In this document: piece by piece, positions 1-64,000 of the stretch
Layout: every line of letters starts with the position of its first letter
Numbering within the stretch: position 1 is the first letter of the stretch
DNA from: Burkholderia ubonensis
Lineage (GTDB): Bacteria; Pseudomonadota; Gammaproteobacteria; Burkholderiales; Burkholderiaceae
NCBI RefSeq assembly: GCF_001718695.1
Contig: NZ_CP013422.1
Coordinates: 1,550,001 to 1,614,000, forward strand
Length of the DNA stretch: 64,000 bases
Direction: 5' to 3'
Translations under genes and position numbers: made by a program
Notes under the pieces: generated by a model
What the model saw: the letters and a program-made list of their open reading frames with translations, nothing else
The model's database searches: none
Told to the model about the DNA's origin: nothing

Positions 1-1848
1 CGGATTCACCGGCGAGCCGTCCGGCGCGTACATCGAAGCGGTCGTGACCACGCGCGGCGTCAGCAGATAGAAGCGCTCCATGTGGTTGCCGGTCTTGTCG
101 GTGTACTTGAACAGGTTGCCGATCAGCGGGATGTCCGACAGCCACGGCACGCCGCTCTTGTTCAGCCGCACCTCGTCGTCGTTGAAGCCCGCGATCAGCA
201 GGCTCTTGCCCTCGTCGATCATCGTCTTCGTGACGATGTTGCGCTGCTGGATCACCGGCACGTTCGACACGGCCTGGCCCGGCACGATGTTGCCGTCCTG
301 GATGTCGATCGACATCATCACGCTCTGCGGGCCGCCGGCCGCCGCGGCCCGCGCGGCTTCGTCGACGATCATCGGCGTCACCTTGATGCTCGTGCCGGTC
401 GTCACGCTGTACAGCGACGAATCCTGGTAGCCCTGCACCTGCACGTAGAACTGCGTGAGGTTCTCGAGGATCGCCTCGGTGTTGTCGAGCGCGAGCACTT
501 TCGGCTTCGAGTGGAGCTGCGCCTGCCCCTTCTGCGCGAGCGCGTTCACGCGCGTCAGCAGGTAGTTGCGCAGCGAGCCGCCGATCGACGCGGTCAGCGC
601 GATGCCGGTCGGCATGAACGCGCCGATCTGGCCCGCCTCGCTGGTGTTGGTGTCGATGCCGAACGTCAGCGGCGGATTGCCCGCGCCGCCGAACTGCGTG
701 TTGCCGGTCAGCGGGTTCGCGCCGTTGCCGATCTGCACGTCGCCGTGCTTCGTGTGCAGGCGCCAGTCGATGCCGAGGCTGTCGAGCGAATCCTCGTTGA
801 TGTCGATGATCGTCACGTTGATCTCGACGATGCGCGGCCGCTCGTCGAGCTGGCCGATCAGCGACTGGTAGCGGTACATGTTCTCCGGCAGGTCGCGCAC
901 GATCACCGCGTTGATCGCGGGGTCGGCAACGATCTGCGGCAGCGTGTCTCCGCCGCCGCCCGCGTTCGTGAACGGCGAGAACGCGCCGGATCCGTCGCTG
1001 CCGCCGCCGTAGCCGCCCGAGCGCGGCCCCCCGGAAATATCCGGAAAATCGAGGCGCGGCACCGCGATCGTCAGCCCCGAGCCGAGCTTTACCTGGCGCG
1101 CCGCCTGGCCGAGCGACGCGCTCGCCGGCACGAGACTCGTTTCGACGCCGCTCTTGCCGAACAGCCGGCGCAGGATCGTCGCGACGCCCGGCACCGTCAC
1201 TTCCTTGCCCGAGCGGTTGATCGTGAAATCCGACGCCCAGCCGTACTTGAGCCGGAACGCGCGGATGTCCGCGTGCTGGCCGTTCGCCGCCGGGTCGCCG
1301 ACCGTGCCGATCGCCTGCCGCACGAGCTCGACGTAGCGGCGCGGCCCCGCTACGTACACGCTGTTCGCGCGGTCGTTGATCACGAGCGTGAAGCGCTTGT
1401 CGGCCACCTGCATCGCCTGCAGCGCGCGGCCGATCTCGCCGGCCGCGTTCGGCGGGATCGGGATCATCTGCGTCTGCGACTGGTCGGCGGGATCGACGTA
1501 CAGGAACGAGCCGTCGTAGTACCACGTGAGCCCGTAGGTCGAGCAGATCGTGTCGAGCGTCTGCTGCGGCGTGCCGGAGAAGCGGCCGCTGATCACGCCG
1601 TCCACCTTCGGATCGACGACCGCCGTCACGCCCTGCGACGCCGCCAGCTCGCGGATGAAATCGGCGATCTTCTTGCCGTTCGCGACGATCGTGAACGGCT
1701 TGTTGCGCCAGCGCAGATCCGCCGCGCGCGCGGGCTGCGCGAGCATCATGCAAAGCGACGCCGACAGCAGCGCCGTCGCGCACAGCGCGAGTGCGGCCCG
1801 CTGCAGGCCGCGGGATTGGAACCAGACCGAAGCGACGCGTCGGCGCAT
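1..1848 (-). CDS. sctC: Type III secretion outer-membrane secretin SctC (3' end outside window)
   Basis: Forms the multimeric outer-membrane ring of the injectisome. The reading frame is open from the ATG at 1848 to the window edge (616 codons seen). It starts with a basic stretch and a hydrophobic signal peptide ending near ARAADLRW, followed by an N0-like domain (KPFTIVANGKKIADFIRE) and ring-building repeats, then a Gly/Ser-rich linker near 960-1040. The C-terminal secretin domain carries the family signature VPWLSDIPLIGNLFK near 120-165. The ATG overlaps the stop of sctS by 4 bases (ATGA), so the two are translationally coupled. The C-terminus and any pilotin-binding tail lie left of position 1. 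Confidence 0.9.
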   Translation of the reverse strand, partial: MRRRVASVWFQSRGLQRAALALCATALLSASLCMMLAQPARAADLRWRNKPFTIVANGKKIADFIRELAASQGVTAVVDPKVDGVISGRFSGTPQQTLDTICSTYGLTWYYDGSFLYVDPADQSQTQMIPIPPNAAGEIGRALQAMQVADKRFTLVINDRANSVYVAGPRRYVELVRQAIGTVGDPAANGQHADIRAFRLKYGWASDFTINRSGKEVTVPGVATILRRLFGKSGVETSLVPASASLGQAARQVKLGSGLTIAVPRLDFPDISGGPRSGGYGGGSDGSGAFSPFTNAGGGGDTLPQIVADPAINAVIVRDLPENMYRYQSLIGQLDERPRIVEINVTIIDINEDSLDSLGIDWRLHTKHGDVQIGNGANPLTGNTQFGGAGNPPLTFGIDTNTSEAGQIGAFMPTGIALTASIGGSLRNYLLTRVNALAQKGQAQLHSKPKVLALDNTEAILENLTQFYVQVQGYQDSSLYSVTTGTSIKVTPMIVDEAARAAAAGGPQSVMMSIDIQDGNIVPGQAVSNVPVIQQRNIVTKTMIDEGKSLLIAGFNDDEVRLNKSGVPWLSDIPLIGNLFKYTDKTGNHMERFYLLTPRVVTTASMYAPDGSPVNP

Positions 1849-2126
1849 CAAAAGACTCCTGTGGAAGAAACGAACATGCGTTCCAGCGCCTGCTGCGCGA
1901 AGCGCAGCACCTCGCCGCCGAGCCAGCCCGACAGCAGCACGAGCGCGACCATCACGGCGATCAGCCGCACCGCCATGCCGAGGTTGGCGTCCTGCACCTG
2001 CGTGACCGCCTGCAGGATCGCGACGACGAGGCCCGTGACCGTCGCGATCGCGACGATCGGCAGCGACAGCAGCAGCACCAGCATCAGCGCCTGCCGGGTG
2101 AGATCGAGAATCGTCGAGCCCGTCAT
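1848..2126 (-). CDS. sctS: Type III export apparatus inner-membrane protein SctS (FliQ family)
   Basis: A 92-residue protein with two hydrophobic hairpin segments (about residues 14-42 and 52-75) joined by TQVQDANLGMAVRL, which is characteristic of the SctS/FliQ/YscS family. It packs with SctR and SctT into the export gate in the cytoplasmic membrane. Length is normal for the family. Both ends overlap neighbours by 4 bases (ATGA with sctV upstream and sctC downstream), showing one tightly coupled operon. Confidence 0.92.
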   Translation of the reverse strand: MTGSTILDLTRQALMLVLLLSLPIVAIATVTGLVVAILQAVTQVQDANLGMAVRLIAVMVALVLLSGWLGGEVLRFAQQALERMFVSSTGVF

Positions 2127-4309
2127 CGCGCGGCTCCCGGCGCGCGCACCTCGGCGCCCGCGCCGACCGTGCCGTCGTCGGGCGGGTTCTTCACCCAGCC
2201 GATCGTGTGCAGCTGCACGTCCTCCTCGACCTCCTGGTACGACAGCACCGCGAGTTCGGGCAGCACCGGCTGCAGGATCGTCTTCACGTAGCGGCGCGCG
2301 CCGAGCGCGACCATCACCGCGAGCCGCGCCGCGCCGTGCGGGCCGCTCGCGCCCGCGGCCTGCACGATCGCGCGCACCTGTTCGCAGATGTCCTGCTTCA
2401 CCGCGCTCGACAGCGCGAGGAAATTGCCCTGCTTGGTGCGCATCACCGCGCTCTCGATGCGCTCCTGCAGGTTCTGCTCGAACAGCACGACGCGCAGCTG
2501 GCGCGCCGCGCCCGCGTGGCGGTCGGTGATCATCCGGCGCAGGTCGACGCGCACCAGCTCGACCAGCGCGACCACGTCGTCGGGCTCGTTCGGCGCCCAC
2601 GTGATCAGGCTCTCGAAGATCACGCGCAGGTTGCGGATCGGCACCTGCTCGGCGAGCAGCCGGCGCAGCACGTCGGTGACGCGCTGCAGCGGCACGAGCC
2701 GCGTCAGCTCGCCGACGAGTTCCGGGTGGTCGCGCCGCACGAGATGCACGAGCGCCTGCGTTTCCTGGATGCCGAGCAGCTCGTCCGCGTGCCGGCGCAC
2801 GATCTGCTCGACGTGCGCGGCGAGCGCGGCTTCGCTCGTCAGCCATTTGGCGTCCGGCGCCGCGCCGTCGGGCTTGATCCACAGCGCGGTCGGGAACGGC
2901 CCGAACGCCTCGGCCGGCTGGCGCTCCGCGCGCTCCGGCAGCGGCGACGCGCCGTCCCACAGCAGCCAGCCGGGCTTCAGCGCGCCGCTCGCGGCGAGCA
3001 CGTCCTGCAGATAGATCCGGTACGTGCCGGCGGCTGCGCCTTCGTCGTCGTTCAGCGTGAGGCGCGGAAACACCGTGCCGACGTCCGCGTCGACGCGCGC
3101 CTTCGCGCTCGCCAGCGCCGCCTGCAGCTGCGCGAGGTTCAGGCTCGTGCGCAGGTCGTCGGACAGCGACACCGCGATCAGCGACGTGACGCCGGCCGCG
3201 TGCGCCGCCTTCGCCGGCTGCCCGTCGTCGGCCGCGCCGACGCGCCCCGCGACGTGTATCAGGTTGAAGCTCGGCGCGGCGGTCTTGCGCTTGAGCTGCG
3301 TGAACGCGAACGCGCCGAGCCCGGCCGCGATCAGCGCGAACGACCATTTCGGGAAGCCGGGCACCACCAGAAAGCCGGCCAGCACGAGCGCCGCGATCAG
3401 GAGCGCGCGCGGATGCGCGCCGAGCTGTTCGCCCAGCTGCTCGCCGAGCTGGCGCTGCCGCGCATCGCGCGTCGCGACGCGCGTCGTCACGATGCCCGCC
3501 GCGATCGACACGAGCAGCGACGGGATCTGCGACGCCATCCCGTCGCCGACCGTCAGGATCGCGTAGCGTTGCAGCGCGTCGCCGATGCCCATCCCGTGCA
3601 TCAGCGTGCCCACCGCGATCCCCGCGACGATGTTGATGAACGCGATCACGAGCCCCGCGATCGCGTCGCCCTTGACGAACTTCATCGCGCCGTCCATCGC
3701 GCCATGCATCTGCGATTCCTGCTCGAGCTTCTCGCGGCGCTCGCGCGCCTCGTCGGCGCTGATGATGCCCGCGCGCAGGTCCGCATCGATGCTCATCTGC
3801 TTGCCCGGCATCGCGTCGAGCGAGAAGCGCGCGCCGACTTCGGCGACGCGCTCCGAGCCCTTCGCGATCACGATGAACTGCACGACGGCGATCACGAGGA
3901 ACACGACGCCGCCCACGACGACGTTGTTGCCGACGACGAGCCGGCCGAACGCGTCGATCACGTGGCCGGCGTTCGCGTGCAGCAGGATCAGCTTGCACGA
4001 CGCGATGTTCAGCGCGAGCCGGAACAGCGTCGTAAACAGCAGCAGCGCCGGAAACGACGAGAAGCTGACCGCCGAAGGCACGTAGGTCGACACCGTCAGC
4101 AGCACGACGCTCACCGCGAGATTCAGCGAGATCATCCCGTCGAGCGCGATCTGCGGCAGCGGCAGGATGAACAGCGCGACGACCGCGACGATGAACGCGG
4201 CGAGGAACAGGTCCGCGCGCGGCGACGCGCCGAGGCGACGACCGGACACGCCGCGGCCGGCGGAAAACATCCGCTGCCAGTCGCGGGGAAGCGCCTTCGT
4301 TTCTGCCAT
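2123..4309 (-). CDS. sctV: Type III secretion export gate protein SctV (FlhA/HrcV/LcrD family)
   Basis: 728 residues, the usual family size. The N-terminal half has about eight membrane segments beginning near residue 34. The FHIPEP signature RVAEVGARFSLDAMPGKQM is at about residues 154-172. The C-terminal half is the soluble cytoplasmic domain that forms a nonamer and receives chaperone-substrate complexes. The start at 4309 (MAETKALPRD) is preceded by an AGGAC element; an in-frame ATG at 4354 has no better ribosome site. It is first in the visible sctV-sctS-sctC operon. Which Burkholderia T3SS subtype this is cannot be decided from three genes. Confidence 0.93.
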   Translation of the reverse strand: MAETKALPRDWQRMFSAGRGVSGRRLGASPRADLFLAAFIVAVVALFILPLPQIALDGMISLNLAVSVVLLTVSTYVPSAVSFSSFPALLLFTTLFRLALNIASCKLILLHANAGHVIDAFGRLVVGNNVVVGGVVFLVIAVVQFIVIAKGSERVAEVGARFSLDAMPGKQMSIDADLRAGIISADEARERREKLEQESQMHGAMDGAMKFVKGDAIAGLVIAFINIVAGIAVGTLMHGMGIGDALQRYAILTVGDGMASQIPSLLVSIAAGIVTTRVATRDARQRQLGEQLGEQLGAHPRALLIAALVLAGFLVVPGFPKWSFALIAAGLGAFAFTQLKRKTAAPSFNLIHVAGRVGAADDGQPAKAAHAAGVTSLIAVSLSDDLRTSLNLAQLQAALASAKARVDADVGTVFPRLTLNDDEGAAAGTYRIYLQDVLAASGALKPGWLLWDGASPLPERAERQPAEAFGPFPTALWIKPDGAAPDAKWLTSEAALAAHVEQIVRRHADELLGIQETQALVHLVRRDHPELVGELTRLVPLQRVTDVLRRLLAEQVPIRNLRVIFESLITWAPNEPDDVVALVELVRVDLRRMITDRHAGAARQLRVVLFEQNLQERIESAVMRTKQGNFLALSSAVKQDICEQVRAIVQAAGASGPHGAARLAVMVALGARRYVKTILQPVLPELAVLSYQEVEEDVQLHTIGWVKNPPDDGTVGAGAEVRAPGAAR

Positions 4310-4386
4310 CGTGTCGTCGTCCTGTCGTTGTGGCCGCGCGGCGCGGGCCGTCATGCCCCGTGCAGTGCGGACCGTTGAATGGGACG

Positions 4387-4414
4387 AGTGTAGCGACGCG
4401 CAACCGCGCAAAAA
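4387..4414 (-). promoter_or_regulatory. Possible promoter of the sctV operon
   Basis: Read on the minus strand: TTTTTG, 16 bases, then TACACT, ending about 78 bases before the sctV ATG. The match to sigma-70 is only moderate. No TTCG-N16-TTCG Hrp-type box was seen in the 247-base gap 4310-4556, which holds no gene. Confidence 0.3.
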
Positions 4415-4556
4415 CGGGCGCGCCTCGTAGCGTTCCGGCGGTTTTCCGGCAGCCGCCGAAACGGACTACGAAACCCGATGACGGCCGTCGCGGCGCGCGG
4501 CCGGAACCGCTCCCATCGCGCGGCGGGCGCCGCGCGGGCTTCCCATGACCTCAGGC

Positions 4557-5405
4557 TCAGGACTCCAGACGACGTCCGGCGAGATACGCGAGCTGCGCGC
4601 GGTTCTGTACGTTGAACAGCCGCTCGAGCGAACGGATGTGATGGCCGACCTTGTGCAGCGACGTGCGCAGCGCGCTCGCGATCTCCTGGTCCGACAGCCC
4701 GTGCACGAGCCGCTCGAGCACCGCCTGCTGCTCCTGGCCGAGCGCGAAGCCGCGTGCGCGCGCGACGCGCGCCTCGAGGAACGGCAGCGCGACGCGGTGC
4801 ACCGCGAGGCTCACCGACAGCGCGCCGCCGATCACGCGATCGTCGATCCAGTCGGTGCCGTGCGTTTCGGACGTCACGTTGACCGCGACCCGCAGGTCGA
4901 GCCGCGGCGCCGACAGGCTGAAGATCACGCCGCTGTTCATCGCATGCGCGCGCAGATGGCCCGCGAGCGCGGCCACCTTGCGGTCGCCGCCGCGCTGCGC
5001 GGCCGCCTCGATGTCATCGAGCCGCCATGCGACCGGAAAGCCGCTCTGGCGCACTTGCGCGAAACGCGGATCGGTTTCGTAGAGCATGCCTTCTATATAT
5101 GGCTGCATGAAGGTCGCCGGCGCGAGATCGCGCAGCACATGCGCGCACAGCATGCGCCGCCCGATCATTTCGTATGCGCCATAACCGAGCGTGCTGAAAC
5201 CGATCTGTCGCAAGCGCGCATGGCATTGCGCGAAATCGAATGCGCCCGGGTCGGATTTACCGGCAGCGGATTGAACGACGGTAAAAACCTCCCGGTTCGC
5301 CGCCTGCAATTCGGCCGAACCGGCGAAGGCGGCCGCCAGGTCGGCCTGCGAGAACCACTCGACGAGTGGCGTTCCGTCAGCATTGGTCATGAAGAGCCCG
5401 CCCAT
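4557..5405 (-). CDS. LuxR-family transcriptional regulator, possible LuxR solo (A)
   Basis: 282 residues. The C-terminal 65 residues form a LuxR/GerE helix-turn-helix (GLSDQEIASALRTSLHKVGH). The N-terminal domain keeps positions typical of acyl-homoserine-lactone binding: a Tyr followed by an Asp-Pro pair (YETDPRF), the Trp of FPVAWRL and a Gly in NSGVIFSL; the first conserved Trp appears to be Phe. No luxI homologue is in the window, so if it binds a signal it does so as a solo. It lies between the type III operon and a divergent paralogue. The start at 5405 follows a GAGAAA element; ATG at 5390 is an alternative. It may regulate the adjacent secretion genes, which is inference from position only. 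Confidence 0.8.
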   Translation of the reverse strand: MGGLFMTNADGTPLVEWFSQADLAAAFAGSAELQAANREVFTVVQSAAGKSDPGAFDFAQCHARLRQIGFSTLGYGAYEMIGRRMLCAHVLRDLAPATFMQPYIEGMLYETDPRFAQVRQSGFPVAWRLDDIEAAAQRGGDRKVAALAGHLRAHAMNSGVIFSLSAPRLDLRVAVNVTSETHGTDWIDDRVIGGALSVSLAVHRVALPFLEARVARARGFALGQEQQAVLERLVHGLSDQEIASALRTSLHKVGHHIRSLERLFNVQNRAQLAYLAGRRLES

Positions 5406-5524
5406 TTTCTCAATGTTGTGAATCCAGCAGCCCCGTCACGACTTGGTCTTTTCTTTATGGTTTCGTTACGATCCGTCTTCGCGCCTCTGCATGAAATATT
5501 CGACGCGATTAGTATTACGGGATA

Positions 5525-5553
5525 TTACGCGCACACCGGCATTTTTGTACAAT
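5525..5553 (+). promoter_or_regulatory. Sigma-70-like promoter in front of LuxR gene B
   Basis: TTACGC, 17-base spacer, TACAAT, in an AT-richer part of the 273-base gap between the two divergent luxR genes. Predicted transcription start about 5560, leaving a leader of about 120 bases if the start codon at 5679 is used. Confidence 0.45.
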
Positions 5554-5678
5554 GCCCCCGCGCTGAATCGGGATGTCGATCGGCGCCCATGAACAACAAT
5601 GCTTCGATCGCAATGCCGCGACCGGCCATTCACGATGCGGCCGCCGCGGCGGTGCGCGTCGGTTCCGAGGGATGGCTC

Positions 5679-6584
5679 ATGTCCGATATTGCCTTGCATC
5701 AAGAAGCTGTCGCCCCAGAATTTCCATTGCCGTCAGGCGACCTGGCGTGCCGCGACGGCGCGCAGCGCCCCCGCCCGGTGCAGGTCGTCTGGTGCGACGA
5801 CGTGAAGCGCGGCGACGTCGAGCAGCCGCACGCGCCGCGGCTCGGCGTCGCGGACACGCTCGCGCACGCGCAGAGCACCGCCGAGCGCAATCGCATCGTG
5901 ACGAGCCTGCTGCACCTGACCGGCTTCTCGACGTTCGCGTACTTCGCGCTGGAATTCGCGCACGAGCGCGTCGAAAGCCTCTACCTTCACGAAGCGTTCA
6001 CGCCCGCGACCTATCGCGGCGACTACGTGCGGCACAGCCATCACGACGTCGATCCGCGCACGCTCGGCGCGCGCGTCTGCAACATGCCGATCGTGTGGGA
6101 CCTGCAGCAACTGCGCCGCCAGCACCGGCAACGCGTCGACGGCGCGAGCGTGCCGTCCGGCGCGCTCGACGGTTTCCTGCAGACGATGCAGGACGACGGG
6201 ATGTGCAGCGGGATCATGTATTCGATGGCCGTGCCCGGCACGCGGCTGCATGCGTTCATGAGCTTCACCGCGCCGCGCCGCACGCGCGAATGGATCACGC
6301 CGGCGACGGTCGAGCAGGCGCTGTCGATCGGGCTGTCGGTGCACAAGTTCGCATCGCCGCAGTTGATCGCGACGTCGCGCGAACGCACGGTCAACGGCCT
6401 CACGCCGTTCGAGCAGGAACTGCTGATCGGCATCGCCGAAGGCGCGTCGGACAAGGAGATCGGCCGGCGCCTCGACACCAGCGCGCACAACGTCGACTAT
6501 CACTTGCGCAAGCTGCGCAAGCGCTTCGGCGTCGCGAACCGGATCCAGCTCACCTACCTGACGTCGAAGCTCGAACTGATCTGA
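5679..6584 (+). CDS. LuxR-family transcriptional regulator, possible LuxR solo (B)
   Basis: 301 residues from the ATG at 5679, chosen because GAGGGA sits about 9 bases upstream; an in-frame ATG at 5589 would add 30 residues but lacks a ribosome site. The C-terminal LuxR helix-turn-helix is GASDKEIGRRLDTSAHNVDY. The N-terminal domain keeps the Tyr, Asp-Pro (HDVDPRT), Trp (PIVWDL) and Gly (CSGIMYS) positions of signal-binding LuxR proteins. It is a paralogue of the divergent gene at 4557-5405, and the pair probably arose by duplication. The ligand is unknown and no synthase is nearby. Confidence 0.8.
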   Translation: MSDIALHQEAVAPEFPLPSGDLACRDGAQRPRPVQVVWCDDVKRGDVEQPHAPRLGVADTLAHAQSTAERNRIVTSLLHLTGFSTFAYFALEFAHERVESLYLHEAFTPATYRGDYVRHSHHDVDPRTLGARVCNMPIVWDLQQLRRQHRQRVDGASVPSGALDGFLQTMQDDGMCSGIMYSMAVPGTRLHAFMSFTAPRRTREWITPATVEQALSIGLSVHKFASPQLIATSRERTVNGLTPFEQELLIGIAEGASDKEIGRRLDTSAHNVDYHLRKLRKRFGVANRIQLTYLTSKLELI

Positions 6585-6597
6585 GCCGGATGCGGCG

Positions 6598-8244
6598 TTA
6601 CCTGAGCAGCATCATCTGCACGACCTTGACGATCACGAGGCCGACCGCGATCACGAGGTAGCCGCGCAGCACGCCCATCCAGATCCGCGTCGACAGCGTC
6701 ATCACCTGCGGCTCGAGCGTGTCGAGCGGCGGCATGCGCCACGTGTCGCGCAGCGAGCGGTCGACGCCCGGCTCGATCACGCGCTTGTTGCGGCGGATCA
6801 GCACCGTCGCGAGGTAGCCGGCGATCGCGAACACGGTGCCGCCCACCAGCACGTCGACGATCGCGTCGCCGCTGATGTCCGGATACATCACCGACGCGGT
6901 CAGGATGATCGACAGCAGCACCAGCACCCAGATCACCGCGCTGGTGAAGATGTTGAGCTTCGTCGAGTTGACCCACGGCCCGAGCACCTGCCTGTCGTTG
7001 CAGAGCAGCAGCAGGAACACGGTCGCGCTCGGCAGCAGCACGCCCGCGAGCGTCTGCACCGCCTCCGTCAGCAGTCCGAGCGGGCTGCCCGGGATCAGCA
7101 CCAGCGTCGCCGCGGCCGCGACGATGCCGAAGTAGACGAGATAGAAGCCCTTCGCGTCCGACACGTTGCGGTGCAGCGAGTGGCGGATCTTGAACACGTC
7201 GCCGATCGCGTACGCGGTCGACAGCGACACCGCCGCCGCGCCGATGATGCACGCATCGAGCAGCGCGACCGCGAACAGCGTCGCGCTCGTGCGGCCGGCA
7301 TACTTCTCGAGGCCGGCGATGACGCCGCCCGCGTCGGTGAAGTTGCCGAACTCCGGATGCCCGCCGAACAGCGCGGCGCTGAAGCCGATCATCGCGACCG
7401 CGCCGATCAGCACGAACACGATGCCGATCCACAGGTCGGCCTTCTCGTACTTCATGAAGCGCGGCGTGATGCGCTTGTCGATCACGTAGCTCTGCTGGAA
7501 GAACAACTGCCACGGCGCGACCGTCGTGCCGACGACGCCGATCACGAGCAGCATCACGTCGGACAGCTTCGCGTGCGCGGGCCAGGCCGGCACGAAGAGG
7601 TCGCGCGACATCTGCGCGACCGGCGGATGGATCGTCACGAGCACCGGCACGAGCAGCAGGCTCATCACGCACAGCACCACCGCGAAGCGCTCGAAGCGCC
7701 TGAAATCGCCGGTGCTGACCGCCGCCATCGTCAGCGCGGCGGCCACGCACACGCCGGCGACCTTCGGCAGCCCGAAGAAGTCGAGCACGAACGTGATGCC
7801 GATGAATTCGGTGACGATCGTCAGCGCGTTGAGCAGGAACAGGTCGATCACGCTGAACGCGCCCCAGAACTTGCCGAAGCGCTCGAAGATCAGCCGCGCA
7901 TGGCCGACGCCCGTCACCGCGCCGAGCCGCAGCACCATTTCCTGGTTCACGTACAGCACGGGCACGAGCAGCAGCAGCGTCCACAGCAGCGTCGTGCCGT
8001 AGTTCTGCCCGGCCTGGGTATAGGTGCCGAATGCGCCCGCGTCGTTGTCGCCGACCATCACGATCAGGCCCGGCCCGATGATCGCGAGCAGCGTGCGCAG
8101 GCGCGCCCGCCACGTGCCCCGCGGCGCGGTGTCGTGATGCGCGATCGTCCCGAACGCGCCGCGGATGTCGCCCAGATGGGCGTCGTCGAGCACGGCGCCG
8201 CGCTCGACGGCGATCGGTGGAGAAACGTTGGATGGCGTGGACAT
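6598..8244 (-). CDS. Divergent NRAMP-family divalent metal transporter
   Basis: 548 residues with about 11-12 membrane segments and the NRAMP fold (IGPGLIVMVG in TM1). The canonical metal-site motifs are altered. TM1 reads DNDA (residues 66-69) in place of DPGN, and TM6 reads TTVAPWQLFFQQ where MntH has an M-P-H motif, so the soft-metal-ligating Met is absent. Known NRAMP-related magnesium transporters also lack this Met, so the substrate may be Mg2+ or another ion and not Mn2+; this is inference. Start at 8244 (MSTPSNVSPP), with only a weak GGA upstream. A small ORF lies 103 bases upstream on the same strand. Confidence 0.85.
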   Translation of the reverse strand: MSTPSNVSPPIAVERGAVLDDAHLGDIRGAFGTIAHHDTAPRGTWRARLRTLLAIIGPGLIVMVGDNDAGAFGTYTQAGQNYGTTLLWTLLLLVPVLYVNQEMVLRLGAVTGVGHARLIFERFGKFWGAFSVIDLFLLNALTIVTEFIGITFVLDFFGLPKVAGVCVAAALTMAAVSTGDFRRFERFAVVLCVMSLLLVPVLVTIHPPVAQMSRDLFVPAWPAHAKLSDVMLLVIGVVGTTVAPWQLFFQQSYVIDKRITPRFMKYEKADLWIGIVFVLIGAVAMIGFSAALFGGHPEFGNFTDAGGVIAGLEKYAGRTSATLFAVALLDACIIGAAAVSLSTAYAIGDVFKIRHSLHRNVSDAKGFYLVYFGIVAAAATLVLIPGSPLGLLTEAVQTLAGVLLPSATVFLLLLCNDRQVLGPWVNSTKLNIFTSAVIWVLVLLSIILTASVMYPDISGDAIVDVLVGGTVFAIAGYLATVLIRRNKRVIEPGVDRSLRDTWRMPPLDTLEPQVMTLSTRIWMGVLRGYLVIAVGLVIVKVVQMMLLR

Positions 8245-8347
8245 GATGTGTTCCGTACGGCAGATGTGTTTGGCCAAGCGCGTGGCCTTGGCATACGCGC
8301 GCGGAGCGGCCGCCGCGCGCATGCCGAGGCTTGCTCGGTGCTGCGAT

Positions 8348-8485
8348 TCAGTGGAACAGCGACTTCAAGCGGGAGATGAAGCGCGAGAACACCCGCGGGC
8401 GGGCGTCGAGTGTCAGCATCGCGTCGTAGTGACGGCGCGATTCCGTGACGTGCGGAAGGTTCGACAGCAGAAGGCCGAAGTTCAT
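8348..8485 (-). CDS. Small 45-residue ORF upstream of the NRAMP gene
   Basis: Begins MNFGLLLSNLPHVTES and ends SRLKSLFH. GGAG stands 8 bases before the ATG, and most third codon positions are G or C, as in real genes here. The tail is basic and amphipathic, with no clear membrane span. It could be a leader peptide for the transporter, a small protein acting with it, or a chance frame. I do not recognise a family. Confidence 0.45.
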   Translation of the reverse strand: MNFGLLLSNLPHVTESRRHYDAMLTLDARPRVFSRFISRLKSLFH

Positions 8486-9250
8486 GGTCTGGCTCCGTGC
8501 GGCGGCAGCGTGCGTGCCGGCCGCGTCATGGGCGCGGGGCCAGTCCGGGGCTGAACGATGCGTCAGGCTAGTCGGCCGGAAAGTCCCTGCGATCCCGGTT
8601 CAATTGGGTCGGTGGGTGCAACGGGCATAAGGGACAACTGTCACTGTCGTTCACGGCGGCTCCTGTTCAGTGTTCCGGAAGAACACGGTTGACCGCCGCG
8701 CGGCGCGCGGACCGTCGTTCGGGCGCAGGCGAAACGCATGCGCGAACGCGGCCGCGCAACGGGCGGCGGCGAAACCGGAATGCGGATGCGCGAACGCATC
8801 ACGCCGACCGGCGCGAATCGGGGTGCACGTAGGGAGTTGCTGCGAAATACTGCTGCGCGCACCGTTTGCCTCAGTGACAAACGGCGGCGTGGGAAAGGCG
8901 CGGACGTCGGTCGCTCAGGCGGAAAACTCGTTCGAAAGTCGACTACTGCAAGCGTCCAAGGCATTCGCCCCAAGGGTGAAGATGGCGGATTTTATGGACC
9001 GCCCGAAACCGAAGTCAACCCCTGGAAACGCCATTTCCCGAAATAATTTTCGCGGCCGCCGACGCTGAAAGATTTGCGCTCGACATCACGCGGCGCAACC
9101 TTTCAGCGCGGCGCGGCGCGGCGTTGCGCCGATGCGCGCGAACAACGGTGCAACGCCCGCCGGGGCACGCTTTGACGCGCTGCGTCGCGCCGCCGCCAGG
9201 GGCTCGTCAGCGCGCATCGGCGCGCCGCGACCGCAGCTTTCATGCGATTT
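8486..9250. other. Gene-poor gap of about 760 bases
   Basis: Open frames exist on both strands but are arginine- and alanine-rich shadow types with no recognisable domain or ribosome site. The only clear structure is the stem-loop at 9063-9108. It probably carries promoters for the NRAMP unit (minus) and the porin leader (plus). Confidence 0.5.
9063..9108. other. Long two-part stem-loop
   Basis: CGCTGAAAG (9063-9071) pairs with CTTTCAGCG (9100-9108), and inside it TTGCGC (9074-9079) pairs with GCGCAA (9093-9098), leaving a 13-base loop. That is 15 base pairs with one small internal bulge. No T-run follows on either strand, so it is not a standard terminator. Confidence 0.6.
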
Positions 9251-9254
9251 TTGC

Positions 9255-9284
9255 TTGCACCGCAGCAAAAATCGCGACTACAAT
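9255..9284 (+). promoter_or_regulatory. Strong sigma-70-like promoter
   Basis: TTGCAC, 18-base spacer, TACAAT. It faces the leader ORF at 9314, the small membrane ORF at 9564 and the porin gene at 9921. Confidence 0.6.
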
Positions 9285-9313
9285 CCGCCGCAATTCAACA
9301 CAGGAGTCCCTCC

Positions 9314-9376
9314 GTGGACACATGCCCCAGTTGCAGCTCGATGCCGGTTCAAGCCGGCCAAGCCATCGCGAGATAG
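9314..9376 (+). CDS. Possible 20-residue leader peptide (GTG start)
   Basis: A GTG preceded by AGGAG at a good distance opens a frame beginning with Met-Asp-Thr-Cys-Pro and ending QAIAR before a TAG. It lies about 25 bases downstream of the predicted transcription start. A hairpin (GCCGG/CCGGC) lies inside it, and a second 8-bp hairpin follows at 9437-9456, an arrangement seen in attenuators. It may also be chance. Confidence 0.3.
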   Translation: MDTCPSCSSMPVQAGQAIAR

Positions 9377-9436
9377 CAGCTCAGGCATGTCCTTCGCCGC
9401 TAGCTCGCATTCGTCGGGTTTAGCGCGCTTCCTTCC

Positions 9437-9456
9437 GAACCGGCCATCGCCGGTTC
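9437..9456 (+). other. Perfect 8-bp hairpin in the porin leader
   Basis: GAACCGGC, 4-base loop CATC, GCCGGTTC. No U-run follows. It may pause transcription or protect the mRNA. Confidence 0.45.
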
Positions 9457-9563
9457 GTCCGTCGCACGCTCCGTCAAGTTTCAAACGCCGATCGCAGGCC
9501 GCGTGCCGCGCCCGCGCTCGGTCACGCCGTCCGGCATGCGCCGGTGCGGCCGGAGGCAGCGTC

Positions 9564-9833
9564 ATGGTCGTTCAATCGTTTTCACTCAGACTCAAGCGAT
9601 GCTTGCAGGCAGGACGCACGCGCTGTGCGCTCCGCAGGCGCTCGCCGCTTGCGCGGGCACGCCGCCACCGGCGCGACGCCGCACGCGTGCAGCTGCGTGC
9701 CGCGTGGCGCGCGCTCGATTGCGCGCTGCTCGCCGCGATGGCCGCGGCCGTCGCGCTCGGCGCGCTGCTCTGCTCGAGCGCATCGCGAGTCGGCTTCGCG
9801 CAGGTCTGGCGCGTCGGCGGCTGGCTGCCGTAG
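9564..9833 (+). CDS. Small arginine-rich single-span membrane protein, unknown function
   Basis: 89 residues from an ATG with GGAGG 10 bases upstream. A basic N-terminal half is followed by one hydrophobic span (CALLAAMAAAVALGALLCSS) and a short tail. It ends 87 bases before the porin gene on the same strand, so they may share a transcript. I recognise no family. The good ribosome site and membrane span argue for a real gene; the Arg/Ala-rich composition also fits a shadow frame. Confidence 0.4.
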   Translation: MVVQSFSLRLKRCLQAGRTRCALRRRSPLARARRHRRDAARVQLRAAWRALDCALLAAMAAAVALGALLCSSASRVGFAQVWRVGGWLP

Positions 9834-9920
9834 GGCGTTGCCGCGCGCGCTTCGCGACGCGCGCCGCACTGCAATCCTTCTTCGTCAATCTCACTGATCG
9901 GACCGCCACACGGAAATCAC

Positions 9921-11402
9921 ATGAAGAACCATCTCGAACCCGTTGCTCGCAAGCCACGCCTGCCGGCGTTCGCCACCTTGCTGCTGTCGCTGGCGTCCGC
10001 TCCGGCGCTCGCGCAGGCACTGCCGCCCGCCGCCGCGCCGGAACCGGCTGCCGGCGCGAGCGGCGCCGCTGCCCCCGCGCAGGCCGCCGATGCTGCCGAG
10101 CCCACCGGCTTCTGGGAGCGTTCGAACCTGTTCGGCAACCTGGGCGGCCTGCGCGACGTGCTCGGCGATCACGGCGTCACGCTGAACCTGCAGGAAACCA
10201 GCGAATACCTGTACAACACGTCGGGCGGCACGGCACGCGGCGGCGCATACCAGGGCCTCACGCAGTTCGGCCTGAACGTCGACACGGCCAAGGCGATCGG
10301 CCTGCCGGGCGGCACGTTCAACGTGTCCGGGCTGCAGATCCACGGCACCAACCTCACGCAGCGCAACCTGCAGACGCTGCAGACCGCGACCGGCATCGAA
10401 GCGAACTCGACCACCCGCCTGTGGGAGCTGTGGTACCAGCAAGCGTTCCTCGACGGCAAGGCTGACGTGAAGATCGGCCAGCAAAGTCTCGATCAGGAAT
10501 TCATGGTGAGCCAATACGCGACGTCGTTCATGAACGCGACGTTCGGCTGGCCGGTGCTGCCGGCGGTGGACCTGCCCGCGGGCGGCCCCGCCTATCCGCT
10601 GTCGTCGCTCGGCGTGCGGCTGCGCGTGAAGCCGTCCGACGCATGGACCGTGCTGGGCGGCGTGTTCGACGGCAACCCGGCCGGCCGTTTCGGCGGCGAT
10701 GCGCAACAGCTCAACGCGCACGGCACCAACTTCAACCTGCGCAGCGGCGCGCTGCTGATCGGCGAGGTGCAGTACGCGCTCAACGCTCCGCCGGCCGACC
10801 CGAAGGCGCCGCAGCCTGCCGGCCTGCCGGGCGCCTACAAGCTCGGCGTCTGGTACCAGACGCAGCATTTCGACGACCTGCGCACCGGCACGGACGGCCT
10901 GTCGCTCGCGAATCCGGCAAGCAACGGCATCCCGGCGAGCCATCACGGCAACTACGGGTTCTATGCGGTCGCGGACCAGATGGTGTGGCGCCAGGCGCCG
11001 GACAGCCCGCGCTCGGTCGGCGTGTTCGCGCGCGTGATGGGCGCGCCGGGCGACCGCAATGTCGTCGATCTCGCGCTCAACGCAGGCGTCACGCTGAAGG
11101 CGCCGTTCGCGGGCCGCGACAACGACGTCGCCGGTCTCGCGGTCGGCTACGCGAAGGTCGGCTCGCACGCGCGCGCGCTCGACGGCGACACCGGCGTGTA
11201 CACGACGCCCGGCTATCCGGTGCGCCGCGCGGAGACGGTCGTCGAAGCAACCTACCAGTACCAGGTCACGCCGTGGTGGCAATTGCAGGCGGACCTGCAG
11301 CACTTCTTCCGTCCGTCGGGCGGCATCCCGAACCCGAACGCGGCGGGCGCGCGCATCGGCGACGAGACGGTCGTCGGCGTGCGCACGACGATCACGTTCT
11401 GA
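9921..11402 (+). CDS. OprB-family carbohydrate-selective outer-membrane porin
   Basis: 493 residues. A signal peptide (FATLLLSLASAPALAQA) is followed by an Ala/Pro-rich linker to about residue 60, then an OprB-type beta-barrel beginning at FWERSNLFGNLGGLRD and closing with a terminal aromatic strand (VVGVRTTITF). OprB porins pass sugars across the outer membrane. The convergent neighbour is a periplasmic trehalase, so trehalose or glucose uptake is a reasonable inference. Confidence 0.85.
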   Translation: MKNHLEPVARKPRLPAFATLLLSLASAPALAQALPPAAAPEPAAGASGAAAPAQAADAAEPTGFWERSNLFGNLGGLRDVLGDHGVTLNLQETSEYLYNTSGGTARGGAYQGLTQFGLNVDTAKAIGLPGGTFNVSGLQIHGTNLTQRNLQTLQTATGIEANSTTRLWELWYQQAFLDGKADVKIGQQSLDQEFMVSQYATSFMNATFGWPVLPAVDLPAGGPAYPLSSLGVRLRVKPSDAWTVLGGVFDGNPAGRFGGDAQQLNAHGTNFNLRSGALLIGEVQYALNAPPADPKAPQPAGLPGAYKLGVWYQTQHFDDLRTGTDGLSLANPASNGIPASHHGNYGFYAVADQMVWRQAPDSPRSVGVFARVMGAPGDRNVVDLALNAGVTLKAPFAGRDNDVAGLAVGYAKVGSHARALDGDTGVYTTPGYPVRRAETVVEATYQYQVTPWWQLQADLQHFFRPSGGIPNPNAAGARIGDETVVGVRTTITF

Positions 11403-11412
11403 TGCCAGGTGT

Positions 11413-11436
11413 CCCGGCGGCGAGCACGCCGCCGGG
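11413..11436. terminator. GC-rich hairpin between convergent porin and trehalase genes
   Basis: CCCGGCGGCG, loop AGCA, CGCCGCCGGG: a perfect 10-bp stem placed 11 bases after the porin stop and 26 bases past the trehalase stop. There is no T-run, so it may work with Rho or as a bidirectional barrier. Confidence 0.5.
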
Positions 11437-11461
11437 CCTCTGTCCGCTCACGGCGAGCGCG

Positions 11462-13165
11462 TCACTCGCCATACAACCCGAGCAGCTTCAGCGTGACGCC
11501 GTTGGTCCAGCCGAAGCCATCCTGCAGCGGATATTCGCCGCCGCCCCCACCGCCCGCGCCGGCGCCCTCGACCACATACTTCTCGACGAGCTTGCCCTCG
11601 GTCGCATACACGTGCTTCACGCTCGCCAGGAAGCGCGTGCCGATTTCCTTCGCGAGTGCGGGCTCGCCGTAGCGGCGCAGCCCGTCGACCGCGATCCACT
11701 GCAGCGGCGCCCAGCCGTTCGGCGCATCCCACTGCTGGCCGGTGGTCACAGTCGTCGTTGCGAGACCGCCGGGCTGCAGCAGCGTCTTGCGCACCTCGCG
11801 GGCCGTCGCCTTCGCGCGCTCCGGCCACGCGACGCCCGCGAACAGCGGATACAGCGCAGCCGCGCTGACCGCATCGCGCGGCTGGCGCAGCTGCCAGTCG
11901 TAGTCGCCGTAATAGCCGCGGCGGTTCCACAGGTAATGATTGATCGCCTTCGCACGCTGCTCCGCGCGCGCGGCGAAATCGGCGACGCACGCGACGTCGC
12001 GCGCGAGCGTGCAGCCCTTCACGATCGTCGTCTCGAGATGGAACATCAGGCTGTTCAGGTCGACGGGCACGATCGACGTCGTGCGGATCGTCGCGAGCGT
12101 CTTGCCGTCGCCGAACCAGCGCGAGCTGTAGTCCCAGCCGCTTTCGGCACCCGCGCGCAGGTCGCGCCACACCTGGTTCGCCGGGCGGCCGGACGCCGCC
12201 TGCGCGGTCTTCACGTCCTCCAGATACGACTCGTCGCGCGGCGTGTCGCTCGCATCCCAGTAGCGGTTCAGGATCGCGCCGTCGGGCATCGCGACCACGT
12301 GGCGCGTCGCGCCGCCGCGCGGCGTCGTGCGCTCGCCCTGCATCCAGTACGCATGCTCGCTGCGCAGCGCGGGCAGGTACTTCTGGTAGACCTTGTCGCC
12401 TTCCGCCTGCGCGGCGAGCGTCACCATGTACGCGAAGAACGGCGGCTGCGAACGGCTCGCGTAATACGTGCGGTTGCCGTTCGGCACGTGGCCCATCGTA
12501 TCGATCAGGTGAGCGAAATTGTCGAGCATCGCGTCGACGAGATCCTCGCGGCCGGACACCTGCAGGCCGAGCATCGTGAAATAGGTGTCCCAGTAATAGC
12601 CTTCCCGGAACCGCCCGCCTGGCACCACGTACGGCTTCGGCAGCGGAATCAGCGAGCTGTACGGCGGGACCGTCGCGCTCGTGCGCGTGAGCTTCGGCCA
12701 CAGCCAGTCGATGCGCTCGCGCAGCGTCTGGTTCGGCGGCGGCGTGACGCCCGCGTCGACGGGCGGCGTGAAATGCTGGTCGGCGAACGCCTTCAGCGAA
12801 AAGCCCGGCTGCGATTGCTGCTGCTGATACAAGCGGACGATCGTCGCGGGATCGGTGTCCGGCGTCGCGTCGACGAAGGTCTTCTGGTCGGGATAGAGCT
12901 GCGCGGTCTGCACCGCGACGAACAGGTCGCCGTACAGCTGGCTCGGCGGCGGCAGCAGCGCGCCCGCTGCGGCGCTTGCCGGCGCTGCGGCCGTCTGCAT
13001 CGCGGGCTGGCTCGCCGCGTGGTTCGCATTGTCGGCCTGTGCGGCGCAGCCGGCGACGGCAAGATAAGCGATGGCAAGTACCGCCGCCCAGCGCGGACGC
13101 GGCGCGGGCGTGGACGGATGCAGACCGGGATGTGATGCGATCGATGCGGCACGACGTGACGTCAT
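11462..13165 (-). CDS. treA: Periplasmic alpha,alpha-trehalase TreA, probable lipoprotein
   Basis: 567 residues, glycoside hydrolase family 37, splitting trehalose into two glucoses. Signature 1 [15 protein letters not shown] is at residues 182-196, signature 2 [10 protein letters not shown] is in the C-terminal third, and a glycine-rich stretch followed by [14 protein letters not shown] closes the protein. The N-terminus has a lipobox (LAVAGC, Cys40), suggesting a lipid-anchored form; many TreA proteins are soluble. The start at 13165 has an ideal AAGGAGG site. It is convergent with the OprB porin. Confidence 0.93.
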
Positions 13166-13474
13166 GACGTGTCCCCTCCTTGCGATGGTGAGTGGATCGG
13201 CACGCGGTCTCGATTCGCGCGGTGCGCCCGATTCGATGGCCGTCGATCGATGCGCATTGTGGTGTTTCGCAGATGTGGGTGGACTGTCGCACGAAACGCG
13301 CGACGCGCGCAAGTCGGGGGGGCGCGTCGCCGGGAGCCGAGGCGCCGGCGCAGTCGTCTCTGCTTCGCGACGCCGTAACAGGAACGACTATTGCAACATG
13401 CGGAACACGCGCACGGCTGCGTGACGCGATCCCCACAATGTGGGCATAATGGCGCCTTTACGCGCGCCCCGCCC

Positions 13475-14863
13475 ATGTCGCCCGTCTTTCTTGCACCGCT
13501 CATCGTTGCCTGTGCGTTGTTCATGGAAAGCGTCGACGGGAACATCATCGTCACGGCCCTGCCCGCGATGGCGCGCGACTTCGGGCACAGCCCCGTCACG
13601 CTGAACATCGCGATCACCGCGTACGTCGTCGGGCTCGGCGTGTTCATCCCGATCTGCGGCTGGCTCGCCGACCGCTTCAGCGCACGCGCGGTGTTCCGCA
13701 CCGCGATCGGCATCTTCGTCGTCGGCTCGCTGCTGTGCGCCGCATCCAATTCCCTCGGCCTGCTGACGTTCGCGCGCTTCGTGCAAGGCGTCGGCGGCGC
13801 GATGATGGTGCCCGTCGGGCGCATCATCATCTTCCGCGCGGTGCCGCGCGCGGATCTCGTGCGCGCGATGAACTATCTCGCGATCCCCGCGCTGTTCGGC
13901 CCGACCGTCGGGCCGCTCGTCGGCGGCTTCATCACGACGTACCTGCACTGGCGGATGATCTTCTTCATCAACGTGCCGATCGGCCTGTACGGCATCTATC
14001 TCGCGAGCAAGCACATCGCGAACACGCACGAGCCCGACCCGGGCCCGCTCGACTGGTTCGGCTTCCTGCTGTCGGCGAGCGGCGCCGCGCTGCTGCTGAT
14101 GGGGCTCACGCTGATCGACGGCGCGCTGACCTCGCGCGGCAACGCGCTGGCGATGTGCGGCGCGGGTGCCGTGCTGCTCGCGCTCTACGTGCCGTACGCG
14201 CGCCGCAAGGAGCGGCCGGTGCTCGACCTGACGTTCCTGCGCATCCCGACCTATCACGCGAGCGTCGTCGGCGGCTCGCTGTTCCGCATCGGCCTCGGCG
14301 CGGTGCCGTTCCTGCTGCCGCTCGCGCTGCAGGAAGGCCTCGGCATGTCCGCGTTCCACTCGGGGCTGATCACCTGCGCTTCGGCGCTCGGCGGCGCAAT
14401 GAGCCGCTCGACGGCCACCCGCACGCTGCGCCGCTTCGGCTTTCGCACGGTGCTGATCTACAACGCGGCGTTCGCGGGGCTCGCGATCGCCGCCTACGGC
14501 GTGTTCCATCCCGGCATGCCGACCTGGGCGATCTGGCTGATCGTGCTGGTCGGCGGGATCTTCCCCGCGCTGCAGTTCACGAGCCTCAACTCGATGATCT
14601 ACGCGGACATCTCACCGCGCGACGCGGGCCGCGCGACGAGCCTCGGCAGCGTCGTCCAGCAGATGTCGCTCGGCCTGGGCGTCACCGTCGCGGGGCTCGT
14701 GCTGCATCTGTCGCATTGGGCGCAGGGGCACAAGACGATGGTCTGGTCCGACTTCTGGCCGGCGTTCGTCGTGGTCGGGCTGTGCTCGTTCGCGTCGATC
14801 CCGATCACGCGCAGGCTGCCCCTGAACGCCGGCGACGAAGTCGCGCGCGGCAGGCGCCAGTAG
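13475..14863 (+). CDS. MFS transporter, DHA2 (EmrB-like) drug/proton antiporter family
   Basis: 462 residues with about 14 membrane segments. Family motifs are visible: an acidic residue early in TM1 (MESVDGNIIVTALP), the loop motif GWLADRFSARAVF after TM2 and the TM5 antiporter motif (NYLAIPALFGPTVGPLVGG). No emrA-type adaptor gene is adjacent, so it may act alone in the inner membrane. The start at 13475 has no clear ribosome site. Substrate unknown. Confidence 0.8.
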   Translation: MSPVFLAPLIVACALFMESVDGNIIVTALPAMARDFGHSPVTLNIAITAYVVGLGVFIPICGWLADRFSARAVFRTAIGIFVVGSLLCAASNSLGLLTFARFVQGVGGAMMVPVGRIIIFRAVPRADLVRAMNYLAIPALFGPTVGPLVGGFITTYLHWRMIFFINVPIGLYGIYLASKHIANTHEPDPGPLDWFGFLLSASGAALLLMGLTLIDGALTSRGNALAMCGAGAVLLALYVPYARRKERPVLDLTFLRIPTYHASVVGGSLFRIGLGAVPFLLPLALQEGLGMSAFHSGLITCASALGGAMSRSTATRTLRRFGFRTVLIYNAAFAGLAIAAYGVFHPGMPTWAIWLIVLVGGIFPALQFTSLNSMIYADISPRDAGRATSLGSVVQQMSLGLGVTVAGLVLHLSHWAQGHKTMVWSDFWPAFVVVGLCSFASIPITRRLPLNAGDEVARGRRQ

Positions 14864-14910
14864 GAACAACGGTCGGGAATCGGCGGAAGAACGCAGCGGC
14901 ACCGCCGCGG

Positions 14911-15085
14911 CACAGAAAAATCAGCGGACATCCACACGGGGCCGGTGCACAGCCGCATGGATGTCCGCTCAGGGCTACGGAGCGCTTAATGGGGGCAAGC
15001 ACTCCGGATTCGCTTCCTGCGTGCCATGGACATATGTGCGTCGGAAGCAGAATCGGCGCGCACACTGCAGCGCGCTCTGGAATGC
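14911..15085 (-). ncRNA. Candidate small RNA transcribed on the minus strand
   Basis: A well-formed intrinsic terminator oriented for minus-strand transcription lies at 14914-14969, yet no minus-strand gene precedes it: the next gene (15221) is on the plus strand. Reading the minus strand, a TTGACA (15118-15113) and a TATAGT (15091-15086) are present, but with a 21-base spacer, longer than ideal. A transcript from about 15080 to 14914 would be about 165 nt. The 5' end is uncertain; I recognise no known sRNA family. Confidence 0.4.
14914..14969 (-). terminator. Intrinsic terminator facing the minus strand
   Basis: Perfect 12-bp inverted repeat AGCGGACATCCA (14923-14934) and TGGATGTCCGCT (14958-14969), loop 23 bases. 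On the minus strand the stem is followed after two bases by five Ts (14920-14916). On the plus strand no T-run follows, so it does not suit the upstream MFS gene. Confidence 0.65.
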
Positions 15086-15105
15086 ACTATAAGGAATCTT
15101 CGGCC

Positions 15106-15149
15106 ACGCATCTGTCAACGATTGTCAGATGCGTTGCAGATACGTTGCA
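15106..15149. promoter_or_regulatory. Operator-like inverted plus direct repeats before the YcaQ-type gene
   Basis: ACGCATCTGTCAA, CGA, TTGTCAGATGCGT (15106-15134) is a 29-base palindrome with one mismatch. It runs into a tandem direct repeat AGATGCGTTGC / AGATACGTTGC (15128-15149). Arms of this length indicate a protein-binding site controlling the gene at 15221, the minus-strand transcript, or both. Confidence 0.5.
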
Positions 15150-15220
15150 GGCGCGCGTCGAGCGCGCCCGCCGCTTTCGCGCTAAAGTGGTGCCCGACCG
15201 CCAACTTCCCCGCCCCTCCG

Positions 15221-16432
15221 ATGCTTACGCTCTCGCCCGCCGCCGCCCGCGCGCTGCATCTCGCCGCGCAGGGCCTGCTGACGCCGCCGCGCCGCAAGGC
15301 GACCAAGGCCGACGTGCTCGACACGATCCGCCGCATGGCGCAGCTGCAGATCGACACGATTCACGTCGTCGCGCGCAGCCCGTACCTCGTGCTGTACAGC
15401 CGGCTCGGCGCGTATGCGCCGCAATGGCTCGACGAGCACCTCGCCGACGCGCAGCTGTTCGAATACTGGTCGCACGAGGCGTGCTTCCTGCCGATCGAGC
15501 AGTTCGGCCTGATGCGCTACAAGATGCTCGATCCGTCGGGGATGGGATGGAAATACGCGGCCGACTGGCATGCTCGCCACCGCGCCGACATCGACCGGCT
15601 GCTCACGCGGATTCACGCGGACGGCCCGGTGCGCTCGGCGGACTTCGTGCGCGAGGACGGCGTGAAGGGCAACGGCTGGTGGGACCGCAAGCCGGAGAAG
15701 CGTCACCTGGAAGTGCTGTTCACGACCGGCGAGCTGATGGTGGCCGAGCGCCGCAACTTCCAGCGCGTGTACGACGTGCGCGAGCGGGTCCTGCCCGGCT
15801 GGGACGACGCGCGCGACCTGCCGCCGCGCGAAGCCGTGCTGCCGGCGCTGCTCGACCACACGTGCCGCGCGCTCGGCATCGTGCGCGCCGACTGGGTCGC
15901 CGACTACTACCGGCTGCCGCGCCGTTCGTACCGCGCGGAACTCGACGCGCTCGCCGACGCGGGCGAACTGATCCCGGTCGCCGTCGACGGCTGGAAGGAG
16001 CCGGCGTACGCGCACCATTCGCTGAACGCGCTATTGCCGGCCGCCGCGGCCGACACGCTGCGCTCGACCGTCACGACGCTGCTGTCGCCGTTCGACCCGG
16101 TGGTGTGGGACCGGCGGCGCGCGTCCGCGCTGTTCGATTTCGACTACACGATCGAGTGCTATACGCCCGCGCACAAGCGGCGCTACGGCTATTTCTGCCT
16201 GCCGGTGCTGCATCGCGGCCGCCTGGTCGGCCGGATCGACGCGAAGGCGCATCGCGCGCAACAGGTGTTCGAGCTCAAGACCGTGCACATCGAGCCGGGC
16301 GTGCGAATCGGCTCGGGGCTGGCGAGCGACGTGGCGAAGGCGGTGACGAAACTCGCGGCCTGGCACGGCACGCCGGACGTCCGGGTCGGCCGCGCGCCGC
16401 CGGAACTGGCGCGCGCGCTGGCGGGCGGCTGA
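15221..16432 (+). CDS. YcaQ/AlkX-family winged-helix DNA glycosylase
   Basis: 403 residues, close to the family norm. The family (HTH_42) unhooks interstrand crosslinks and removes bulky alkylated bases. The catalytic QxQ motif is visible as Q41-L-Q43 in RRMAQLQIDTI, followed by VVARSPYLVLYSRLG, typical of this family. Three winged-helix modules are expected. The start at 15221 (MLTLSPAAAR) is an ATG without a strong ribosome site. The upstream repeats at 15106-15149 suggest control by a dedicated regulator. Confidence 0.85.
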   Translation: MLTLSPAAARALHLAAQGLLTPPRRKATKADVLDTIRRMAQLQIDTIHVVARSPYLVLYSRLGAYAPQWLDEHLADAQLFEYWSHEACFLPIEQFGLMRYKMLDPSGMGWKYAADWHARHRADIDRLLTRIHADGPVRSADFVREDGVKGNGWWDRKPEKRHLEVLFTTGELMVAERRNFQRVYDVRERVLPGWDDARDLPPREAVLPALLDHTCRALGIVRADWVADYYRLPRRSYRAELDALADAGELIPVAVDGWKEPAYAHHSLNALLPAAAADTLRSTVTTLLSPFDPVVWDRRRASALFDFDYTIECYTPAHKRRYGYFCLPVLHRGRLVGRIDAKAHRAQQVFELKTVHIEPGVRIGSGLASDVAKAVTKLAAWHGTPDVRVGRAPPELARALAGG

Positions 16433-16485
16433 CGCGCGGCCGCGTCGCTGCAACGTCCGTTTCTCCGCTGCAACGACGATTTACC

Positions 16486-17597
16486 CTAGGCCTGCGCCGC
16501 GATCCACGCGGCGATGTCCGGCCATGCGTCCTTCAGCGTGCGCGAGCCCATGAAGAGGCCGATGTGCCCGCCGGGCACGAGCCGGCTCGTCACCTGCGCC
16601 GCGGGCGTGCCGAGATACTTGACACCGCATCGAACACCTGCTCCGGCGTCGTGATGTCGTCGGCTTCGCCGGCGAGCAGGTAGACGGGACAGGTCACGTC
16701 CTTCAGGTTCAGCGTGCGGCCGAGCGCGACGAACGTGCCCTTCGCGAGCCGGTTCTCCTTGAAGAGCTGCACGATCGCCTGCAGGTACCAGCGCCCGGGC
16801 AGGTCGATCGGGCTTTCGTACCAGCTCGCGAACGCCTCCTGCTTGCGCAGGTAGTCCGGATCGTCGAGATGCTCGTACAGGTCGACGTGCTCGGCCAGGT
16901 AGTGCTGGTCCGGATGCATGTTCTTCCAGCCGCGCAGCATGAAGCGCCCGCGCATCAGCCCGCCGCCCAATTCCACCAGCTCCTCGTAGAACGACGTCGG
17001 ATACGTGTGCACCATCTGCCGGATCGGGCCGTTGCCCGCGTCGGTGTCGATCGGCGAACCCGCGAGCACGAGGCTCGCGACCTTGTGCGGAAAGCGCGCC
17101 GCGTACATCGCCGCCATCCAGCCGCCCTGGCACAGCCCGACGAAGTTGACGCGGCCACCGAGCTCGTCGACGCAGACGTTCAGCTCCGCCAGGTACTGGT
17201 CGATCTCGAGATCCTTCATGTCCTCGGTCGCCGATCGCCAGTCGGTCAGGTACAGGCGGCTCACGCCCTGCTCGCGCAGCGTCTGCATCAGGCTCTGGCC
17301 CGGCTGGTAGTCGGCGATCATCGCGCTGTGCCCGGCATACGGCGCATCGACGATCGTCGGCAACCCGCGCGCCGCGCCGTCCGAATAGTCGCGAAAGATC
17401 ATTGTGCGCAGTTCGAGCAGCGGCCGGTTCTCCGTGGCGAGCGCCGGACGTTGGCCGAAGTGCAGCTTCTCCTCCTCCGCGACGAATCGCAGATTGCGGG
17501 CAGTGAGTTCGGAGCCGGCTTCGAACAGCGTGGCGGCGGCAGCCATCGGCCAGAAGATCGGCAGCGACGCCGTCGCGGGTCGGTGAGTGGATTTCAT
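16486..17597 (-). pseudogene. PhaC-like alpha/beta hydrolase (PHA synthase-related), frameshifted
   Basis: The reading frame from ATG 17597 encodes an alpha/beta hydrolase with a Cys nucleophile elbow (FVGLCQGGW, Cys156) as in polyhydroxyalkanoate synthases, and an acid residue in LAGEADDITTPE. Near 16617-16624 the frame breaks: GTGTCAAG stands where GTGTCGAAG would continue into KYLGTPAAQVTSRLVPGGH. One missing base puts the last 45 or so codons, including the expected catalytic His (PGGHIGLFMGS), in another frame that ends at 16486. It is either a recent inactivation or a sequencing error. The start overlaps the ackA stop by 4 bases. About 370 codons if repaired. Confidence 0.75.
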
Positions 17598-18814
17598 CGG
17601 GATAGTGAGGCGCTCGAGGTCGAAGGAGAAAATACCGCGCCGTCCAGCAGGCCGCGCGTGTGCCGCGCGATTATCAGGTTCTCGTCGGTCGGGATCACGC
17701 GCACCGTCACGCGCGATGCGCCGCCCGAGATCACCGGCCGGTTGGCGGCGTTCGCGGCGGCGTCGAGCTCGATGCCGAGCCAGCCCGCCGCGCGGCAGAT
17801 GCGCTCGCGCACCGCGGGCGCGTTCTCGCCGATGCCGGCGGTGAAGACCAGCGTATCGAGGCCGCCCAGCACGCCGGCCAGCGCCGCGAGCTCGCGCGCC
17901 GCGCGATACGCGAACAGGTCGACCGCATGCGCGGCCGACGCCGAGTCGCTCGCGAGCAGCGTGCGCATGTCGCTCGACAGGCCCGACACGCCGAGCAGGC
18001 CGGATTCCTCGTAGATCAGGCGTTCGACCTCGTCGATCGTGCGTCCGTCGTGGCGCAGCAGATACAGGATCGCGCCCGGGTCCAGCGCGCCCGTGCGCGT
18101 GCCCATCGGCAGCCCGTCGACCGCGGTGAACCCCATCGTCGTCGCGACGCTGCGGCCCTCCGCGAGCGCGCACAGGCTCGCGCCGTTGCCCAGATGCGCG
18201 ACGATCGTGCGGCGCTGCGTCCACGACGCATCGAGCGCGGTGAGCGCCGTCGCGATGTATTCGTACGACAGCCCGTGAAACCCGTAGCGCATGATGCCCT
18301 GCTCCGTCAGCACGCGCGGCAGCGCGAATTCGCGTTCGAGCGCCGGCAGCGTGTGATGGAACGCCGTGTCGAAGCACGCCACCTGCGGCAGGTCCGGCGC
18401 GAGCGCGCTCACCGCGCGGATCGCATCGACGTGATGTGGCTGGTGCAGCGGCGCGAGCGGCGACAGCGACGCGATCTTCGCGAGCACGTCGTCGTCGATC
18501 CGCACCGGCGCGGCAAAATACCGGCCGCCGTGCACGACCCGGTGCCCGACGCCGTCGAACGCCGCGTCGTCGCCGACATGGCGCGCGAACCATTCATGCA
18601 GCGCGTCGATCGCGCCGTGGTGGCCCGTGCGCGCGACCGGGTGATCGGCCAGCGTCGCGCCGCGCGCGTCCTTCACGACGAGGTGCGGCGCATCGTGCAG
18701 GCTGTCGACCTGGCCGTGGACGCCCGCGCCGAGCGAGCGGTCGTCCAGCGTGTCGTAGACGGAGAACTTGAGGCTCGACGAGCCGGCATTCAGCACGAGA
18801 ACCGGATGTTTCAT
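17594..18814 (-). CDS. ackA: Acetate kinase
   Basis: 406 residues, ASKHA fold. Motifs: NAGSSSLKF at the N-terminus (phosphate loop), GHRVVHGG, AHLGNGAS and GVSGLSSDMR. It interconverts acetyl phosphate and ADP with acetate and ATP. The start at 18814 overlaps the stop of the upstream pta by 4 bases, and its own stop overlaps the PhaC-like gene, so pta-ackA-phaC-like form one coupled operon. That set fits fermentative or low-oxygen carbon disposal. Confidence 0.93.
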   Translation of the reverse strand: MKHPVLVLNAGSSSLKFSVYDTLDDRSLGAGVHGQVDSLHDAPHLVVKDARGATLADHPVARTGHHGAIDALHEWFARHVGDDAAFDGVGHRVVHGGRYFAAPVRIDDDVLAKIASLSPLAPLHQPHHVDAIRAVSALAPDLPQVACFDTAFHHTLPALEREFALPRVLTEQGIMRYGFHGLSYEYIATALTALDASWTQRRTIVAHLGNGASLCALAEGRSVATTMGFTAVDGLPMGTRTGALDPGAILYLLRHDGRTIDEVERLIYEESGLLGVSGLSSDMRTLLASDSASAAHAVDLFAYRAARELAALAGVLGGLDTLVFTAGIGENAPAVRERICRAAGWLGIELDAAANAANRPVISGGASRVTVRVIPTDENLIIARHTRGLLDGAVFSPSTSSASLSR

Positions 18815-19782
18815 CGCGATGCCCCATCGATGCCGGCGCGGCCGGCCGACGCGCGCGTCGCGTGCGCGTAGAGCGCCGCGACCGCGCAGCTCGCCATCCG
18901 CGTGCGCTCGTTGTCGGCGCGGCTCGTCAGGATGACCGGCACGCGCGCGCCGAGCACGATGCCGGCCGCATCGGCGTTCGCGAGGAACGTCAGCTCCTTC
19001 GCGAGCATGTTGCCGGCTTCGAGATCGGGCGCGAGCAGGATGTCCGCATCGCCCGCGACGGTCGAGCCGAGATGCTTGAGCCGCGCGGCTTCCAGGTTGA
19101 TCGCGTTGTCGAGCGCGAGCGGGCCGTCGAGCGCCGCGCCCGTGATCTGGCCGCGCTCGGCCATCTTGCACAGCGCCGCGGCGTCGATCGTCGACGGCAG
19201 CTTCGACGTGACCGTCTCGACCGCCGACAGGATCGCGACCTTCGGCCGGTCGACGCCGAGCACGCGCGCGAGATCGATCGCGTTCTGCGCGATTTCGGCC
19301 TTCTGCTCGAGCGTCGGACGGATGTTGACCGCCGCATCGGTGATGAACAGCGGCTTCGGATAAGTCGGCACGTCCATGATGAACACGTGGCTGAGACGGC
19401 GCTCGGTGCGCAGGCCGGCGCCGTCGCGCACGACCTCGGCGAGCAGCTCGTCGGTGTGCAGGCTGCCCTTCATCAGCGCGTCGGCTTCACCCGTGCGCAC
19501 CAGCTCGACCGCGCGCGCCGCCGCCGCGTGGCTGTGCGGCGCATCGACGAGCCGGAAGCCGGACAGGCCGATGCCGAGCGACGCGGCGAGCGCCGTGATG
19601 CGCGCCTCGGGGCCGACGAGCACGGGCTCGATGATGCCGGCGCGGGCGGCATCGACGGCCGCGCGCAGAGAAACGTCGTCGCACGGATGCGCGACCGCGA
19701 CCTTGACCGGGGGAAGCGCACGGCAACGCGCGATCAGCGCGTCGTATTTCTGGTGCAGGCGGGAATCGACGGAATCGGACAT
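18811..19782 (-). CDS. pta: Phosphate acetyl/butyryltransferase
   Basis: 323 residues, the short phosphotransacetylase type without the N-terminal DRTGG/P-loop region. Family sequences such as LMKGSLHTDELL and FITDAAVNIRPTLEQKAEI are clear. It converts acetyl-CoA (or butyryl-CoA) and phosphate into acyl phosphate, the substrate of the next gene, ackA. A GGGAG precedes the ATG at 19782; an in-frame ATG at 19803 is less well placed. The acyl specificity cannot be told from sequence. Confidence 0.88.
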   Translation of the reverse strand: MSDSVDSRLHQKYDALIARCRALPPVKVAVAHPCDDVSLRAAVDAARAGIIEPVLVGPEARITALAASLGIGLSGFRLVDAPHSHAAAARAVELVRTGEADALMKGSLHTDELLAEVVRDGAGLRTERRLSHVFIMDVPTYPKPLFITDAAVNIRPTLEQKAEIAQNAIDLARVLGVDRPKVAILSAVETVTSKLPSTIDAAALCKMAERGQITGAALDGPLALDNAINLEAARLKHLGSTVAGDADILLAPDLEAGNMLAKELTFLANADAAGIVLGARVPVILTSRADNERTRMASCAVAALYAHATRASAGRAGIDGASR

Positions 19783-19863
19783 CGGGCAAGGCTCCCTTGT
19801 CATGTGGGCGGGAAACGTGCTGCATGCTGCAACGCATTCTTGTGCGAATTCCGCGACGGTTGT

Positions 19864-19877
19864 TTGACATTGGTCAG
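19864..19877. promoter_or_regulatory. FNR/ANR-like box between pta and atpG
   Basis: TTGAC-ATTG-GTCAG compared with the consensus TTGAT-N4-ATCAA: both TTGA and TCA cores are kept at the right spacing. It lies 82 bases before pta and 87 before atpG, so one site could control both divergent units in response to oxygen. Confidence 0.45.
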
Positions 19878-19963
19878 ATATGTCAGGAGAAGTCCCGATA
19901 GCATCGATTCGTCCGCGACGGCATGCGCACCGCAACCGCCGCACCCTTTCCGCCGGGACGCTC

Positions 19964-20830
19964 ATGCATATCCGTGAAATCCGCTCGAAGATCGCCAGCA
20001 CCTCGTCCACGCGCAAGATCACGCGTGCGATGGAGATGATGGCGCGCACCAAGATGGCGAGCGCGCAGAAGCGTGCGCGCGATTTCCGCCCCTACGCCGC
20101 CAAGGTGAAAGCGATGGCCGAGCGCCTGATCCGCGACCGGCCCGACTACATGTCGGCGCTGATGGCGCGGCGCGACCCGGTGCGCCGCATCGGCCTGATC
20201 GTCGTCAGCACCGATCGCGGGCTGTGCGGCCCGCTCAACGCGCGGCTCCTCGTCCACTGCGTCGACGCGCTCGAGCAATGGGACGAGGCCGGCATCGAGT
20301 TCGAACTGAGCGTGATCGGCGCGCGCGGCGTCGCGCCGCTGTCGCGCTATGGCGCGCACATCACCGCCCGCACCGGCAGTCTCGCCGGCGAGCCGCGTTT
20401 CGACGCGCTGCTCGGCGCGTTGCTCGTGCCGCTGACCGCGTTCATCAACGGCGAGCTCGACGAAGTGCGCGTCGCGTACAACCGGCTGACGAGCGCGCTG
20501 ACCTACGAACCGCGGATCGACACGGTGCTGCCGGTCGTCGGCCTCGACGACGCGCCGCACGCCGGCGGCATGTCGTCCGACTACCTGTACGAGCCGGGGC
20601 CGCGCCCCGTCGCGGACACCATCCTGCTGCGCTACGTCGAGGCGGTGCTTTATCAGGCCGTCGTCGAAAACTACGCGTGCGAACAATGCGCGCGGATGTT
20701 CAGCATGCAGACCGCGACCGACAACGCGGACCGCGTGCTGCGCGACCTGCGCAACCTGTACCAGAAGACCCGGCAGGCGCAGATCACCACCGAGCTGTGC
20801 GAGATCGTCGCCGGCGCGGCGGCCGTCTGA
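19964..20830 (+). CDS. F1 ATP synthase gamma subunit, orphan copy
   Basis: 288 residues, normal for AtpG. The N-terminal coiled-coil helix (IREIRSKIASTSSTRKITRAMEMM) and the C-terminal helix (ITTELCEIVAGAAA) that form the rotor shaft are both present, with STDRGLCGPLN in the Rossmann-like middle. No alpha, beta, delta, a, b or c subunit gene follows; only an epsilon gene does. It could be a leftover of a second ATPase operon, or an alternative rotor for the main enzyme. Divergent from pta-ackA. Confidence 0.85.
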   Translation: MHIREIRSKIASTSSTRKITRAMEMMARTKMASAQKRARDFRPYAAKVKAMAERLIRDRPDYMSALMARRDPVRRIGLIVVSTDRGLCGPLNARLLVHCVDALEQWDEAGIEFELSVIGARGVAPLSRYGAHITARTGSLAGEPRFDALLGALLVPLTAFINGELDEVRVAYNRLTSALTYEPRIDTVLPVVGLDDAPHAGGMSSDYLYEPGPRPVADTILLRYVEAVLYQAVVENYACEQCARMFSMQTATDNADRVLRDLRNLYQKTRQAQITTELCEIVAGAAAV

Positions 20831-20842
20831 AGGAGGCGCATC

Positions 20843-21304
20843 GTGGAACCCATCCCCGTGCTGCAGCTCGACATCCTGAGCATCGACGACGTGCTGTTTT
20901 CCGGCGTCGCGCGCGCCGTGACCGTTCCCGGCGAGAGCGGCGAACTCGGCATCCATCCGCGCCATGCGCCGCTCTTCACGCGGCTGCGGCCCGGCGTCGT
21001 GACGGTCACCGACGCGCAGAGCGGCGAACACCGCCGCATTCTCGTCGCGGGCGGCGTGCTGGAAGTGAGCCGGGACGGCGTGACGCTGATCGCCGATCAC
21101 GCGCTGCGCACGCCCGAACTGGACGCGCTGCGGGCCCGCGAGGCGCGCCACGCGGCCGACGAGTGGCGGCGCGTGCACGCGCAGGAAAACCGGCGCGCAT
21201 TCGACTTCGCGTCGGCACGCGCGGAGCTGATGGACGAGATCCGGCGGTTCTTCGCGATGGCGATGCGCGACCACGCATCGCACGGCGCCCGCCGCGGCGG
21301 CTGA
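20843..21304 (+). CDS. F1 ATP synthase epsilon subunit, orphan copy
   Basis: 153 residues starting at GTG with AGGAGG just upstream, 12 bases after the gamma stop. The N-terminal beta-sandwich (VTVPGESGELGIHPRHAPLF) is typical of AtpC. The C-terminal helical hairpin is Arg-rich (RAREARHAADEWRR). Epsilon sits on gamma and inhibits hydrolysis. The pairing of gamma and epsilon alone is unusual. Confidence 0.85.
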   Translation: MEPIPVLQLDILSIDDVLFSGVARAVTVPGESGELGIHPRHAPLFTRLRPGVVTVTDAQSGEHRRILVAGGVLEVSRDGVTLIADHALRTPELDALRAREARHAADEWRRVHAQENRRAFDFASARAELMDEIRRFFAMAMRDHASHGARRGG

Positions 21305-21350
21305 CGCGCGGTTCGGTCGGGTTTATCAGCCGGGCGTATCGGTCGGGCGA

Positions 21351-21569
21351 TCAGTCGCGCAGCTTGCGAAAGCGCGGCGTGCCGTCTTCGAGGGTTTCGT
21401 TGAACATCGCTTCCGGGCGCACCCACAGCCCGCGCGCATGCGGCCACAAGTGCTCGTAGACGACGAGCGATTCTTCCATTTCGGAATGGCGGGCAACGCC
21501 GATCATGCGGTACAGGCCGCCCTTGTAATGGCGGTGAGTCGCGAGTTGTTCGGCTTCCTGCACGGTCAT
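21351..21569 (-). CDS. DUF1653 family small protein
   Basis: 72 residues made of one DUF1653 domain: HYKGGLYRMIGVARHSEMEE, VVYEHLW, LWVRPEAMFNE and a closing FRKL. AAGGAAG lies before the ATG. The molecular role of the family is unknown to me. Convergent with the epsilon gene. Confidence 0.85.
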   Translation of the reverse strand: MTVQEAEQLATHRHYKGGLYRMIGVARHSEMEESLVVYEHLWPHARGLWVRPEAMFNETLEDGTPRFRKLRD

Positions 21570-21644
21570 GGTGTGCTTCCTTCTGCGTGACGAAAAGCGC
21601 GTATTGTATGCGCCGCTCGGGCCGCATGCGCTTCGCCCCGCGCG

Positions 21645-22088
21645 TCAGCGCTTCACGTACACGTCCGGGCGGCGGATCTCCATGATGCGCTCGGGATGCG
21701 ACGGCGGCTCGAAGCCGACCGGCCGGTACAGCGCGTGCGCATCGGACGTCACGAGCATGATGCGGCGCAGCCCCTGCACCATGTCCTGCGCGAACACGTG
21801 GTCGATCAGCGCGCGGCCGTAGCCCTTGCCGCGTTCGGCCGGCAGCACGAACACGTCGCACAGGTACGCGAAGGTCGCGTGATCGGTGACGAGCCGCGCG
21901 AACCCGACCAGCCGCGCGCCGACGTAGGCGCCGAAGCACAGCGAGCCGTCGATCGAGCGGTCGAACACGTCGCGCGGAATCCCTTTGGACCAGTACGCGT
22001 CGCGATGCAGGAAGTCGTAGATCGCGTCGACGTCGAGTTCGTGCTTGTCGGTCGAAAATCTCAGCGTGGCGGGCGGGATATCGGGCAC
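21645..22088 (-). CDS. GNAT-family N-acetyltransferase
   Basis: 147 residues from a GTG at 22088 with GGAG 9 bases upstream. The acetyl-CoA binding motif A is VFVLPAERGKGYGRALID. The N-terminal half (YWSKGIPRDVFDRSIDGSLC) and the whole layout resemble small stand-alone GNATs of unknown substrate. Unlinked in function to its neighbours as far as can be seen. Confidence 0.82.
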   Translation of the reverse strand: MPDIPPATLRFSTDKHELDVDAIYDFLHRDAYWSKGIPRDVFDRSIDGSLCFGAYVGARLVGFARLVTDHATFAYLCDVFVLPAERGKGYGRALIDHVFAQDMVQGLRRIMLVTSDAHALYRPVGFEPPSHPERIMEIRRPDVYVKR

Positions 22089-22259
22089 GTCGGTCTCCGG
22101 GAGTCGCGGGCGGAGCAGCCACGATAGCGCGCGCCCGGACGAGCGGCAAGCAGCCCGGCCGCGCAGCGAAGGGCTGCGGCGCGAGGTGCGCCGTGGCCCG
22201 CGCGTCGCGGCCAAACCGCCCAGCAGCGCTTCCGATTCGGTGCTATCGTCGGCCGCTCG

Positions 22260-22904
22260 ATGAATATCCCGCACCGTTTCATGCCCTATCGACTGATCGC
22301 GTTCGACTTCGACGGCACGCTCGCCGACTCGTTCGACTGCTTCCTCGCGGCGCTGTCGCAGGCGTCGCGCCTGCACGGCTTTCGCGACGCGACGCCCGAG
22401 CTGCGGCCGGCGCTGCGCGGCCTGTCCGCGCGCGACATCATCCGCGCGCTCGAGGTGCCGCCGTGGAAAGTGCCGCGCGTGACGCTCGACATGCGCCGGC
22501 TGATGCAGCAGCGCATCGCGGACGTGACGCTGTTTCCGGGCGTCGCCGAGACCTTCGACGCGCTCGCGGCGCGCGGCGTGCGGATCGCGATTGCGACGTC
22601 GAACAGCGAGGCGGTCGTGCGCGACCGGCTCGGCGCGCATGCGTGCCGCCACGTCGGGCACTTCGCGTGCGGCATTCCGCTGTTCGGCAAATCGCGCCGG
22701 CTGCGCGCGCTCGCGCGCGACGCAGGGCTGCACGCCGCCGACGTGCTGTACGTCGGCGACGAGATCCGCGACGCGGACGCCGCGCGCCGCGCGCGCATCG
22801 CATTTCAAGGCGTCGCGTGGGGCTATACGACGCCGCACGCATTGCAGCCGCATTGCGACACACCGTTGCTGCCGAGCCTCGACGCATTGCTCGATCGCGT
22901 ATAG
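22260..22904 (+). CDS. HAD-family hydrolase, phosphoglycolate phosphatase-like
   Basis: 214 residues. Motif I is FDFDGTLADS (nucleophile Asp), motif II is IATSNSE, a Lys in FGKSRRL and motif IV VLYVGDEIRDADAA. A helical cap lies between motifs I and II. Start at 22260; ATG 22281 (MPYRLIAF) is equally possible since neither has a clear ribosome site. Substrate not predictable. Confidence 0.83.
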   Translation: MNIPHRFMPYRLIAFDFDGTLADSFDCFLAALSQASRLHGFRDATPELRPALRGLSARDIIRALEVPPWKVPRVTLDMRRLMQQRIADVTLFPGVAETFDALAARGVRIAIATSNSEAVVRDRLGAHACRHVGHFACGIPLFGKSRRLRALARDAGLHAADVLYVGDEIRDADAARRARIAFQGVAWGYTTPHALQPHCDTPLLPSLDALLDRV

Positions 22905-23276
22905 CGGCGCGGCGCGTGTTCACGCGCCGCGTTGCAGATTCGACGATGACACGCCGATGACACGCGCGCCGAGCGCGGCCGGGCCGATGCACGTCAGGCA
23001 CGCAAATTTTGCCGCCATGAAAGCGCGCCGCAGGTAGCCGCTACCTGCACGCTCGCGAGCCCTTCCATTCGTCTTACCAACCGTTACACAAGCGACAGCG
23101 CGGTTTCACCTGCGACGCAGACGCTCTCCTAGAATCGGTCGGGCCGGGAAACACTTCGACAGCCGCCTCGGCAGAGCGGCGCTCGAGCCCGGCCCGGGCC
23201 GCGCCCCGGCCTCTCGCAACAGCAGCGGATCACGCGATCCGTCCATTGAACAGAGCCCCGATAGAAAGGAGGTCCC
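22905..23276. other. Intergenic region before the DUF4142 gene
   Basis: 372 bases without a gene. It contains the 19-base palindrome at 23030-23048 and a possible TAGAAT -10 element near 23130, about 140 bases before the next start. Confidence 0.5.
23030..23048. promoter_or_regulatory. Perfect 9-bp palindrome, probable operator
   Basis: GCAGGTAGC, C, GCTACCTGC. A one-base centre cannot form an RNA loop, so it is more likely a binding site for a dimeric protein. It lies about 230 bases upstream of the DUF4142 gene. Confidence 0.45.
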
Positions 23277-23849
23277 ATGAACCGTTTTCCGAACGCTTCG
23301 CGCCTTGCGCTGTCTGCCGCCGGTCTGCTTCTCGTCGCCGTGACGGCGACCGCGCAAACGGCGCAGCCGTCGGCGTCCGCGCCGGCCGCGACGACGCAAG
23401 CGCGCATCCACGAAGCCGACCAGTCGTTCATCAACGACGGCACGAAAACCGTCTCGACGCAACGCGGCGCGGCGCGAATCGCCGACTCCCGCACGTCGGA
23501 CAGCCAGGTCAAGGCATTCGCGCAGCGCGTGATCGCCGACGATGAAAAGATCATCCAGGCCATGCGCGCTGCGAGCCCGCGCGGCGTCGACGTGCCGCAC
23601 AACGATCCGGACACGGCCGTGCTCGACAGCATCAAGACCCTGCGCGGCGCGGAATTCGACAAGGCCTATATCGAGCAGGTCGCGCTGGCCGGCCAGCAGA
23701 AGGCGATCTCGGCGTTCCAGGCTGAAATCGCGGCGGGCCGCGACACGAAGCTGAAGGAAGTCGCGCGCCAGGCGCTGCCGATCCTGCAGAAGCACTACGC
23801 GGACGCGCAGAAGCTCGCGCAGCGTCATCACCTCGCATCGGCGCAGTAA
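23277..23849 (+). CDS. DUF4142 ferritin-like exported protein
   Basis: 190 residues with a signal peptide (LALSAAGLLLVAVTATAQT) and a helical DUF4142 domain starting at HEADQSFINDGTKT. Paired motifs such as SQVKAFAQRVIADDEKI and LPILQKHYADAQKLAQ form the helices. A strong AAAGGAGG precedes the ATG. Family members are periplasmic or outer-membrane associated and often stress-induced; function unknown. Confidence 0.85.
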   Translation: MNRFPNASRLALSAAGLLLVAVTATAQTAQPSASAPAATTQARIHEADQSFINDGTKTVSTQRGAARIADSRTSDSQVKAFAQRVIADDEKIIQAMRAASPRGVDVPHNDPDTAVLDSIKTLRGAEFDKAYIEQVALAGQQKAISAFQAEIAAGRDTKLKEVARQALPILQKHYADAQKLAQRHHLASAQ

Positions 23850-23937
23850 CGCGCCGGGCATGCCGCGCGTGGCGCGGCTGCCTGCTTCCCTGTCTCGCCG
23901 CCGCCGGCCCCTCTCCCGGCGGCGGCCCCACCGCCCG

Positions 23938-24129
23938 CTACCGCGCGAGCCTCTCCCGCAGCCGCGCCTTCACGCCGGGCCATTCGTCGTCGATGATGCT
24001 GAAGCGCGCCGAGTTGCGTTTGCGGCCGTCCGGCATGATCCGCTCGTGACGCACGATCCCCTCCTGTTTCGCGCCGAGCCGCAGGATCGCCGCGCGCGAT
24101 TTCTCGTTGAGCTCGTCCGTCGTGAACGG
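23938..24129 (-). pseudogene. 3' remnant of a RimJ/RimL-type acetyltransferase
   Basis: About 60 codons encode only the end of a GNAT domain (DELNEKSRAAILRLGAKQEG, then RHERIMPDG and FSIIDDEWPGVKARL). The first two thirds of the protein, including the acetyl-CoA loop, are absent; the sequence runs straight into the 3' end of the lysR-type gene. It looks like a deletion joint. Confidence 0.7.
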
Positions 24130-24163
24130 GAGAACGGCGAGGGGAAACGGCGCGAAGCGTCCA

Positions 24164-25099
24164 TCATACGGCCGCGCGCCGGCCGAGATGCGCGGCGAGC
24201 CGGCCGCGGATCGCATCCGCCTCGTCGCGCAGCGCGCTGGTGAACGCATCGACGAGCATGCTTTTCGGCCGGTGCTCGGGCACGATCACGCTGACCCGGT
24301 AAGGAAACGAGCGCGCGAGCGGCCGGATCTGCAGGTCGCGCCCCGCGAAATCGAGCGCGGTCAGCGGATTGACGATCGCCGCGCCGAGCCCCTGGCGCAC
24401 GAACGCGCACACGGACACGGCCGACGGCGTCTCGACGACCGAGCGCGGCGCGACGCCGAGCTGCGCGAACGCCTCGTCGATCATGATCCGGTACGGGTCG
24501 TTCAGCGACAGGCTGACGAACGGGCGATCCGCGAGATCCGCGAGCTCGATCGTCCCCTTCGCGAGCAGCGGATGGCCGTCCGGCAGCACGCACACCTCGT
24601 CGGCCTCGAACAGCGGCGCGAGGACGGTGCCGGCCGGCGCGACGTCGTGCTCGGTGAGGCCGAGGTCGTAGCGCTGCGCGGTGAGCCACTCCTCGAGCAC
24701 CGGCGACTCCTGCGTCGCGACCGACACGCTGACGCCTGCATGCGCCGCATGAAAGCGCCGGCACGCACCCGGCAGGATCGCGTGCGAGAACGCCGGCAGC
24801 GCGATCACCGACAGTTGGCCGTCGCGAAACTCGCGCAGCCGCGCGGCCGTCGCCGCGACACGCTCCAGCCCCACATACGCGAGCCGCACGTCGTCGAACA
24901 GCGTGAGCGCGGCCATCGTCGGCCGCAGCCGCCCGTGCGCGCGCTCGAACAGCGCGAAGCCGACGATCTGCTCCATCCGCGCGAGCTCGCGGCTGATCGT
25001 CGGCTGCGACGTGTAGAGCATCTCGGCCGCGCGGGTCGCGCTGCCGGTGACCATCAGCGCGCGGAACACTTCGATGTGGCGATGCGTGAGCGTAGCCAT
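24164..25099 (-). CDS. lysR: LysR-type regulator, probable activator of lysA
   Basis: 311 residues from ATG 25099 (MATLTHRHIEVFRALM). The N-terminal winged helix includes GSATRAAEMLYTSQPTISRE, and the rest is a LysR substrate-binding domain. It is divergent from lysA with a 103-base gap, the classic lysR-lysA arrangement in which LysR activates lysA when diaminopimelate is available. That role is inferred from position and resemblance. An upstream TTG at 25129 would add 10 residues and is less likely. Confidence 0.82.
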   Translation of the reverse strand: MATLTHRHIEVFRALMVTGSATRAAEMLYTSQPTISRELARMEQIVGFALFERAHGRLRPTMAALTLFDDVRLAYVGLERVAATAARLREFRDGQLSVIALPAFSHAILPGACRRFHAAHAGVSVSVATQESPVLEEWLTAQRYDLGLTEHDVAPAGTVLAPLFEADEVCVLPDGHPLLAKGTIELADLADRPFVSLSLNDPYRIMIDEAFAQLGVAPRSVVETPSAVSVCAFVRQGLGAAIVNPLTALDFAGRDLQIRPLARSFPYRVSVIVPEHRPKSMLVDAFTSALRDEADAIRGRLAAHLGRRAAV

Positions 25100-25202
25100 A
25101 TATATCCGGAATGAATCGAATATCGACAAAATGGCATTTTACTGGATGACCATTCGGGCGCATCATGCCCTCTATCCGTTCATTCGACCCGATTCATTCG
25201 TC

Positions 25203-26441
25203 ATGTCCCTCGATTCCCGCCAGCTCGCGACACTCGCTCAACAATACGGCACCCCGCTGTGGGTCTACGACGCCGACGTCATCCGCGACCGCATCGCGCA
25301 ACTGCGCCGGTTCGACGTGATCCGGTACGCGCAGAAGGCCTGCTCGAACGTCCACATCCTGAAGCTGATGCGCGACGAAGGCGTGCTCGTCGACGCGGTG
25401 TCGCTCGGCGAGATCGAGCGCAGCCTCGCGGCGGGGTTCCGGCCGGATGGCGACCCCGAAGGCGTCGTGTTCACGGCTGACCTGATCGACCGCCCGACGC
25501 TCGCGGCGGTGCTCAAGCACGGCGTGACCGTGAACGCGGGCTCGCTCGACATGCTCGCGCGCATCGGCGAGCATGCGAGCGGCCACCGCGTGTGGCTGCG
25601 CATCAACCCGGGCTTCGGCCACGGCCACAGCAACAAGACCAACACAGGCGGCCCGCAGAGCAAGCACGGCATCTGGATCGGCGACGTGCCGCGCGCGATC
25701 GAGATCGTGCGCCAGCACGGGCTGAAGCTCGTCGGCATCCACATGCACATCGGCTCGGGCGTCGACTACGGCCACCTGTCGCAGGTGTGCGACGCGATGG
25801 TCGACCTCGTCACGTCGCTCGGCCACGACATCGACGCAATCTCGGCGGGCGGCGGCCTGTCGATCCCGTACCGCGACGGCGAGCCGCGCGTCGACGTCGA
25901 TCACTACTTCAGCCAGTGGGACGCCGCGCGCAAGCGGATCGAGCAGCATCTCGGCCACCCGGTGCGCATCGAGATCGAGCCGGGCCGCTTCCTCGTCGCC
26001 GAATCCGGCACGCTCGTCGCCGAAGTGCAATCGGTCAACCGCCGGCCGAAGCACGACTTCGTGCTGATCGACGCGGGCTTCAACGACCTGATGCGCCCGG
26101 CGATGTACGGCAGCCATCACGGCATCACCGTGCACGCGCCCGACGGCGCGGAACCCGGCGGCCGGCCGCTCGCGCACGTCGCGATCGCCGGGCCGCTGTG
26201 CGAATCCGGCGACGTGTTCACGCAGGACGCGGGCGGCGTGGTCACGCACCGTCATCTGCCGCAGCCGCAGATCGGCGACCTGCTGTTCCTGCACGATGCG
26301 GGCGCATACGGCTCGTCGATGTCGTCGAACTACAACAGCCGGCCGCTCGCGCCGGAAGTGCTCGTCGATCGCGGCGCGCCGCGCCTGATCCGGCGCCGGC
26401 AGACGATCACCGAGCTGCTCGCGCTCGAGACCTTCGAGTAA
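25203..26441 (+). CDS. lysA: Diaminopimelate decarboxylase
   Basis: 412 residues, PLP fold-type III (alanine racemase-like barrel). Visible: RYAQKACSNVHIL holding the PLP Lys, HMHIGSGVDYG, the glycine-rich phosphate loop SAGGGLSIPY, EPGRFLVAESG, and the active-site segment GPLCESGDVF. It makes L-lysine from meso-diaminopimelate, the last step of the pathway. Divergent from its LysR regulator and followed by an intrinsic terminator. Confidence 0.93.
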   Translation: MSLDSRQLATLAQQYGTPLWVYDADVIRDRIAQLRRFDVIRYAQKACSNVHILKLMRDEGVLVDAVSLGEIERSLAAGFRPDGDPEGVVFTADLIDRPTLAAVLKHGVTVNAGSLDMLARIGEHASGHRVWLRINPGFGHGHSNKTNTGGPQSKHGIWIGDVPRAIEIVRQHGLKLVGIHMHIGSGVDYGHLSQVCDAMVDLVTSLGHDIDAISAGGGLSIPYRDGEPRVDVDHYFSQWDAARKRIEQHLGHPVRIEIEPGRFLVAESGTLVAEVQSVNRRPKHDFVLIDAGFNDLMRPAMYGSHHGITVHAPDGAEPGGRPLAHVAIAGPLCESGDVFTQDAGGVVTHRHLPQPQIGDLLFLHDAGAYGSSMSSNYNSRPLAPEVLVDRGAPRLIRRRQTITELLALETFE

Positions 26442-26497
26442 CGCGCGCCGCCCAAATCCGCACCCGCGCCCGCGCCGCGTTCGGCGAGCCGAACGCC

Positions 26498-26536
26498 AAC
26501 GGCCGCGCAATGCCGCTACCGGCATGCGCGGCCGTT
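26498..26536 (+). terminator. Intrinsic terminator after lysA
   Basis: AACGGCCGCGC and GCGCGGCCGTT flank an inner stem ATGCCG-CTAC-CGGCAT, giving a long hairpin followed by TCGTTGT. It is about 60 bases past the lysA stop. Confidence 0.65.
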
Positions 26537-26608
26537 TCGTTGTCAGGCGATTGCGCTCGCGGCGATCGTTGAACGTCGTCGCCTGACCCGCCGCCGCGCA
26601 GTCACGCG

Positions 26609-27496
26609 TCAGCCCGCGCGCTGCACCGGCGCCATCTTCGAGAAGTACTTCGCGCCGGCCACGCAGCCGACCACGACCGCCGTCACGACGAGCATCGACG
26701 CCGGCACCGGCTCGTGCAGCAGCCCGGCGGCCAGCACCAACCCGAAGAACGGCTGCAGCAGCTGCAACTGGCCGACGCCCGCGATGCCGCCGAGCGCGAG
26801 CCCGCGATACCAGAACACGAAGCCGATCAGCATGCTGAACAGCGACACGTACGCGAGCCCCCACAGCGCACCGGCGTCGACGCCGTCGAACGACGCGGGC
26901 CGCGTGATCCACGCGAGCGGCAGCATCACCGGCAGCGACAGCACGAGCGCCCACGAGATCACCTGCCAGCCGCCGAGATGCCGCGACAGGCGCGCCCCTT
27001 CCGCATAGCCGAGCCCGCACGCGACGATCGACGCGAACATCAGCGCGTCGCCGACCGGCGACGCCTCGCCGCCGTTGCGCAGCGCGAATGCGGCAACCGC
27101 GCCGCTGCCGATGAGCGAGAAGGCCCAGAACGGCAGCCGCGGCCGCTCGCCGCCGCGCCACACGCCGAACAGCGCGGTCGCGAGCGGCAGCAGCCCGACG
27201 AACACGATCGCGTGGGCCGATGTCACGTGCCGCAGCGCGAGCGCCGTCAGCAGCGGGAAGCCGACCACGACCCCGAGCGCAACGACCGCCAGCGACACGG
27301 CTTCGCCGCGCGTCGGCCGCTGCTGCTTCAACGCGACGAGCAGCAGCAGGCCGAGCACGCCGGCGATCGTCGCGCGCGCGAACGTCAGGAACATCGGATC
27401 GAGCCCCTGCACCGCGACCCGCGTCGCGGGCAGCGAGCCGCTGAAGATGATGACGCCCAGCAGGCCGCTGAGCCATCCGTCGGTGGACTTTTGCAC
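26609..27496 (-). CDS. EamA (DMT superfamily) transporter
   Basis: 295 residues from a GTG at 27496 with AGGAA 8 bases upstream. Ten membrane segments in two EamA repeats; the repeat start GLLGVIIFSGSLPATRVAV is clear. Such proteins usually export amino acids or metabolites. Divergent from a MocR-type regulator with a strong operator between them, so the regulator probably controls this exporter. Confidence 0.83.
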   Translation of the reverse strand: MQKSTDGWLSGLLGVIIFSGSLPATRVAVQGLDPMFLTFARATIAGVLGLLLLVALKQQRPTRGEAVSLAVVALGVVVGFPLLTALALRHVTSAHAIVFVGLLPLATALFGVWRGGERPRLPFWAFSLIGSGAVAAFALRNGGEASPVGDALMFASIVACGLGYAEGARLSRHLGGWQVISWALVLSLPVMLPLAWITRPASFDGVDAGALWGLAYVSLFSMLIGFVFWYRGLALGGIAGVGQLQLLQPFFGLVLAAGLLHEPVPASMLVVTAVVVGCVAGAKYFSKMAPVQRAG

Positions 27497-27579
27497 GGGA
27501 ATTCCTGATCGAAGATGAATAGCCGATGATCCGCCCGCCGCCAAAAGCGCGTAAGCTACAGCGCAATACAATTCGACCA

Positions 27580-27608
27580 AACTGTACTGGACAAACGTCC
27601 GTACAGTT
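27580..27608. promoter_or_regulatory. MocR operator between the exporter and its regulator
   Basis: ACTGTAC (27581-27587), 13 bases, GTACAGT (27601-27607), with a nested GGAC-AAAC-GTCC in the centre. It lies in the 125-base divergent gap and almost touches an ATG at 27610, so the regulator start at 27622 is more likely and the site is placed for autorepression. Confidence 0.65.
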
Positions 27609-27621
27609 CATGCCTTTCACC

Positions 27622-29085
27622 ATGAACCGCATCGATCAGGACCTGGCCCCGCCCGCGCCGTCGCGCACGCGCGTGGAAACCGTGATGGAGACGCTGCGCG
27701 CGCGGATCGCGAGCCGCGCGCTGATGCCCGGTGCGCGGGTGCCGTCGATCCGGACGATGGCCGACGCGCTGCGGGTGTCGAAGTCGACCGTCGTCGACGC
27801 TTACGAGCGGCTCGCCGGCGAAGGCGTGCTGGTCGCGCGGCGCGGGTCGGGCTTCTACGTGTCGGGCCACGCGCCGCCGCTTGCGCTCGCGGATCTCGGG
27901 CCGCGCCTCGATCGCGAACTCGATCCGCTGTGGCTGTCGCGCCAGTCGCTCGAAGCGGCCTCGACGGCCACGGCCGTGAAGCCCGGCTGCGGCTGGCTGC
28001 CGTCGTCGTGGCTGCCCGACGAGAGCCTGCGCCGCGCGCTGCGCGCCGTATCGCGCGACGAGCCCGACGCGCTCACCGGCTACGCGACGCCGCTCGGCCT
28101 GCCCGCGCTGCGCCAGCAGCTCGCGTGGCGGCTCGCGCAGCATGGCGTCCATGCGGAACCCGCGCAGATCATGCTGACCGACGGCGGCACGCACGCGCTC
28201 GATCTCGTGTGCCGCCTGCTGCTGGAGCCGGGCGACACGGTCGTGCTCGACGACCCGTGCTACTTCAACTTCCAGGCGCTGCTGCGCGCGCACCGCGCGC
28301 GGATCGTCAGCGTCCCGTACACGCCGAACGGCCCCGATCTCGCGCGTTTCGAGCAGACGCTCGCCGAGCACCGGCCGCGCCTTTACATCACGAACGCGGC
28401 GCTGCACAACCCGACCGGCGCAACGCTCGCGCCGAGCGTCGCGCACCGGCTGCTGACGCTCGCGGCCGAGCACGACCTGCTGATCGTCGAGGACGACATC
28501 TTCGCGGACTTCGAGAGCACGCCCGCGCCGCGGCTCGCGGCGTTCGACGGGCTGTCGCGCGTCGTGTCGATCGGCAGCTTCTCGAAGACGCTGTCGGCCG
28601 CGATACGCTGCGGCTACGTCGCCGCACGCCCCGAATGGATCGACGCGCTCGTCGACCTGAAGCTCGCGACATCGTTCGGCAATGCGCAGATCGGCGCGAA
28701 CGTCGTGCACCGGCTGCTCGTCGACGGCACGTACCGGCGCCATCTGGACGGCCTGCGCGCAAATCTCGCGGACGCGATGGGCGAAACGATCCGGCGCCTC
28801 GCGCGCGCCGGGCTCGGGATCTGGACGGAGCCGCGCGGCGGCCTGTTCGTGTGGGCGCAGTTGCCGGACGGGCTCGACGCCGCGCGCGTCGCGCGCCACG
28901 CGCTCGACCATGACGTCGTGCTCGCGCCCGGCAACGTGTTCAGCGCGTCGCGCAGCGCGACGTCGTTCCTGCGCTTCAACGTGTCGCGCTGCAAGGGGCC
29001 GGCGGTGTTCGATGCGCTGGCGCGTGCGATGGAGGCGGCGCGGCGCGCGGAACACGGCGGGTCCACGCTGGCCGGCGAACGATGA
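27622..29085 (+). CDS. MocR/PdxR-type regulator (GntR helix-turn-helix fused to aminotransferase)
   Basis: 487 residues. An N-terminal GntR winged helix (VPSIRTMADALRVSKSTVVD) is linked to a fold-type I aminotransferase domain with the PLP lysine in SIGSFSKTLSAAIRCGY and the Asp/Asn residues of NPTGA and VEDDIFADF. MocR proteins sense PLP or an amine bound to it and usually act on a divergent gene, here the EamA exporter. Start 27622 is preferred over 27610 because the operator abuts the latter. Confidence 0.87.
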   Translation: MNRIDQDLAPPAPSRTRVETVMETLRARIASRALMPGARVPSIRTMADALRVSKSTVVDAYERLAGEGVLVARRGSGFYVSGHAPPLALADLGPRLDRELDPLWLSRQSLEAASTATAVKPGCGWLPSSWLPDESLRRALRAVSRDEPDALTGYATPLGLPALRQQLAWRLAQHGVHAEPAQIMLTDGGTHALDLVCRLLLEPGDTVVLDDPCYFNFQALLRAHRARIVSVPYTPNGPDLARFEQTLAEHRPRLYITNAALHNPTGATLAPSVAHRLLTLAAEHDLLIVEDDIFADFESTPAPRLAAFDGLSRVVSIGSFSKTLSAAIRCGYVAARPEWIDALVDLKLATSFGNAQIGANVVHRLLVDGTYRRHLDGLRANLADAMGETIRRLARAGLGIWTEPRGGLFVWAQLPDGLDAARVARHALDHDVVLAPGNVFSASRSATSFLRFNVSRCKGPAVFDALARAMEAARRAEHGGSTLAGER

Positions 29086-29108
29086 CGCTCGCCGGCGTCG
29101 CGGCGCAT

Positions 29109-29132
29109 GTCGGGGCGAACCAGCGCCCCGAC
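29109..29132. terminator. Hairpin between convergent mocR and nadV genes
   Basis: GTCGGGGCG, loop AACCAG, CGCCCCGAC: perfect 9-bp stem in the 55-base convergent gap. No T-run on either side. Confidence 0.4.
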
Positions 29133-29140
29133 GCCGACCT

Positions 29141-30574
29141 TCACACTTCGGCCGCGTGCGCCCTCGCCCGCACGTCGGCCAGCGACACGTCGACCAGCAG
29201 CCGCCCCGTATCGAACACCGTCACGAGCGCATCGTCCCATTCGCTTTCGACCACACGATCATCCCACGCGACCGGCAGCGTCACGGTCCGGTACTCGCCG
29301 GTCCGGCAATTGCGCAGCAACGTGAGCCGCCCCTTCTTCGACCGCTTGCCCTGATCGGTGACCGGGTCCTTGCAGACTTCGCGCCACACGCCGCCGCGCC
29401 GGATCGCCGAGCACTTCATCGCGAAGCGCTGCGTGTCGCGGTTCACCTGCTGCAGCAGCGCGCCGCCCATCCCGAACACGGCGTTGCCGGCCGCATAGCC
29501 CGCATCGTCGAGCGCGGCCAGAATCGCCTCGATCGAATTCGCGTCGACGCCGTCGCCCTGGATCACGCGCACGTGGTTCAGCACGCGCCGGCCCTTGCCG
29601 TTGAGCGTCGAGCCGAACGACGCGTCGAGCGCGCGCACGGTCTGCAGCACGATCGTCACCGGATCGCCGGAATCGGGCCGCACGACGAGCGTCGCGCCCG
29701 AGTCGATCACGGCCTGCTTCAGCTCGCCGCCCCACAGGTCGAGCGCGGCGAACAAATCGTAGGAATCCGATACGACCGACACGATCGCGCCCGGCAGGCC
29801 GAAGCGGCGCAGCATGTTCCGGTACGCATCGGCCTCGCCTTCGCGGCCCCACGACGTGATCGTGCTGTGCTCGGCCGCCGGCACCGAATACGCGGCCATC
29901 GGCTCGCGGTAGAAAAGGTTCGCGGCAAGCACGCCGAGCACCGTATCCGAGCCCATGAAACTGACGAGGTGGGCGGCGCCGCCGATCGCCGCCGATTCCG
30001 CGCTCGACACGCCGCGCGCGCCGAAGTCGTGCAGCTTGAACGGCAGTTGCGCGAGGTCGTCGTCGGTTTTCTCGAGGAAGCGGCGGATCGTCTGCCGCAG
30101 GTGCCAGCTCTGCGTCGCGACCGTCACCGGATACCACACGCGCAGCAGCATCGTCTCCAGGTACGACGCCAGCCAGAACACCTGCGGGTCGTCGCATTCG
30201 ACGGTCATCAGCACGTTGTGCGTCGGCACGACCGAGCCCTCCGGCACCGCGCGGATCTTCACCGGCAGGTAGCCGTCGTAGCGCTCGACGATGTAGCGCC
30301 AGCCGGCTTCGTTGAATGGCTCGCCGTGCACCGCGAAGAAATCGCGCGCGTCGTCGATCATCGCGTGCGTGACCGGCTTGCACAGATATTCCTTCAGCAG
30401 CATCTGCAGGCCGAAGAACAGCGTGCGCTCGTAGCGGCCGCCGCGCGATTCGACGTACGAGAACATCGCGGTCGCGTCGGCCGGATATTGCAGGAAGTGG
30501 GATGCCTTGTACGAATCCGTGTTGAGGATCGGATTGGCGAGAACCGCGGCAAAGCCGCCGAGATCGTTTTGCAT
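29141..30574 (-). CDS. nadV: Nicotinamide phosphoribosyltransferase
   Basis: 477 residues, NAMPT family. It converts nicotinamide and PRPP to NMN. Residues matching the human active site: NTDSYKASH near the N-terminus, the Arg of DFGARGVSS, the Asp of GSDTVLG, the His of AAEHSTITSWG and the Arg of VVRPDSGDP. A strong GAGGAG lies before the ATG. It is 74 bases downstream of nadM in the same direction, together giving a two-step nicotinamide to NAD route. Confidence 0.93.
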   Translation of the reverse strand: MQNDLGGFAAVLANPILNTDSYKASHFLQYPADATAMFSYVESRGGRYERTLFFGLQMLLKEYLCKPVTHAMIDDARDFFAVHGEPFNEAGWRYIVERYDGYLPVKIRAVPEGSVVPTHNVLMTVECDDPQVFWLASYLETMLLRVWYPVTVATQSWHLRQTIRRFLEKTDDDLAQLPFKLHDFGARGVSSAESAAIGGAAHLVSFMGSDTVLGVLAANLFYREPMAAYSVPAAEHSTITSWGREGEADAYRNMLRRFGLPGAIVSVVSDSYDLFAALDLWGGELKQAVIDSGATLVVRPDSGDPVTIVLQTVRALDASFGSTLNGKGRRVLNHVRVIQGDGVDANSIEAILAALDDAGYAAGNAVFGMGGALLQQVNRDTQRFAMKCSAIRRGGVWREVCKDPVTDQGKRSKKGRLTLLRNCRTGEYRTVTLPVAWDDRVVESEWDDALVTVFDTGRLLVDVSLADVRARAHAAEV

Positions 30575-30648
30575 GGCTAGAGCTCCTCTAGGCCGTTGAG
30601 ATGCCGCCGCGTCTGTCGCGACGGACCGGAATGCGGGGAATCAGCGGA

Positions 30649-31689
30649 TCACAGCTTCCCCAGGAAGTGATAGGCGATGTCGAAGTGATCCTCGAACATC
30701 ACGCTGCGCATCTGCGCGAATTCGTTGAGCGGCACCCAGCGCGCCTTGTCGGCATCGTCGCTGCCCTTCACGCGCGGCAGCTCGCCGGTCGGGAAGCTGA
30801 ACAGGCACGCGTGCGTGATCGTGCGGCCGCGCAGCGAGCGGGTCGGATGATCGAACACCTGGCGGTCCTTCAGCGAGCCGCGCAGCACGGGCTCGGGCAG
30901 CTTCAGCCCGGTTTCCTCGCGCAGCTCGCGAATGCACGCGGTATCGAGCCTTTCGTCCTGGTTCACGAAGCCGCCCGGCAACGCCCACAGGCCGCGGCCG
31001 GGCTCGCTGCGACGGCGCACGAGCAGGATGTGGCCGGAATGCACGACGACCGCGTCGACGGTCACGAACGTGACCGGATACGGCGCCGCCGCCCACGCCT
31101 TGCGATACGCGGCGATGAACTCGGCTTCCGCCTTGAGCTGCGCGAATTCCGGCTGCGTGCGGAACCGCTCGAGCCAGCCGAACACGGGCTCGGGCACGGC
31201 CCATTGCACGAAGCTGTTGGGGCGTTCCGCGAAATACTGGTCGCGGATTTCGGTGGCGGAGATGTCTTCCGTCGCATCGGCCTCGACCAGCTCCCATTGC
31301 GGGAACATCCGCAGGTAATACGACGTGGCGTCCTTCTCGTGGCCGATCAGCCCGACCTTCTTGTGCGCGACGTCGCCGAGCGCGGACGCGACGGCATCCT
31401 GCACCCAGCGCACCCAGTCGCCGTCGTTGTACGTCGAGTCCTGCACGGGGGCGATCGTCACGCGGTCGCGCTCGGACGCGTCGAGCAGCGAGGCCAGCAT
31501 CTGGCGGCGCTCGTCGAACGAGAACGGATCCTTGATGGTGCGGGGCTTGTCGGTCGACCCGATCAGCACGCAGACGCGCTCGGCCCGGCTCAGCGCCGAC
31601 TTCAGCACGTTCAGGTGGCCACGATGCGGAGGCTGGAAACGACCGATGAAGACAAGCGCGTCGAAGCGCCTGGTGTGTTGCGTACTCAT
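30649..31689 (-). CDS. nadM: Bifunctional NMN adenylyltransferase / Nudix hydrolase
   Basis: 346 residues. The N-terminal nucleotidyltransferase domain has GRFQPPHRGH (HxGH motif) and ISATEIRD; the C-terminal Nudix domain has its box in GGFVNQDERLDTA followed by CIRELREETGLK. The first domain joins NMN and ATP to NAD; the second in known homologues hydrolyses ADP-ribose. Operon with nadV. Confidence 0.93.
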   Translation of the reverse strand: MSTQHTRRFDALVFIGRFQPPHRGHLNVLKSALSRAERVCVLIGSTDKPRTIKDPFSFDERRQMLASLLDASERDRVTIAPVQDSTYNDGDWVRWVQDAVASALGDVAHKKVGLIGHEKDATSYYLRMFPQWELVEADATEDISATEIRDQYFAERPNSFVQWAVPEPVFGWLERFRTQPEFAQLKAEAEFIAAYRKAWAAAPYPVTFVTVDAVVVHSGHILLVRRRSEPGRGLWALPGGFVNQDERLDTACIRELREETGLKLPEPVLRGSLKDRQVFDHPTRSLRGRTITHACLFSFPTGELPRVKGSDDADKARWVPLNEFAQMRSVMFEDHFDIAYHFLGKL

Positions 31690-31909
31690 GAGGCTCCCTC
31701 AAGAGATTGAAACGCTTCGGGTCTGTCCCGAAGGCATGGACGCAATCGTAGGAGAATTCGCCGCGAAAATCAATCGAGCGCGCGCTCGACTCGAGCGCAA
31801 TGCGGCGCGACGGCGGCTTCGTCCGATCCGCACCGCTTGCCGTTGACGCGGCCCGCGGCGGCACCCACGTTGCCGCGCCGAGCACGCGTGCGCGCCGCGC
31901 ATTCGGTCA

Positions 31910-31937
31910 TTGCCTCGCCGCGCGCAGCCGCTATAAT
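31910..31937 (+). promoter_or_regulatory. Sigma-70-like promoter before the amidase gene
   Basis: TTGCCT, 16-base spacer, TATAAT (31932-31937). It lies in the 307-base gap 31690-31996, which otherwise holds no gene. Leader of about 50 bases to the ATG at 31997. Confidence 0.5.
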
Positions 31938-31996
31938 CGCGCCACATTCCGACTGCTTGAGCAGGCCGTCGGCGCGACGGGGATGCGACGCGCCGG

Positions 31997-32779
31997 ATGC
32001 CCATCTCGACGACAACAATGACAAACCGAACCGTTCGACGCCTTCGTTCGTCCACGCGCGCCGTTGCGCGCCTGCTCGCGTGCATGCCGCTGCTGGCTGC
32101 GCCGCTCGTGGCTGGCGCGGCCCGCGCCGCCGGCCCCGACGCGCCGCCGCCGTCCGCCCGCTACATCGTCGTCGACACCGGCCATACGCCGGCCCATCCG
32201 GGCGCGACCGGCGCGAGCGGCCGCGTCGAATACCGCTACAACCTGGATCTGTCCACCGCCGTCGCCGACACGCTCGTCGCCCACGGCGACCGCGTGCTGC
32301 GCACGGCCGCGGACGGCCGCGAGATCAAGCTGGACCAGCGCTCGACGCAGGCGCCCGATGCCAACCTGTTCGTGTCGATCCATCACGACTCGATGCAGCA
32401 GCAGTTCATCGACGCCGGCCGGCAGCGCGAATTCCGCGGCTTCTCGGTATTCGTGTCGGAGCGCAATCCGCATTACGAACAGAGCCTGCGCTGCGCGAAG
32501 GCGATCGCCGGGAAGCTGGTCGCGGCAGGCGAGACGCCGTCGCTCTATCACGCGCAGCCGATCCGCGGCGAGAACCGTCCGCTGATCGACCCGCATCTCG
32601 GCATCCACCGCTTCGACGATCTCGTCGTGCTGCGCACCGCGCCGGTTCCGGCCGTGCTCGTCGAAGCCGGCGTGATCGTCAACCCCGACGAAGAGAAGCG
32701 GCTCGCGCAGCACGACACGATCCAGCGCCTGTCCGCCGCGATCGCGGGCGGCATCGACGCATGTACGGCGGCCCGCTGA
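31997..32779 (+). CDS. N-acetylmuramoyl-L-alanine amidase (Amidase_3), exported
   Basis: 260 residues. A basic N-terminus and hydrophobic segment (LLACMPLLAAPLVAGAARA) form a signal peptide. Zinc-amidase motifs are VVDTGHTPAHPG (His), LFVSIHHDSMQ (His) and the catalytic Glu in PAVLVEAGVIVNPDEE. It cleaves the sugar-peptide bond of peptidoglycan in the periplasm. No AMIN or LysM targeting domain. ATG 32018 (MTNRTVRRLR) is an alternative start. Confidence 0.85.
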   Translation: MPISTTTMTNRTVRRLRSSTRAVARLLACMPLLAAPLVAGAARAAGPDAPPPSARYIVVDTGHTPAHPGATGASGRVEYRYNLDLSTAVADTLVAHGDRVLRTAADGREIKLDQRSTQAPDANLFVSIHHDSMQQQFIDAGRQREFRGFSVFVSERNPHYEQSLRCAKAIAGKLVAAGETPSLYHAQPIRGENRPLIDPHLGIHRFDDLVVLRTAPVPAVLVEAGVIVNPDEEKRLAQHDTIQRLSAAIAGGIDACTAAR

Positions 32780-32828
32780 AGACGCGGCCGCCCGCTTTCA
32801 ACGGTTTTACCCAGTGAGGAGCACTACG

Positions 32829-33218
32829 ATGAAGAAGAAGAATCTTCTCGCATCCTGCGCGCTGTTCGCGCTTGCCGTTCCGTTCGCCGCGCACGCGGCC
32901 GGCTGCGCGAAGCCGCGCGGCGCATTCGACCAGGTGTACTGCAGCAGCACGCAGTTCTCGCAGCTCGACCGCGAGCTGAACGACCAGTACGGCCGCCTGC
33001 GCAAGCAGCTGAGCGGCGACCAGCAGGCGTCGCTGAAGACGGGTCAGCTCGCGTGGCTCAAGCAGCGCGACGACCGCTGCAGCGAAACGCGCGACGACGG
33101 CTACCTCGTGAACCTGCAATGCGCGATCGACGCAACGCAATCGCGGCTGACGTTCCTGCGCGAACGTGAACGCGAGTGCACGAGCACCGGCTGCGTCACG
33201 GCCAAGCTCGGCGACTGA
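32829..33218 (+). CDS. LprI-like DUF1311 exported protein
   Basis: 129 residues: signal peptide (ALFALAVPFAAHAAG), then a Cys-rich DUF1311/LprI domain with the LDRELNDQYGRLRKQL and WLKQRDDRC motifs and about seven Cys residues in the mature part. GAGGAG precedes the ATG. LprI of mycobacteria inhibits lysozyme. It is 49 bases after the amidase gene on the same strand, so both may act on the cell wall. Confidence 0.85.
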   Translation: MKKKNLLASCALFALAVPFAAHAAGCAKPRGAFDQVYCSSTQFSQLDRELNDQYGRLRKQLSGDQQASLKTGQLAWLKQRDDRCSETRDDGYLVNLQCAIDATQSRLTFLRERERECTSTGCVTAKLGD

Positions 33219-33283
33219 GCGTTGCCCCGGTTCCGCGCCGTGCCACGCCTCGGTCGCGGCGCGGGACCGTCATCGCGCCGCGC

Positions 33284-34630
33284 TCACAGAAACCACCGAT
33301 ACTCCCGCGCCCCGATCTCGTTGCGAAAATCCAGCTCTTCCTGCCGCTTGTTCTCGCAGTAGACCATCACGAACTCGCCGCCGAGCCCTTCGCGCACCGC
33401 CGGATGATCCTGCATCGCGGCAACCGCCGACAGCATGTCCTTCGGGAAATCGATGCCGCTGCCGCGATCGTCGTTGAGCGGCGCGATCGGCTCCTTGCCC
33501 GCGTCGAGCCCGTATTCCATCCCGGTCAGGATCGCCGCCAGCACGAGATACGGATTCGCATCCGCGCTCGCGAGGCGATGCTCGATCCGCAGGTTGCCCG
33601 CATCCGATTCGGGAATCCGGATGCATGCGTCGCGATCCTCGAATCCCCAGCTCGCGCGGCTCGCCGCGTTCACCATCGACCCGTAGCGCCGGAACGCGTT
33701 GTGGTTCGGCGCGAACACCGGCATGCAGTGCGGCAGCAGCGCGAGGCAGCCCGCGACCGCATGGCGCAGCGGACGCTGCCCGTGCGCCGCCAGCAGGTTG
33801 CGCCCCGCTTCGTCGTACAGGCTCACGTGCACGTGCATGCCGCTGCCCGGCGCATGCAGGTACGGCTTGCCCATGAAGCTTGCGCGATAGCCGTGCCGCA
33901 GCGCGACGCCGCGCGTGCTGCGGCAGAACAGCGCCGACCAGTCCGCCGCACGCAGCCCGTCGTCGGTGTGGCCGAAGTTGATCTCGAACTGTCCGGGCCC
34001 GAGCTCGGCGGTGATCACGGTCGCATCGACGCCCTGCTCGCACGCAGCCTCGACCATCTCGTGCAGCACGTCGGAGAACCGCGACAGCCGCTCGATATGC
34101 ATGTTCGGCTGATCGTCGCGGTCGTCGCTCAGGCGGTCGCGCGGATACTGCGGCAGGCCGTCCGCGAGCTGCGCGGCGAACAGGTAGAACTCGAGCTCGA
34201 ACGCGACGACCGGGCGAATCCCCCGCTTCGCGAAGCGCCGCAGCACGCGCGCGAGCACTTCGCGCGGCTCGAACTCGATCGGCGCGTCGGTGCCGTCGGA
34301 GCTGATCAGCATCTGCGCGAGCGGCTGGCTTTCCCAGCGCACCCGCTTCAGCGTGCCGGGAACCAGCCGGCGCGGCGCATCCGGGTCGCCGTCGTTGAAG
34401 CAGTAGTCGCCGATCTTGTACAGGCCGCCCTGCGTGCCGAGCAGCACGCAGTTCTGCGGCAGCTTCAGCAGCGAGCCCGATGCGACCTTCTCGAGCGCGT
34501 CGATCGGATAGCGCTTGCCGTAGAAGTGGCCGGGCAGGTCCAGGCAGATCAGGTCGACATAGCGGATCTCGGGGTGCGCGTGGCGGAATGCACGGACTTC
34601 ATCGACCAATGCGGAAACGACGTCAGCCAT
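33284..34630 (-). CDS. puuA: Glutamine-synthetase-family enzyme, probable gamma-glutamylputrescine synthetase
   Basis: 448 residues with the C-terminal glutamine synthetase catalytic domain: EFELEFYLF (metal Glu), ELGPGQFEINFGH, HAPGSGMHVHVSL (metal His), and a closing NEIGAREYRWFL. Related enzymes ligate glutamate to putrescine. Neighbours puuR and puuB support that assignment over true glutamine synthetase. AAAGGA lies before the ATG. Other polyamines or amines could be the substrate. Confidence 0.82.
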   Translation of the reverse strand: MADVVSALVDEVRAFRHAHPEIRYVDLICLDLPGHFYGKRYPIDALEKVASGSLLKLPQNCVLLGTQGGLYKIGDYCFNDGDPDAPRRLVPGTLKRVRWESQPLAQMLISSDGTDAPIEFEPREVLARVLRRFAKRGIRPVVAFELEFYLFAAQLADGLPQYPRDRLSDDRDDQPNMHIERLSRFSDVLHEMVEAACEQGVDATVITAELGPGQFEINFGHTDDGLRAADWSALFCRSTRGVALRHGYRASFMGKPYLHAPGSGMHVHVSLYDEAGRNLLAAHGQRPLRHAVAGCLALLPHCMPVFAPNHNAFRRYGSMVNAASRASWGFEDRDACIRIPESDAGNLRIEHRLASADANPYLVLAAILTGMEYGLDAGKEPIAPLNDDRGSGIDFPKDMLSAVAAMQDHPAVREGLGGEFVMVYCENKRQEELDFRNEIGAREYRWFL

Positions 34631-34768
34631 GATTCATCCTTTCGTTCGAGTGTGACGATGCCGCGTCGCGGCGAACCGGGACCGAACGGCCTGCGCAGCG
34701 CCGCTCGCCCCATCGATCAGTACGTCAAACCATGTGCTTCGAACGCAGCGTGCCGCCGCGACGACGAC

Positions 34769-35326
34769 TCAGGTGAACACCCAGATGACCCGCGTGGGCT
34801 GGTCGGTCAGGTTCGCGTAGCGGAACCGCTTGTGGGCGGGCAGCTGGAACGCATCGTTCGGGCCGAGCGTGACGGGCGTGTCATCGCCGTCGAGCCAGAT
34901 CGTCAGTTCGCCTTCGAGCACGAAGCCGCCCTGCTCGTCGCTGTCGTCGACGGGCCGGTCGCCGCTGCTCGCGCCCGGCGCAAGATGGCTCTCGAGGACC
35001 GAGAAGCGCGCGCGCATGCTCGGCGACACGAGGATGTCCGTGATGCCGGCCGCGTAGTACACGGTGCGACGCTCGCCGGGCCGCGTGACCCACGGCACGG
35101 AGCGCGGCTTGTCCAGGCTGTAGAAGTACGTGGTCGGCACGCCGAGCGCCTCGCCGATCGCCGTCAGGTCCGCGACGGTCGGACGCGACAGCCCCCGCTC
35201 GACCTGCGACAGGAAGCCGACCGAGCGGCCGATCCGGTCGGCCAGCTCGTTCAGCGTGACCTTGCGGTGCTTGCGCAAATCGCGGATCAGGATCGCCAGG
35301 CTTTCGATTTCTTCCTGTTCGTTCAT
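34769..35326 (-). CDS. puuR: XRE-cupin transcriptional regulator, PuuR-like
   Basis: 185 residues: an XRE helix-turn-helix (LNELADRIGRSVGFLSQVER) at residues 23-60 and a C-terminal cupin from about residue 105. PuuR represses putrescine-use genes and is released by putrescine. It sits between puuB and puuA in the same direction, with GGAG upstream. Confidence 0.83.
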   Translation of the reverse strand: MNEQEEIESLAILIRDLRKHRKVTLNELADRIGRSVGFLSQVERGLSRPTVADLTAIGEALGVPTTYFYSLDKPRSVPWVTRPGERRTVYYAAGITDILVSPSMRARFSVLESHLAPGASSGDRPVDDSDEQGGFVLEGELTIWLDGDDTPVTLGPNDAFQLPAHKRFRYANLTDQPTRVIWVFT

Positions 35327-35344
35327 CGTGTGCTCCGGGGAACT

Positions 35345-36634
35345 TCAGACGGTGTCGCGCAGCCGGTACCAGGCCTTGCCGATCGCCTCCAGCGGCGCGG
35401 CGAACCGGCCGCCGCCGGGGAAGCGCGGGTTGCGGATGCGCTGGTACAGCGCGAGGAGCCGGTCGTCGCCGAGCACCGCGTCGGCGACGGCGCGCGCGCC
35501 CGCGAGCGTCGGCAGCACGCCGTGGCCGGAAAACCCCTGCAGCCAGTAGCGCTGCCCGCAACGGCCGAGGTCCGGCGTACGGCGCATGCTGATGTCGATG
35601 TGGCCGCCCCATGCGTAGTCGAGCGGCACGCCGCGCAGCTGCGGAAACACGCGTTCGAGGTGCGGCCGCGTCGCCGCCGCGATGTCCGCGGGGATGCCGC
35701 CGAGATACGTGCAGCCGCCGCCGAACAGCAGGCGCCCGTCGGGGCTCAGGCGGAAGTAGTCGGGCACGAACTGGTTGTCGATCACGCAGTTGTCGCGCGG
35801 CAGCAGCGAGCGCGCGAGCTCGGGTTCGAGCGGCGCGGTCGCGACCTGGTAGGTGCCGACCGGCAGCAGCCGGCGCGACAGTCCGGGATCGAGCCGGTCG
35901 ACGTACGCGTTGCACGCGAGCACCAGCACGTCCGCGCGCGCTTCGCCGGCGGCGGTGCGCGCGACGTAGCCGCCGGCCGTCTCGCTCAGGTCGAGCACGC
36001 GGCTCTGCTCGAAGATGCGGCCGCCCGCGCGCTCGATCGTCTGCGCGAGACCGAGCGCGAGTTTCAGCGGATTCAGGTGCCCGGCCTCGGGATCGTAGAG
36101 CGCCGCGAGATAACGCGCGCTGCCGATCCAGCCGGGCATCTCGGCGTGCGGAATCACGCGCAGCCGGTCGCAGCCCCAGCGCTCGGCCGCTTCGTCGCGC
36201 GCCTGCGCGAGCATCGCAACGCGACGCGGCCGCACCGCCGCCCACAGGCTGCCCGGCCGGTAATCGATGTCGAAGCCGTGGCGCGCCGGCAGGTCGCGCA
36301 CCTCGGCCGCCGCCCAGCGCATGCTGTCCCACAGCGCGCGTGCGCCGTCGCGGCCGAGCGCCTCCTCGAGCGGCGGCATGTCGCACGACCAGCCGAGCAG
36401 CGCCTGCCCGCCATTGCGGCCCGACGCCGCCCACGCGACCCGGCTCGCTTCGAGCATCACGACGCGCTTGCCCGCGAGCGCAAGACGCAGCGCCGTATGC
36501 AGCCCGCTGAAGCCCGCGCCGACGATCAGCACGTCGGCGTCGATACGCTCGTCCAGTTCAGGACGCTGCGGGATCGGTGCCGGGTGGGCAGCGGCGTAGT
36601 AGCTTGCGACGTGGCGGTCCGACTGCAGGAACAT
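35345..36634 (-). CDS. puuB: FAD oxidoreductase, probable gamma-glutamylputrescine oxidase
   Basis: 429 residues from ATG 36634 (MFLQSDRHVASYY). FAD-binding motif VLIVGAGFSGLHTALRL, then GRNGGQALLGW, typical of the DAO/PuuB family. It oxidises gamma-glutamylputrescine to the aldehyde. An in-frame ATG at 36670 adds 12 residues but lies inside the operator repeats, so 36634 is preferred. First gene of puuB-puuR-puuA; no puuC or puuD is in the window. Confidence 0.83.
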   Translation of the reverse strand: MFLQSDRHVASYYAAAHPAPIPQRPELDERIDADVLIVGAGFSGLHTALRLALAGKRVVMLEASRVAWAASGRNGGQALLGWSCDMPPLEEALGRDGARALWDSMRWAAAEVRDLPARHGFDIDYRPGSLWAAVRPRRVAMLAQARDEAAERWGCDRLRVIPHAEMPGWIGSARYLAALYDPEAGHLNPLKLALGLAQTIERAGGRIFEQSRVLDLSETAGGYVARTAAGEARADVLVLACNAYVDRLDPGLSRRLLPVGTYQVATAPLEPELARSLLPRDNCVIDNQFVPDYFRLSPDGRLLFGGGCTYLGGIPADIAAATRPHLERVFPQLRGVPLDYAWGGHIDISMRRTPDLGRCGQRYWLQGFSGHGVLPTLAGARAVADAVLGDDRLLALYQRIRNPRFPGGGRFAAPLEAIGKAWYRLRDTV

Positions 36635-36640
36635 GCGGGT

Positions 36641-36674
36641 TTTCGTGAAATTTTTGCAGGTGAATTTCATGAAA
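36641..36674. promoter_or_regulatory. Tandem operator repeats in front of puuB
   Basis: TTTCGTGAAA (36641-36650) and TTTCATGAAA (36665-36674), two near-identical 10-base palindromes 24 bases apart; a further TTTCATG half-site lies near 36690. Probably bound by the PuuR-like regulator; it differs from the E. coli PuuR site as I recall it. Confidence 0.5.
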
Positions 36675-37277
36675 AATTAGCACGCCGATTTCATGCGGGC
36701 AAGGGGGCGAGCGTGGGGAGGTAAGTCGGTCCGTGTACCGTCCGACGAACCAAATGTCGCCGATTTAGGGCTCTGGTGGCCGAATCGGACATTCGGCAAC
36801 ATTGAGGGACATTCGGCTGGCAGCGCGCGGTGCGCACCAGGCGACCCGTGATATACATCCGAACGCCCGTCGCGAGGGCTTCCCAGCGCGCAACCACCGC
36901 CTCGACTGGAGCGCGTCTGATTTAATCAGCACAACGCGGCACGCCGCGTTCGCTGGCTGCAATTAAAGTCCACCCACTCTTGCGCGCACGGCGCGAAAGT
37001 TCGCCCGATGATGCCGCCGTGGATGCACCACTTTGCGGCGCCTCAGGCTCGCACACTTCGCAACCGACATGCGATGCAACCGGCGTTATCGACACCGGCA
37101 GTAATCCCCGCCATCGAATCGCGTCTGTACGCACACCAAGAAACTCCTGCCGATGTCGAGAGAATTACAACTGTGAGCCACCCCACTGATCCGGATGACT
37201 TTCCTCGAGACTGTCGAAGGCGCCATTGGCTGGTACCGCCCGAACAACGTCCAGGTGTCGACATCGCTTCCGCGCGG
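36675..37277. other. Non-coding region at the start of a lower-GC segment
   Basis: About 600 bases with no supportable gene. It includes GCCGAAT-CGGAC-ATTCGGC (36779-36797) and a direct repeat GGACATTCGGC at 36787 and 36807 (20-base period). Base composition falls below that of the flanking operons from here to about 41.6 kb, suggesting acquired DNA. Confidence 0.5.
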
Positions 37278-37466
37278 TTAGGCCGCCACGTAACGATCGG
37301 CGCGGGTTCCGTACTACCGGGATGCGAGATTGGCGAAGGTGCCTCCGTCGAGGCCATGTCCCGCGTGACTCAATCTCCTGCGCCTTGGGGTACACATGAC
37401 GGCGTGCCTGCCCTGCTCATCAAGAAAAGCCGTCGCAGCACCTCCCGACAATGGAGACCGAATTGA
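37278..37466 (+). pseudogene. 3' remnant of a hexapeptide-repeat (LbetaH) acyltransferase
   Basis: In frame: VTIGAGSVLPGCEIGEGASV, AMSRVTQS, then GVPALLIKKSRR, the end of a left-handed beta-helix acetyltransferase of the polysaccharide-modifying type. Upstream codons have no family similarity, so the N-terminal domain is lost. An intrinsic terminator still follows 100 bases on. Confidence 0.65.
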
Positions 37467-37566
37467 TCGACTGGCAAGAACGAAGCCGATCGTAAATCCA
37501 CGACGGCGTCCCCTTTTGCCCGGTTTCGACAATGCAATTCAACCCTCGGATGCCGGGACTCCATCT

Positions 37567-37600
37567 GCCGACCGGTTCACACCCGTCGGCGCTTTTTCTT
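37567..37600 (+). terminator. Intrinsic terminator after the acyltransferase remnant
   Basis: GCCGACCGG, loop TTCACA, CCCGTCGGC (one mismatch), then GCTTTTTCTT. Confidence 0.7.
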
Positions 37601-38067
37601 AAACGGGCGGCGGCAAGTGCCAACGCCCGCACGGAAAAGTAAAAACATGACGCAATCGAAAACCAAAGCGAAATGCTCGCGCTCGAGTATCTGAAGCTGA
37701 CCGTCACGACCGTGATTCATCCTCTGGTATCGTTGATGACCTCCAAGGCAGAATACCGTCGATATTCTCGAGGCTGGGGCGTACCGCGGCCTTCCGTGCC
37801 GCAATCCGTCTGTTTGCGTCGCAACGGAATGCCGGAGGCGGCGCGATCGAAGCAGGCAAGCCATGCGATCGTTGAACGAGTCCGCCGCTGGCACGGGCGT
37901 TATGCGGTAGTGACACTTGGCGGGCGTCACATGAGACGGTGTATTCAACGTACGCGCCCACGTCGCAGCGCCGGAATGGCCCGCCAGCTATCGGAATCGA
38001 CGACGAAACTTCAACCCTGCACTAAGCAGTCCGCTGTAGGCAACCCTGTGAAACGGAACCGAGTTGC
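37601..38067. other. Non-coding region before the sensor kinase
   Basis: About 470 bases with no recognisable gene; the short frames here lack domains and ribosome sites. It should contain the promoter of the kinase gene, but I see no convincing match. Confidence 0.45.
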
Positions 38068-39471
38068 ATGTATTCGATCTTGCCGGCGTTTGTGTCCGCC
38101 CTCTTTCTCGGATTTGGTGTCTATGTATGGCTGACCGAGGGCGTGACCCGACGATCGACGCCCTTCGTGCTGATGTGCATGACCACCTTCGTCTGGCAGG
38201 GGACGTGGGCCTTTCTGTTTCAGACCAGCCAGCCGGACGTTGCCCGCGTGCTGGCCAAGGTCGGCTATCTGTTCATCATGTTCCTGCCGACGACGTTCTA
38301 TCACTTTGTAACGGCAACCGTTGCCCGGCGAAACGAACGCCCGCTGCTGCTGGCGTCATATGCCATCAGCGCGGTGCTGGCGGTACTGCTGCTCACCGGC
38401 AACGAGGTCGTCGACGGCGTTCGTCAATTTGCTTTCGGAGATTATCCCCGCGCCGGGCGTCTGCATCCCGTGCACGTCGTGCAAACGATCGTCCTCGCCG
38501 GTCGCAGCGGCTGGCTCCTGGTCACCGCGCGCCGTCGGGCGGCTCGCGGCCGGGACGAGCGCAAGCTCCTCGATCTCTGCCTGCTGAGCCTCGGGCTGTA
38601 TTCGCTCGCGGCCATCGACTACGCCGTGAATTACGGCTACCCGTTTTATCCGCCGGGCGTCGTCTTCATCGCGCTCAGCCTCGGCATCCTCGCTGTGACG
38701 ATCGTTCGCTATCGGCTGATGCGGCCGTTCCTGGTCGCGGCGACGGTAGCGCATGAAGTGACCACCCCGCTTGCGACGATCGGCATGTATGTGGCAGAAA
38801 TCGACCGAGCGCTGCCGGCCCTGCTACGTGGATATCAGCTCGCCGTGACGCATCGGCTCGTGGATGGCGATTTGGACACCGAGCAGCTCGAGCGACTTCC
38901 GGCGCTGCCCGCTGCGATACGCCACCAGGTCGACAGCACGCATGCGATGGTCAAAATGTCGCTGGCGATGTTTACGCTGGACAGCGTCGATCGCCAAAGC
39001 TTCTCGACTCATTCGATCGGGCGCTGCATCGACGTTGCGCTCGATTGCTATCCTTTTTCCGCCGGGGAACGCGAGCGTGTCGACGTCGCGCCGATCGACC
39101 CGCGGCTGCAGTACTTCGGGTCCGATTCGCTGATGCTTTTCGTCGTGTTCAACCTGCTGAAAAACGCGCTGCACGCAACGACGGGCGGCACAACGGGCAG
39201 GATCGAGATCCTCGCCGAGCGAGACGACGGTTCTTGCGTGCTCCAGATTCGAGATACCGGTACCGGCATCGACGCCAATGTTCTGCCTCACATCTTCGAT
39301 CCGTTCTATTCCACGAAGTCGCACGGCCGCGGCGCTGGCCTTGGGCTGGCGTATTGCCGTCGAGTCTGCGAGATGTTCGGCGGTCAGATTTCGTGCGAGT
39401 CGGTGCCGGGCGTCATGACGACCTTCACGATTCGCTTGCCTGAGGCCGGGTCACCTGCGTCGCGCAGGTGA
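38068..39471 (+). CDS. 7-TM sensor histidine kinase
   Basis: 467 residues. Seven hydrophobic segments fill residues 2-215, with short loops and no periplasmic sensor domain, so the signal is probably sensed in or at the membrane. H-box AHEVTTPLATI (His229), then a long helical region, N-box NLLKNALHA (about 362-370), G1 DTGTGID (396), F-box FDPFYSTKSHG and G2 GAGLGLAYC. No PAS, HAMP or receiver domain. The architecture resembles CqsS/LqsS/PhcS-type quorum-sensing kinases, a resemblance only. It is followed by a hotdog thioesterase (opposite strand) and a response regulator, its likely partners. Confidence 0.82.
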   Translation: MYSILPAFVSALFLGFGVYVWLTEGVTRRSTPFVLMCMTTFVWQGTWAFLFQTSQPDVARVLAKVGYLFIMFLPTTFYHFVTATVARRNERPLLLASYAISAVLAVLLLTGNEVVDGVRQFAFGDYPRAGRLHPVHVVQTIVLAGRSGWLLVTARRRAARGRDERKLLDLCLLSLGLYSLAAIDYAVNYGYPFYPPGVVFIALSLGILAVTIVRYRLMRPFLVAATVAHEVTTPLATIGMYVAEIDRALPALLRGYQLAVTHRLVDGDLDTEQLERLPALPAAIRHQVDSTHAMVKMSLAMFTLDSVDRQSFSTHSIGRCIDVALDCYPFSAGERERVDVAPIDPRLQYFGSDSLMLFVVFNLLKNALHATTGGTTGRIEILAERDDGSCVLQIRDTGTGIDANVLPHIFDPFYSTKSHGRGAGLGLAYCRRVCEMFGGQISCESVPGVMTTFTIRLPEAGSPASRR

Positions 39472-39528
39472 CCGGCGTGCCGATACGGCGCCCGCCCGGC
39501 ACTGGCGCGCCGGGCGGGACGACACAGC

Positions 39529-40026
39529 TTAGCTTTCGAGCGACGGCAGGTTCAGTTCATATTCCTTGACCCGCTCGATGATGCCGGCCGGGAAGCGGCG
39601 GATCCGCTTGTCGGTTCCCGCGAAGAGGATCTGCTGGTATCCCAGCGAAACCGTGCGTTCGTCGACGCAGAAGCGGAACACCAGATAGGCCGAGCACTGC
39701 CGCACCTGCAGCGTATTGAGGTAGCAATCGACGCGCTGAAACGGGAACGTCTCCTGGACGTACTCCTGGTGCGCACGTTTCGTGACGAACGTGCCGCCGG
39801 AAGCCAGCAGATTGTTGTGAATGCACTCGTGGAACCAGCGCTCACGACATACGCCCTGCCACTCGAAATAGCGTGCGAAATACGTGTTCATGAATGCATT
39901 GGAATCTTTCAGATAAATGTCGATCACGTGATGGAACGTCTTGTGAGGCGCAGCCGTGTTTAATTCCGACGACAGCAGCTCCGGGTTATTGAGCAGGATT
40001 TGAGGGATTGCGTTTCGCGTCAACAT
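39529..40026 (-). CDS. Hotdog-fold acyl thioesterase (4HBT type)
   Basis: 165 residues from ATG 40026. The 4HBT-type signature is DSNAFMNTYFARYFEWQG, with Asp41 as the probable catalytic base, followed by the central helix and beta strands (AYLVFRFCVDERTVSLGYQQ). Length suits a single hotdog domain. No signal peptide; cytoplasmic. It lies between a sensor kinase and a response regulator and is divergent from the latter, so it may make, trim or destroy an acyl signal. The acyl carrier or CoA substrate is unknown. Confidence 0.72.
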   Translation of the reverse strand: MLTRNAIPQILLNNPELLSSELNTAAPHKTFHHVIDIYLKDSNAFMNTYFARYFEWQGVCRERWFHECIHNNLLASGGTFVTKRAHQEYVQETFPFQRVDCYLNTLQVRQCSAYLVFRFCVDERTVSLGYQQILFAGTDKRIRRFPAGIIERVKEYELNLPSLES

Positions 40027-40090
40027 GGATTTTTTTCCAGAAGAACGACTGCAAGCGGCAGCAACGCACGCCTTCGGCATGAGGGCGTGT

Positions 40091-40140
40091 CCCATTTTGG
40101 ATTTGCCCTATTTTTGTTGGTCGTACCCGGACAAAATGGG
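40091..40140. promoter_or_regulatory. Inverted repeat between thioesterase and response-regulator genes
   Basis: CCCATTTTG (40091-40099) and CAAAATGGG (40132-40140), perfect 9-base arms 32 bases apart, about three helical turns. It lies in the middle of the 224-base divergent gap and may bind a regulator of both genes. Confidence 0.5.
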
Positions 40141-40250
40141 CTGCAGTTGCCGGTCGCCTTTGAGATGTCCGATAATCTGACGCTGGTGCGCGGCGCCATA
40201 TCCCGATGCGGGATGGCTCGCTCGTTTAATTCACGTTTCTCGGATCAGCT

Positions 40251-41237
40251 ATGCGTCGCTTTGTCAGGCAGCCGGTGTTCTATCCCGTGTCCACGGTATT
40301 TGTCGACGATCATCCGGGCTTCCTCGACGCGCTACGTGGAACCTATCGGAACGGGCCTCTGAACCGCTTTTTCAGCTCACCGCGCGAAGCATTGAACTTC
40401 CTGACATCGCAACACCGTCGCGGCACGCCCGAGCGGCTATCGGGATCGCAATTTTCCGATTTTGAAAAGCGCAGCTTCAATGCCTTGGGGCTCGATGCGC
40501 TGACCGACGTGACGCGATTCGACGAAGTGGCCGCCGTCGTTGCCGACTACGAGATGGACGAAATGAACGGCGTCGAGGTTTTCGCGGCCTTGGCCGACAT
40601 GCCGTGTACGAAGATCTTGCTGACGGGCGTGGCGACGGAGCGGGAAGCCGTTGAGGCGTTCAACGCCGGCGTCATCGACCTGTACGTGAAGAAGTCCGCG
40701 CCGGACATGACGGAGAAGCTGACCCGCGCGCTGACGGAGGCGAAGGCACGCCACTGTGCCGAGCGAGGAATGATCAGCGCCAACGACGTCGGATCCACGT
40801 ACTGCGACGCGAGAGCGCTGGCGGTGATGCAGACCATCGTCGAGCGGGAACGGATCGTGGAATATTACTGGCGTCTCGATCAGAACGCCGTGCTGATGTT
40901 CGACGCCAGTGGTCAGCCGAGTGTTTTTCTCGTGTGGGACGCCGACGAATGGGCATTCCAGTGCGGCATCGTGGCAGATGAAGGCGACATTTCCCCACTG
41001 CGCCGGGAAATGGAAGCCCGTCGCATCATGCCGTTGTATTGGCCATTTCAGGCCTACCGCGCGGGCATGATGGGGGTTCCGTCAATCCGGCCGCTGCCCG
41101 TTCCCGGATGGGATGGCGCGTTCTACGGCTGGAGTCGACTCGAGTCTGCGGTGCTCGAGCCGAACATGTCGACGTACGCACGCTGGCGCAAGGCGCAGAT
41201 GAACAGCGATCACCGCCCTGACTCTTTTGCGATTTAG
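40251..41237 (+). CDS. Response regulator with unusual receiver and unknown output domain
   Basis: 328 residues. Receiver domain: acidic pair Asp19-Asp20 (VFVDDHPG), phospho-acceptor Asp99 (VVADYEMDEMNG), Thr125 (ILLTGV) and Lys147/148 (LYVKKS). The acidic pair and acceptor Asp are about 79 residues apart, against about 45 normally, so there is an insertion of about 30 residues at 60-90. Residues 170-328 are rich in Trp, Tyr and Pro (EYYWRLDQNAVLMFD, PLYWPFQAYRAGMMG) and contain no helix-turn-helix, GGDEF, HD-GYP or kinase that I can see. LqsR/PhcQ-like regulators are the nearest idea, unproven. The partner is probably the kinase at 38068. Confidence 0.78.
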   Translation: MRRFVRQPVFYPVSTVFVDDHPGFLDALRGTYRNGPLNRFFSSPREALNFLTSQHRRGTPERLSGSQFSDFEKRSFNALGLDALTDVTRFDEVAAVVADYEMDEMNGVEVFAALADMPCTKILLTGVATEREAVEAFNAGVIDLYVKKSAPDMTEKLTRALTEAKARHCAERGMISANDVGSTYCDARALAVMQTIVERERIVEYYWRLDQNAVLMFDASGQPSVFLVWDADEWAFQCGIVADEGDISPLRREMEARRIMPLYWPFQAYRAGMMGVPSIRPLPVPGWDGAFYGWSRLESAVLEPNMSTYARWRKAQMNSDHRPDSFAI

Positions 41238-41247
41238 TTTCAACGCG

Positions 41248-41278
41248 CCAGCCTGGCGTAAGCACGGCTGGTACTTTT
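41248..41278 (+). terminator. Terminator after the response regulator
   Basis: CCAGCC, 12-base loop, GGCTGG, then TACTTTT. Confidence 0.5.
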
Positions 41279-41589
41279 AGACACCGGTTTTGAAGAAGCA
41301 ATCGATCGAATCGCGCCGAATGCGCATCTTCATACGAACGACTACTCACGACACCGGCAATTTATTGGTGGCCCTCGGAATAGGGACGACGATTAAAACA
41401 AAATATTAATGGAATTGAAACTGACACTTTTGACAGGGTCGTTGCGATTCCTTGGCGGACAAAGGGGTTGTTCAGCTTCGCCGGCGGCGGATCATAAAGG
41501 CCGCCGTTGATTTCGGGGATGCGGCCATTTTCTTGGACTGATTTACGTCGTTAGGCCGAGCAACCGGCCGCCACCGATGCCACCCTTCG
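41279..41589. other. Non-coding junction between the lower-GC segment and the mhp operon
   Basis: 311 bases, no gene. It contains an AT-rich stretch near 41390-41410 and a CGGCGGC/GCCGCCG hairpin (41482-41506) that may end mhp transcripts. Confidence 0.4.
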
Positions 41590-42456
41590 TTATCGGCGCA
41601 GGAACTCGAGCACCATCCGGTTGAAGCGCTCCGCGTGCTCCCATTGCGCCCAGTGCCCGCAGCGCCCGAACACGTGCAGATCGGCGTTCGGCATATTCCA
41701 GACGAGCCGCAGCCCGACATCCATCGGCACGAACCGGTCGTCGCGGCCCCAAATCACGAGCGCGGGCGCCTTGATCTCGCTCAGCCGGTGACCGTAATCC
41801 GGAAACTGCTTCGGATTGGCCGTCAGACTTTTCACGAAATTCTCCAGATGATCGCGCCGTCCGAGCATGTTCTCGAGCCGCGTCTGCATCAGCTCTTCCG
41901 TCATCGTGCTCGCATCGTAGACGAACACGTTGAGCATCTTCTTCAGGTTCTCGAGCGTCGGGTCGCGATACAGCGCTTGAAGCAGCTTGATGCCTTCGGT
42001 CGGCATCGGCACGAACTGGCTCGGACCGCCCGTGCCGCCGCCCATCAGCACCAGCTTGCCGACCCGCTCGGGATACGACAGCGCGAAGGCCACCGCGCTA
42101 TGCCCGCCCATCGAGTTGCCGACGAGATGCGCGCGCCCGATGCCGAGCGTATCCAGCACGCCCGCCAGCACGCGCGCGTTGAGGTCGGAGCGCGAGCCCG
42201 TACAGACGATCGAATCGCTCTTGCCCCAGCCGGGGCAGTCGACGAGGATCACGCGATAACCCGCGTTCGCGAATGCGTCCACGTTGCGATGGAAGTTCGC
42301 CCAGCCGGTCGCGCCCGGCCCCGAGCCGTGCAGCAGAACGAGCGCTTCGTTGCCGGTGCCCGTGTCGTTGTAGTGCACGCGCAGTTCCGTGCCGTCTTCC
42401 ACCACGTTCACGTACTTGCTGGTCGCGCTTTCGGTATGAATCACAGTGTCAGTCAT
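41590..42456 (-). CDS. mhpC: 2-hydroxy-6-oxonona-2,4-dienedioate hydrolase
   Basis: 288 residues, alpha/beta hydrolase of the meta-cleavage type. [12 protein letters not shown] (oxyanion), nucleophile Ser in [11 protein letters not shown], Asp in [11 protein letters not shown] and His in [12 protein letters not shown]. It splits the ring-fission product into 2-hydroxypentadienoate and succinate. AAGGA precedes the ATG. Last gene of the operon, 14 bases after mhpT. Confidence 0.93.
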
Positions 42457-42470
42457 GTCGATGTCCTTCG

Positions 42471-43724
42471 TCAGATCGATTCGGTTCCAAGGGTGTGCGA
42501 GCCGTTGACCGACTCGCGCGGAGATTTCGCGACTGCGGTGAGCGCACCGAGCGCCGCGATGACGATGAGCGGAATGCTCGAGATCACGAGCAGCGACGCG
42601 CTCTGGCCCAACGCCAGCAGTTGCCCGGCGATCAGCGGGCCGATCATCGAACCCATGCGGCCGACGGCCACCGCTGCGCCGACGCCCGTGCCCCGCACCC
42701 GCGTCGGATACGTCGCGCCGGCGAGCGCATACAGCACCGACTGCGTGCCGACGAGAAACAGGCCGGCCAGCAGGCCGCCCCATGCCATCGACACGCTCCC
42801 CGTCGCACCGGCGAGCGCCAGCAACGCAAGCGCGATGCCGGCATACATGCCGACCACGACCGGCCGCTTGCCGATGCGATCCGACAGCCCCGCGATCACG
42901 ATCGCGCCGATGCCGCCGCCGATGTTGAACATCATCTGCACGACGCTCGCCTGGACCGGCGTGAGGCCGCGCGAGAGCACCATCGACGGCAGCCAGTTCA
43001 TCAGGAAATACAGCACGATCAGCGTCCCCAGGTAGCTGATCCACAGGGCGATGGTCGTCCCCGCGCGTCCGTCGCTGAAGAGCGCGCGCACGATGCCGTC
43101 CTTCGACGCGCGGCTCGCACCCTGGCTCGCCGCGGCGAATTGCGTCGACTCCTTCAAGCACAGCGCCAGCAGCGGCAAGGTCAGCAGCGGCCCGATCCCG
43201 CCGACATAGAAGATCTGCCGCCAGCCCTCGGCGCCCGGGCTGACGATGCCGATCACGGCCGCGAGCGCCGCGCCGAAAGGCATGCCGCAGTACATTGCGC
43301 CGACCGCCGTGCTGCGCTGTCGGGGCGGCGCTGCCTCCGCGCACAACGCGATCAGGTTCGGCATCGCCGCGCCGAGGCCGAGGCCCGTGAGAAAGCGCGC
43401 GACGAGCAGGCTCTGCAGATCCCACACCTGGGTCGTTGCAATCGAAAATATCCCGAACAGCGCGACGGACATCATCAGCACGCGCTTGCGGCCGATGCGA
43501 TCGGCGAGCCTGCCGCCAAGCGCCGCGCCCGGCAACAAGCCGAGCGCGCCGATACCGAATGCCCAGCCGAGTTGCGCCACCGCGAGATGAAACTCGCGTG
43601 CCATGCGCGGCGCAGCGATGCCCGTGGATTGCAGATCGAGCCCTTCGAGGAGCGCGACCGCGAGGCACAGGCCGATGGTGATGGCGCCGCCGACGCGCGG
43701 GGGGGAAGCCGTTGACGTGTTCAT
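42471..43724 (-). CDS. mhpT: MFS permease for hydroxyphenylpropionate (AAHS family)
   Basis: 417 residues with 12 membrane segments; TM1 carries the Asp of the aromatic acid:H+ symporters ([15 protein letters not shown]) and the loop motif [14 protein letters not shown]. Position inside the mhp operon supports uptake of 3-(3-hydroxyphenyl)propionate or a related acid. GGAG before the ATG. Confidence 0.85.
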
Positions 43725-43782
43725 TGTTGTCTCCAGGTTGAACGATGCAGCGCTCTTCGTGGCGCCTGGCATATCGGATGGT

Positions 43783-44802
43783 TCAGGCGCGTGCTTCGCG
43801 CTTCTTCAGATCGAGCGCGACGTCGACGATCATGTCTTCCTGACCGCCCACCATGCGTCGCTTGCCCAGTTCGACGAGAATGTCGACGGCTTTCAGGCCG
43901 TATTTCTTCGCCGCGATTTCGGCATGCCGCAGAAAGCTCGAATACACCCCCGCATAGCCGAGCGCGAGCGTTTCGCGGTCGACCCGCACCGGCCGGTCCT
44001 GCAACGGGCGCACGATGTCGTCGGCCGCGTCGAGCAGCCGATAGAGATCGGTGCCGTGGTGCCAGCCAAGGCGCTCGGCCGCCGCGATGAACACTTCGAG
44101 CGGCGCGTTGCCCGCTCCCGCGCCCATGCCCGCCAGGCTCGCATCGATGCGATCGCAACCTTCCTCGACCGCCGCGATCGAGTTGGCGACGCCGAGGCTC
44201 AGGTTGTGATGGGCATGCATGCCCGTCTGGGTCTCCGGGCGAAGCGCTGCCTTGAGCGCCCGGAAGCGCGCGCGGATGTCGTGCATGTTCATCGCGCCGC
44301 CGGAATCCACCACGTACACGCAGGTCGCGCCATAGCTTTCCATCTTCTTCGCTTCGATCGCGAGATGGTCGGGCGTCGTCATGTGACTCATCATCAGGAA
44401 GCCGACGGTATCCATGCCGAGGCTGCGTGCGTATTCGATGTGCTGCTTCGAAATGTCCGCTTCCGTGCAATGGGTTGCGACACGGACGACACGCGCACCC
44501 GCGTCGTACGCGGCCTTCAGGTCATGAATCGTGCCGATGCCGGGCAACAGCAGCGTCGCGATTTGCGCGTGCTTCACCACCTCGGCTACCGCCTCGATCC
44601 ATTCCAGATCGCTGTGCGCGCCAAAGCCATAGTTGAAGCTCGAACCCTGCAGGCCATCGCCGTGTGCGACCTCGATGCTGTCGACCTTCGCCTCGTCGAG
44701 CGCGCGGGCGATGTCCTGCACGTTCTGAATCGAATACTGATGACGGATCGCGTGCATGCCGTCGCGCAGCGTCACATCGGAAATGTAGAGTTTCTTGTCC
44801 AT
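43783..44802 (-). CDS. mhpE: 4-hydroxy-2-oxovalerate aldolase
   Basis: 339 residues, DRE-TIM metallolyase. [14 protein letters not shown] near the N-terminus, metal His pair in [11 protein letters not shown]. It makes pyruvate and acetaldehyde and channels the latter to MhpF, encoded just upstream (18-base gap). AAGGAG upstream. Confidence 0.95.
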
Positions 44803-44820
44803 GATCGAGTGCTCCTTGCG

Positions 44821-45768
44821 TCAGGCGTTCACGAGCGACGCGGCCATGCGCTCGGCCGTTGCCAGCGCGGCGGACGTCATGATGTCGAGATTGCCGGCGT
44901 AGGCCGGCAGATAATGCGCCGCGCCTTCCACTTCGACGAAGATCGAAGTCTTGAGTCCGCTGAAACGGCCGAGTCCGGGGATATGCAACGGCGCAGCGGC
45001 GGGGATGTCGTCGAACTGCACGGACTGTTTCAGCCGATAGCCGGGCACATAGGCCTGGACCGCAGCGGCCATCTCGCTGACCGACGCTTCGATCAGCGCG
45101 CGGTCCGCCGCTTCGGACAGCAGATACACCGTGTCGCGCATCATGAGCGGCGGCTCGGCCGGATTGAGCACGATGATCGCCTTGCCCTTGCCGGCACCGC
45201 CGACCGCTTCGAGCGCCTTCGACGTCGTCTCCGTGAACTCGTCGATGTTGGCGCGCGTGCCCGGCCCTGCCGACTTGCTGCTGATCGACGCGACGATCTC
45301 CGCGTAATGCACCTTTGCGACGCGCGACACCGCGGCGACCATCGGGATCGTCGCCTGCCCGCCGCAGGTGACCATGTTCACGTTCGGCGCATCGAGATGC
45401 GCGTCGAGATTCACCACCGGCACGCAGTACGGGCCGATGGCAGCGGGCGTCAGGTCGATCATCCGAATGCCGGGCTTGAGCGCGCGCAGGAACGCGTCGT
45501 TCTTCACATGTGCGCCGGCCGACGTCGCATCGAACACGAAGTCGATCTCGTCGAACACGGGCAGGCGCGCGAGCCCTTCCACGCCTTCATGCGTCGTCGC
45601 CACGCCGAGCCTCGCGGCGCGCGCGAGGCCGTCCGAGGCCGGATCGATGCCGACCGTCGCGGCGATTTCGAGGTGCTTGCCGCTGCGCATGATCTTGATC
45701 ATGAGGTCGGTGCCGATGTTGCCGGAGCCGATGATCGCGGCCTTGCACCGGGTGTTGTCTGTTGCCAT
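44821..45768 (-). CDS. mhpF: Acetaldehyde dehydrogenase (acylating)
   Basis: 315 residues. NAD motif [13 protein letters not shown] and catalytic Cys in [13 protein letters not shown]. Converts acetaldehyde and CoA to acetyl-CoA in complex with the MhpE aldolase. GGAGAC before the ATG. Confidence 0.95.
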
Positions 45769-45785
45769 GGGAATGTCTCCGTCCG

Positions 45786-46574
45786 TCATTCGGTGAAAGT
45801 GGCGCGCACGCTGCCGAGCCCGTCGATGTGCGCCGCATAGGTGCCGGCCGCCTTCACTGCGACCATCGGGCCAAGCGCGCCCGTCAGCACGACGTCGCCC
45901 GCACGCAGCGGCGTGCCGAGTCGGACCATCCGGTCCGCGAGCCACGCGGCCGCATTCAGCGGATTGCCGAGGCACGCAGCGCCGTTGCCGCGCGACAGGA
46001 CTTCGCCGTCCTGCGCGAGCGTCATCGCGCACGCGGTCAGATCGATGTCGCGCAGCAGGACCGGCCGGCTGCCGAGCACGAACAGCGCGCTCGATGCGTT
46101 GTCCGCGACGGTGTCGAAAAAGCGGATGTCCCAGTCGCGGATGCGACTGTCGACGACCTCGATCGCGGCCACGGCATACGCGGTCGCGGAGATGAGGTCC
46201 GCGAACGTGTGTTTTTCTGCGGTCAGGTCGCGTTCGAGCACGAGCGCGATCTCCGCTTCGACCTTCGGCTGGATCAACGACGCAAGCGGCATCGGCTCGC
46301 CGTCGCCGTACGCCATCGACGCGAACAACGCACCGAAGTCCGGCTGATCGACGCCGAGCTGCTTCTGCACCGCAGGCGAAGTCAGGCCGATCTTCCTGCC
46401 GACGACACGCTCGCCGTTGGTCTTGCGCAAGTCGTTGTTGATCTGCTGGATCGCATAGGCGAGCGTCGCGTCGCCTCCCGGACACGTATCGCGCAGCGGT
46501 GCGATCGTCCGGCCCGACGCCTGTGCTTCACGCAGGCGCGCGGCCATCGAAGCAATGCTGTTGTCATCCGACAT
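45786..46574 (-). CDS. mhpD: 2-keto-4-pentenoate hydratase
   Basis: 262 residues, fumarylacetoacetase-like fold with the metal-ligating Glu pair in [16 protein letters not shown] and the closing GLGSVRATF segment. Hydrates 2-hydroxypenta-2,4-dienoate to 4-hydroxy-2-oxovalerate. AGGAGA upstream; 17 bases before mhpF and 4 bases after mhpB. Confidence 0.93.
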
Positions 46575-46578
46575 GGTT

Positions 46579-47532
46579 CTATCTCCTGGAAAGGGTCCGC
46601 TCTCGCGCGTGCATCGCGCCGAAACCCGCGATCCATTCGGGAATCGCGCGGTAGTAATCGATCGACGCCGCGTACGGGCCGCTCGCCGCAAGTGCGCCGA
46701 ATGCGGCGACCCACGTGCGGATCTCGTGCGCGGACTTGCCCGCATCGCGCGTGATCGCTTCGTTCGTGAGGCCATCGGCGGCGGTGAGGTCACCGCGTTC
46801 GAGCAATTCGAGGAACCTGCGATCCCATGCGGGATTGAGCGGATGCAGGCGGCTGTCGCCCGCTGCGAACGCCCTGGCCGCCGCGACGGTGCTGGATTGC
46901 CGCGCATCGCGCGACGCGGGCGACGGGTTGCGGCCCGCGATCAACCGTTCCGCGACGACGTCGTCCGCGCCGGCGATTTCCGGCACGGGCGGCTCATGCG
47001 AGATGCCGCCCGAGCCGATCACCAACACGCGCCGGTTCATGCGCGCGACGGCACGGCCGATCGCGTCGCCCAGCAGGCGCGCGCGGCGGCACGACGCCAT
47101 CGGCGGCGCAACCGAGTTGATGAAGACGGGTACCACCGGAAAGCGGTCGATGCGGCCCGTGAGTACCTCGAGCGCCTGGGCGCAGCCGTGATCGACCTGC
47201 ATCCGATACGACACGGCGACGTCGATATCGCTCGCGAGCGCCGCATCGGCGAGCGCGAGCGCCGCATCGCGCGCGACGGGCAACGGGCCGGCCGCGCTGC
47301 CGAAATCGCCGACGGCCGTCGCGCTTGCGCCGATGCAGAACTGCGGCATCACGTCGTAAAAGAAGCCGTTGTAGTGATCCGGCGCGAACACGATCACCAG
47401 CTCCGGATCGAACGCGTCGACCCGCTCGCGCGCCGCGCGCTGCACGCGCTCGACTTCCGAGACGACTGCCGGCGCGGGATCGAAATAGCCGTGCAGCGGC
47501 GTGTGCGACATGCATTCGAGATGGATCGGCAT
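46579..47532 (-). CDS. mhpB: 2,3-dihydroxyphenylpropionate 1,2-dioxygenase
   Basis: 317 residues, class III (LigB-type) extradiol dioxygenase. Fe ligand region FAPDHYNGFFYDV and IGSGGISHEPPVPE are characteristic. Opens the catechol ring at the meta position. It ends 4 bases before mhpD and starts 1 base after the mhpA stop. Confidence 0.94.
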   Translation of the reverse strand: MPIHLECMSHTPLHGYFDPAPAVVSEVERVQRAARERVDAFDPELVIVFAPDHYNGFFYDVMPQFCIGASATAVGDFGSAAGPLPVARDAALALADAALASDIDVAVSYRMQVDHGCAQALEVLTGRIDRFPVVPVFINSVAPPMASCRRARLLGDAIGRAVARMNRRVLVIGSGGISHEPPVPEIAGADDVVAERLIAGRNPSPASRDARQSSTVAAARAFAAGDSRLHPLNPAWDRRFLELLERGDLTAADGLTNEAITRDAGKSAHEIRTWVAAFGALAASGPYAASIDYYRAIPEWIAGFGAMHARERTLSRR

Positions 47533-47533
47533 C

Positions 47534-49381
47534 TCAGGCTCCCACCAGGCCTGCGGCCGGCGCGAACGTCGCGTCGTCGGCCTGCGCGCCCGTTGCCACG
47601 GAAAGCGACAGCCGTTGGGCGAGCTGCGACACGCATTCCGATACGCATTGCGGCGAGCACATGCCTGCCACGAAGCGGTCCGGCCGCAACAGCACGACCG
47701 ACTCCGGCACCCGCGCGAACCAGTCGCGCAGGCGCGAGTCGACATCGCCGATCGCGATCACGTCTGCGGGTACGTCGTCGCGGAAGCCGAGCTGCGGGTC
47801 GGGCTTCGCGAGCACGAAGCATCCGCCGAGCGCGCTCCAGATGCGGCGCGCCTCGGGCGTCAGGCCGAAGGTCGGGTCCGTGCCCCAGCTCAGGATCGCG
47901 AAGCGGTTGCCGATCGCATCGTCGAGCCGGACGATGCTGCCATCCGCGACACGCACGCGCGGCTGGATGAACATGCGGCCCACTGGCGTCCCCGCCTGCG
48001 CATCGCGGCCGTGCACGATCCGTCCGAGCAACGATTCACGCTTCTCGCTCATCAGACCGACCAGCCTCCCGAACGCGCCGTGCCCCCGGCTGGCGATCAG
48101 CCGCGCGAGCATGCCTTCGGACCGCGCGCGTCGTGCCAGCAGCACGACGCCGTCTTCATAGCGCGGCATCGGCTTGAAACGCATCTCGACGAAGTAGCGC
48201 TTCAGGGACGGCAGCACGTCGAAGCAGCGCACGAACGCGTCGCGCACGCGCGTTCCGACGAAGCTCGTCGGCGCGAAGATGTCGCCGGCCACTTCCGACA
48301 GGTGGATCATCGAGCGCGCGTGGGCGCGCCGCTCCATCGTGTAGGTATCGAGCAGCGCGTCGCGCGCCGCGCCCTTCACGACCATCGCGAGCTTCCAGCC
48401 GAGATTGCTCGCGTCGCGAATCCCGCTGTTGTAACCCTGCCCCTGCCACACGGGCATGATGTGGGCGGCGTCGCCCGCGAGCAGGATGCGCTTCACGCGG
48501 AACACGCTCGCGAGCCGCGCGTTGTGCGTATAGACCCGCTGGCGGATGTAGTCGACCTTGTCAGGATCGTCGACCACCCCGCGCACCAGCGCCGCCATGT
48601 TCTCCGGCTTCGACAGCTCCTCCTCCGTCTCGCCCGGCATCACCATGAATTCGAAGCGCCGGATGCCGTGCGGCAGCGCCGCCGACACGTAGGGCCGCCG
48701 CGCGTCGCAATGCAGATAGACATGCGGAGAGCCGATCGGATCGTTGCGCACGTCGATCACGATCCATTGATTCGGCTTCGTGCGCCCTTCGAACGGCACG
48801 TCGAGCGTGCGGCGCACGAAGCTGTTGCCGCCGTCCGCGCCGACCATGTATGCGGCGCGGATCGTCGTGCGCACGCCGTGCGCATCGGTCGCGTCGATGG
48901 TCACGCCGCTTTCGTCCTGCGCGAAGCGGTCGACGTTGTGGCCGAGCAGCGTCGACACATGGTCGAAACGCTCGAGACCGCGGTACAGGATCTGATCGGC
49001 GAGCGGCTGGATGAAGGCGTTGCGGCGCGGCCAGCCGAACTCGTCGGTGCGCGGCTCGATCGACGCGAAGCACTTCCCATTCAGCGTGAAACGCATCCAG
49101 TGATTCGGCGTGGTGTGCGGCAGCAGCGCCTCTGCGAGGCCGACCGACTGGAATACGCGCAGTGCTTCGTCGTCGAGCCCGATGGCGCGCGGATAGTCGA
49201 TGATCTGCGTGAGCTTCTCGACAACGACGACGCGCACGCCCTGCAGGCCGAGGATGTTCGCGATCATCAGGCCGACCGGGCCAGCACCGATGATCGCGAC
49301 ATCGGCGTCGATCGAGCGATGTGTCGTTTCGTGAGGATGAGCGCGGCCGAGGCCGGCCGCCGGTTCAAAAGCGGGGCGCAT
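47534..49381 (-). CDS. mhpA: 3-(3-hydroxyphenyl)propionate hydroxylase
   Basis: 615 residues, flavoprotein aromatic hydroxylase. GxGxxG motif [15 protein letters not shown] at about residue 30, second FAD motif [18 protein letters not shown], and a C-terminal thioredoxin-like domain giving the extra length. Hydroxylates 3-hydroxyphenylpropionate with NADH and O2. First gene of the mhpABDFETC operon, divergent from mhpR. Confidence 0.94.
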
Positions 49382-49502
49382 GCTTGTCTCCTGACTGGGC
49401 TTGTTCGTTGTGCTGAATCGACGCAGCGCGTGGCTGTCGCTCGTTCAGCTTATGGACGCAGTTTAGGGATGGCTGAAAACCCCCTCAACAAAATCTCAGG
49501 AA

Positions 49503-49519
49503 TGTGCATAGAATGCACA
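49503..49519. promoter_or_regulatory. MhpR operator
   Basis: TGTGCAT-AGA-ATGCACA, perfect 7-bp arms, in the gap between mhpA and mhpR. The form matches IclR-family sites with TGCAC half-sites. It lies 27 bases before the mhpR start used here, so ATG 49519, which overlaps it, is unlikely to be the start. Confidence 0.65.
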
Positions 49520-49545
49520 TGATTGATTTAAATGGGATTTTTTCC

Positions 49546-50358
49546 ATGACAACCTACACAAACGTGCGCGGCCTGGCGCGCGGCCTGCAGGTGCTGCGGG
49601 CGCTGAACGCGATGGAAGACGGCCATGCAACGAGTCAGCAACTCGCCGATCTGACCGGCCTGCATCGCACCACGGTGCGCCGTCTGCTCGAGACGCTGAT
49701 GGAAGAAGGTTTCGTGCGCCGCAGCACATCGGACGACAGCTTCCGCCTGACGCTCGCGGTGCGTTCGTTGAGCGAAGGATTCACCGATACCGAGCGCATC
49801 GCGACCGTGGCGCCGCCGATCATGGGTCAGTTGCTGCAGCGCGTGGCATGGCCATCCGATCTGACCACGCCCGATGGCGACGCGATGATCATCCGCGAGA
49901 CGACGCATCGCTTCAGCCGGCTGTCGTTTCATCGCGCGATGGTCGGGCGGCGCCTGCCGATGTTGCTGACGGCTGCGGGCCGCGCCTACTTCGCAATGTG
50001 CCCCGACGAGGAGCGCGAGGACATTCTGGAGCTGCTGCGCTCCGGTGTGGGCGGTGACGAGCAACAGGCGTTCGCGAGAAACGATGCGCTCGTGCGCAAG
50101 CTGATCCGGCGTGTGCGCGACGACGGCTTCGGATCGAACCACGGTGACTGGACCGCGCAGGCGAAGATCGGTGCGGTGGCGGTCGCGATCAGCGCGGACG
50201 AGCGCGTGATCGCGAGTCTCAACGTCATCTTCCTGTCACGCGCGGTGCGGCTCGAAGACGCCGTGCGCCGCTATGTGCCGGAGCTGCAAAAGGCGGCACT
50301 GGATATCGCCGATGCGTTGAAGCAGGAGTCGGAAGCGCGTCCCCGCGCATCGACGTAG
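49546..50358 (+). CDS. mhpR: IclR-family activator of the mhp operon
   Basis: 270 residues. N-terminal winged helix TSQQLADLTGLHRTTVRRLL and a C-terminal IclR effector domain. MhpR of E. coli activates the mhp genes with hydroxyphenylpropionate. Divergent from mhpA with a palindromic operator between them. The start at 49546 (MTTYTNVRGL) is chosen because earlier ATGs fall in the operator. Confidence 0.9.
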   Translation: MTTYTNVRGLARGLQVLRALNAMEDGHATSQQLADLTGLHRTTVRRLLETLMEEGFVRRSTSDDSFRLTLAVRSLSEGFTDTERIATVAPPIMGQLLQRVAWPSDLTTPDGDAMIIRETTHRFSRLSFHRAMVGRRLPMLLTAAGRAYFAMCPDEEREDILELLRSGVGGDEQQAFARNDALVRKLIRRVRDDGFGSNHGDWTAQAKIGAVAVAISADERVIASLNVIFLSRAVRLEDAVRRYVPELQKAALDIADALKQESEARPRAST

Positions 50359-50637
50359 GATTCCGCAACGGCCGAATGTCCATCTCACCGTCGCGTCGGC
50401 ACGCGACGGGGCGAATCCGCACGCAACAGCGGACGTTCATCGATGCGGGCCATCGCGACGATGCAACTGCGTGAGAACATTACTCGTCTTCTCGAGCATT
50501 CATGATCGGCGCGCGTATTCCGAACCGACGGCCGTGATTCTCGTCGTCGATGCACTCGGGTTCGAGCTCGACGGTACCGCGCGGCCGATCGCCAACGCGA
50601 CGATCGATCGGGCCGCGATCGGCGGCCCACGAGCGGC

Positions 50638-51876
50638 TCAGTTCCACGCATGGCGTGCCGGACGCACGCCGTTCAGGTAGTAGTTGCCGACGAGGTGATA
50701 TTTCCAGCGCACCGGATCGTGCAGCGTATGCGTGCGCGCGTTGCGCCAATGCCGGTCGAGATTGTGCTCGGCGAGCGTCGACTGCGTGCCGGCCAGCTCG
50801 AACAGCTTCTCTCCCGCGAGCAGCGCCACCTCGGTCGTCAGCACCTTCGCCTCGCCGACCGCGACCGATGCGCGCGCGACGTCGTCTTCGGTCACGTCGC
50901 CGCGCGCCGTGATCTCGTCGAGCGTGCGTGCCGCGCGTTCGAGCAATGCCTCGGCCGCATGCAGCTGGATGTGCAGATGGCCGATCTCGCGAATCGTCAG
51001 CGGATCGTCGACTGCACGATCGACGCCGCTGTCGACCCACGGGCGCGTGCGGGTCCGCACGAACGCCAGCGTATCGTCGATGGCCGCCTTCGCGATGCCC
51101 GCGTCGATCGCGGCCTGGATGATCTGCGACAGCGGGCCGTTGAGCGTCGGCACGTCCGACACGCGCTGCGCGGGCAGCACGTGCGACGCCGGAACGCGCA
51201 CCGCATCGAGCACGACCGTGCCGCTCGCGGTCGTGCGTTGCCCGAATCCCGACCAGTCGTCGATCACGGCCAGCCCCGGCGTCGGTTGCGGCACGTACGC
51301 GAGCCATGCCTGGCGTGCGTCGTCGAGACCGAGCACCGGTACGTAATGCGCGAACAGCGCACCGGTCGAGTAGAACTTCGTGCCGTCGACGACGTAGTCG
51401 TCGCCGTCGCGGCGCACGCGCGTCTTCAGGTCGAGCACGTGCTTCGTGCCCTTCTCCGAGAACCCGTTGCCGAAGCGCTTGCCGCTCAGTATCTCCGCGA
51501 AGAAATGGCGCTTCTGCGCGTCGGTGCCGGTGAGCGCGATCACGTCGACCAGCCCGAAATGATTCTGCGGCAGCTGCCCGAGCGACGGATCGGCCGCCGC
51601 GACGATCTTGACGACCTCGGTCAGCGTGACATGCGACACGCCTGCGCCGCCGTATGCCTTCGGCACCGTGATCGCCCACAGCCCCGACTGCGAGAACCAT
51701 TCGATTTCGTCGCGCGGCAGACGGCGCGTGCGATCGCGCTCGGCGGCATCTTCCGCGAGCCGCTTCGCCAGCGCGTGCGCGGCTGCGATCGCCTGCGCAT
51801 CGTCGGCGATCACGCGGGCCGCGGGTGGTTGCACATCGGCTGGCTGCTCCTGAATCGTCGCGCTCGTGTCTGACAT
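50638..51876 (-). CDS. sfnB: SfnB-family flavin oxidoreductase (acyl-CoA dehydrogenase fold)
   Basis: 412 residues. Acyl-CoA-dehydrogenase fold with KAYGGAGVSHVTL, FGNGFSEKGTKH and the closing HTLHDPVRWKYHLVGNYYLN typical of SfnB/DszC-type FMNH2 monooxygenases. SfnB is induced in sulfur starvation and takes part in dimethyl sulfone use. AGGAGA upstream. Divergent from a second, DszC-like gene at 52164. Confidence 0.83.
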   Translation of the reverse strand: MSDTSATIQEQPADVQPPAARVIADDAQAIAAAHALAKRLAEDAAERDRTRRLPRDEIEWFSQSGLWAITVPKAYGGAGVSHVTLTEVVKIVAAADPSLGQLPQNHFGLVDVIALTGTDAQKRHFFAEILSGKRFGNGFSEKGTKHVLDLKTRVRRDGDDYVVDGTKFYSTGALFAHYVPVLGLDDARQAWLAYVPQPTPGLAVIDDWSGFGQRTTASGTVVLDAVRVPASHVLPAQRVSDVPTLNGPLSQIIQAAIDAGIAKAAIDDTLAFVRTRTRPWVDSGVDRAVDDPLTIREIGHLHIQLHAAEALLERAARTLDEITARGDVTEDDVARASVAVGEAKVLTTEVALLAGEKLFELAGTQSTLAEHNLDRHWRNARTHTLHDPVRWKYHLVGNYYLNGVRPARHAWN

Positions 51877-52070
51877 CGGGTTCTCCTGTCGAATGGCGAA
51901 AGCACTCAATCTAGCAGCGCAGCGCGGGCCGGAAAAACGAGCGATTCTCGGAACGATATTCCTCCGGATAACAAACGACCCGATCGACGCCGGCGACACG
52001 CGCTTCGGCGCCGCAATCGACGCGCCGGCGTCGCCGCATCGCGGTGCACCTGCGGTAATACCCAGCGACG

Positions 52071-52122
52071 ATAACGATCTGCGAATCCGTTATTGGAACG
52101 CGCATGTCGCGCTTCCTATACT
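52071..52122 (+). promoter_or_regulatory. Promoter with upstream operator for the 52164-54820 operon
   Basis: TTGGAA (52093-52098), 18 bases, TATACT (52117-52122). Overlapping the -35 is ATAACG-N11-CGTTAT (52071-52093). A LysR-type sulfur regulator such as CysB or SsuR could bind there; that is inference. The divergent gap 51877-52163 holds no gene. Confidence 0.55.
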
Positions 52123-52163
52123 GGCCTCCCGGCGCAATCGGCCCGCTCTTCGAGGAACACCGC

Positions 52164-53423
52164 ATGACTTCGTTGCACGCTGCCCCCGACCTATCCACCG
52201 GTACCGACTACGACGCACTCGCGAGCCGGTTCAGGCCGATCTTCGAGCGCATCGCCACGGGCACCGCCGAACGCGAACGCCGCCGCGAGTTGCCGCACGA
52301 GGCGATCGGCTGGTTGAAGGCCGCAGGCTTCGGCGCGGTGCGGCTGCCGGCCAGCGCCGGCGGCGCCGGCGCCTCGCTGCCGCAGCTGTTCCGGCTGCTG
52401 ACCGAACTAGCCGCCGCCGATTCCAATCTGCCGCAGGCATTGCGCGGGCATTTCGCGTTCGTCGAGGACTGGCTGAACGCCCCGTCCGGGCCGCAGCGCA
52501 CGACCTGGTTCGATCGCTTCGCAAGCGGCCAGCTGGTCGGCAACGCATGGTCGGAGGCCGGCGACGTGCCGCTCGGCCAGACCGTCACGAAGGTGTCGGA
52601 GCGCAACGGCCGGCTCGTGCTGAACGGCCGGAAGTTCTACAGCACGGGCAGCCTGTTCGCCGACTGGATCGACGTGTTCGCGCAGCGCGCGCACGACGGC
52701 AGCGACGTGATCGTCGCGGTCGCGACCGCGCAGCCCGGCGTGATCCGCGAGGACGACTGGGACGGCTTCGGCCAGACCACGACCGGCAGCGGCACCACGC
52801 GCTTCGAGGATGCGACCGTCGACGCCGACCACGTGATCGACTTCGCGCGCCGCTTCAAGTACCAGACCGCGTTCTACCAGTTGTTCCACGTCGCGACGCT
52901 GGCCGGCATCGGCCACGCGATCGTACGCGACGCCGGCGAGCTCGTGCGCAACCGGACGCGCGTGTACAGCCACGGCAACGCACCGCGCGCGGGCGACGAC
53001 GTGCAGCTGCAGCAGGTGATCGGCGAGATCGCGTCGTGGGCGTATGCGGCCGACGCGCTCGCGCTGCGCGCCGCGCAGCCGCTGCAACAGGCCTATGAAG
53101 CGCGCTTCGGCGACGACGAAGCGACCGAGCACGCGGCGAACGTCGCGGCCGAGATCGAATCCGCGCAGAGCCAGCTCGTCGTGTCCGAACTCGTGCTGCG
53201 CGCGGCGACGCGCCGGTTCGACGCGCTCGGCGCGTCCGCGACGCGCACCACGACCGCACTCGACCGCCACTGGCGCAACGCGCGCACGGTGTCGTCGCAC
53301 AATCCGCTCGTCTACAAGGCGCGGATCGTCGGCGACTGGGTCATCAACGGCCGCACGCCGCCGTTCGTCTGGCGCGTCGGCAACGGTGCGGGCACCGGCG
53401 TGGAAGCGGGAGGCGCACGATGA
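52164..53423 (+). CDS. DszC/SfnB-like flavin monooxygenase (acyl-CoA dehydrogenase fold)
   Basis: 419 residues from ATG 52164, with GAGGAA upstream. Acyl-CoA-dehydrogenase fold: LPASAGGAGASLPQL, GNAWSEAGD, and a closing RTVSSHNPLVYKARIVGDWV like sulfur-compound monooxygenases that use FMNH2. It overlaps the next gene by 4 bases. The pair probably opens a C-S bond in an organosulfur compound; the substrate is unknown. Confidence 0.8.
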   Translation: MTSLHAAPDLSTGTDYDALASRFRPIFERIATGTAERERRRELPHEAIGWLKAAGFGAVRLPASAGGAGASLPQLFRLLTELAAADSNLPQALRGHFAFVEDWLNAPSGPQRTTWFDRFASGQLVGNAWSEAGDVPLGQTVTKVSERNGRLVLNGRKFYSTGSLFADWIDVFAQRAHDGSDVIVAVATAQPGVIREDDWDGFGQTTTGSGTTRFEDATVDADHVIDFARRFKYQTAFYQLFHVATLAGIGHAIVRDAGELVRNRTRVYSHGNAPRAGDDVQLQQVIGEIASWAYAADALALRAAQPLQQAYEARFGDDEATEHAANVAAEIESAQSQLVVSELVLRAATRRFDALGASATRTTTALDRHWRNARTVSSHNPLVYKARIVGDWVINGRTPPFVWRVGNGAGTGVEAGGAR

Positions 53424-54820
53424 GCAAGACGATCCGTTTCAACGCGTTCGAGATGAACTGCGTCGGCCACCAGTCGCCGGGCCTGTGGGCGCATCCGCGC
53501 GACCGCTCGTGGCAGTACAAGGACCTCGACTACTGGACCGACCTCGCCCGCGTGCTCGAGCGCGGGATCTTCGACGCGATCTTCATCGCGGACGTGATCG
53601 GCTATTACGACGTCTACCAGGGCAGCAACTATCACGCGCTGCATCAGGCCGCGCAGATCCCGGTCAACGATCCGCTGCAGCTCGCCGCGCCGATCGCGAT
53701 GGCGACCGAGCATCTCGGGATCGGCATTACCGCGTCGACGACGTTCGAGCACCCGTACACGTTCGCGCGCCGCCTGTCGACGGCCGACCATCACACGAAG
53801 GGCCGGCTCGCGTGGAACATCGTCACGTCGTACCTGGAGAGCGGCGCGAAGAACGTCGGCGACCAGGGCCTGCGCACGCACGACGACCGCTACGCGGTCG
53901 CGGCCGAATACGTCGAGGTGCTGTACAAGCTGTTCGAGGGCAGCTGGGAGGATGGCGCGGTGGTGCGCGATCGCGACGGCCGCGTGTTCACGCATCCCGA
54001 GAAAGTGCACGAGATCGGCCACAAGGGCCGCTTCTTCGACGTGCCCGGCTACCACCTGTGCGAACCGTCGCCGCAGCGCACGCCGGTGCTGTTCCAGGCC
54101 GGCGCGTCCGGCCCCGGCAAGGCGTTCGCCGCGCAGCACGCGGAATGCGTGTTCGTCGCCGCGCCCACCCGCGAGCAGCTCGCACGCTACGTGGCCGACG
54201 TGCGTGCGCAGGCTGCCGCGGCAGGCCGCGATCCGGCCAAGGTGCTGATTTACAACCTCGTCACGGTGATCGTCGACGAAACCGACGAAAAGGCGCAGGC
54301 CAAGTTCGACGAGTACCGCCGCTACGTGTCGTACGATGGCTCGCTGGTGTTCATGTCGGGCTGGACCGGCATCGACTTCGGCCAGTACGCGCCGACCGAT
54401 CCCGTGCGGCGCGTCGAAACGAATGCCATCGTGTCGGCCGTCGAGCACCTGGCGGGCGGCGACACCGCGTGGACGATCGAGGCGCTGGCCACGTGGGGCG
54501 GTATCGGCGGAATGGGGCCGGTGTTCGTCGGCTCCGCCGCGACCGTCGCGGACATCCTGCAGGAATGGGTCGCGGCGACCGACGTCGACGGCTTCAATCT
54601 CGCGTATGCGGTTGCGCACGAAACCTTCGAGGATGTCGTGCGTCATCTCGTGCCCGAGTTGCAGCGCCGCGGCGTGTATCCGACCGCGTATGCGCCGGGC
54701 ACGCTGCGCGAAAAGCTGTTCGGCGGCGCGGCGCGGCTGCCCGACGAGCATCCCGCCGCGCAGTTTCGCAATATCGAGCAGGTCAAGCGCGAAGCCGAGC
54801 GCGAGGCGGTCGGCGCGTAG
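53420..54820 (+). CDS. LLM-class flavin-dependent monooxygenase (NtaA/SnaA/DszA family)
   Basis: 466 residues, bacterial-luciferase-like TIM barrel. FNAFEMNCVGHQSPGLW and the segment LWAHPRDRSWQYKDLDYW are typical of the NtaA/DszA branch, as are WNIVTSYLESGAKN and FQAGASGPGKAFAA. It needs reduced FMN from a reductase not encoded here. Coupled by ATGA overlap to the DszC-like gene, mimicking the dszC-dszA pair of desulfurisation. Followed by a strong terminator. Confidence 0.85.
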   Translation: MSKTIRFNAFEMNCVGHQSPGLWAHPRDRSWQYKDLDYWTDLARVLERGIFDAIFIADVIGYYDVYQGSNYHALHQAAQIPVNDPLQLAAPIAMATEHLGIGITASTTFEHPYTFARRLSTADHHTKGRLAWNIVTSYLESGAKNVGDQGLRTHDDRYAVAAEYVEVLYKLFEGSWEDGAVVRDRDGRVFTHPEKVHEIGHKGRFFDVPGYHLCEPSPQRTPVLFQAGASGPGKAFAAQHAECVFVAAPTREQLARYVADVRAQAAAAGRDPAKVLIYNLVTVIVDETDEKAQAKFDEYRRYVSYDGSLVFMSGWTGIDFGQYAPTDPVRRVETNAIVSAVEHLAGGDTAWTIEALATWGGIGGMGPVFVGSAATVADILQEWVAATDVDGFNLAYAVAHETFEDVVRHLVPELQRRGVYPTAYAPGTLREKLFGGAARLPDEHPAAQFRNIEQVKREAEREAVGA

Positions 54821-54869
54821 CGGGATGTCGAGGCCGGTCTGCCCGCGTGCGGGCCGACCGGCTGCAATA

Positions 54870-54910
54870 CCAACGGCTTCGTGCGGTTCGACGAAGCCGT
54901 TGGCGCTTTT
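54870..54910 (+). terminator. Strong intrinsic terminator
   Basis: CCAACGGCTTCGT, 8-base loop, ACGAAGCCGTTGG, then CGCTTTT: a perfect 13-bp stem 50 bases past the LLM gene stop. Confidence 0.85.
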
Positions 54911-54934
54911 CGGGGCGGTCGATGCCCCGCGCGT

Positions 54935-56362
54935 TCACGCGACGCTTTCGTCGTCGATGTCGTGCGCCGTCGGTTCGTACCGCACGATCAGCAGGAACGC
55001 GATCGGCGTGACCGCGCTGACCGCGACGACCCAGAACATGTCGGTGCCGAGACGCGCCTGCAGGATCGGCAGCACGAACAGCGCGAGCGCCTGGCCGATG
55101 CCGCACAGCGAGCGTCCGAAGCCGACGCCGGTGCCGCGGATCGCGGCCGGATACGACAGCGTCGGATAGATCATCATCTGCGCACCGGGGCCGAATCCTT
55201 CGGCGAACAGCCAGGTCCCGAGCATCAGCAGCACGACGCCCACCGCGATCGCGCCGTGCGGATGCCCGGCGAGCGCCAGCGCGACCAGCGCGATCGTCTG
55301 CAGCGCGAAGCCCGCGATCGCGACGTGGCGCGACGGATAGCGATACGCGAGGCGCATGCCCAGCAAGCCGCCGGTGAACGCGAACAGCACGTTCAGCGCG
55401 AGCGAGGCCGCGATCGTTTCGAACACGCCCGCGCCGAGAAACTGCGACAGGATCGACGGCAGGAAGAACGCGATCGCCGTGTACTCGAACGGAATGCACA
55501 GGTTCATCGCGCTGGCGACGATCGTGCGGCCGAGATACGGGCGCTGGAACAGCACGCGGATCCGCACGGGCGGCGGACTCGGCTCGCGCCGCGCATCGTC
55601 GGCCTCATGCGCGTGAATGCCGTACGACTCGCGCAGGATGCGCGCGGCATCGGCCAGGTCGCCCTGGTTCGCGGCCCACAGCGGCGATTCGTTCATGAAC
55701 CGGTTGCGGAACAGGATGATGACGAGCGCCGGCACCGCCCCGAAGATCAGCGATGCGCGCCACAGCCATCCCGCATGCTCGGCCGGCAACAGGAAATACA
55801 GGCCGAAGATCAGCAGGAAGCAGACCGACGACGCGACGTACCACATCGGGCACCACGCCGCGAGCCGCGACGCCTTGTTGCCGCGCCCGTTGAACTTCGA
55901 GAATTCCGCGAGAAACGCCATCGCGACGGGCAGGTCGATGCCGACGCCGAGCCCCATCACGAAGCGGGCCGCGATCAGCACCCAGACGTTCGGCGCGAGG
56001 CCGGCCGCGATCGCCGCGACCACGAAGAACAGCATGTCGGCCATGAACACCTGATAGCGGCCGATCCGGTCGGTCAGCCAGCCGCCGATCAGGCTGCCGA
56101 AGATCGTGCCGATCATGATCGCCGAACCGACGAGCCCGGTCAGCGCGGGCGTCAGCCCGAATTCGCGCGCGACGTCGTCGATGCCGTAGGACAGCGTCGT
56201 GAGGTCGTACGCGTCGAGAAACACGCCGCCGAGCGCCAGCAGCACGATCATCCGCGCATGGCTGACCGAACTGTCCACGGTATTGATCAGGCGCGCGACG
56301 TCGCTGGCCGAGCGGATGGGAGCGGAAACCGGTGTGGCAGGGCTTAGATCGATCGAACTCAT
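54935..56362 (-). CDS. MFS transporter (sugar/aromatic acid porter type)
   Basis: 475 residues with 12 membrane segments. TM1 LLALGGVFLDAYDLTTLSYG, loop GGWLTDRIGRYQVF, and a long central loop between TM6 and TM7 containing WAANQGDLADAARILRESYG, typical of family 2.A.1.1/2.A.1.15. Convergent with the sulfur monooxygenase operon, so it may bring in its substrate. Confidence 0.78.
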   Translation of the reverse strand: MSSIDLSPATPVSAPIRSASDVARLINTVDSSVSHARMIVLLALGGVFLDAYDLTTLSYGIDDVAREFGLTPALTGLVGSAIMIGTIFGSLIGGWLTDRIGRYQVFMADMLFFVVAAIAAGLAPNVWVLIAARFVMGLGVGIDLPVAMAFLAEFSKFNGRGNKASRLAAWCPMWYVASSVCFLLIFGLYFLLPAEHAGWLWRASLIFGAVPALVIILFRNRFMNESPLWAANQGDLADAARILRESYGIHAHEADDARREPSPPPVRIRVLFQRPYLGRTIVASAMNLCIPFEYTAIAFFLPSILSQFLGAGVFETIAASLALNVLFAFTGGLLGMRLAYRYPSRHVAIAGFALQTIALVALALAGHPHGAIAVGVVLLMLGTWLFAEGFGPGAQMMIYPTLSYPAAIRGTGVGFGRSLCGIGQALALFVLPILQARLGTDMFWVVAVSAVTPIAFLLIVRYEPTAHDIDDESVA

Positions 56363-56691
56363 CGCATTCCTTGGGGTTTGGCGGAATGCACGCCGAGGCC
56401 GGCGTGGAGCCGGAGCCCAGGCTGGTGCATTCGCGATCGGCAGGATTTCGACGGAACGCGGGCGCGTCGACAGGCTGACGTGATTGCGTTCCGGCAGCGG
56501 GCATTCTGTTCCGCCGATCCCGGTATCCCAAGCGATATAAAGCGATAAATTAATCGGGCTGCGTCATAACGTTGGCCGGCTGGCGCGCTCGGCAGGAGCG
56601 CTTGTCGACGATCTTCGTCAGCGCCGCGTCGATGTCCTGACGGTCTAGCCGACCGACGCCCCACTCCGTCCGGAAACCTCGATCCCCTCCT
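56363..56691. other. Intergenic region, 329 bases
   Basis: No supportable complete gene. Near 56534-56555 is an AT-rich direct repeat (AGCGATA twice, 10-base period), a plausible promoter area for the minus-strand MFS gene. The minus strand is open with good codon bias at about 56560-56650 (RQDIDAALTKIVDKRS), perhaps the tail of a lost gene. Confidence 0.4.
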
Positions 56692-57552
56692 CTATCGTTC
56701 AACGTGGAATTCCTGGGAATGCGCAGGCATTTCAGGAAGAAGATCGCATGCGCTGGCCGAACTGCTTACGATGTCGTTCGCTTTGGCAATGACAGGAGCG
56801 TCCACCATTTTTCCATCGACGCTAATGGCCGAGCCGTCGCTTTCCTGAACGGCAGCAAGGACTCGTCGCGCCCACGCGAGCTCTTCCGGGCAAGGGCGCA
56901 GAGCCGCGTGTACATGCTCGATCTGTTTTGGGTGGATGCACAGCTTGCCCCTGAAACCGAGATTGCGGGCTCGAACCGTGTCGCTGCGGATCCGCTGAGC
57001 GTCATCGATTGCAGCAGTGACTCCGTCCACCGGGGCCGCGATGCCGGCAATCCGTGACGCGATGGTCAGTTGTGAGCGGAAATACACGAGTTCATCGCCG
57101 TCACCTTGAATACCGGTGTCGACCTGAAAGTCCAAGGTGCCAAACAAGAGGCGCGCGACTTTCGGCGCCTTCGCCAGCGAGCGGAGGTCGTCAAATGCAA
57201 CCGCGGTCTCGATGAGCGGCAGCAACACCGCTTCATCGGAGATCTCGTTCGCGAGGTTCGAGAGCAGGTCGGCTCGCTCGGCCTTGGGGACCACGATGCC
57301 CTGCAGGCTCGGGCAGGTCCGAAGGGCCGCTATATCGTCCTGGTACCACGCGGTACCGACCGCGTTCGCTCGGACGTACGCTCGCCCGCCTTTTCCAAGC
57401 CACGACACGACGGCGTCACGAGCCTGCGCTTTCGCGGTGGATGGCACGGCGTCTTCAAGGTCGAGGATGACTGCGTCTGCGCCCGCAGCGCACGCCTTGT
57501 CGAATCGTTCCGGTCGATTGCCGGGAACGAACAAATAGGATCTCGGATACAT
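56692..57552 (-). CDS. CitE-like CoA-ester lyase, probable citramalyl-CoA lyase
   Basis: 286 residues, HpcH/HpaI barrel. SYLFVPGNRPERFDKA at the N-terminus, metal/CoA residues in VILDLEDAVPST and the C-terminal CIHPKQIEHVHAAL. Such lyases split citramalyl-CoA (or malyl-/citryl-CoA) into acetyl-CoA and pyruvate (or another keto acid). Upstream CoA transferase and hydratase genes point to citramalyl-CoA. AGGA before the ATG; last gene of the operon. Confidence 0.82.
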   Translation of the reverse strand: MYPRSYLFVPGNRPERFDKACAAGADAVILDLEDAVPSTAKAQARDAVVSWLGKGGRAYVRANAVGTAWYQDDIAALRTCPSLQGIVVPKAERADLLSNLANEISDEAVLLPLIETAVAFDDLRSLAKAPKVARLLFGTLDFQVDTGIQGDGDELVYFRSQLTIASRIAGIAAPVDGVTAAIDDAQRIRSDTVRARNLGFRGKLCIHPKQIEHVHAALRPCPEELAWARRVLAAVQESDGSAISVDGKMVDAPVIAKANDIVSSSASACDLLPEMPAHSQEFHVER

Positions 57553-57641
57553 AAGATTTGTCCTGGAGGTGAGCGGGCGTCCTGATGAGACGCGACCGCA
57601 GTGGCATCGCGACAAGCGATCGAGAGCGCCCGCTGCTTTCC

Positions 57642-58991
57642 TTAGTGCGCAGCCTCTACGAGACGCTCCGATACCGCCTTCGGTTCGACCGTCCGTTGCC
57701 GGCCGAGGAAGAACGCGGCGCAGGCGCTGACGAGAGACATGGCCGCGAGAAAAGCGGCAACGGCGTATGCGGAATGGAACGTCTGAAACAGCCACAGCGA
57801 AATCATCGGCGCGGGGCCGCCGGCAATGATCGAGGCGCCCTGGTATCCGAGCGACGCACCGCTGTAGCGAATGCCGGGAGGAAACGACTCGGCGATGAAG
57901 GCGGCCTGCGACCCGTAGAGCGCCGCATGAATGACCATGATGATGACCGTGCCCGCAATGACGGCGAGCGGAATCTTCGTATTGAGCAACGCGAAGTACG
58001 GGAAAGCGAACAGCATCATGCAGACGGCTGCCGACATGTAGGTCTTGCGACGGCCGATACGGTCCGCCAGATGCCCAAAGTACGGCAACGCGAAACACGC
58101 GACAACGGCGGCAATCAACACCGCGTTCAGGATGAACCCCTTGCCGAGGCCGAGGTTCTTCGAGCCGTACAGCATGGCGAACGACGTGAGCATGTAGAAC
58201 GCGGCCTGTTCGCCGGGACGGACGAGTGCCGACAGCAATATCGCCTTCCACTCGGTTCTAATGGCTTCCCGAACAGGACTCCTGGTGCGGTCGACCGACT
58301 GGTTGGCCTCGACGAAATCCCTGGTCTCCGGCACGCCCATGCGAATCAGCAGGCCGAACACCAGAAGCACACCGCTTGCATAGAAGGGAACTCGCCAGCC
58401 GAAGTCCATCAGCGAGTCGCCGCTCAAGCGGCTGCAGACGCTCCAGACCAGCACCGAGATGACGAGGCCGAGCGGTACGCCGACATTCGGCAGCGACGCC
58501 ATGAAGCCGCGACGCTTGCCTTGATGACTCTCCATCGAGAGGAGCACGGCGCCGCCCCACTCGCCGCCTACGCCGATTCCCTGGAGGAACCGAAGTCCGA
58601 CGAGCAGCCAGCCGGCAGCGGGTCCGATCTGTTGCGTGGTGGGCAGCAAGCCCACGAGCAACGTCGCGACGCCCATCAAGGTCAGCGTGGCGACGAGCGT
58701 CGATTTGCGGCCCACACGGTCGCCCATGTACCCGAAGATGGCGCCGCCCAAGGGGCGCGACAGAAAGCCCACGAAAATCGTGGCGAACGACTCCATGAGG
58801 CCTTCCGAGCTGCCGTGTGCAAAGAACAGCCTCGGGAAAATCAGGGCGGCTGCGGTGCCGTAGATGAAGAAGTCGTACCACTCGATCGTGGTGCCTATGA
58901 CGCTTGCGATTGCGGCGCGGCGCTCAATGCGCTTCGAGTCCTTCGACTGGGTCGAGGCAACGGCCTGACCATGACGGGCGTTCGGGTGCAT
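57642..58991 (-). CDS. MFS permease, metabolite:H+ symporter (MHS) family
   Basis: 449 residues, 12 membrane segments. MHS motifs: SVIGTTIEWYDFFIYGTAA in TM1, GYMGDRVGRKSTL after TM2, FLQGIGVGGEWGGAVLLS in TM4-5. These carry di- and tricarboxylates and similar acids. Inside the presumed itaconate/mesaconate operon (48 bases after the hydratase), so it is probably the uptake system. GGAGAC upstream. Confidence 0.85.
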   Translation of the reverse strand: MHPNARHGQAVASTQSKDSKRIERRAAIASVIGTTIEWYDFFIYGTAAALIFPRLFFAHGSSEGLMESFATIFVGFLSRPLGGAIFGYMGDRVGRKSTLVATLTLMGVATLLVGLLPTTQQIGPAAGWLLVGLRFLQGIGVGGEWGGAVLLSMESHQGKRRGFMASLPNVGVPLGLVISVLVWSVCSRLSGDSLMDFGWRVPFYASGVLLVFGLLIRMGVPETRDFVEANQSVDRTRSPVREAIRTEWKAILLSALVRPGEQAAFYMLTSFAMLYGSKNLGLGKGFILNAVLIAAVVACFALPYFGHLADRIGRRKTYMSAAVCMMLFAFPYFALLNTKIPLAVIAGTVIIMVIHAALYGSQAAFIAESFPPGIRYSGASLGYQGASIIAGGPAPMISLWLFQTFHSAYAVAAFLAAMSLVSACAAFFLGRQRTVEPKAVSERLVEAAH

Positions 58992-59039
58992 CTATGTCTC
59001 CAATCTTGAGAAATTTTGTCGAGGCAGGCGTGTGTGCGT

Positions 59040-59879
59040 TCAGAACGAGGCTTCGGCTCGCATGGACACTGCACCGCCGGGCAAGCTCACCCAGACGACG
59101 AGCTGGTCGCCGTCTGGCGCGGCGTTGAGCTCCAATTCGTTGCCCAGTAGCGACGGCTGAACGCCGCGATAATGGAACTGCTTCAGGCGACGTCCGCTCA
59201 CTTCCTCGGCGAAGCTCGCAAGGAGCGTTGCGTTGAGGGGGCCGTGAATCACGAGATTCGGATAGCCTTCGACCGCTCGGCAGTAGTCGGCGTCGTAATG
59301 AATGCGATGGCCGTTGAACGTCAGCGCGGAGTAGCGGAACAGCATCGTCGAATCGGGTTTCACGCGACGCGTCCGCTGCGGTGGCGGCATGTTCGTTTGC
59401 GCAGGTGTAGCACCGGCCTTCGACGCTTCCTTGTAGACAATGTCGTGGTGCTCGGTGACAAGCACCTCCCCTTCGCGCACGACTTCATGCAGGACGGTCA
59501 CGAAGACGAGTTCGCCACTGCGTCCTTGTTTGTGTTCGACCGATGCGATGCTTGAACGCCTTTCCACTTCTGCGCCAAGCGGCAGGTCGCCATGAAATTC
59601 GAGCTTGCCGCCGGCCCACATGCGGTTCGGCAACGGCACGGGAGGCAGGAAGCCGCCTCGTGCGGGGTGTCCATCTCGGCCGAGCGCCGAAGGCGCCTCA
59701 CCGCTCAGGAAATAGAGCCAATGCCAAAGCGGAGGCAAGCGTGCGCCGTCGACGAAGCCGGACTGCGGAATGCCGAGCGTCGCGGCCATCAGCCGCGCGT
59801 GACGCGACGACAGGACGTCACGGCTGCACTCGCTCTTGCCGATCCATTCGCGCAGGTGCGCAATATCGACGCCGCTCAT
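59040..59879 (-). CDS. MaoC/HTD2-type hydratase, probable mesaconyl- or itaconyl-CoA hydratase
   Basis: 279 residues with an N-terminal FAS1-like hotdog (LPPLWHWLYFLSGEAPSALG) and a second hotdog with FRYSALTFNGHRIHYD and YPNLVIHGPLNATL, the Asp/His-type active site of MaoC/HTD2 enzymes such as mesaconyl-C4-CoA hydratase. Adds water to give citramalyl-CoA. Start overlaps the CoA transferase stop by 4 bases. Confidence 0.82.
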   Translation of the reverse strand: MSGVDIAHLREWIGKSECSRDVLSSRHARLMAATLGIPQSGFVDGARLPPLWHWLYFLSGEAPSALGRDGHPARGGFLPPVPLPNRMWAGGKLEFHGDLPLGAEVERRSSIASVEHKQGRSGELVFVTVLHEVVREGEVLVTEHHDIVYKEASKAGATPAQTNMPPPQRTRRVKPDSTMLFRYSALTFNGHRIHYDADYCRAVEGYPNLVIHGPLNATLLASFAEEVSGRRLKQFHYRGVQPSLLGNELELNAAPDGDQLVVWVSLPGGAVSMRAEASF

Positions 59880-61048
59880 GCGAATTCTCCCACTTGCTTC
59901 GTGGCGAACTCGGCCCGAATGCGCTCCGTGTGTTCACCCAATCGAGGCGCTGCATCAAAGTGCCGGCTGTCCCACGGCGCGCGAACCGCCGGCGCAATCA
60001 TGCGCAATTCTTCGCCGTCGACCGTCATCGGCCACGTCCGCAGCGCAGGGTGTTCAGCCATCTGGGCAACCGAGCGAACCTGACCGTAGGCGGTGTTCGA
60101 AGCTGCCAGGCGTTGCAGTGCTTCACTGGAGTCGAGCCTCGCGAACGCTTCGGCAATCACCCGATCGAGGGCTTCGCGGTTTTGCACGCGCTTCGTGTTG
60201 GACGAGAAGCGCGAGTCTTCTGCCACGTCCGGTTGCTGCAGGAACGCCGAGCAGAACTGGCGCCACTCGCGCTCGTTCTGAATGCTGATGACGATGTCGT
60301 CGCCGTCGTTGGTCTTGAAAGCGCCATACGGCGCAATGGAAGGATGCTTCAGCCCCTGACGCGTAGGCGCTCCGTTTCCGTAAACCTGGTGAACATAGGG
60401 AATCGTCATCCAGTCCGCCGCGCCGTCGAACAACGAAACCGAGACACCCGAGCCCTTGCCCGTGCTCGAGCGAAGCGCGAGCGCCGACAGCACTGCAATG
60501 GTCGCGTTCATCCCCGCGCCGATGTCGCAGATGGAAACGCCCACGCGCCCGCACGCATCCGGTGCGCCCGTGATACCCGCGAGACCGCTTTCGCACTGCA
60601 CGAGAAGGTCGTACGCCTTGAGATTGCTCGCGGCGTTGTTCGTGCCGTAGCCGCTGATATCGCACGTGATCAGACCCGTGTGCATTTCGCGCAGTTTTTC
60701 ACTGCCGAATCCAGCTCGATCCAATGCGCCGGGAGCCAGGTTCTGAACGAAGACGTCGGCCTGCGCAATCAGCCGATGCAGGAGCGCGGCGTCATCGGCG
60801 TCCTTGAAGTCCAGCACGACCGATTCCTTGCCGCGATTCGTCCACACGAAATACGACGATTGGCCGTTCGCGGCCGCGTCGTAGCCACGCGCGAAATCGC
60901 CTTCCGCGCGCTCGATCTTGATGACTCGCGCCCCCATTTCGGCCAAGCGACCGGTGCACAGAGGCGCGGCCAGGGCTTGTTCGATGGAGACGACGACTAC
61001 GCCGGCGAGCGGCTTCGCCGACGGTGTTTCAGCAACTGATGCGACCAT
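59876..61048 (-). CDS. Family III (CaiB/BaiF) CoA transferase
   Basis: 390 residues. VVVVSIEQALAAPLCTGRLAEMGARVIKIE is recognisable in shorter parts (APLCTGRLAEMGARVIKIE), and the catalytic Asp is in LKAYDLLVQCESGL. Transfers CoA from a donor such as succinyl-CoA to a dicarboxylate. ATG 61048 follows AGGAAGG; the GTG one codon upstream is possible. First gene of the operon, divergent from the LysR gene. Known itaconate operons use a different (Cat1-type) transferase. Confidence 0.85.
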   Translation of the reverse strand: MVASVAETPSAKPLAGVVVVSIEQALAAPLCTGRLAEMGARVIKIERAEGDFARGYDAAANGQSSYFVWTNRGKESVVLDFKDADDAALLHRLIAQADVFVQNLAPGALDRAGFGSEKLREMHTGLITCDISGYGTNNAASNLKAYDLLVQCESGLAGITGAPDACGRVGVSICDIGAGMNATIAVLSALALRSSTGKGSGVSVSLFDGAADWMTIPYVHQVYGNGAPTRQGLKHPSIAPYGAFKTNDGDDIVISIQNEREWRQFCSAFLQQPDVAEDSRFSSNTKRVQNREALDRVIAEAFARLDSSEALQRLAASNTAYGQVRSVAQMAEHPALRTWPMTVDGEELRMIAPAVRAPWDSRHFDAAPRLGEHTERIRAEFATKQVGEFA

Positions 61049-61117
61049 CACTGCCTTCCTGAGTTGGGATGATGGCTATCAGTATCGGAAAACGCCGCGG
61101 TCGATTACAGCGAGATT

Positions 61118-61138
61118 TCACGAAGGGATCGTTCGTGA
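61118..61138. promoter_or_regulatory. LysR-type operator in the divergent gap
   Basis: TCACGAA-GGGATCG-TTCGTGA: perfect 7-bp arms with a T-N19-A span; a further TTAACGAAATCGTG lies just beyond, perhaps the activation half-site. It is 70 bases before the CoA transferase and 97 before the LysR start. Confidence 0.6.
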
Positions 61139-61234
61139 TTAACGAAATCGTGCAATGCAGCAATCGCCGGCATGCATGCCAGCTAGTACTCCTGTGCTAT
61201 AAAGCCGGCATCATCTTCGCGAAATTCGAACACG

Positions 61235-62125
61235 ATGAGCTATGACTTGACTGACCTGAAGGTGTTCGTCGCCGTCGCCGAAGAGGGCAACGTCTCGCGC
61301 GGCGCTGAACGCTGCCACCTTGCGCCATCGTCCGCGAGCCTTCGCGTGAAGAATCTTGAAGACTCGGTAGGCGTGACGTTGCTGAGCCGGCATCCGAGAG
61401 GCGTCGCGCTGACGGCGGCGGGCCAGGTGCTCGTGGAGCACGCACGGCGTTGTCTCGCTCAACTCGACCAGATGCGCTCGGATCTTTTGCCTTTCGCCGA
61501 AGGACTGACCGGGCACGTCACCGTATTCGCCAACAACAACGCGATCAGCTCCCATCTGCCGGACGATCTCGCTCGTTTCTTCGCGGCGTTCCCGAGCGTG
61601 CGCATCACACTGGAAGAAAGACTCAGCCACGACATCGTGGGCGCCGTGGTGGCCGGTCGAGCGGACGTGGGTGTGGTGGCATTGGAATCCGAGCATTCGG
61701 CGCTGCGATTCGTACCGTACAAGAAGGACCAGCTGGTCTTGCTCGCGCCAGTGACGCACGCGCTCGCGAGGCAAAGCGAAGTCAGCTTCGCGGCGTGCCT
61801 GGGTCAGCCGTTCATCAGTCTGCAATCAGGGGCTGCGCTGCACACCTTTCTGGTGAATCATGCCGCCGCGCTCGACGGACGACTCGACATTCGCGTGCAG
61901 GTATCCGGTTATCGGGCTATCGCTCGGCTCGTATCGTCGGGAGCCGGAATCGGCATCGTTCCGCGGACGGCGATTGAATCATCCGACGAAGGCAAGGTCG
62001 CGGTCATCCCGCTAATCGAGCCCTGGTCTCAGCGCAATCTCCACGTCTGCGTACAGCGCAATCCGGCGGAGAAGAACCTGTACCGCGACAAGCTGATCAG
62101 CATGCTGTGCCATCCTTCGGAGTGA
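61235..62125 (+). CDS. LysR-type regulator of the CoA-transferase operon
   Basis: 296 residues. N-terminal helix-turn-helix GNVSRGAERCHLAPSSASLR and a LysR effector domain (HVTVFANNNAISSHLPDD). Divergent from the CoA transferase gene, so it probably activates that operon with itaconate, mesaconate or a related acid. The ATG has no strong ribosome site. Confidence 0.85.
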   Translation: MSYDLTDLKVFVAVAEEGNVSRGAERCHLAPSSASLRVKNLEDSVGVTLLSRHPRGVALTAAGQVLVEHARRCLAQLDQMRSDLLPFAEGLTGHVTVFANNNAISSHLPDDLARFFAAFPSVRITLEERLSHDIVGAVVAGRADVGVVALESEHSALRFVPYKKDQLVLLAPVTHALARQSEVSFAACLGQPFISLQSGAALHTFLVNHAAALDGRLDIRVQVSGYRAIARLVSSGAGIGIVPRTAIESSDEGKVAVIPLIEPWSQRNLHVCVQRNPAEKNLYRDKLISMLCHPSE

Positions 62126-62150
62126 TACGCCAAGGTGTGGCTTGGTCTAG

Positions 62151-63311
62151 CTATCGTCCTTCAGCATGATGAATCAGCTGACTGCCGCCTTGCGACTTCG
62201 CCCGATATAGCGCCTGATCTGCCGCTGCGAGCAAATCGGTGAGTGAAGGCACCTCGGAATTCGACGTCGCCAGGCCAATGCTGACGGTTGCGGAAATCCG
62301 ATGATCGTCGGCGCTGTGGACCATCCTGGCAAACTGGCTCGCAATGCTTTCGCCGATCTCGTTCGCGCGATGGCTGTCGTGATCGGGCAGCAGAGCAGCG
62401 AATTCTTCACCACCGATGCGCGCCAGAATCGTGTTCGCGTCGGTACTGGCGCGAACCACGCCCGCGAACGATCTCAGCACCTCGTCGCCGGTTTTGTGCC
62501 CATAGCGATCGTTGATCTTCTTGAAGTGGTCGAGATCAAATGCAAGGAGCGTGACCGGGCGTCGACGTATCGCGCAATCGTTGATGATTCGCTCCCCCTC
62601 TTCGAAGAACAGCCTGCGATTTCCCAGGCGCGTCAGGTAATCCGTACGGGACTCTTGCAGGAGTTCGCCGTGAACCTCCTCGCGGGTGAGCCGAAGTAGC
62701 GTCATCGGCAAAACGACCGAATAGAGCACGCCTTCGTACATCGTGATCTTGCTCGAAATCGACAGTGCGCTCGCTCCAAAGACCGGGACCACCCAAGGCA
62801 GGACGAAGGCTCTGGCAGCGTAGAACAGTGCATGGACGCCCGTCACCGCCACAGCGACGCGTCGAGCTTGAACGGCCGGCATCCCGTCGCGTCGTGTCAG
62901 TTCGAGGGCCGTCATCGCGGAGACGAGCGCGATGGGCAGCGCGCTGGCATAGAGCCATACGGCGGCCTGCCCGCGCGCGCCGGCCGCCGCCCAGGTCAAC
63001 CCCATCAAGATCAGCAGGCCGATCGAGCCTGCGAGATACCGCCGGCCGTTGAACATTGCCACAGCGCGCAGAACCAGTAGATAGCCGCTCAGAATCACGA
63101 GATTGCTTACAGCCGCGCCCGCGGCGCCCAGCAGTTCAAGCCGGAACGCGGCCACGGCGCAACCGATCCCGAGCGTCGCATATCCGGCCGCCAGCATTCG
63201 CAGTTCGTTGCTGCGCTTGGGATGCGATACGTGCTCCCAATATGTCATGGCGGAACTGGCCCACAAGGTGCCGATCACTAGAAGGTAGAGGGTAGCCAGA
63301 TCGACTTTCAT
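62151..63311 (-). CDS. Membrane-bound diguanylate cyclase (GGDEF)
   Basis: 386 residues. About seven membrane segments in residues 1-210, then a GGDEF domain from TDYLTRLGNRRLF with active site GGEEF and the substrate residues of DLDHFKKINDRYGH. Synthesises cyclic di-GMP. The residues where an RxxD inhibitory site would be are DANT, so product feedback is probably absent. Start ATG 63311 is preferred to an upstream TTG. Signal unknown. Confidence 0.87.
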   Translation of the reverse strand: MKVDLATLYLLVIGTLWASSAMTYWEHVSHPKRSNELRMLAAGYATLGIGCAVAAFRLELLGAAGAAVSNLVILSGYLLVLRAVAMFNGRRYLAGSIGLLILMGLTWAAAGARGQAAVWLYASALPIALVSAMTALELTRRDGMPAVQARRVAVAVTGVHALFYAARAFVLPWVVPVFGASALSISSKITMYEGVLYSVVLPMTLLRLTREEVHGELLQESRTDYLTRLGNRRLFFEEGERIINDCAIRRRPVTLLAFDLDHFKKINDRYGHKTGDEVLRSFAGVVRASTDANTILARIGGEEFAALLPDHDSHRANEIGESIASQFARMVHSADDHRISATVSIGLATSNSEVPSLTDLLAAADQALYRAKSQGGSQLIHHAEGR

Positions 63312-63676
63312 CGCCGTCGTCAACGCGGTATCCCCGCCACGACGAGGAAAAGGTTAAGGGTCTATCGAGATTACGGCAAATGCGTCGGATTCTTGAAAAA
63401 TCTCGTGGACGCGGCGGTCTGCAGCGGGATGCCACGGGACGCGGTGTCATGTAGCCCCGATTCCGAGGCGGGCGACGTCATGCATCGCTCGTAGACCAAA
63501 ATAAAGCCGCCACCGTCGGGGATGCGGAGATGTCGCCTCGCCCGTCGCCGTTGACCAGACATCCGAAACCCTGCGGAAGTCGTGAGGCTGCACGCCGCGC
63601 AATAAGGTTGTCACTGAGCGCGGCATTGCAAAGACCCAGCTATTTGTATGAAGCCGCGGCAGACCACCATCGACTT
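63312..63676. other. Non-coding region upstream of the cyclase
   Basis: 365 bases. A 63-codon minus-strand frame (63371-63562) is open but shows no domain or ribosome site. Nothing else supportable. Confidence 0.4.
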
Positions 63677-63933
63677 CTATGACTGCCCGGCCAGTGGCAT
63701 GGCAAAGAGGCGTTCATCCCACACCACGGGTCGAGGATCTGTCACGACGATTCGCGCCGCGTCGGGATGTGCCGGATTCACCAGCACGTCGAACGCTGCC
63801 CGGACGACGACGGAAGGGACGGCGCAGACTTCGGCAGGCCGTCGCGCACGAGCGCCTCCAATTCCGCCAGCGTGTGCGGGACCGGCTGCAACTCCATGAC
63901 CGCAGCCACGGCTTCAGGGGTGACGAGCAACAT
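63677..63933 (-). pseudogene. Collapsed Xre-RES toxin-antitoxin remnant
   Basis: From ATG 63933 the frame MLLVTPEAVAAVMELQPV, then HTLAELEALVRDGLPKS, looks like the start of an Xre/MbcA-type antitoxin. After about 45 codons the frame is lost. In another frame, AFDVLVNPAHPDAARIVV and PVVWDERLF give the end of a RES-domain toxin, stopping at 63677. The helix-turn-helix, DUF2384 and most of the RES domain are missing, so an internal deletion fused the first gene's start to the second gene's end. Confidence 0.6.
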
Positions 63934-63948
63934 GGCGGCTCCCTGGCA

Positions 63949-63986
63949 GGTATCAAATGATGCGCGATTATAGTCAATCTGATACC
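63949..63986 (-). promoter_or_regulatory. Surviving promoter and operator of the Xre-RES remnant
   Basis: GGTATCA (63949-63955) and TGATACC (63980-63986) flank a minus-strand TATAAT (63972-63967). Arms around the -10 box are what an autoregulated toxin-antitoxin operon would have. Confidence 0.55.
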
Positions 63987-64000
63987 GGAGCCACGCGGAT

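Follow-up and report, generated by a model that had tools for sequence, protein, structure and literature searches.

What kind of signalling system is encoded around 38-41 kb of the 64,000-nucleotide stretch of Burkholderia ubonensis DNA analysed here (hereafter, the window)? The initial annotation, made from the sequence alone, grouped a membrane kinase, a thioesterase and a response regulator into a candidate acyl-signal sensing system. The features of this locus are as follows.

38068..39471, + strand: sensor histidine kinase, 467 aa (HisKA_7TM at residues 8-218, DHp H229, HATPase at 358-460)
38752..38754, + strand: codon of the predicted phospho-accepting His229 (AHEVTTPL), from reading of the kinase sequence
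39529..40026, - strand: hotdog thioesterase, 165 aa, CalE7/DynE7/EspE7-like (N43, Y53 and R61 invariant in 27 rows)
40027..40250, no strand: divergent control region between thioesterase and regulator (from sequence and comparison of relatives' upstream regions)
40039..40101, - strand: conserved structured leader element, named R1, 12 nt ahead of the thioesterase start codon
40048..40062, - strand: R1 hairpin B, with pairing in 97.7% of cells across the family (positions from the A5 row)
40068..40088, - strand: R1 hairpin A, whose stem varies with compensatory changes (positions also from the A5 row)
40251..41237, + strand: response regulator of the LqsR family, 328 aa (output of LqsR type, starting near residue 170)

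The three genes are genuine and form one conserved signalling set. The proposed grouping was examined for co-conservation in relatives, and the genes were found to be conserved together. We counted the families in 299 sampled genomes, with thresholds of E 1e-25 for the thioesterase, E 1e-5 for the kinase sensor domain (231 aa) and the curated cut-off for LqsA; regulators of 279 bits or more were classed as type I and those of 67 to 111 bits as other LqsR-family members. One of the underlying match lists covers the stronger matches, those beyond it being weaker. The counts include weak or partial rows (a G104 kinase of 102 residues plus a stop and a G242 thioesterase of 93 residues) and are not independent because the genomes are related. 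Among the matches listed, all 69 genomes with the thioesterase possess the kinase, the two genes lying no more than 2.5 kb apart in 68; all 77 genomes with the kinase possess an LqsR-family regulator somewhere; and kinase and type I regulator are within 3.5 kb of each other in 46/46 genomes that have both. The kinase occurs without the thioesterase in 8/77 genomes, and the thioesterase without the kinase in 0/69. The linked triple is present in 42 of the 299 genomes, 24 of which lack LqsA. Around the best 80 of 205 regulator relatives, 48 loci contain all three genes, in two different orders; 24 contain the regulator with neither partner, 6 the regulator and kinase without the thioesterase, and 2 a kinase fragment only. 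The thioesterase gene reads in pieces at loci L087 and L181. Among 72,556 plasmid records, the kinase and the thioesterase occur in one and the same set of 11, and in all 11 they are adjacent. Genome G305, from another family, keeps the kinase-thioesterase pair (47% and 56% identity). In G013, a complete lqsS-lqsR-lqsA cluster directly adjoins regulator-thioesterase-kinase. In the Cupriavidus and Ralstonia loci examined, the regulator is not next to the pair.

The GC content of 37-42 kb is 0.58-0.62, as compared with 0.672 for the whole window, and the GC3 of the module is 0.76-0.77, whereas the 46 called genes longer than 150 aa have a median GC3 of 0.898 (crude gene caller). Thus, the lower-GC segment of the initial annotation is real, but it is not unique, because 56-64 kb has a GC content of 0.61-0.63. 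By the same crude gene caller, several other called genes of the window have a GC3 below that of the module. The 'decayed gene' reported beside the segment may be a 152-aa ORF (37008-37463) with a single hexapeptide match of 27.6 bits (cut-off 27.0). For the flanking called genes at 28-50.5 kb, matches above 70% identity were confined to two loci of the near-identical G126.

The kinase matches HisKA_7TM (PF16927) with 48.4 bits (cut-off 28.6) and also HATPase_c. Its AlphaFold2 model (pLDDT 78.5, pTM 0.49) contains seven long membrane-type helices and a beta hairpin, and no periplasmic domain. The profile match and the modelled helices agree with the seven membrane segments without a periplasmic sensor that had been read from the sequence. 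The kinase keeps H229 and the N, G1, F and G2 boxes; among 110 kinase matches in the loci, the phospho-histidine position is H in 108 and Q in 2. The kinase had also been compared with the CqsS/LqsS type. In our comparisons, the LqsS of a relative was used. As a query, this LqsS gave 19 matches in the genome, the kinase being the top match at 117 bits versus 45 for the next. However, it aligns with the kinase only from residue 179 onward, and a profile search gave no HisKA_7TM match in it. The comparison therefore applies to the kinase core and not to the sensor: judged by sequence, the kinase is a seven-helix HisKA_7TM sensor joined to an LqsS-like kinase core. The 50 Foldseek matches listed for the kinase were kinase cores or chains containing kinases, and no counterpart of the 7-TM sensor was recognised among them.

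The regulator matches 6sy9_A with an E value of 2.3e-21 over residues 3-265, from the receiver into the output domain. We take 6sy9 to be LqsR; its entry in the structure table reads 'Response regulator'. By this match the regulator is assigned to the LqsR family, and the initial view that it has no known output domain does not hold. In a tree, the module regulator forms a group apart from LqsR (100/100 support). The Response_reg profile gave 29.6 bits, slightly below the cut-off of 30.2. The phosphorylation residues are complete, as had been claimed: D19, D20, D99, T125 and K148 are invariant in 29 aligned rows, and the predicted phospho-Asp D99 (codon 40545-40547, + strand) is kept in 118/118 matches. 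The receiver insertion of about 30 residues is also present, and LqsR carries it too. Because the regulator is of the LqsR family, its output belongs to a type that has been described before but is still unexplained: the available part of PMC10653808 treats the LqsR output itself as unexplained and describes a PleD-like degenerate GGDEF fold for this type of output.

The thioesterase matches 4HBT_2 (38.6 bits), in line with the 4HBT-type call. Comparison with relatives places its start at 40026 rather than at 40095 of a longer ORF. The relatives carry names such as FadM-like or acyl-CoA thioesterase. The closest solved structures by sequence, among them CalE7 (the best, 3e-8), DynE7 and EspE7, carry names that assign them to enediyne or polyene pathways. 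By fold, a putative Ralstonia eutropha thioesterase (3ck1) is ahead, and enediyne thioesterases are among the best matches. The segment N...WQGxCRE is common to our enzyme and the enediyne thioesterases, and R61 aligns with EspE7 R35, the residue mutated in structure entry 9ccr. Thus, likeness to the CalE7/DynE7 type was found in sequence, in fold and in the conserved Arg; in the model, residues 41-50, N43 included, have pLDDT below 50. Enzymes of this type hydrolyse 3-oxoacyl thioesters and decarboxylate the product. In contrast to CalE7, DynE7, EspE7 and SgcE10, which it resembles in sequence, fold and N...WQGxCRE, the module's enzyme is linked to a kinase. Reading through the called genes of the window, we noticed no polyketide synthase. 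SMc03960 of Sinorhizobium meliloti, which is YbgC-like, and MKS2 of tomato are described as hotdog thioesterases producing methyl ketones or precursors of these; in the part of the source available, an S. meliloti hotdog thioesterase yields the infochemical 2-tridecanone in vitro, and its deletion did not significantly alter ketones (PMC12794305).

Ahead of the thioesterase gene lies R1, a conserved element of 65 nt with two covarying hairpins, which is new in this analysis. Nothing in Rfam 15 matched window positions 38000-41500, even at E values as high as 1; 4 other loci gave 7 weak matches, none at R1. There were 41 strong R1 matches in 190 genomes, every one upstream of the thioesterase gene, many of the 41 being sequences that the R1 model was built from. 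Among the Ralstonia- and Cupriavidus-type genomes with the thioesterase, 16 contributed no row to the model, and R1 was found in 15 of these; in the sixteenth, G166, the thioesterase gene is 38 bases from the contig end. It was matched in 11/11 plasmid records, none of which was used for the model and some of which share species with rows that were. R1 had no match in G305, where the region upstream of the thioesterase also has a GGCTG...CAGCC repeat by eye. A closing helix AGAAT/ATTCT, which would make a three-way junction, is unsupported, since 312/500 shuffles pair equally well, but it stays conceivable, since slid versions pair less (33-50% versus 67.9%). A sigma-54 promoter at the GGCTGC palindrome was rejected by eye because its spacing is one base off.

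R1 probably acts as an RNA on expression. It is unlikely, though conceivable, that the sequence instead serves as DNA, in the form of two palindromic operators to which the regulator might bind. Each hairpin is an inverted repeat within the promoter region, and coordinated changes in the two arms can arise in a palindromic operator as well. The outer AGAAT, although conserved, shows no covariation in its proposed helix and might be a -10 element; the copy of R1 in the window is not unusually stable (z -0.83). However, in hairpin A the stem sequence and loop length vary while pairing is kept, the outer six pairs being paired in 80.2% of cells in a sequence-only alignment and 87.9% in a fitted alignment. 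Furthermore, the loop CGC of hairpin B matches GCG at 40065-40067, and this loop-junction match changes from C-G to U-A, both sides together, in 9 rows. R1 is also kept on records without the regulator.

These records include a natural experiment. In Paraburkholderia plasmid records with the kinase-thioesterase pair and without the regulator, the phospho-histidine is Gln in 8/8; in Burkholderia plasmid records with the regulator, it is His in 2/2. A Cupriavidus plasmid keeps the histidine although its record has no regulator. Histidine and regulator thus appear to have been lost together in the Paraburkholderia plasmids, the regulator search for these species having covered their plasmid records. 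The histidine-less Paraburkholderia are one group of related species, and the loss may have been a single event. Because enzyme and leader persist beside the histidine-less kinases, the thioesterase would not be needed for phosphotransfer alone.

The absence of an LqsA synthase, noted initially for the window, extends to the whole genome: NF005526 gave two matches, of 187 and 138 bits (cut-off 428), which are presumably KBL and BioF, judged by their features. The module is like Legionella Lqs (LqsA-LqsS/LqsT-LqsR) in regulator family, receiver insertion, phospho-Asp, kinase core and, from the portions available of PMC3376566 and PMC5289986, compact clustering. Unlike Lqs, it has no LqsA, a HisKA_7TM sensor, a thioesterase with a structured leader, and a regulator of a separate group. 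Classification as an Lqs system is ruled out by the missing synthase and the different sensor domain; of the Lqs/Cqs hallmarks, the LqsS-type kinase core was found, and the synthase and a CqsS/LqsS-type sensor domain were not. In Janthinobacterium Jqs (JqsA-JqsS-JqsR), the regulator JqsR, which its authors likened to LqsR, is likewise beside a kinase in a betaproteobacterium, but the synthase JqsA belongs to that system (available parts of PMC3566124 and PMC5080296). Its JAI-1 motif TTGAN6/7TCAA was not found in any of 88 regions (counted with duplicates) that cover 450 nt ahead of the thioesterase. Thus, the module resembles Legionella quorum sensing, with a different sensor and with a thioesterase in place of the signal-making enzyme.

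How might it work? We infer the ligand, the phosphotransfer and the RNA function. Our best reading, to which we give an even chance, is that the thioesterase makes or tunes the signal of a two-component system of the LqsR type. The locus would be self-contained: the 7-TM kinase, its membrane domain binding a small lipophilic ligand, would control phosphorylation of the regulator from H229 to D99, and the regulator, so controlled, would dimerise and work through its LqsR output domain, probably without DNA binding. The CalE7-like thioesterase would stand where lqs clusters have LqsA and would free the ligand, or a precursor of it, from an acyl carrier; the structured leader on its own mRNA would set its dose. 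The likeliest ligand or precursor would be a 3-oxo acid able to decarboxylate to a methyl ketone, chemically near the Lqs hydroxyketones. Pairing of kinase and regulator is very probable; that the thioesterase product is the kinase ligand is evenly balanced; and the 3-oxo acid or methyl ketone chemistry is a tentative proposal, at about one chance in four. The co-conservation of the genes, the linked triples in genomes without LqsA (24/42), the alignment of R61 with EspE7 R35, the leader, the 2-tridecanone precedent, the lqs neighbours in G013, the LqsS-like core and the co-loss of histidine and regulator favour this reading. The loci with the regulator alone (24/80), those lacking the thioesterase or holding a kinase fragment (6 and 2), the kinase genomes without thioesterase (8/77), the persistence of enzyme and leader beside histidine-less kinases, the histidine of the Cupriavidus plasmid, the low pLDDT around N43, the S. 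meliloti deletion result, the reported binding of Shk to RSc0040 (see below) and the separation of regulator and pair in Cupriavidus and Ralstonia speak against it.

The thioesterase may instead remove or edit the signal, hydrolysing an acyl-CoA or acyl-ACP that is the ligand or a future ligand and so resetting the kinase. The 4HBT_2 family, with its FadM-like and acyl-CoA thioesterase relatives, includes broad hydrolases, and the kinase occurs without the enzyme whereas the reverse was not found. However, this asymmetry fits synthase loss in listeners at least equally, and by their names the nearest solved structures belong to enediyne or polyene pathways; we regard signal removal as rather unlikely. 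It is also unlikely, at one chance in five, that the kinase senses membrane state or fatty-acid supply with the thioesterase as its partner or target, in lipid homeostasis with no intercellular signal. Such a role would suit a kinase without a periplasmic domain and a neighbouring cytosolic acyl hydrolase that is kept, with its leader, even beside histidine-less kinases, but the core of the kinase and the regulator belong to the Lqs type known from quorum sensing, and the module adjoins lqs genes in G013.

Another related case is Ralstonia solanacearum PhcX, an LqsR-family regulator without LqsA and LqsS; unlike the module's regulator gene, phcX adjoins phcBSRQ (available part of PMC10653808). 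In Ralstonia-type sample genomes, the kinase, mostly with the thioesterase, is located elsewhere in the genome; no Ralstonia record with the kinase was found among the 72,556 plasmid records. The words 'cognate', 'orphan' and 'thioesterase' are absent from the main text of the PhcX paper (PMC10653808). Shk (RSp0220) of R. solanacearum, a 7-TM kinase reported to bind RSc0040 in a paper whose main text does not mention PhcX (PMC12993560), may be an ortholog of the module kinase.

The genes, their families, their co-conservation, the kinship of the kinase core to LqsS and the conserved pairing of the leader are established here. R1 may represent a new RNA family that is associated with a single gene, and its pairs are directly testable. 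In Legionella, LqsR-family regulators govern virulence as well as growth phase (PMC5289986), and in Ralstonia they govern virulence (PMC10653808), as far as the available parts of these sources describe. Many genomes possess an LqsR-family regulator without LqsA, and the module offers them a sensor and a candidate signal enzyme: 24 family genomes lack LqsA but carry an LqsR-family regulator outside type I, and of these the kinase is present in 19 and the thioesterase in 17. It is improbable, though worth stating, that the module represents a thioesterase-built quorum-sensing class, with a 3-oxo acid or methyl ketone autoinducer, a HisKA_7TM receptor, an LqsR-family output and a ligand- or product-responsive leader RNA closing the loop. 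If this were true, Ralstonia PhcX would gain its missing sensor.

The module at 38068..41237 of the window (G000:C3:1550001-1614000, within a genome of 6.68 Mb) consists of three intact genes that lie together in a lower-GC stretch, as the initial annotation had described:
Kinase, + strand, 467 aa
Thioesterase, - strand, 165 aa
Response regulator, + strand, 328 aa
The kinase and thioesterase genes are convergent, and the thioesterase and regulator genes diverge around a 224-bp control region. Upstream, a 152-aa open reading frame (37008-37463) with one hexapeptide-repeat match may be what remains of an acyltransferase gene. The downstream genes at 41590-49381, named from reading their translations (hydrolase, transporter, aldolase, dehydrogenase, hydratase, ring-cleavage enzyme and hydroxylase), resemble an aromatic-acid degradation operon.

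The three genes had been expected to be co-conserved in relatives, and the neighbourhood search bears this out. Among the best 80 of 205 regulator relatives in named genomes, where some contigs end early, 29 loci have the order kinase-thioesterase-regulator and 19 have regulator-kinase-thioesterase (together 48/80); the others have regulator-kinase (6), regulator with a kinase fragment (2) or the regulator alone (24). In 299 family genomes, we found the thioesterase in 69, the kinase sensor in 77, the type I regulator (the window's own kind, at least 279 bits) in 49 and LqsA above the cut-off in 56. The kinase is present in all 69 thioesterase genomes, within 2.5 kb in 68, and an LqsR-family regulator accompanies the kinase in 77/77. 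The linked triple occurs in 42 genomes, 24 of them without LqsA. Seven of the 109 genomes having an LqsR-family regulator possess neither kinase nor LqsA. Across 300 genomes of the order, the thioesterase was found in 3, all with the kinase, and the kinase in 9, including 5 weak matches at 26-28%. The locus is a real, patchily kept signalling module. Two loci (L055 and L091, from Paraburkholderia silviterrae and P. oxyphila; 4058-5242) may represent a third arrangement: they lack the 7-TM kinase and the thioesterase, and their type I regulator has an LqsS-like kinase (31-32%) about 3 kb away.

The regulator had been thought to carry a novel output domain. However, a phmmer search of PDB sequences matched residues 3-265 to 6sy9_A (E 2.3e-21; runner-up, E 0.006), which we take to be the Legionella LqsR structure. 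In a maximum-likelihood tree with 37 rows, a branch supported at 100/100 sets the 18 regulators of the window's kind apart from LqsA-linked and Ralstonia/Cupriavidus-type regulators. Therefore, the regulator belongs to the LqsR family, and the type of its output domain is already known. The named organisms among the first 76 of 111 relatives are Burkholderia, Paraburkholderia, Trinickia or Caballeronia. A 2012 review states that the LqsR output domain matches no known output (PMC3376566); a 2023 paper describes the structure as PleD diguanylate cyclase domain-like, with a degenerate motif and no activity detected (PMC10653808). The LqsR structure paper is reference 29 in PMC10692735.

The kinase sensor matches HisKA_7TM and its predicted structure has seven helices and a short beta hairpin, in keeping with the seven membrane segments proposed initially. 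The LqsS protein encoded in a related genome (L139) can be aligned with the kinase from residue 179 onwards (31% over 294 columns) and has no HisKA_7TM match. When this LqsS was searched against the window's genome, the module kinase was the best of 19 matches (117 bits; next, 45 bits). The kinase is a hybrid of a HisKA_7TM sensor and an LqsS-like DHp/ATPase part. In two genomes (G113 and the Ralstonia-type G144; locus L132, 6300-9890, in the latter), one thioesterase gene is flanked by two related 7-TM kinases.

The thioesterase is a hotdog enzyme. CalE7-type enzymes hydrolyze 3-oxoacyl chains, permitting decarboxylation. By sequence CalE7 is nearest (3e-8), followed by DynE7, EspE7 and SgcE10; Foldseek placed a putative Ralstonia eutropha thioesterase first, CalE7 second and YbgC-type enzymes lower. 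All 27 rows keep N43, Y53 and R61, and R61 aligns to EspE7 R35, the residue altered in entry 9ccr.

Conservation of the DNA directly upstream of the thioesterase start extends from Burkholderia to genomes of the Ralstonia type. RNAalifold (63 sequences) gave two hairpins, A and B, with double changes in 9 of 11 pairs. When 59 elements were aligned by sequence alone, the proposed structure pairs in 83.7% of cells, as compared with 34-57% when slid; of 500 shuffles, none attained the leader's paired cells or covariation score and 2 attained its number of pair types. Hairpin B is paired in 97.7% of cells, and both sides change in 5 of its 6 pairs. The GCG preceding hairpin B complements CGC in its loop (99.4%); two of these three pairs are invariant and the third becomes U-A in nine rows, all Paraburkholderia, a change that perhaps arose once. 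The outer six and inner two pairs of hairpin A form in 80.2% and 68.7% of cells, respectively (87.9% and 69.3% in the model-fitted alignment, which tends to favour the structure). In that same fitted alignment, hairpins A and B alone are 89.5% paired (29-57% slid). Covariation gave no support for the outer helix. The window's leader folded alone is not unusually stable (z -0.83; five relatives, -2.4 to -4.5); the case for the structure is comparative. The covariance model (R1) gave 41 matches of at least 34 bits in 190 genomes (next, 27 bits), and all 41 sit just upstream of the thioesterase gene. Judged by genome handle, this gene occurs in 42 of these genomes, the sole unmatched copy being at a contig end. 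The element matched no Rfam family. Thus, it is a gene-specific, structured leader unlisted in Rfam. At L162, a locus in a genome of another family, the thioesterase gene also has an inverted repeat upstream (1930-2080) although the R1 model does not match.

Plasmids bear on kinase-regulator pairing. Of 72,556 plasmid records, the same 11 contain both the kinase and the thioesterase gene, which are adjacent in each. Two of these, both Burkholderia, carry the type I regulator and keep the kinase histidine; a Cupriavidus record keeps the histidine and has no regulator. Presence of the regulator was judged on the plasmid records alone. In the remaining records, Gln replaces the phospho-accepting histidine in 8/8:
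L175, L176 and L178-L183, Paraburkholderia megaplasmids (P. phymatum, P. caribensis, P. largidicola and relatives): Gln-kinase, thioesterase and leader present, regulator absent from the record
This Gln occurs in 5 of 120 kinases among the matches listed. The joint loss of phospho-acceptor and regulator, which may be a single event, supports the pairing. In Ralstonia, a study of Shk, a kinase with seven predicted membrane segments that affects exopolysaccharide and virulence, reports binding to RSc0040 (PMC12993560); if Shk is an ortholog, this would speak against simple kinase-LqsR pairing. Because thioesterase and leader are retained in all 11 plasmid records (with a fragmented thioesterase reading frame in one), we suggest that both are still useful without phosphotransfer where the histidine is lost.

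In one genome (G013; L141), lqsS, lqsR and lqsA directly adjoin the regulator, thioesterase and kinase genes. Each half combines a kinase and an LqsR-type regulator with a single enzyme gene on the opposite strand; these parallel sets suggest that the thioesterase may take the role of LqsA. Literature searches within an open-access library yielded no description of a thioesterase-kinase-LqsR module. PhcX of Ralstonia is an LqsR-family regulator whose deletion altered about 16% of genes (PMC10653808). In all, the module is an LqsR-type system with a swapped sensor and a thioesterase whose gene is preceded by a structured leader.
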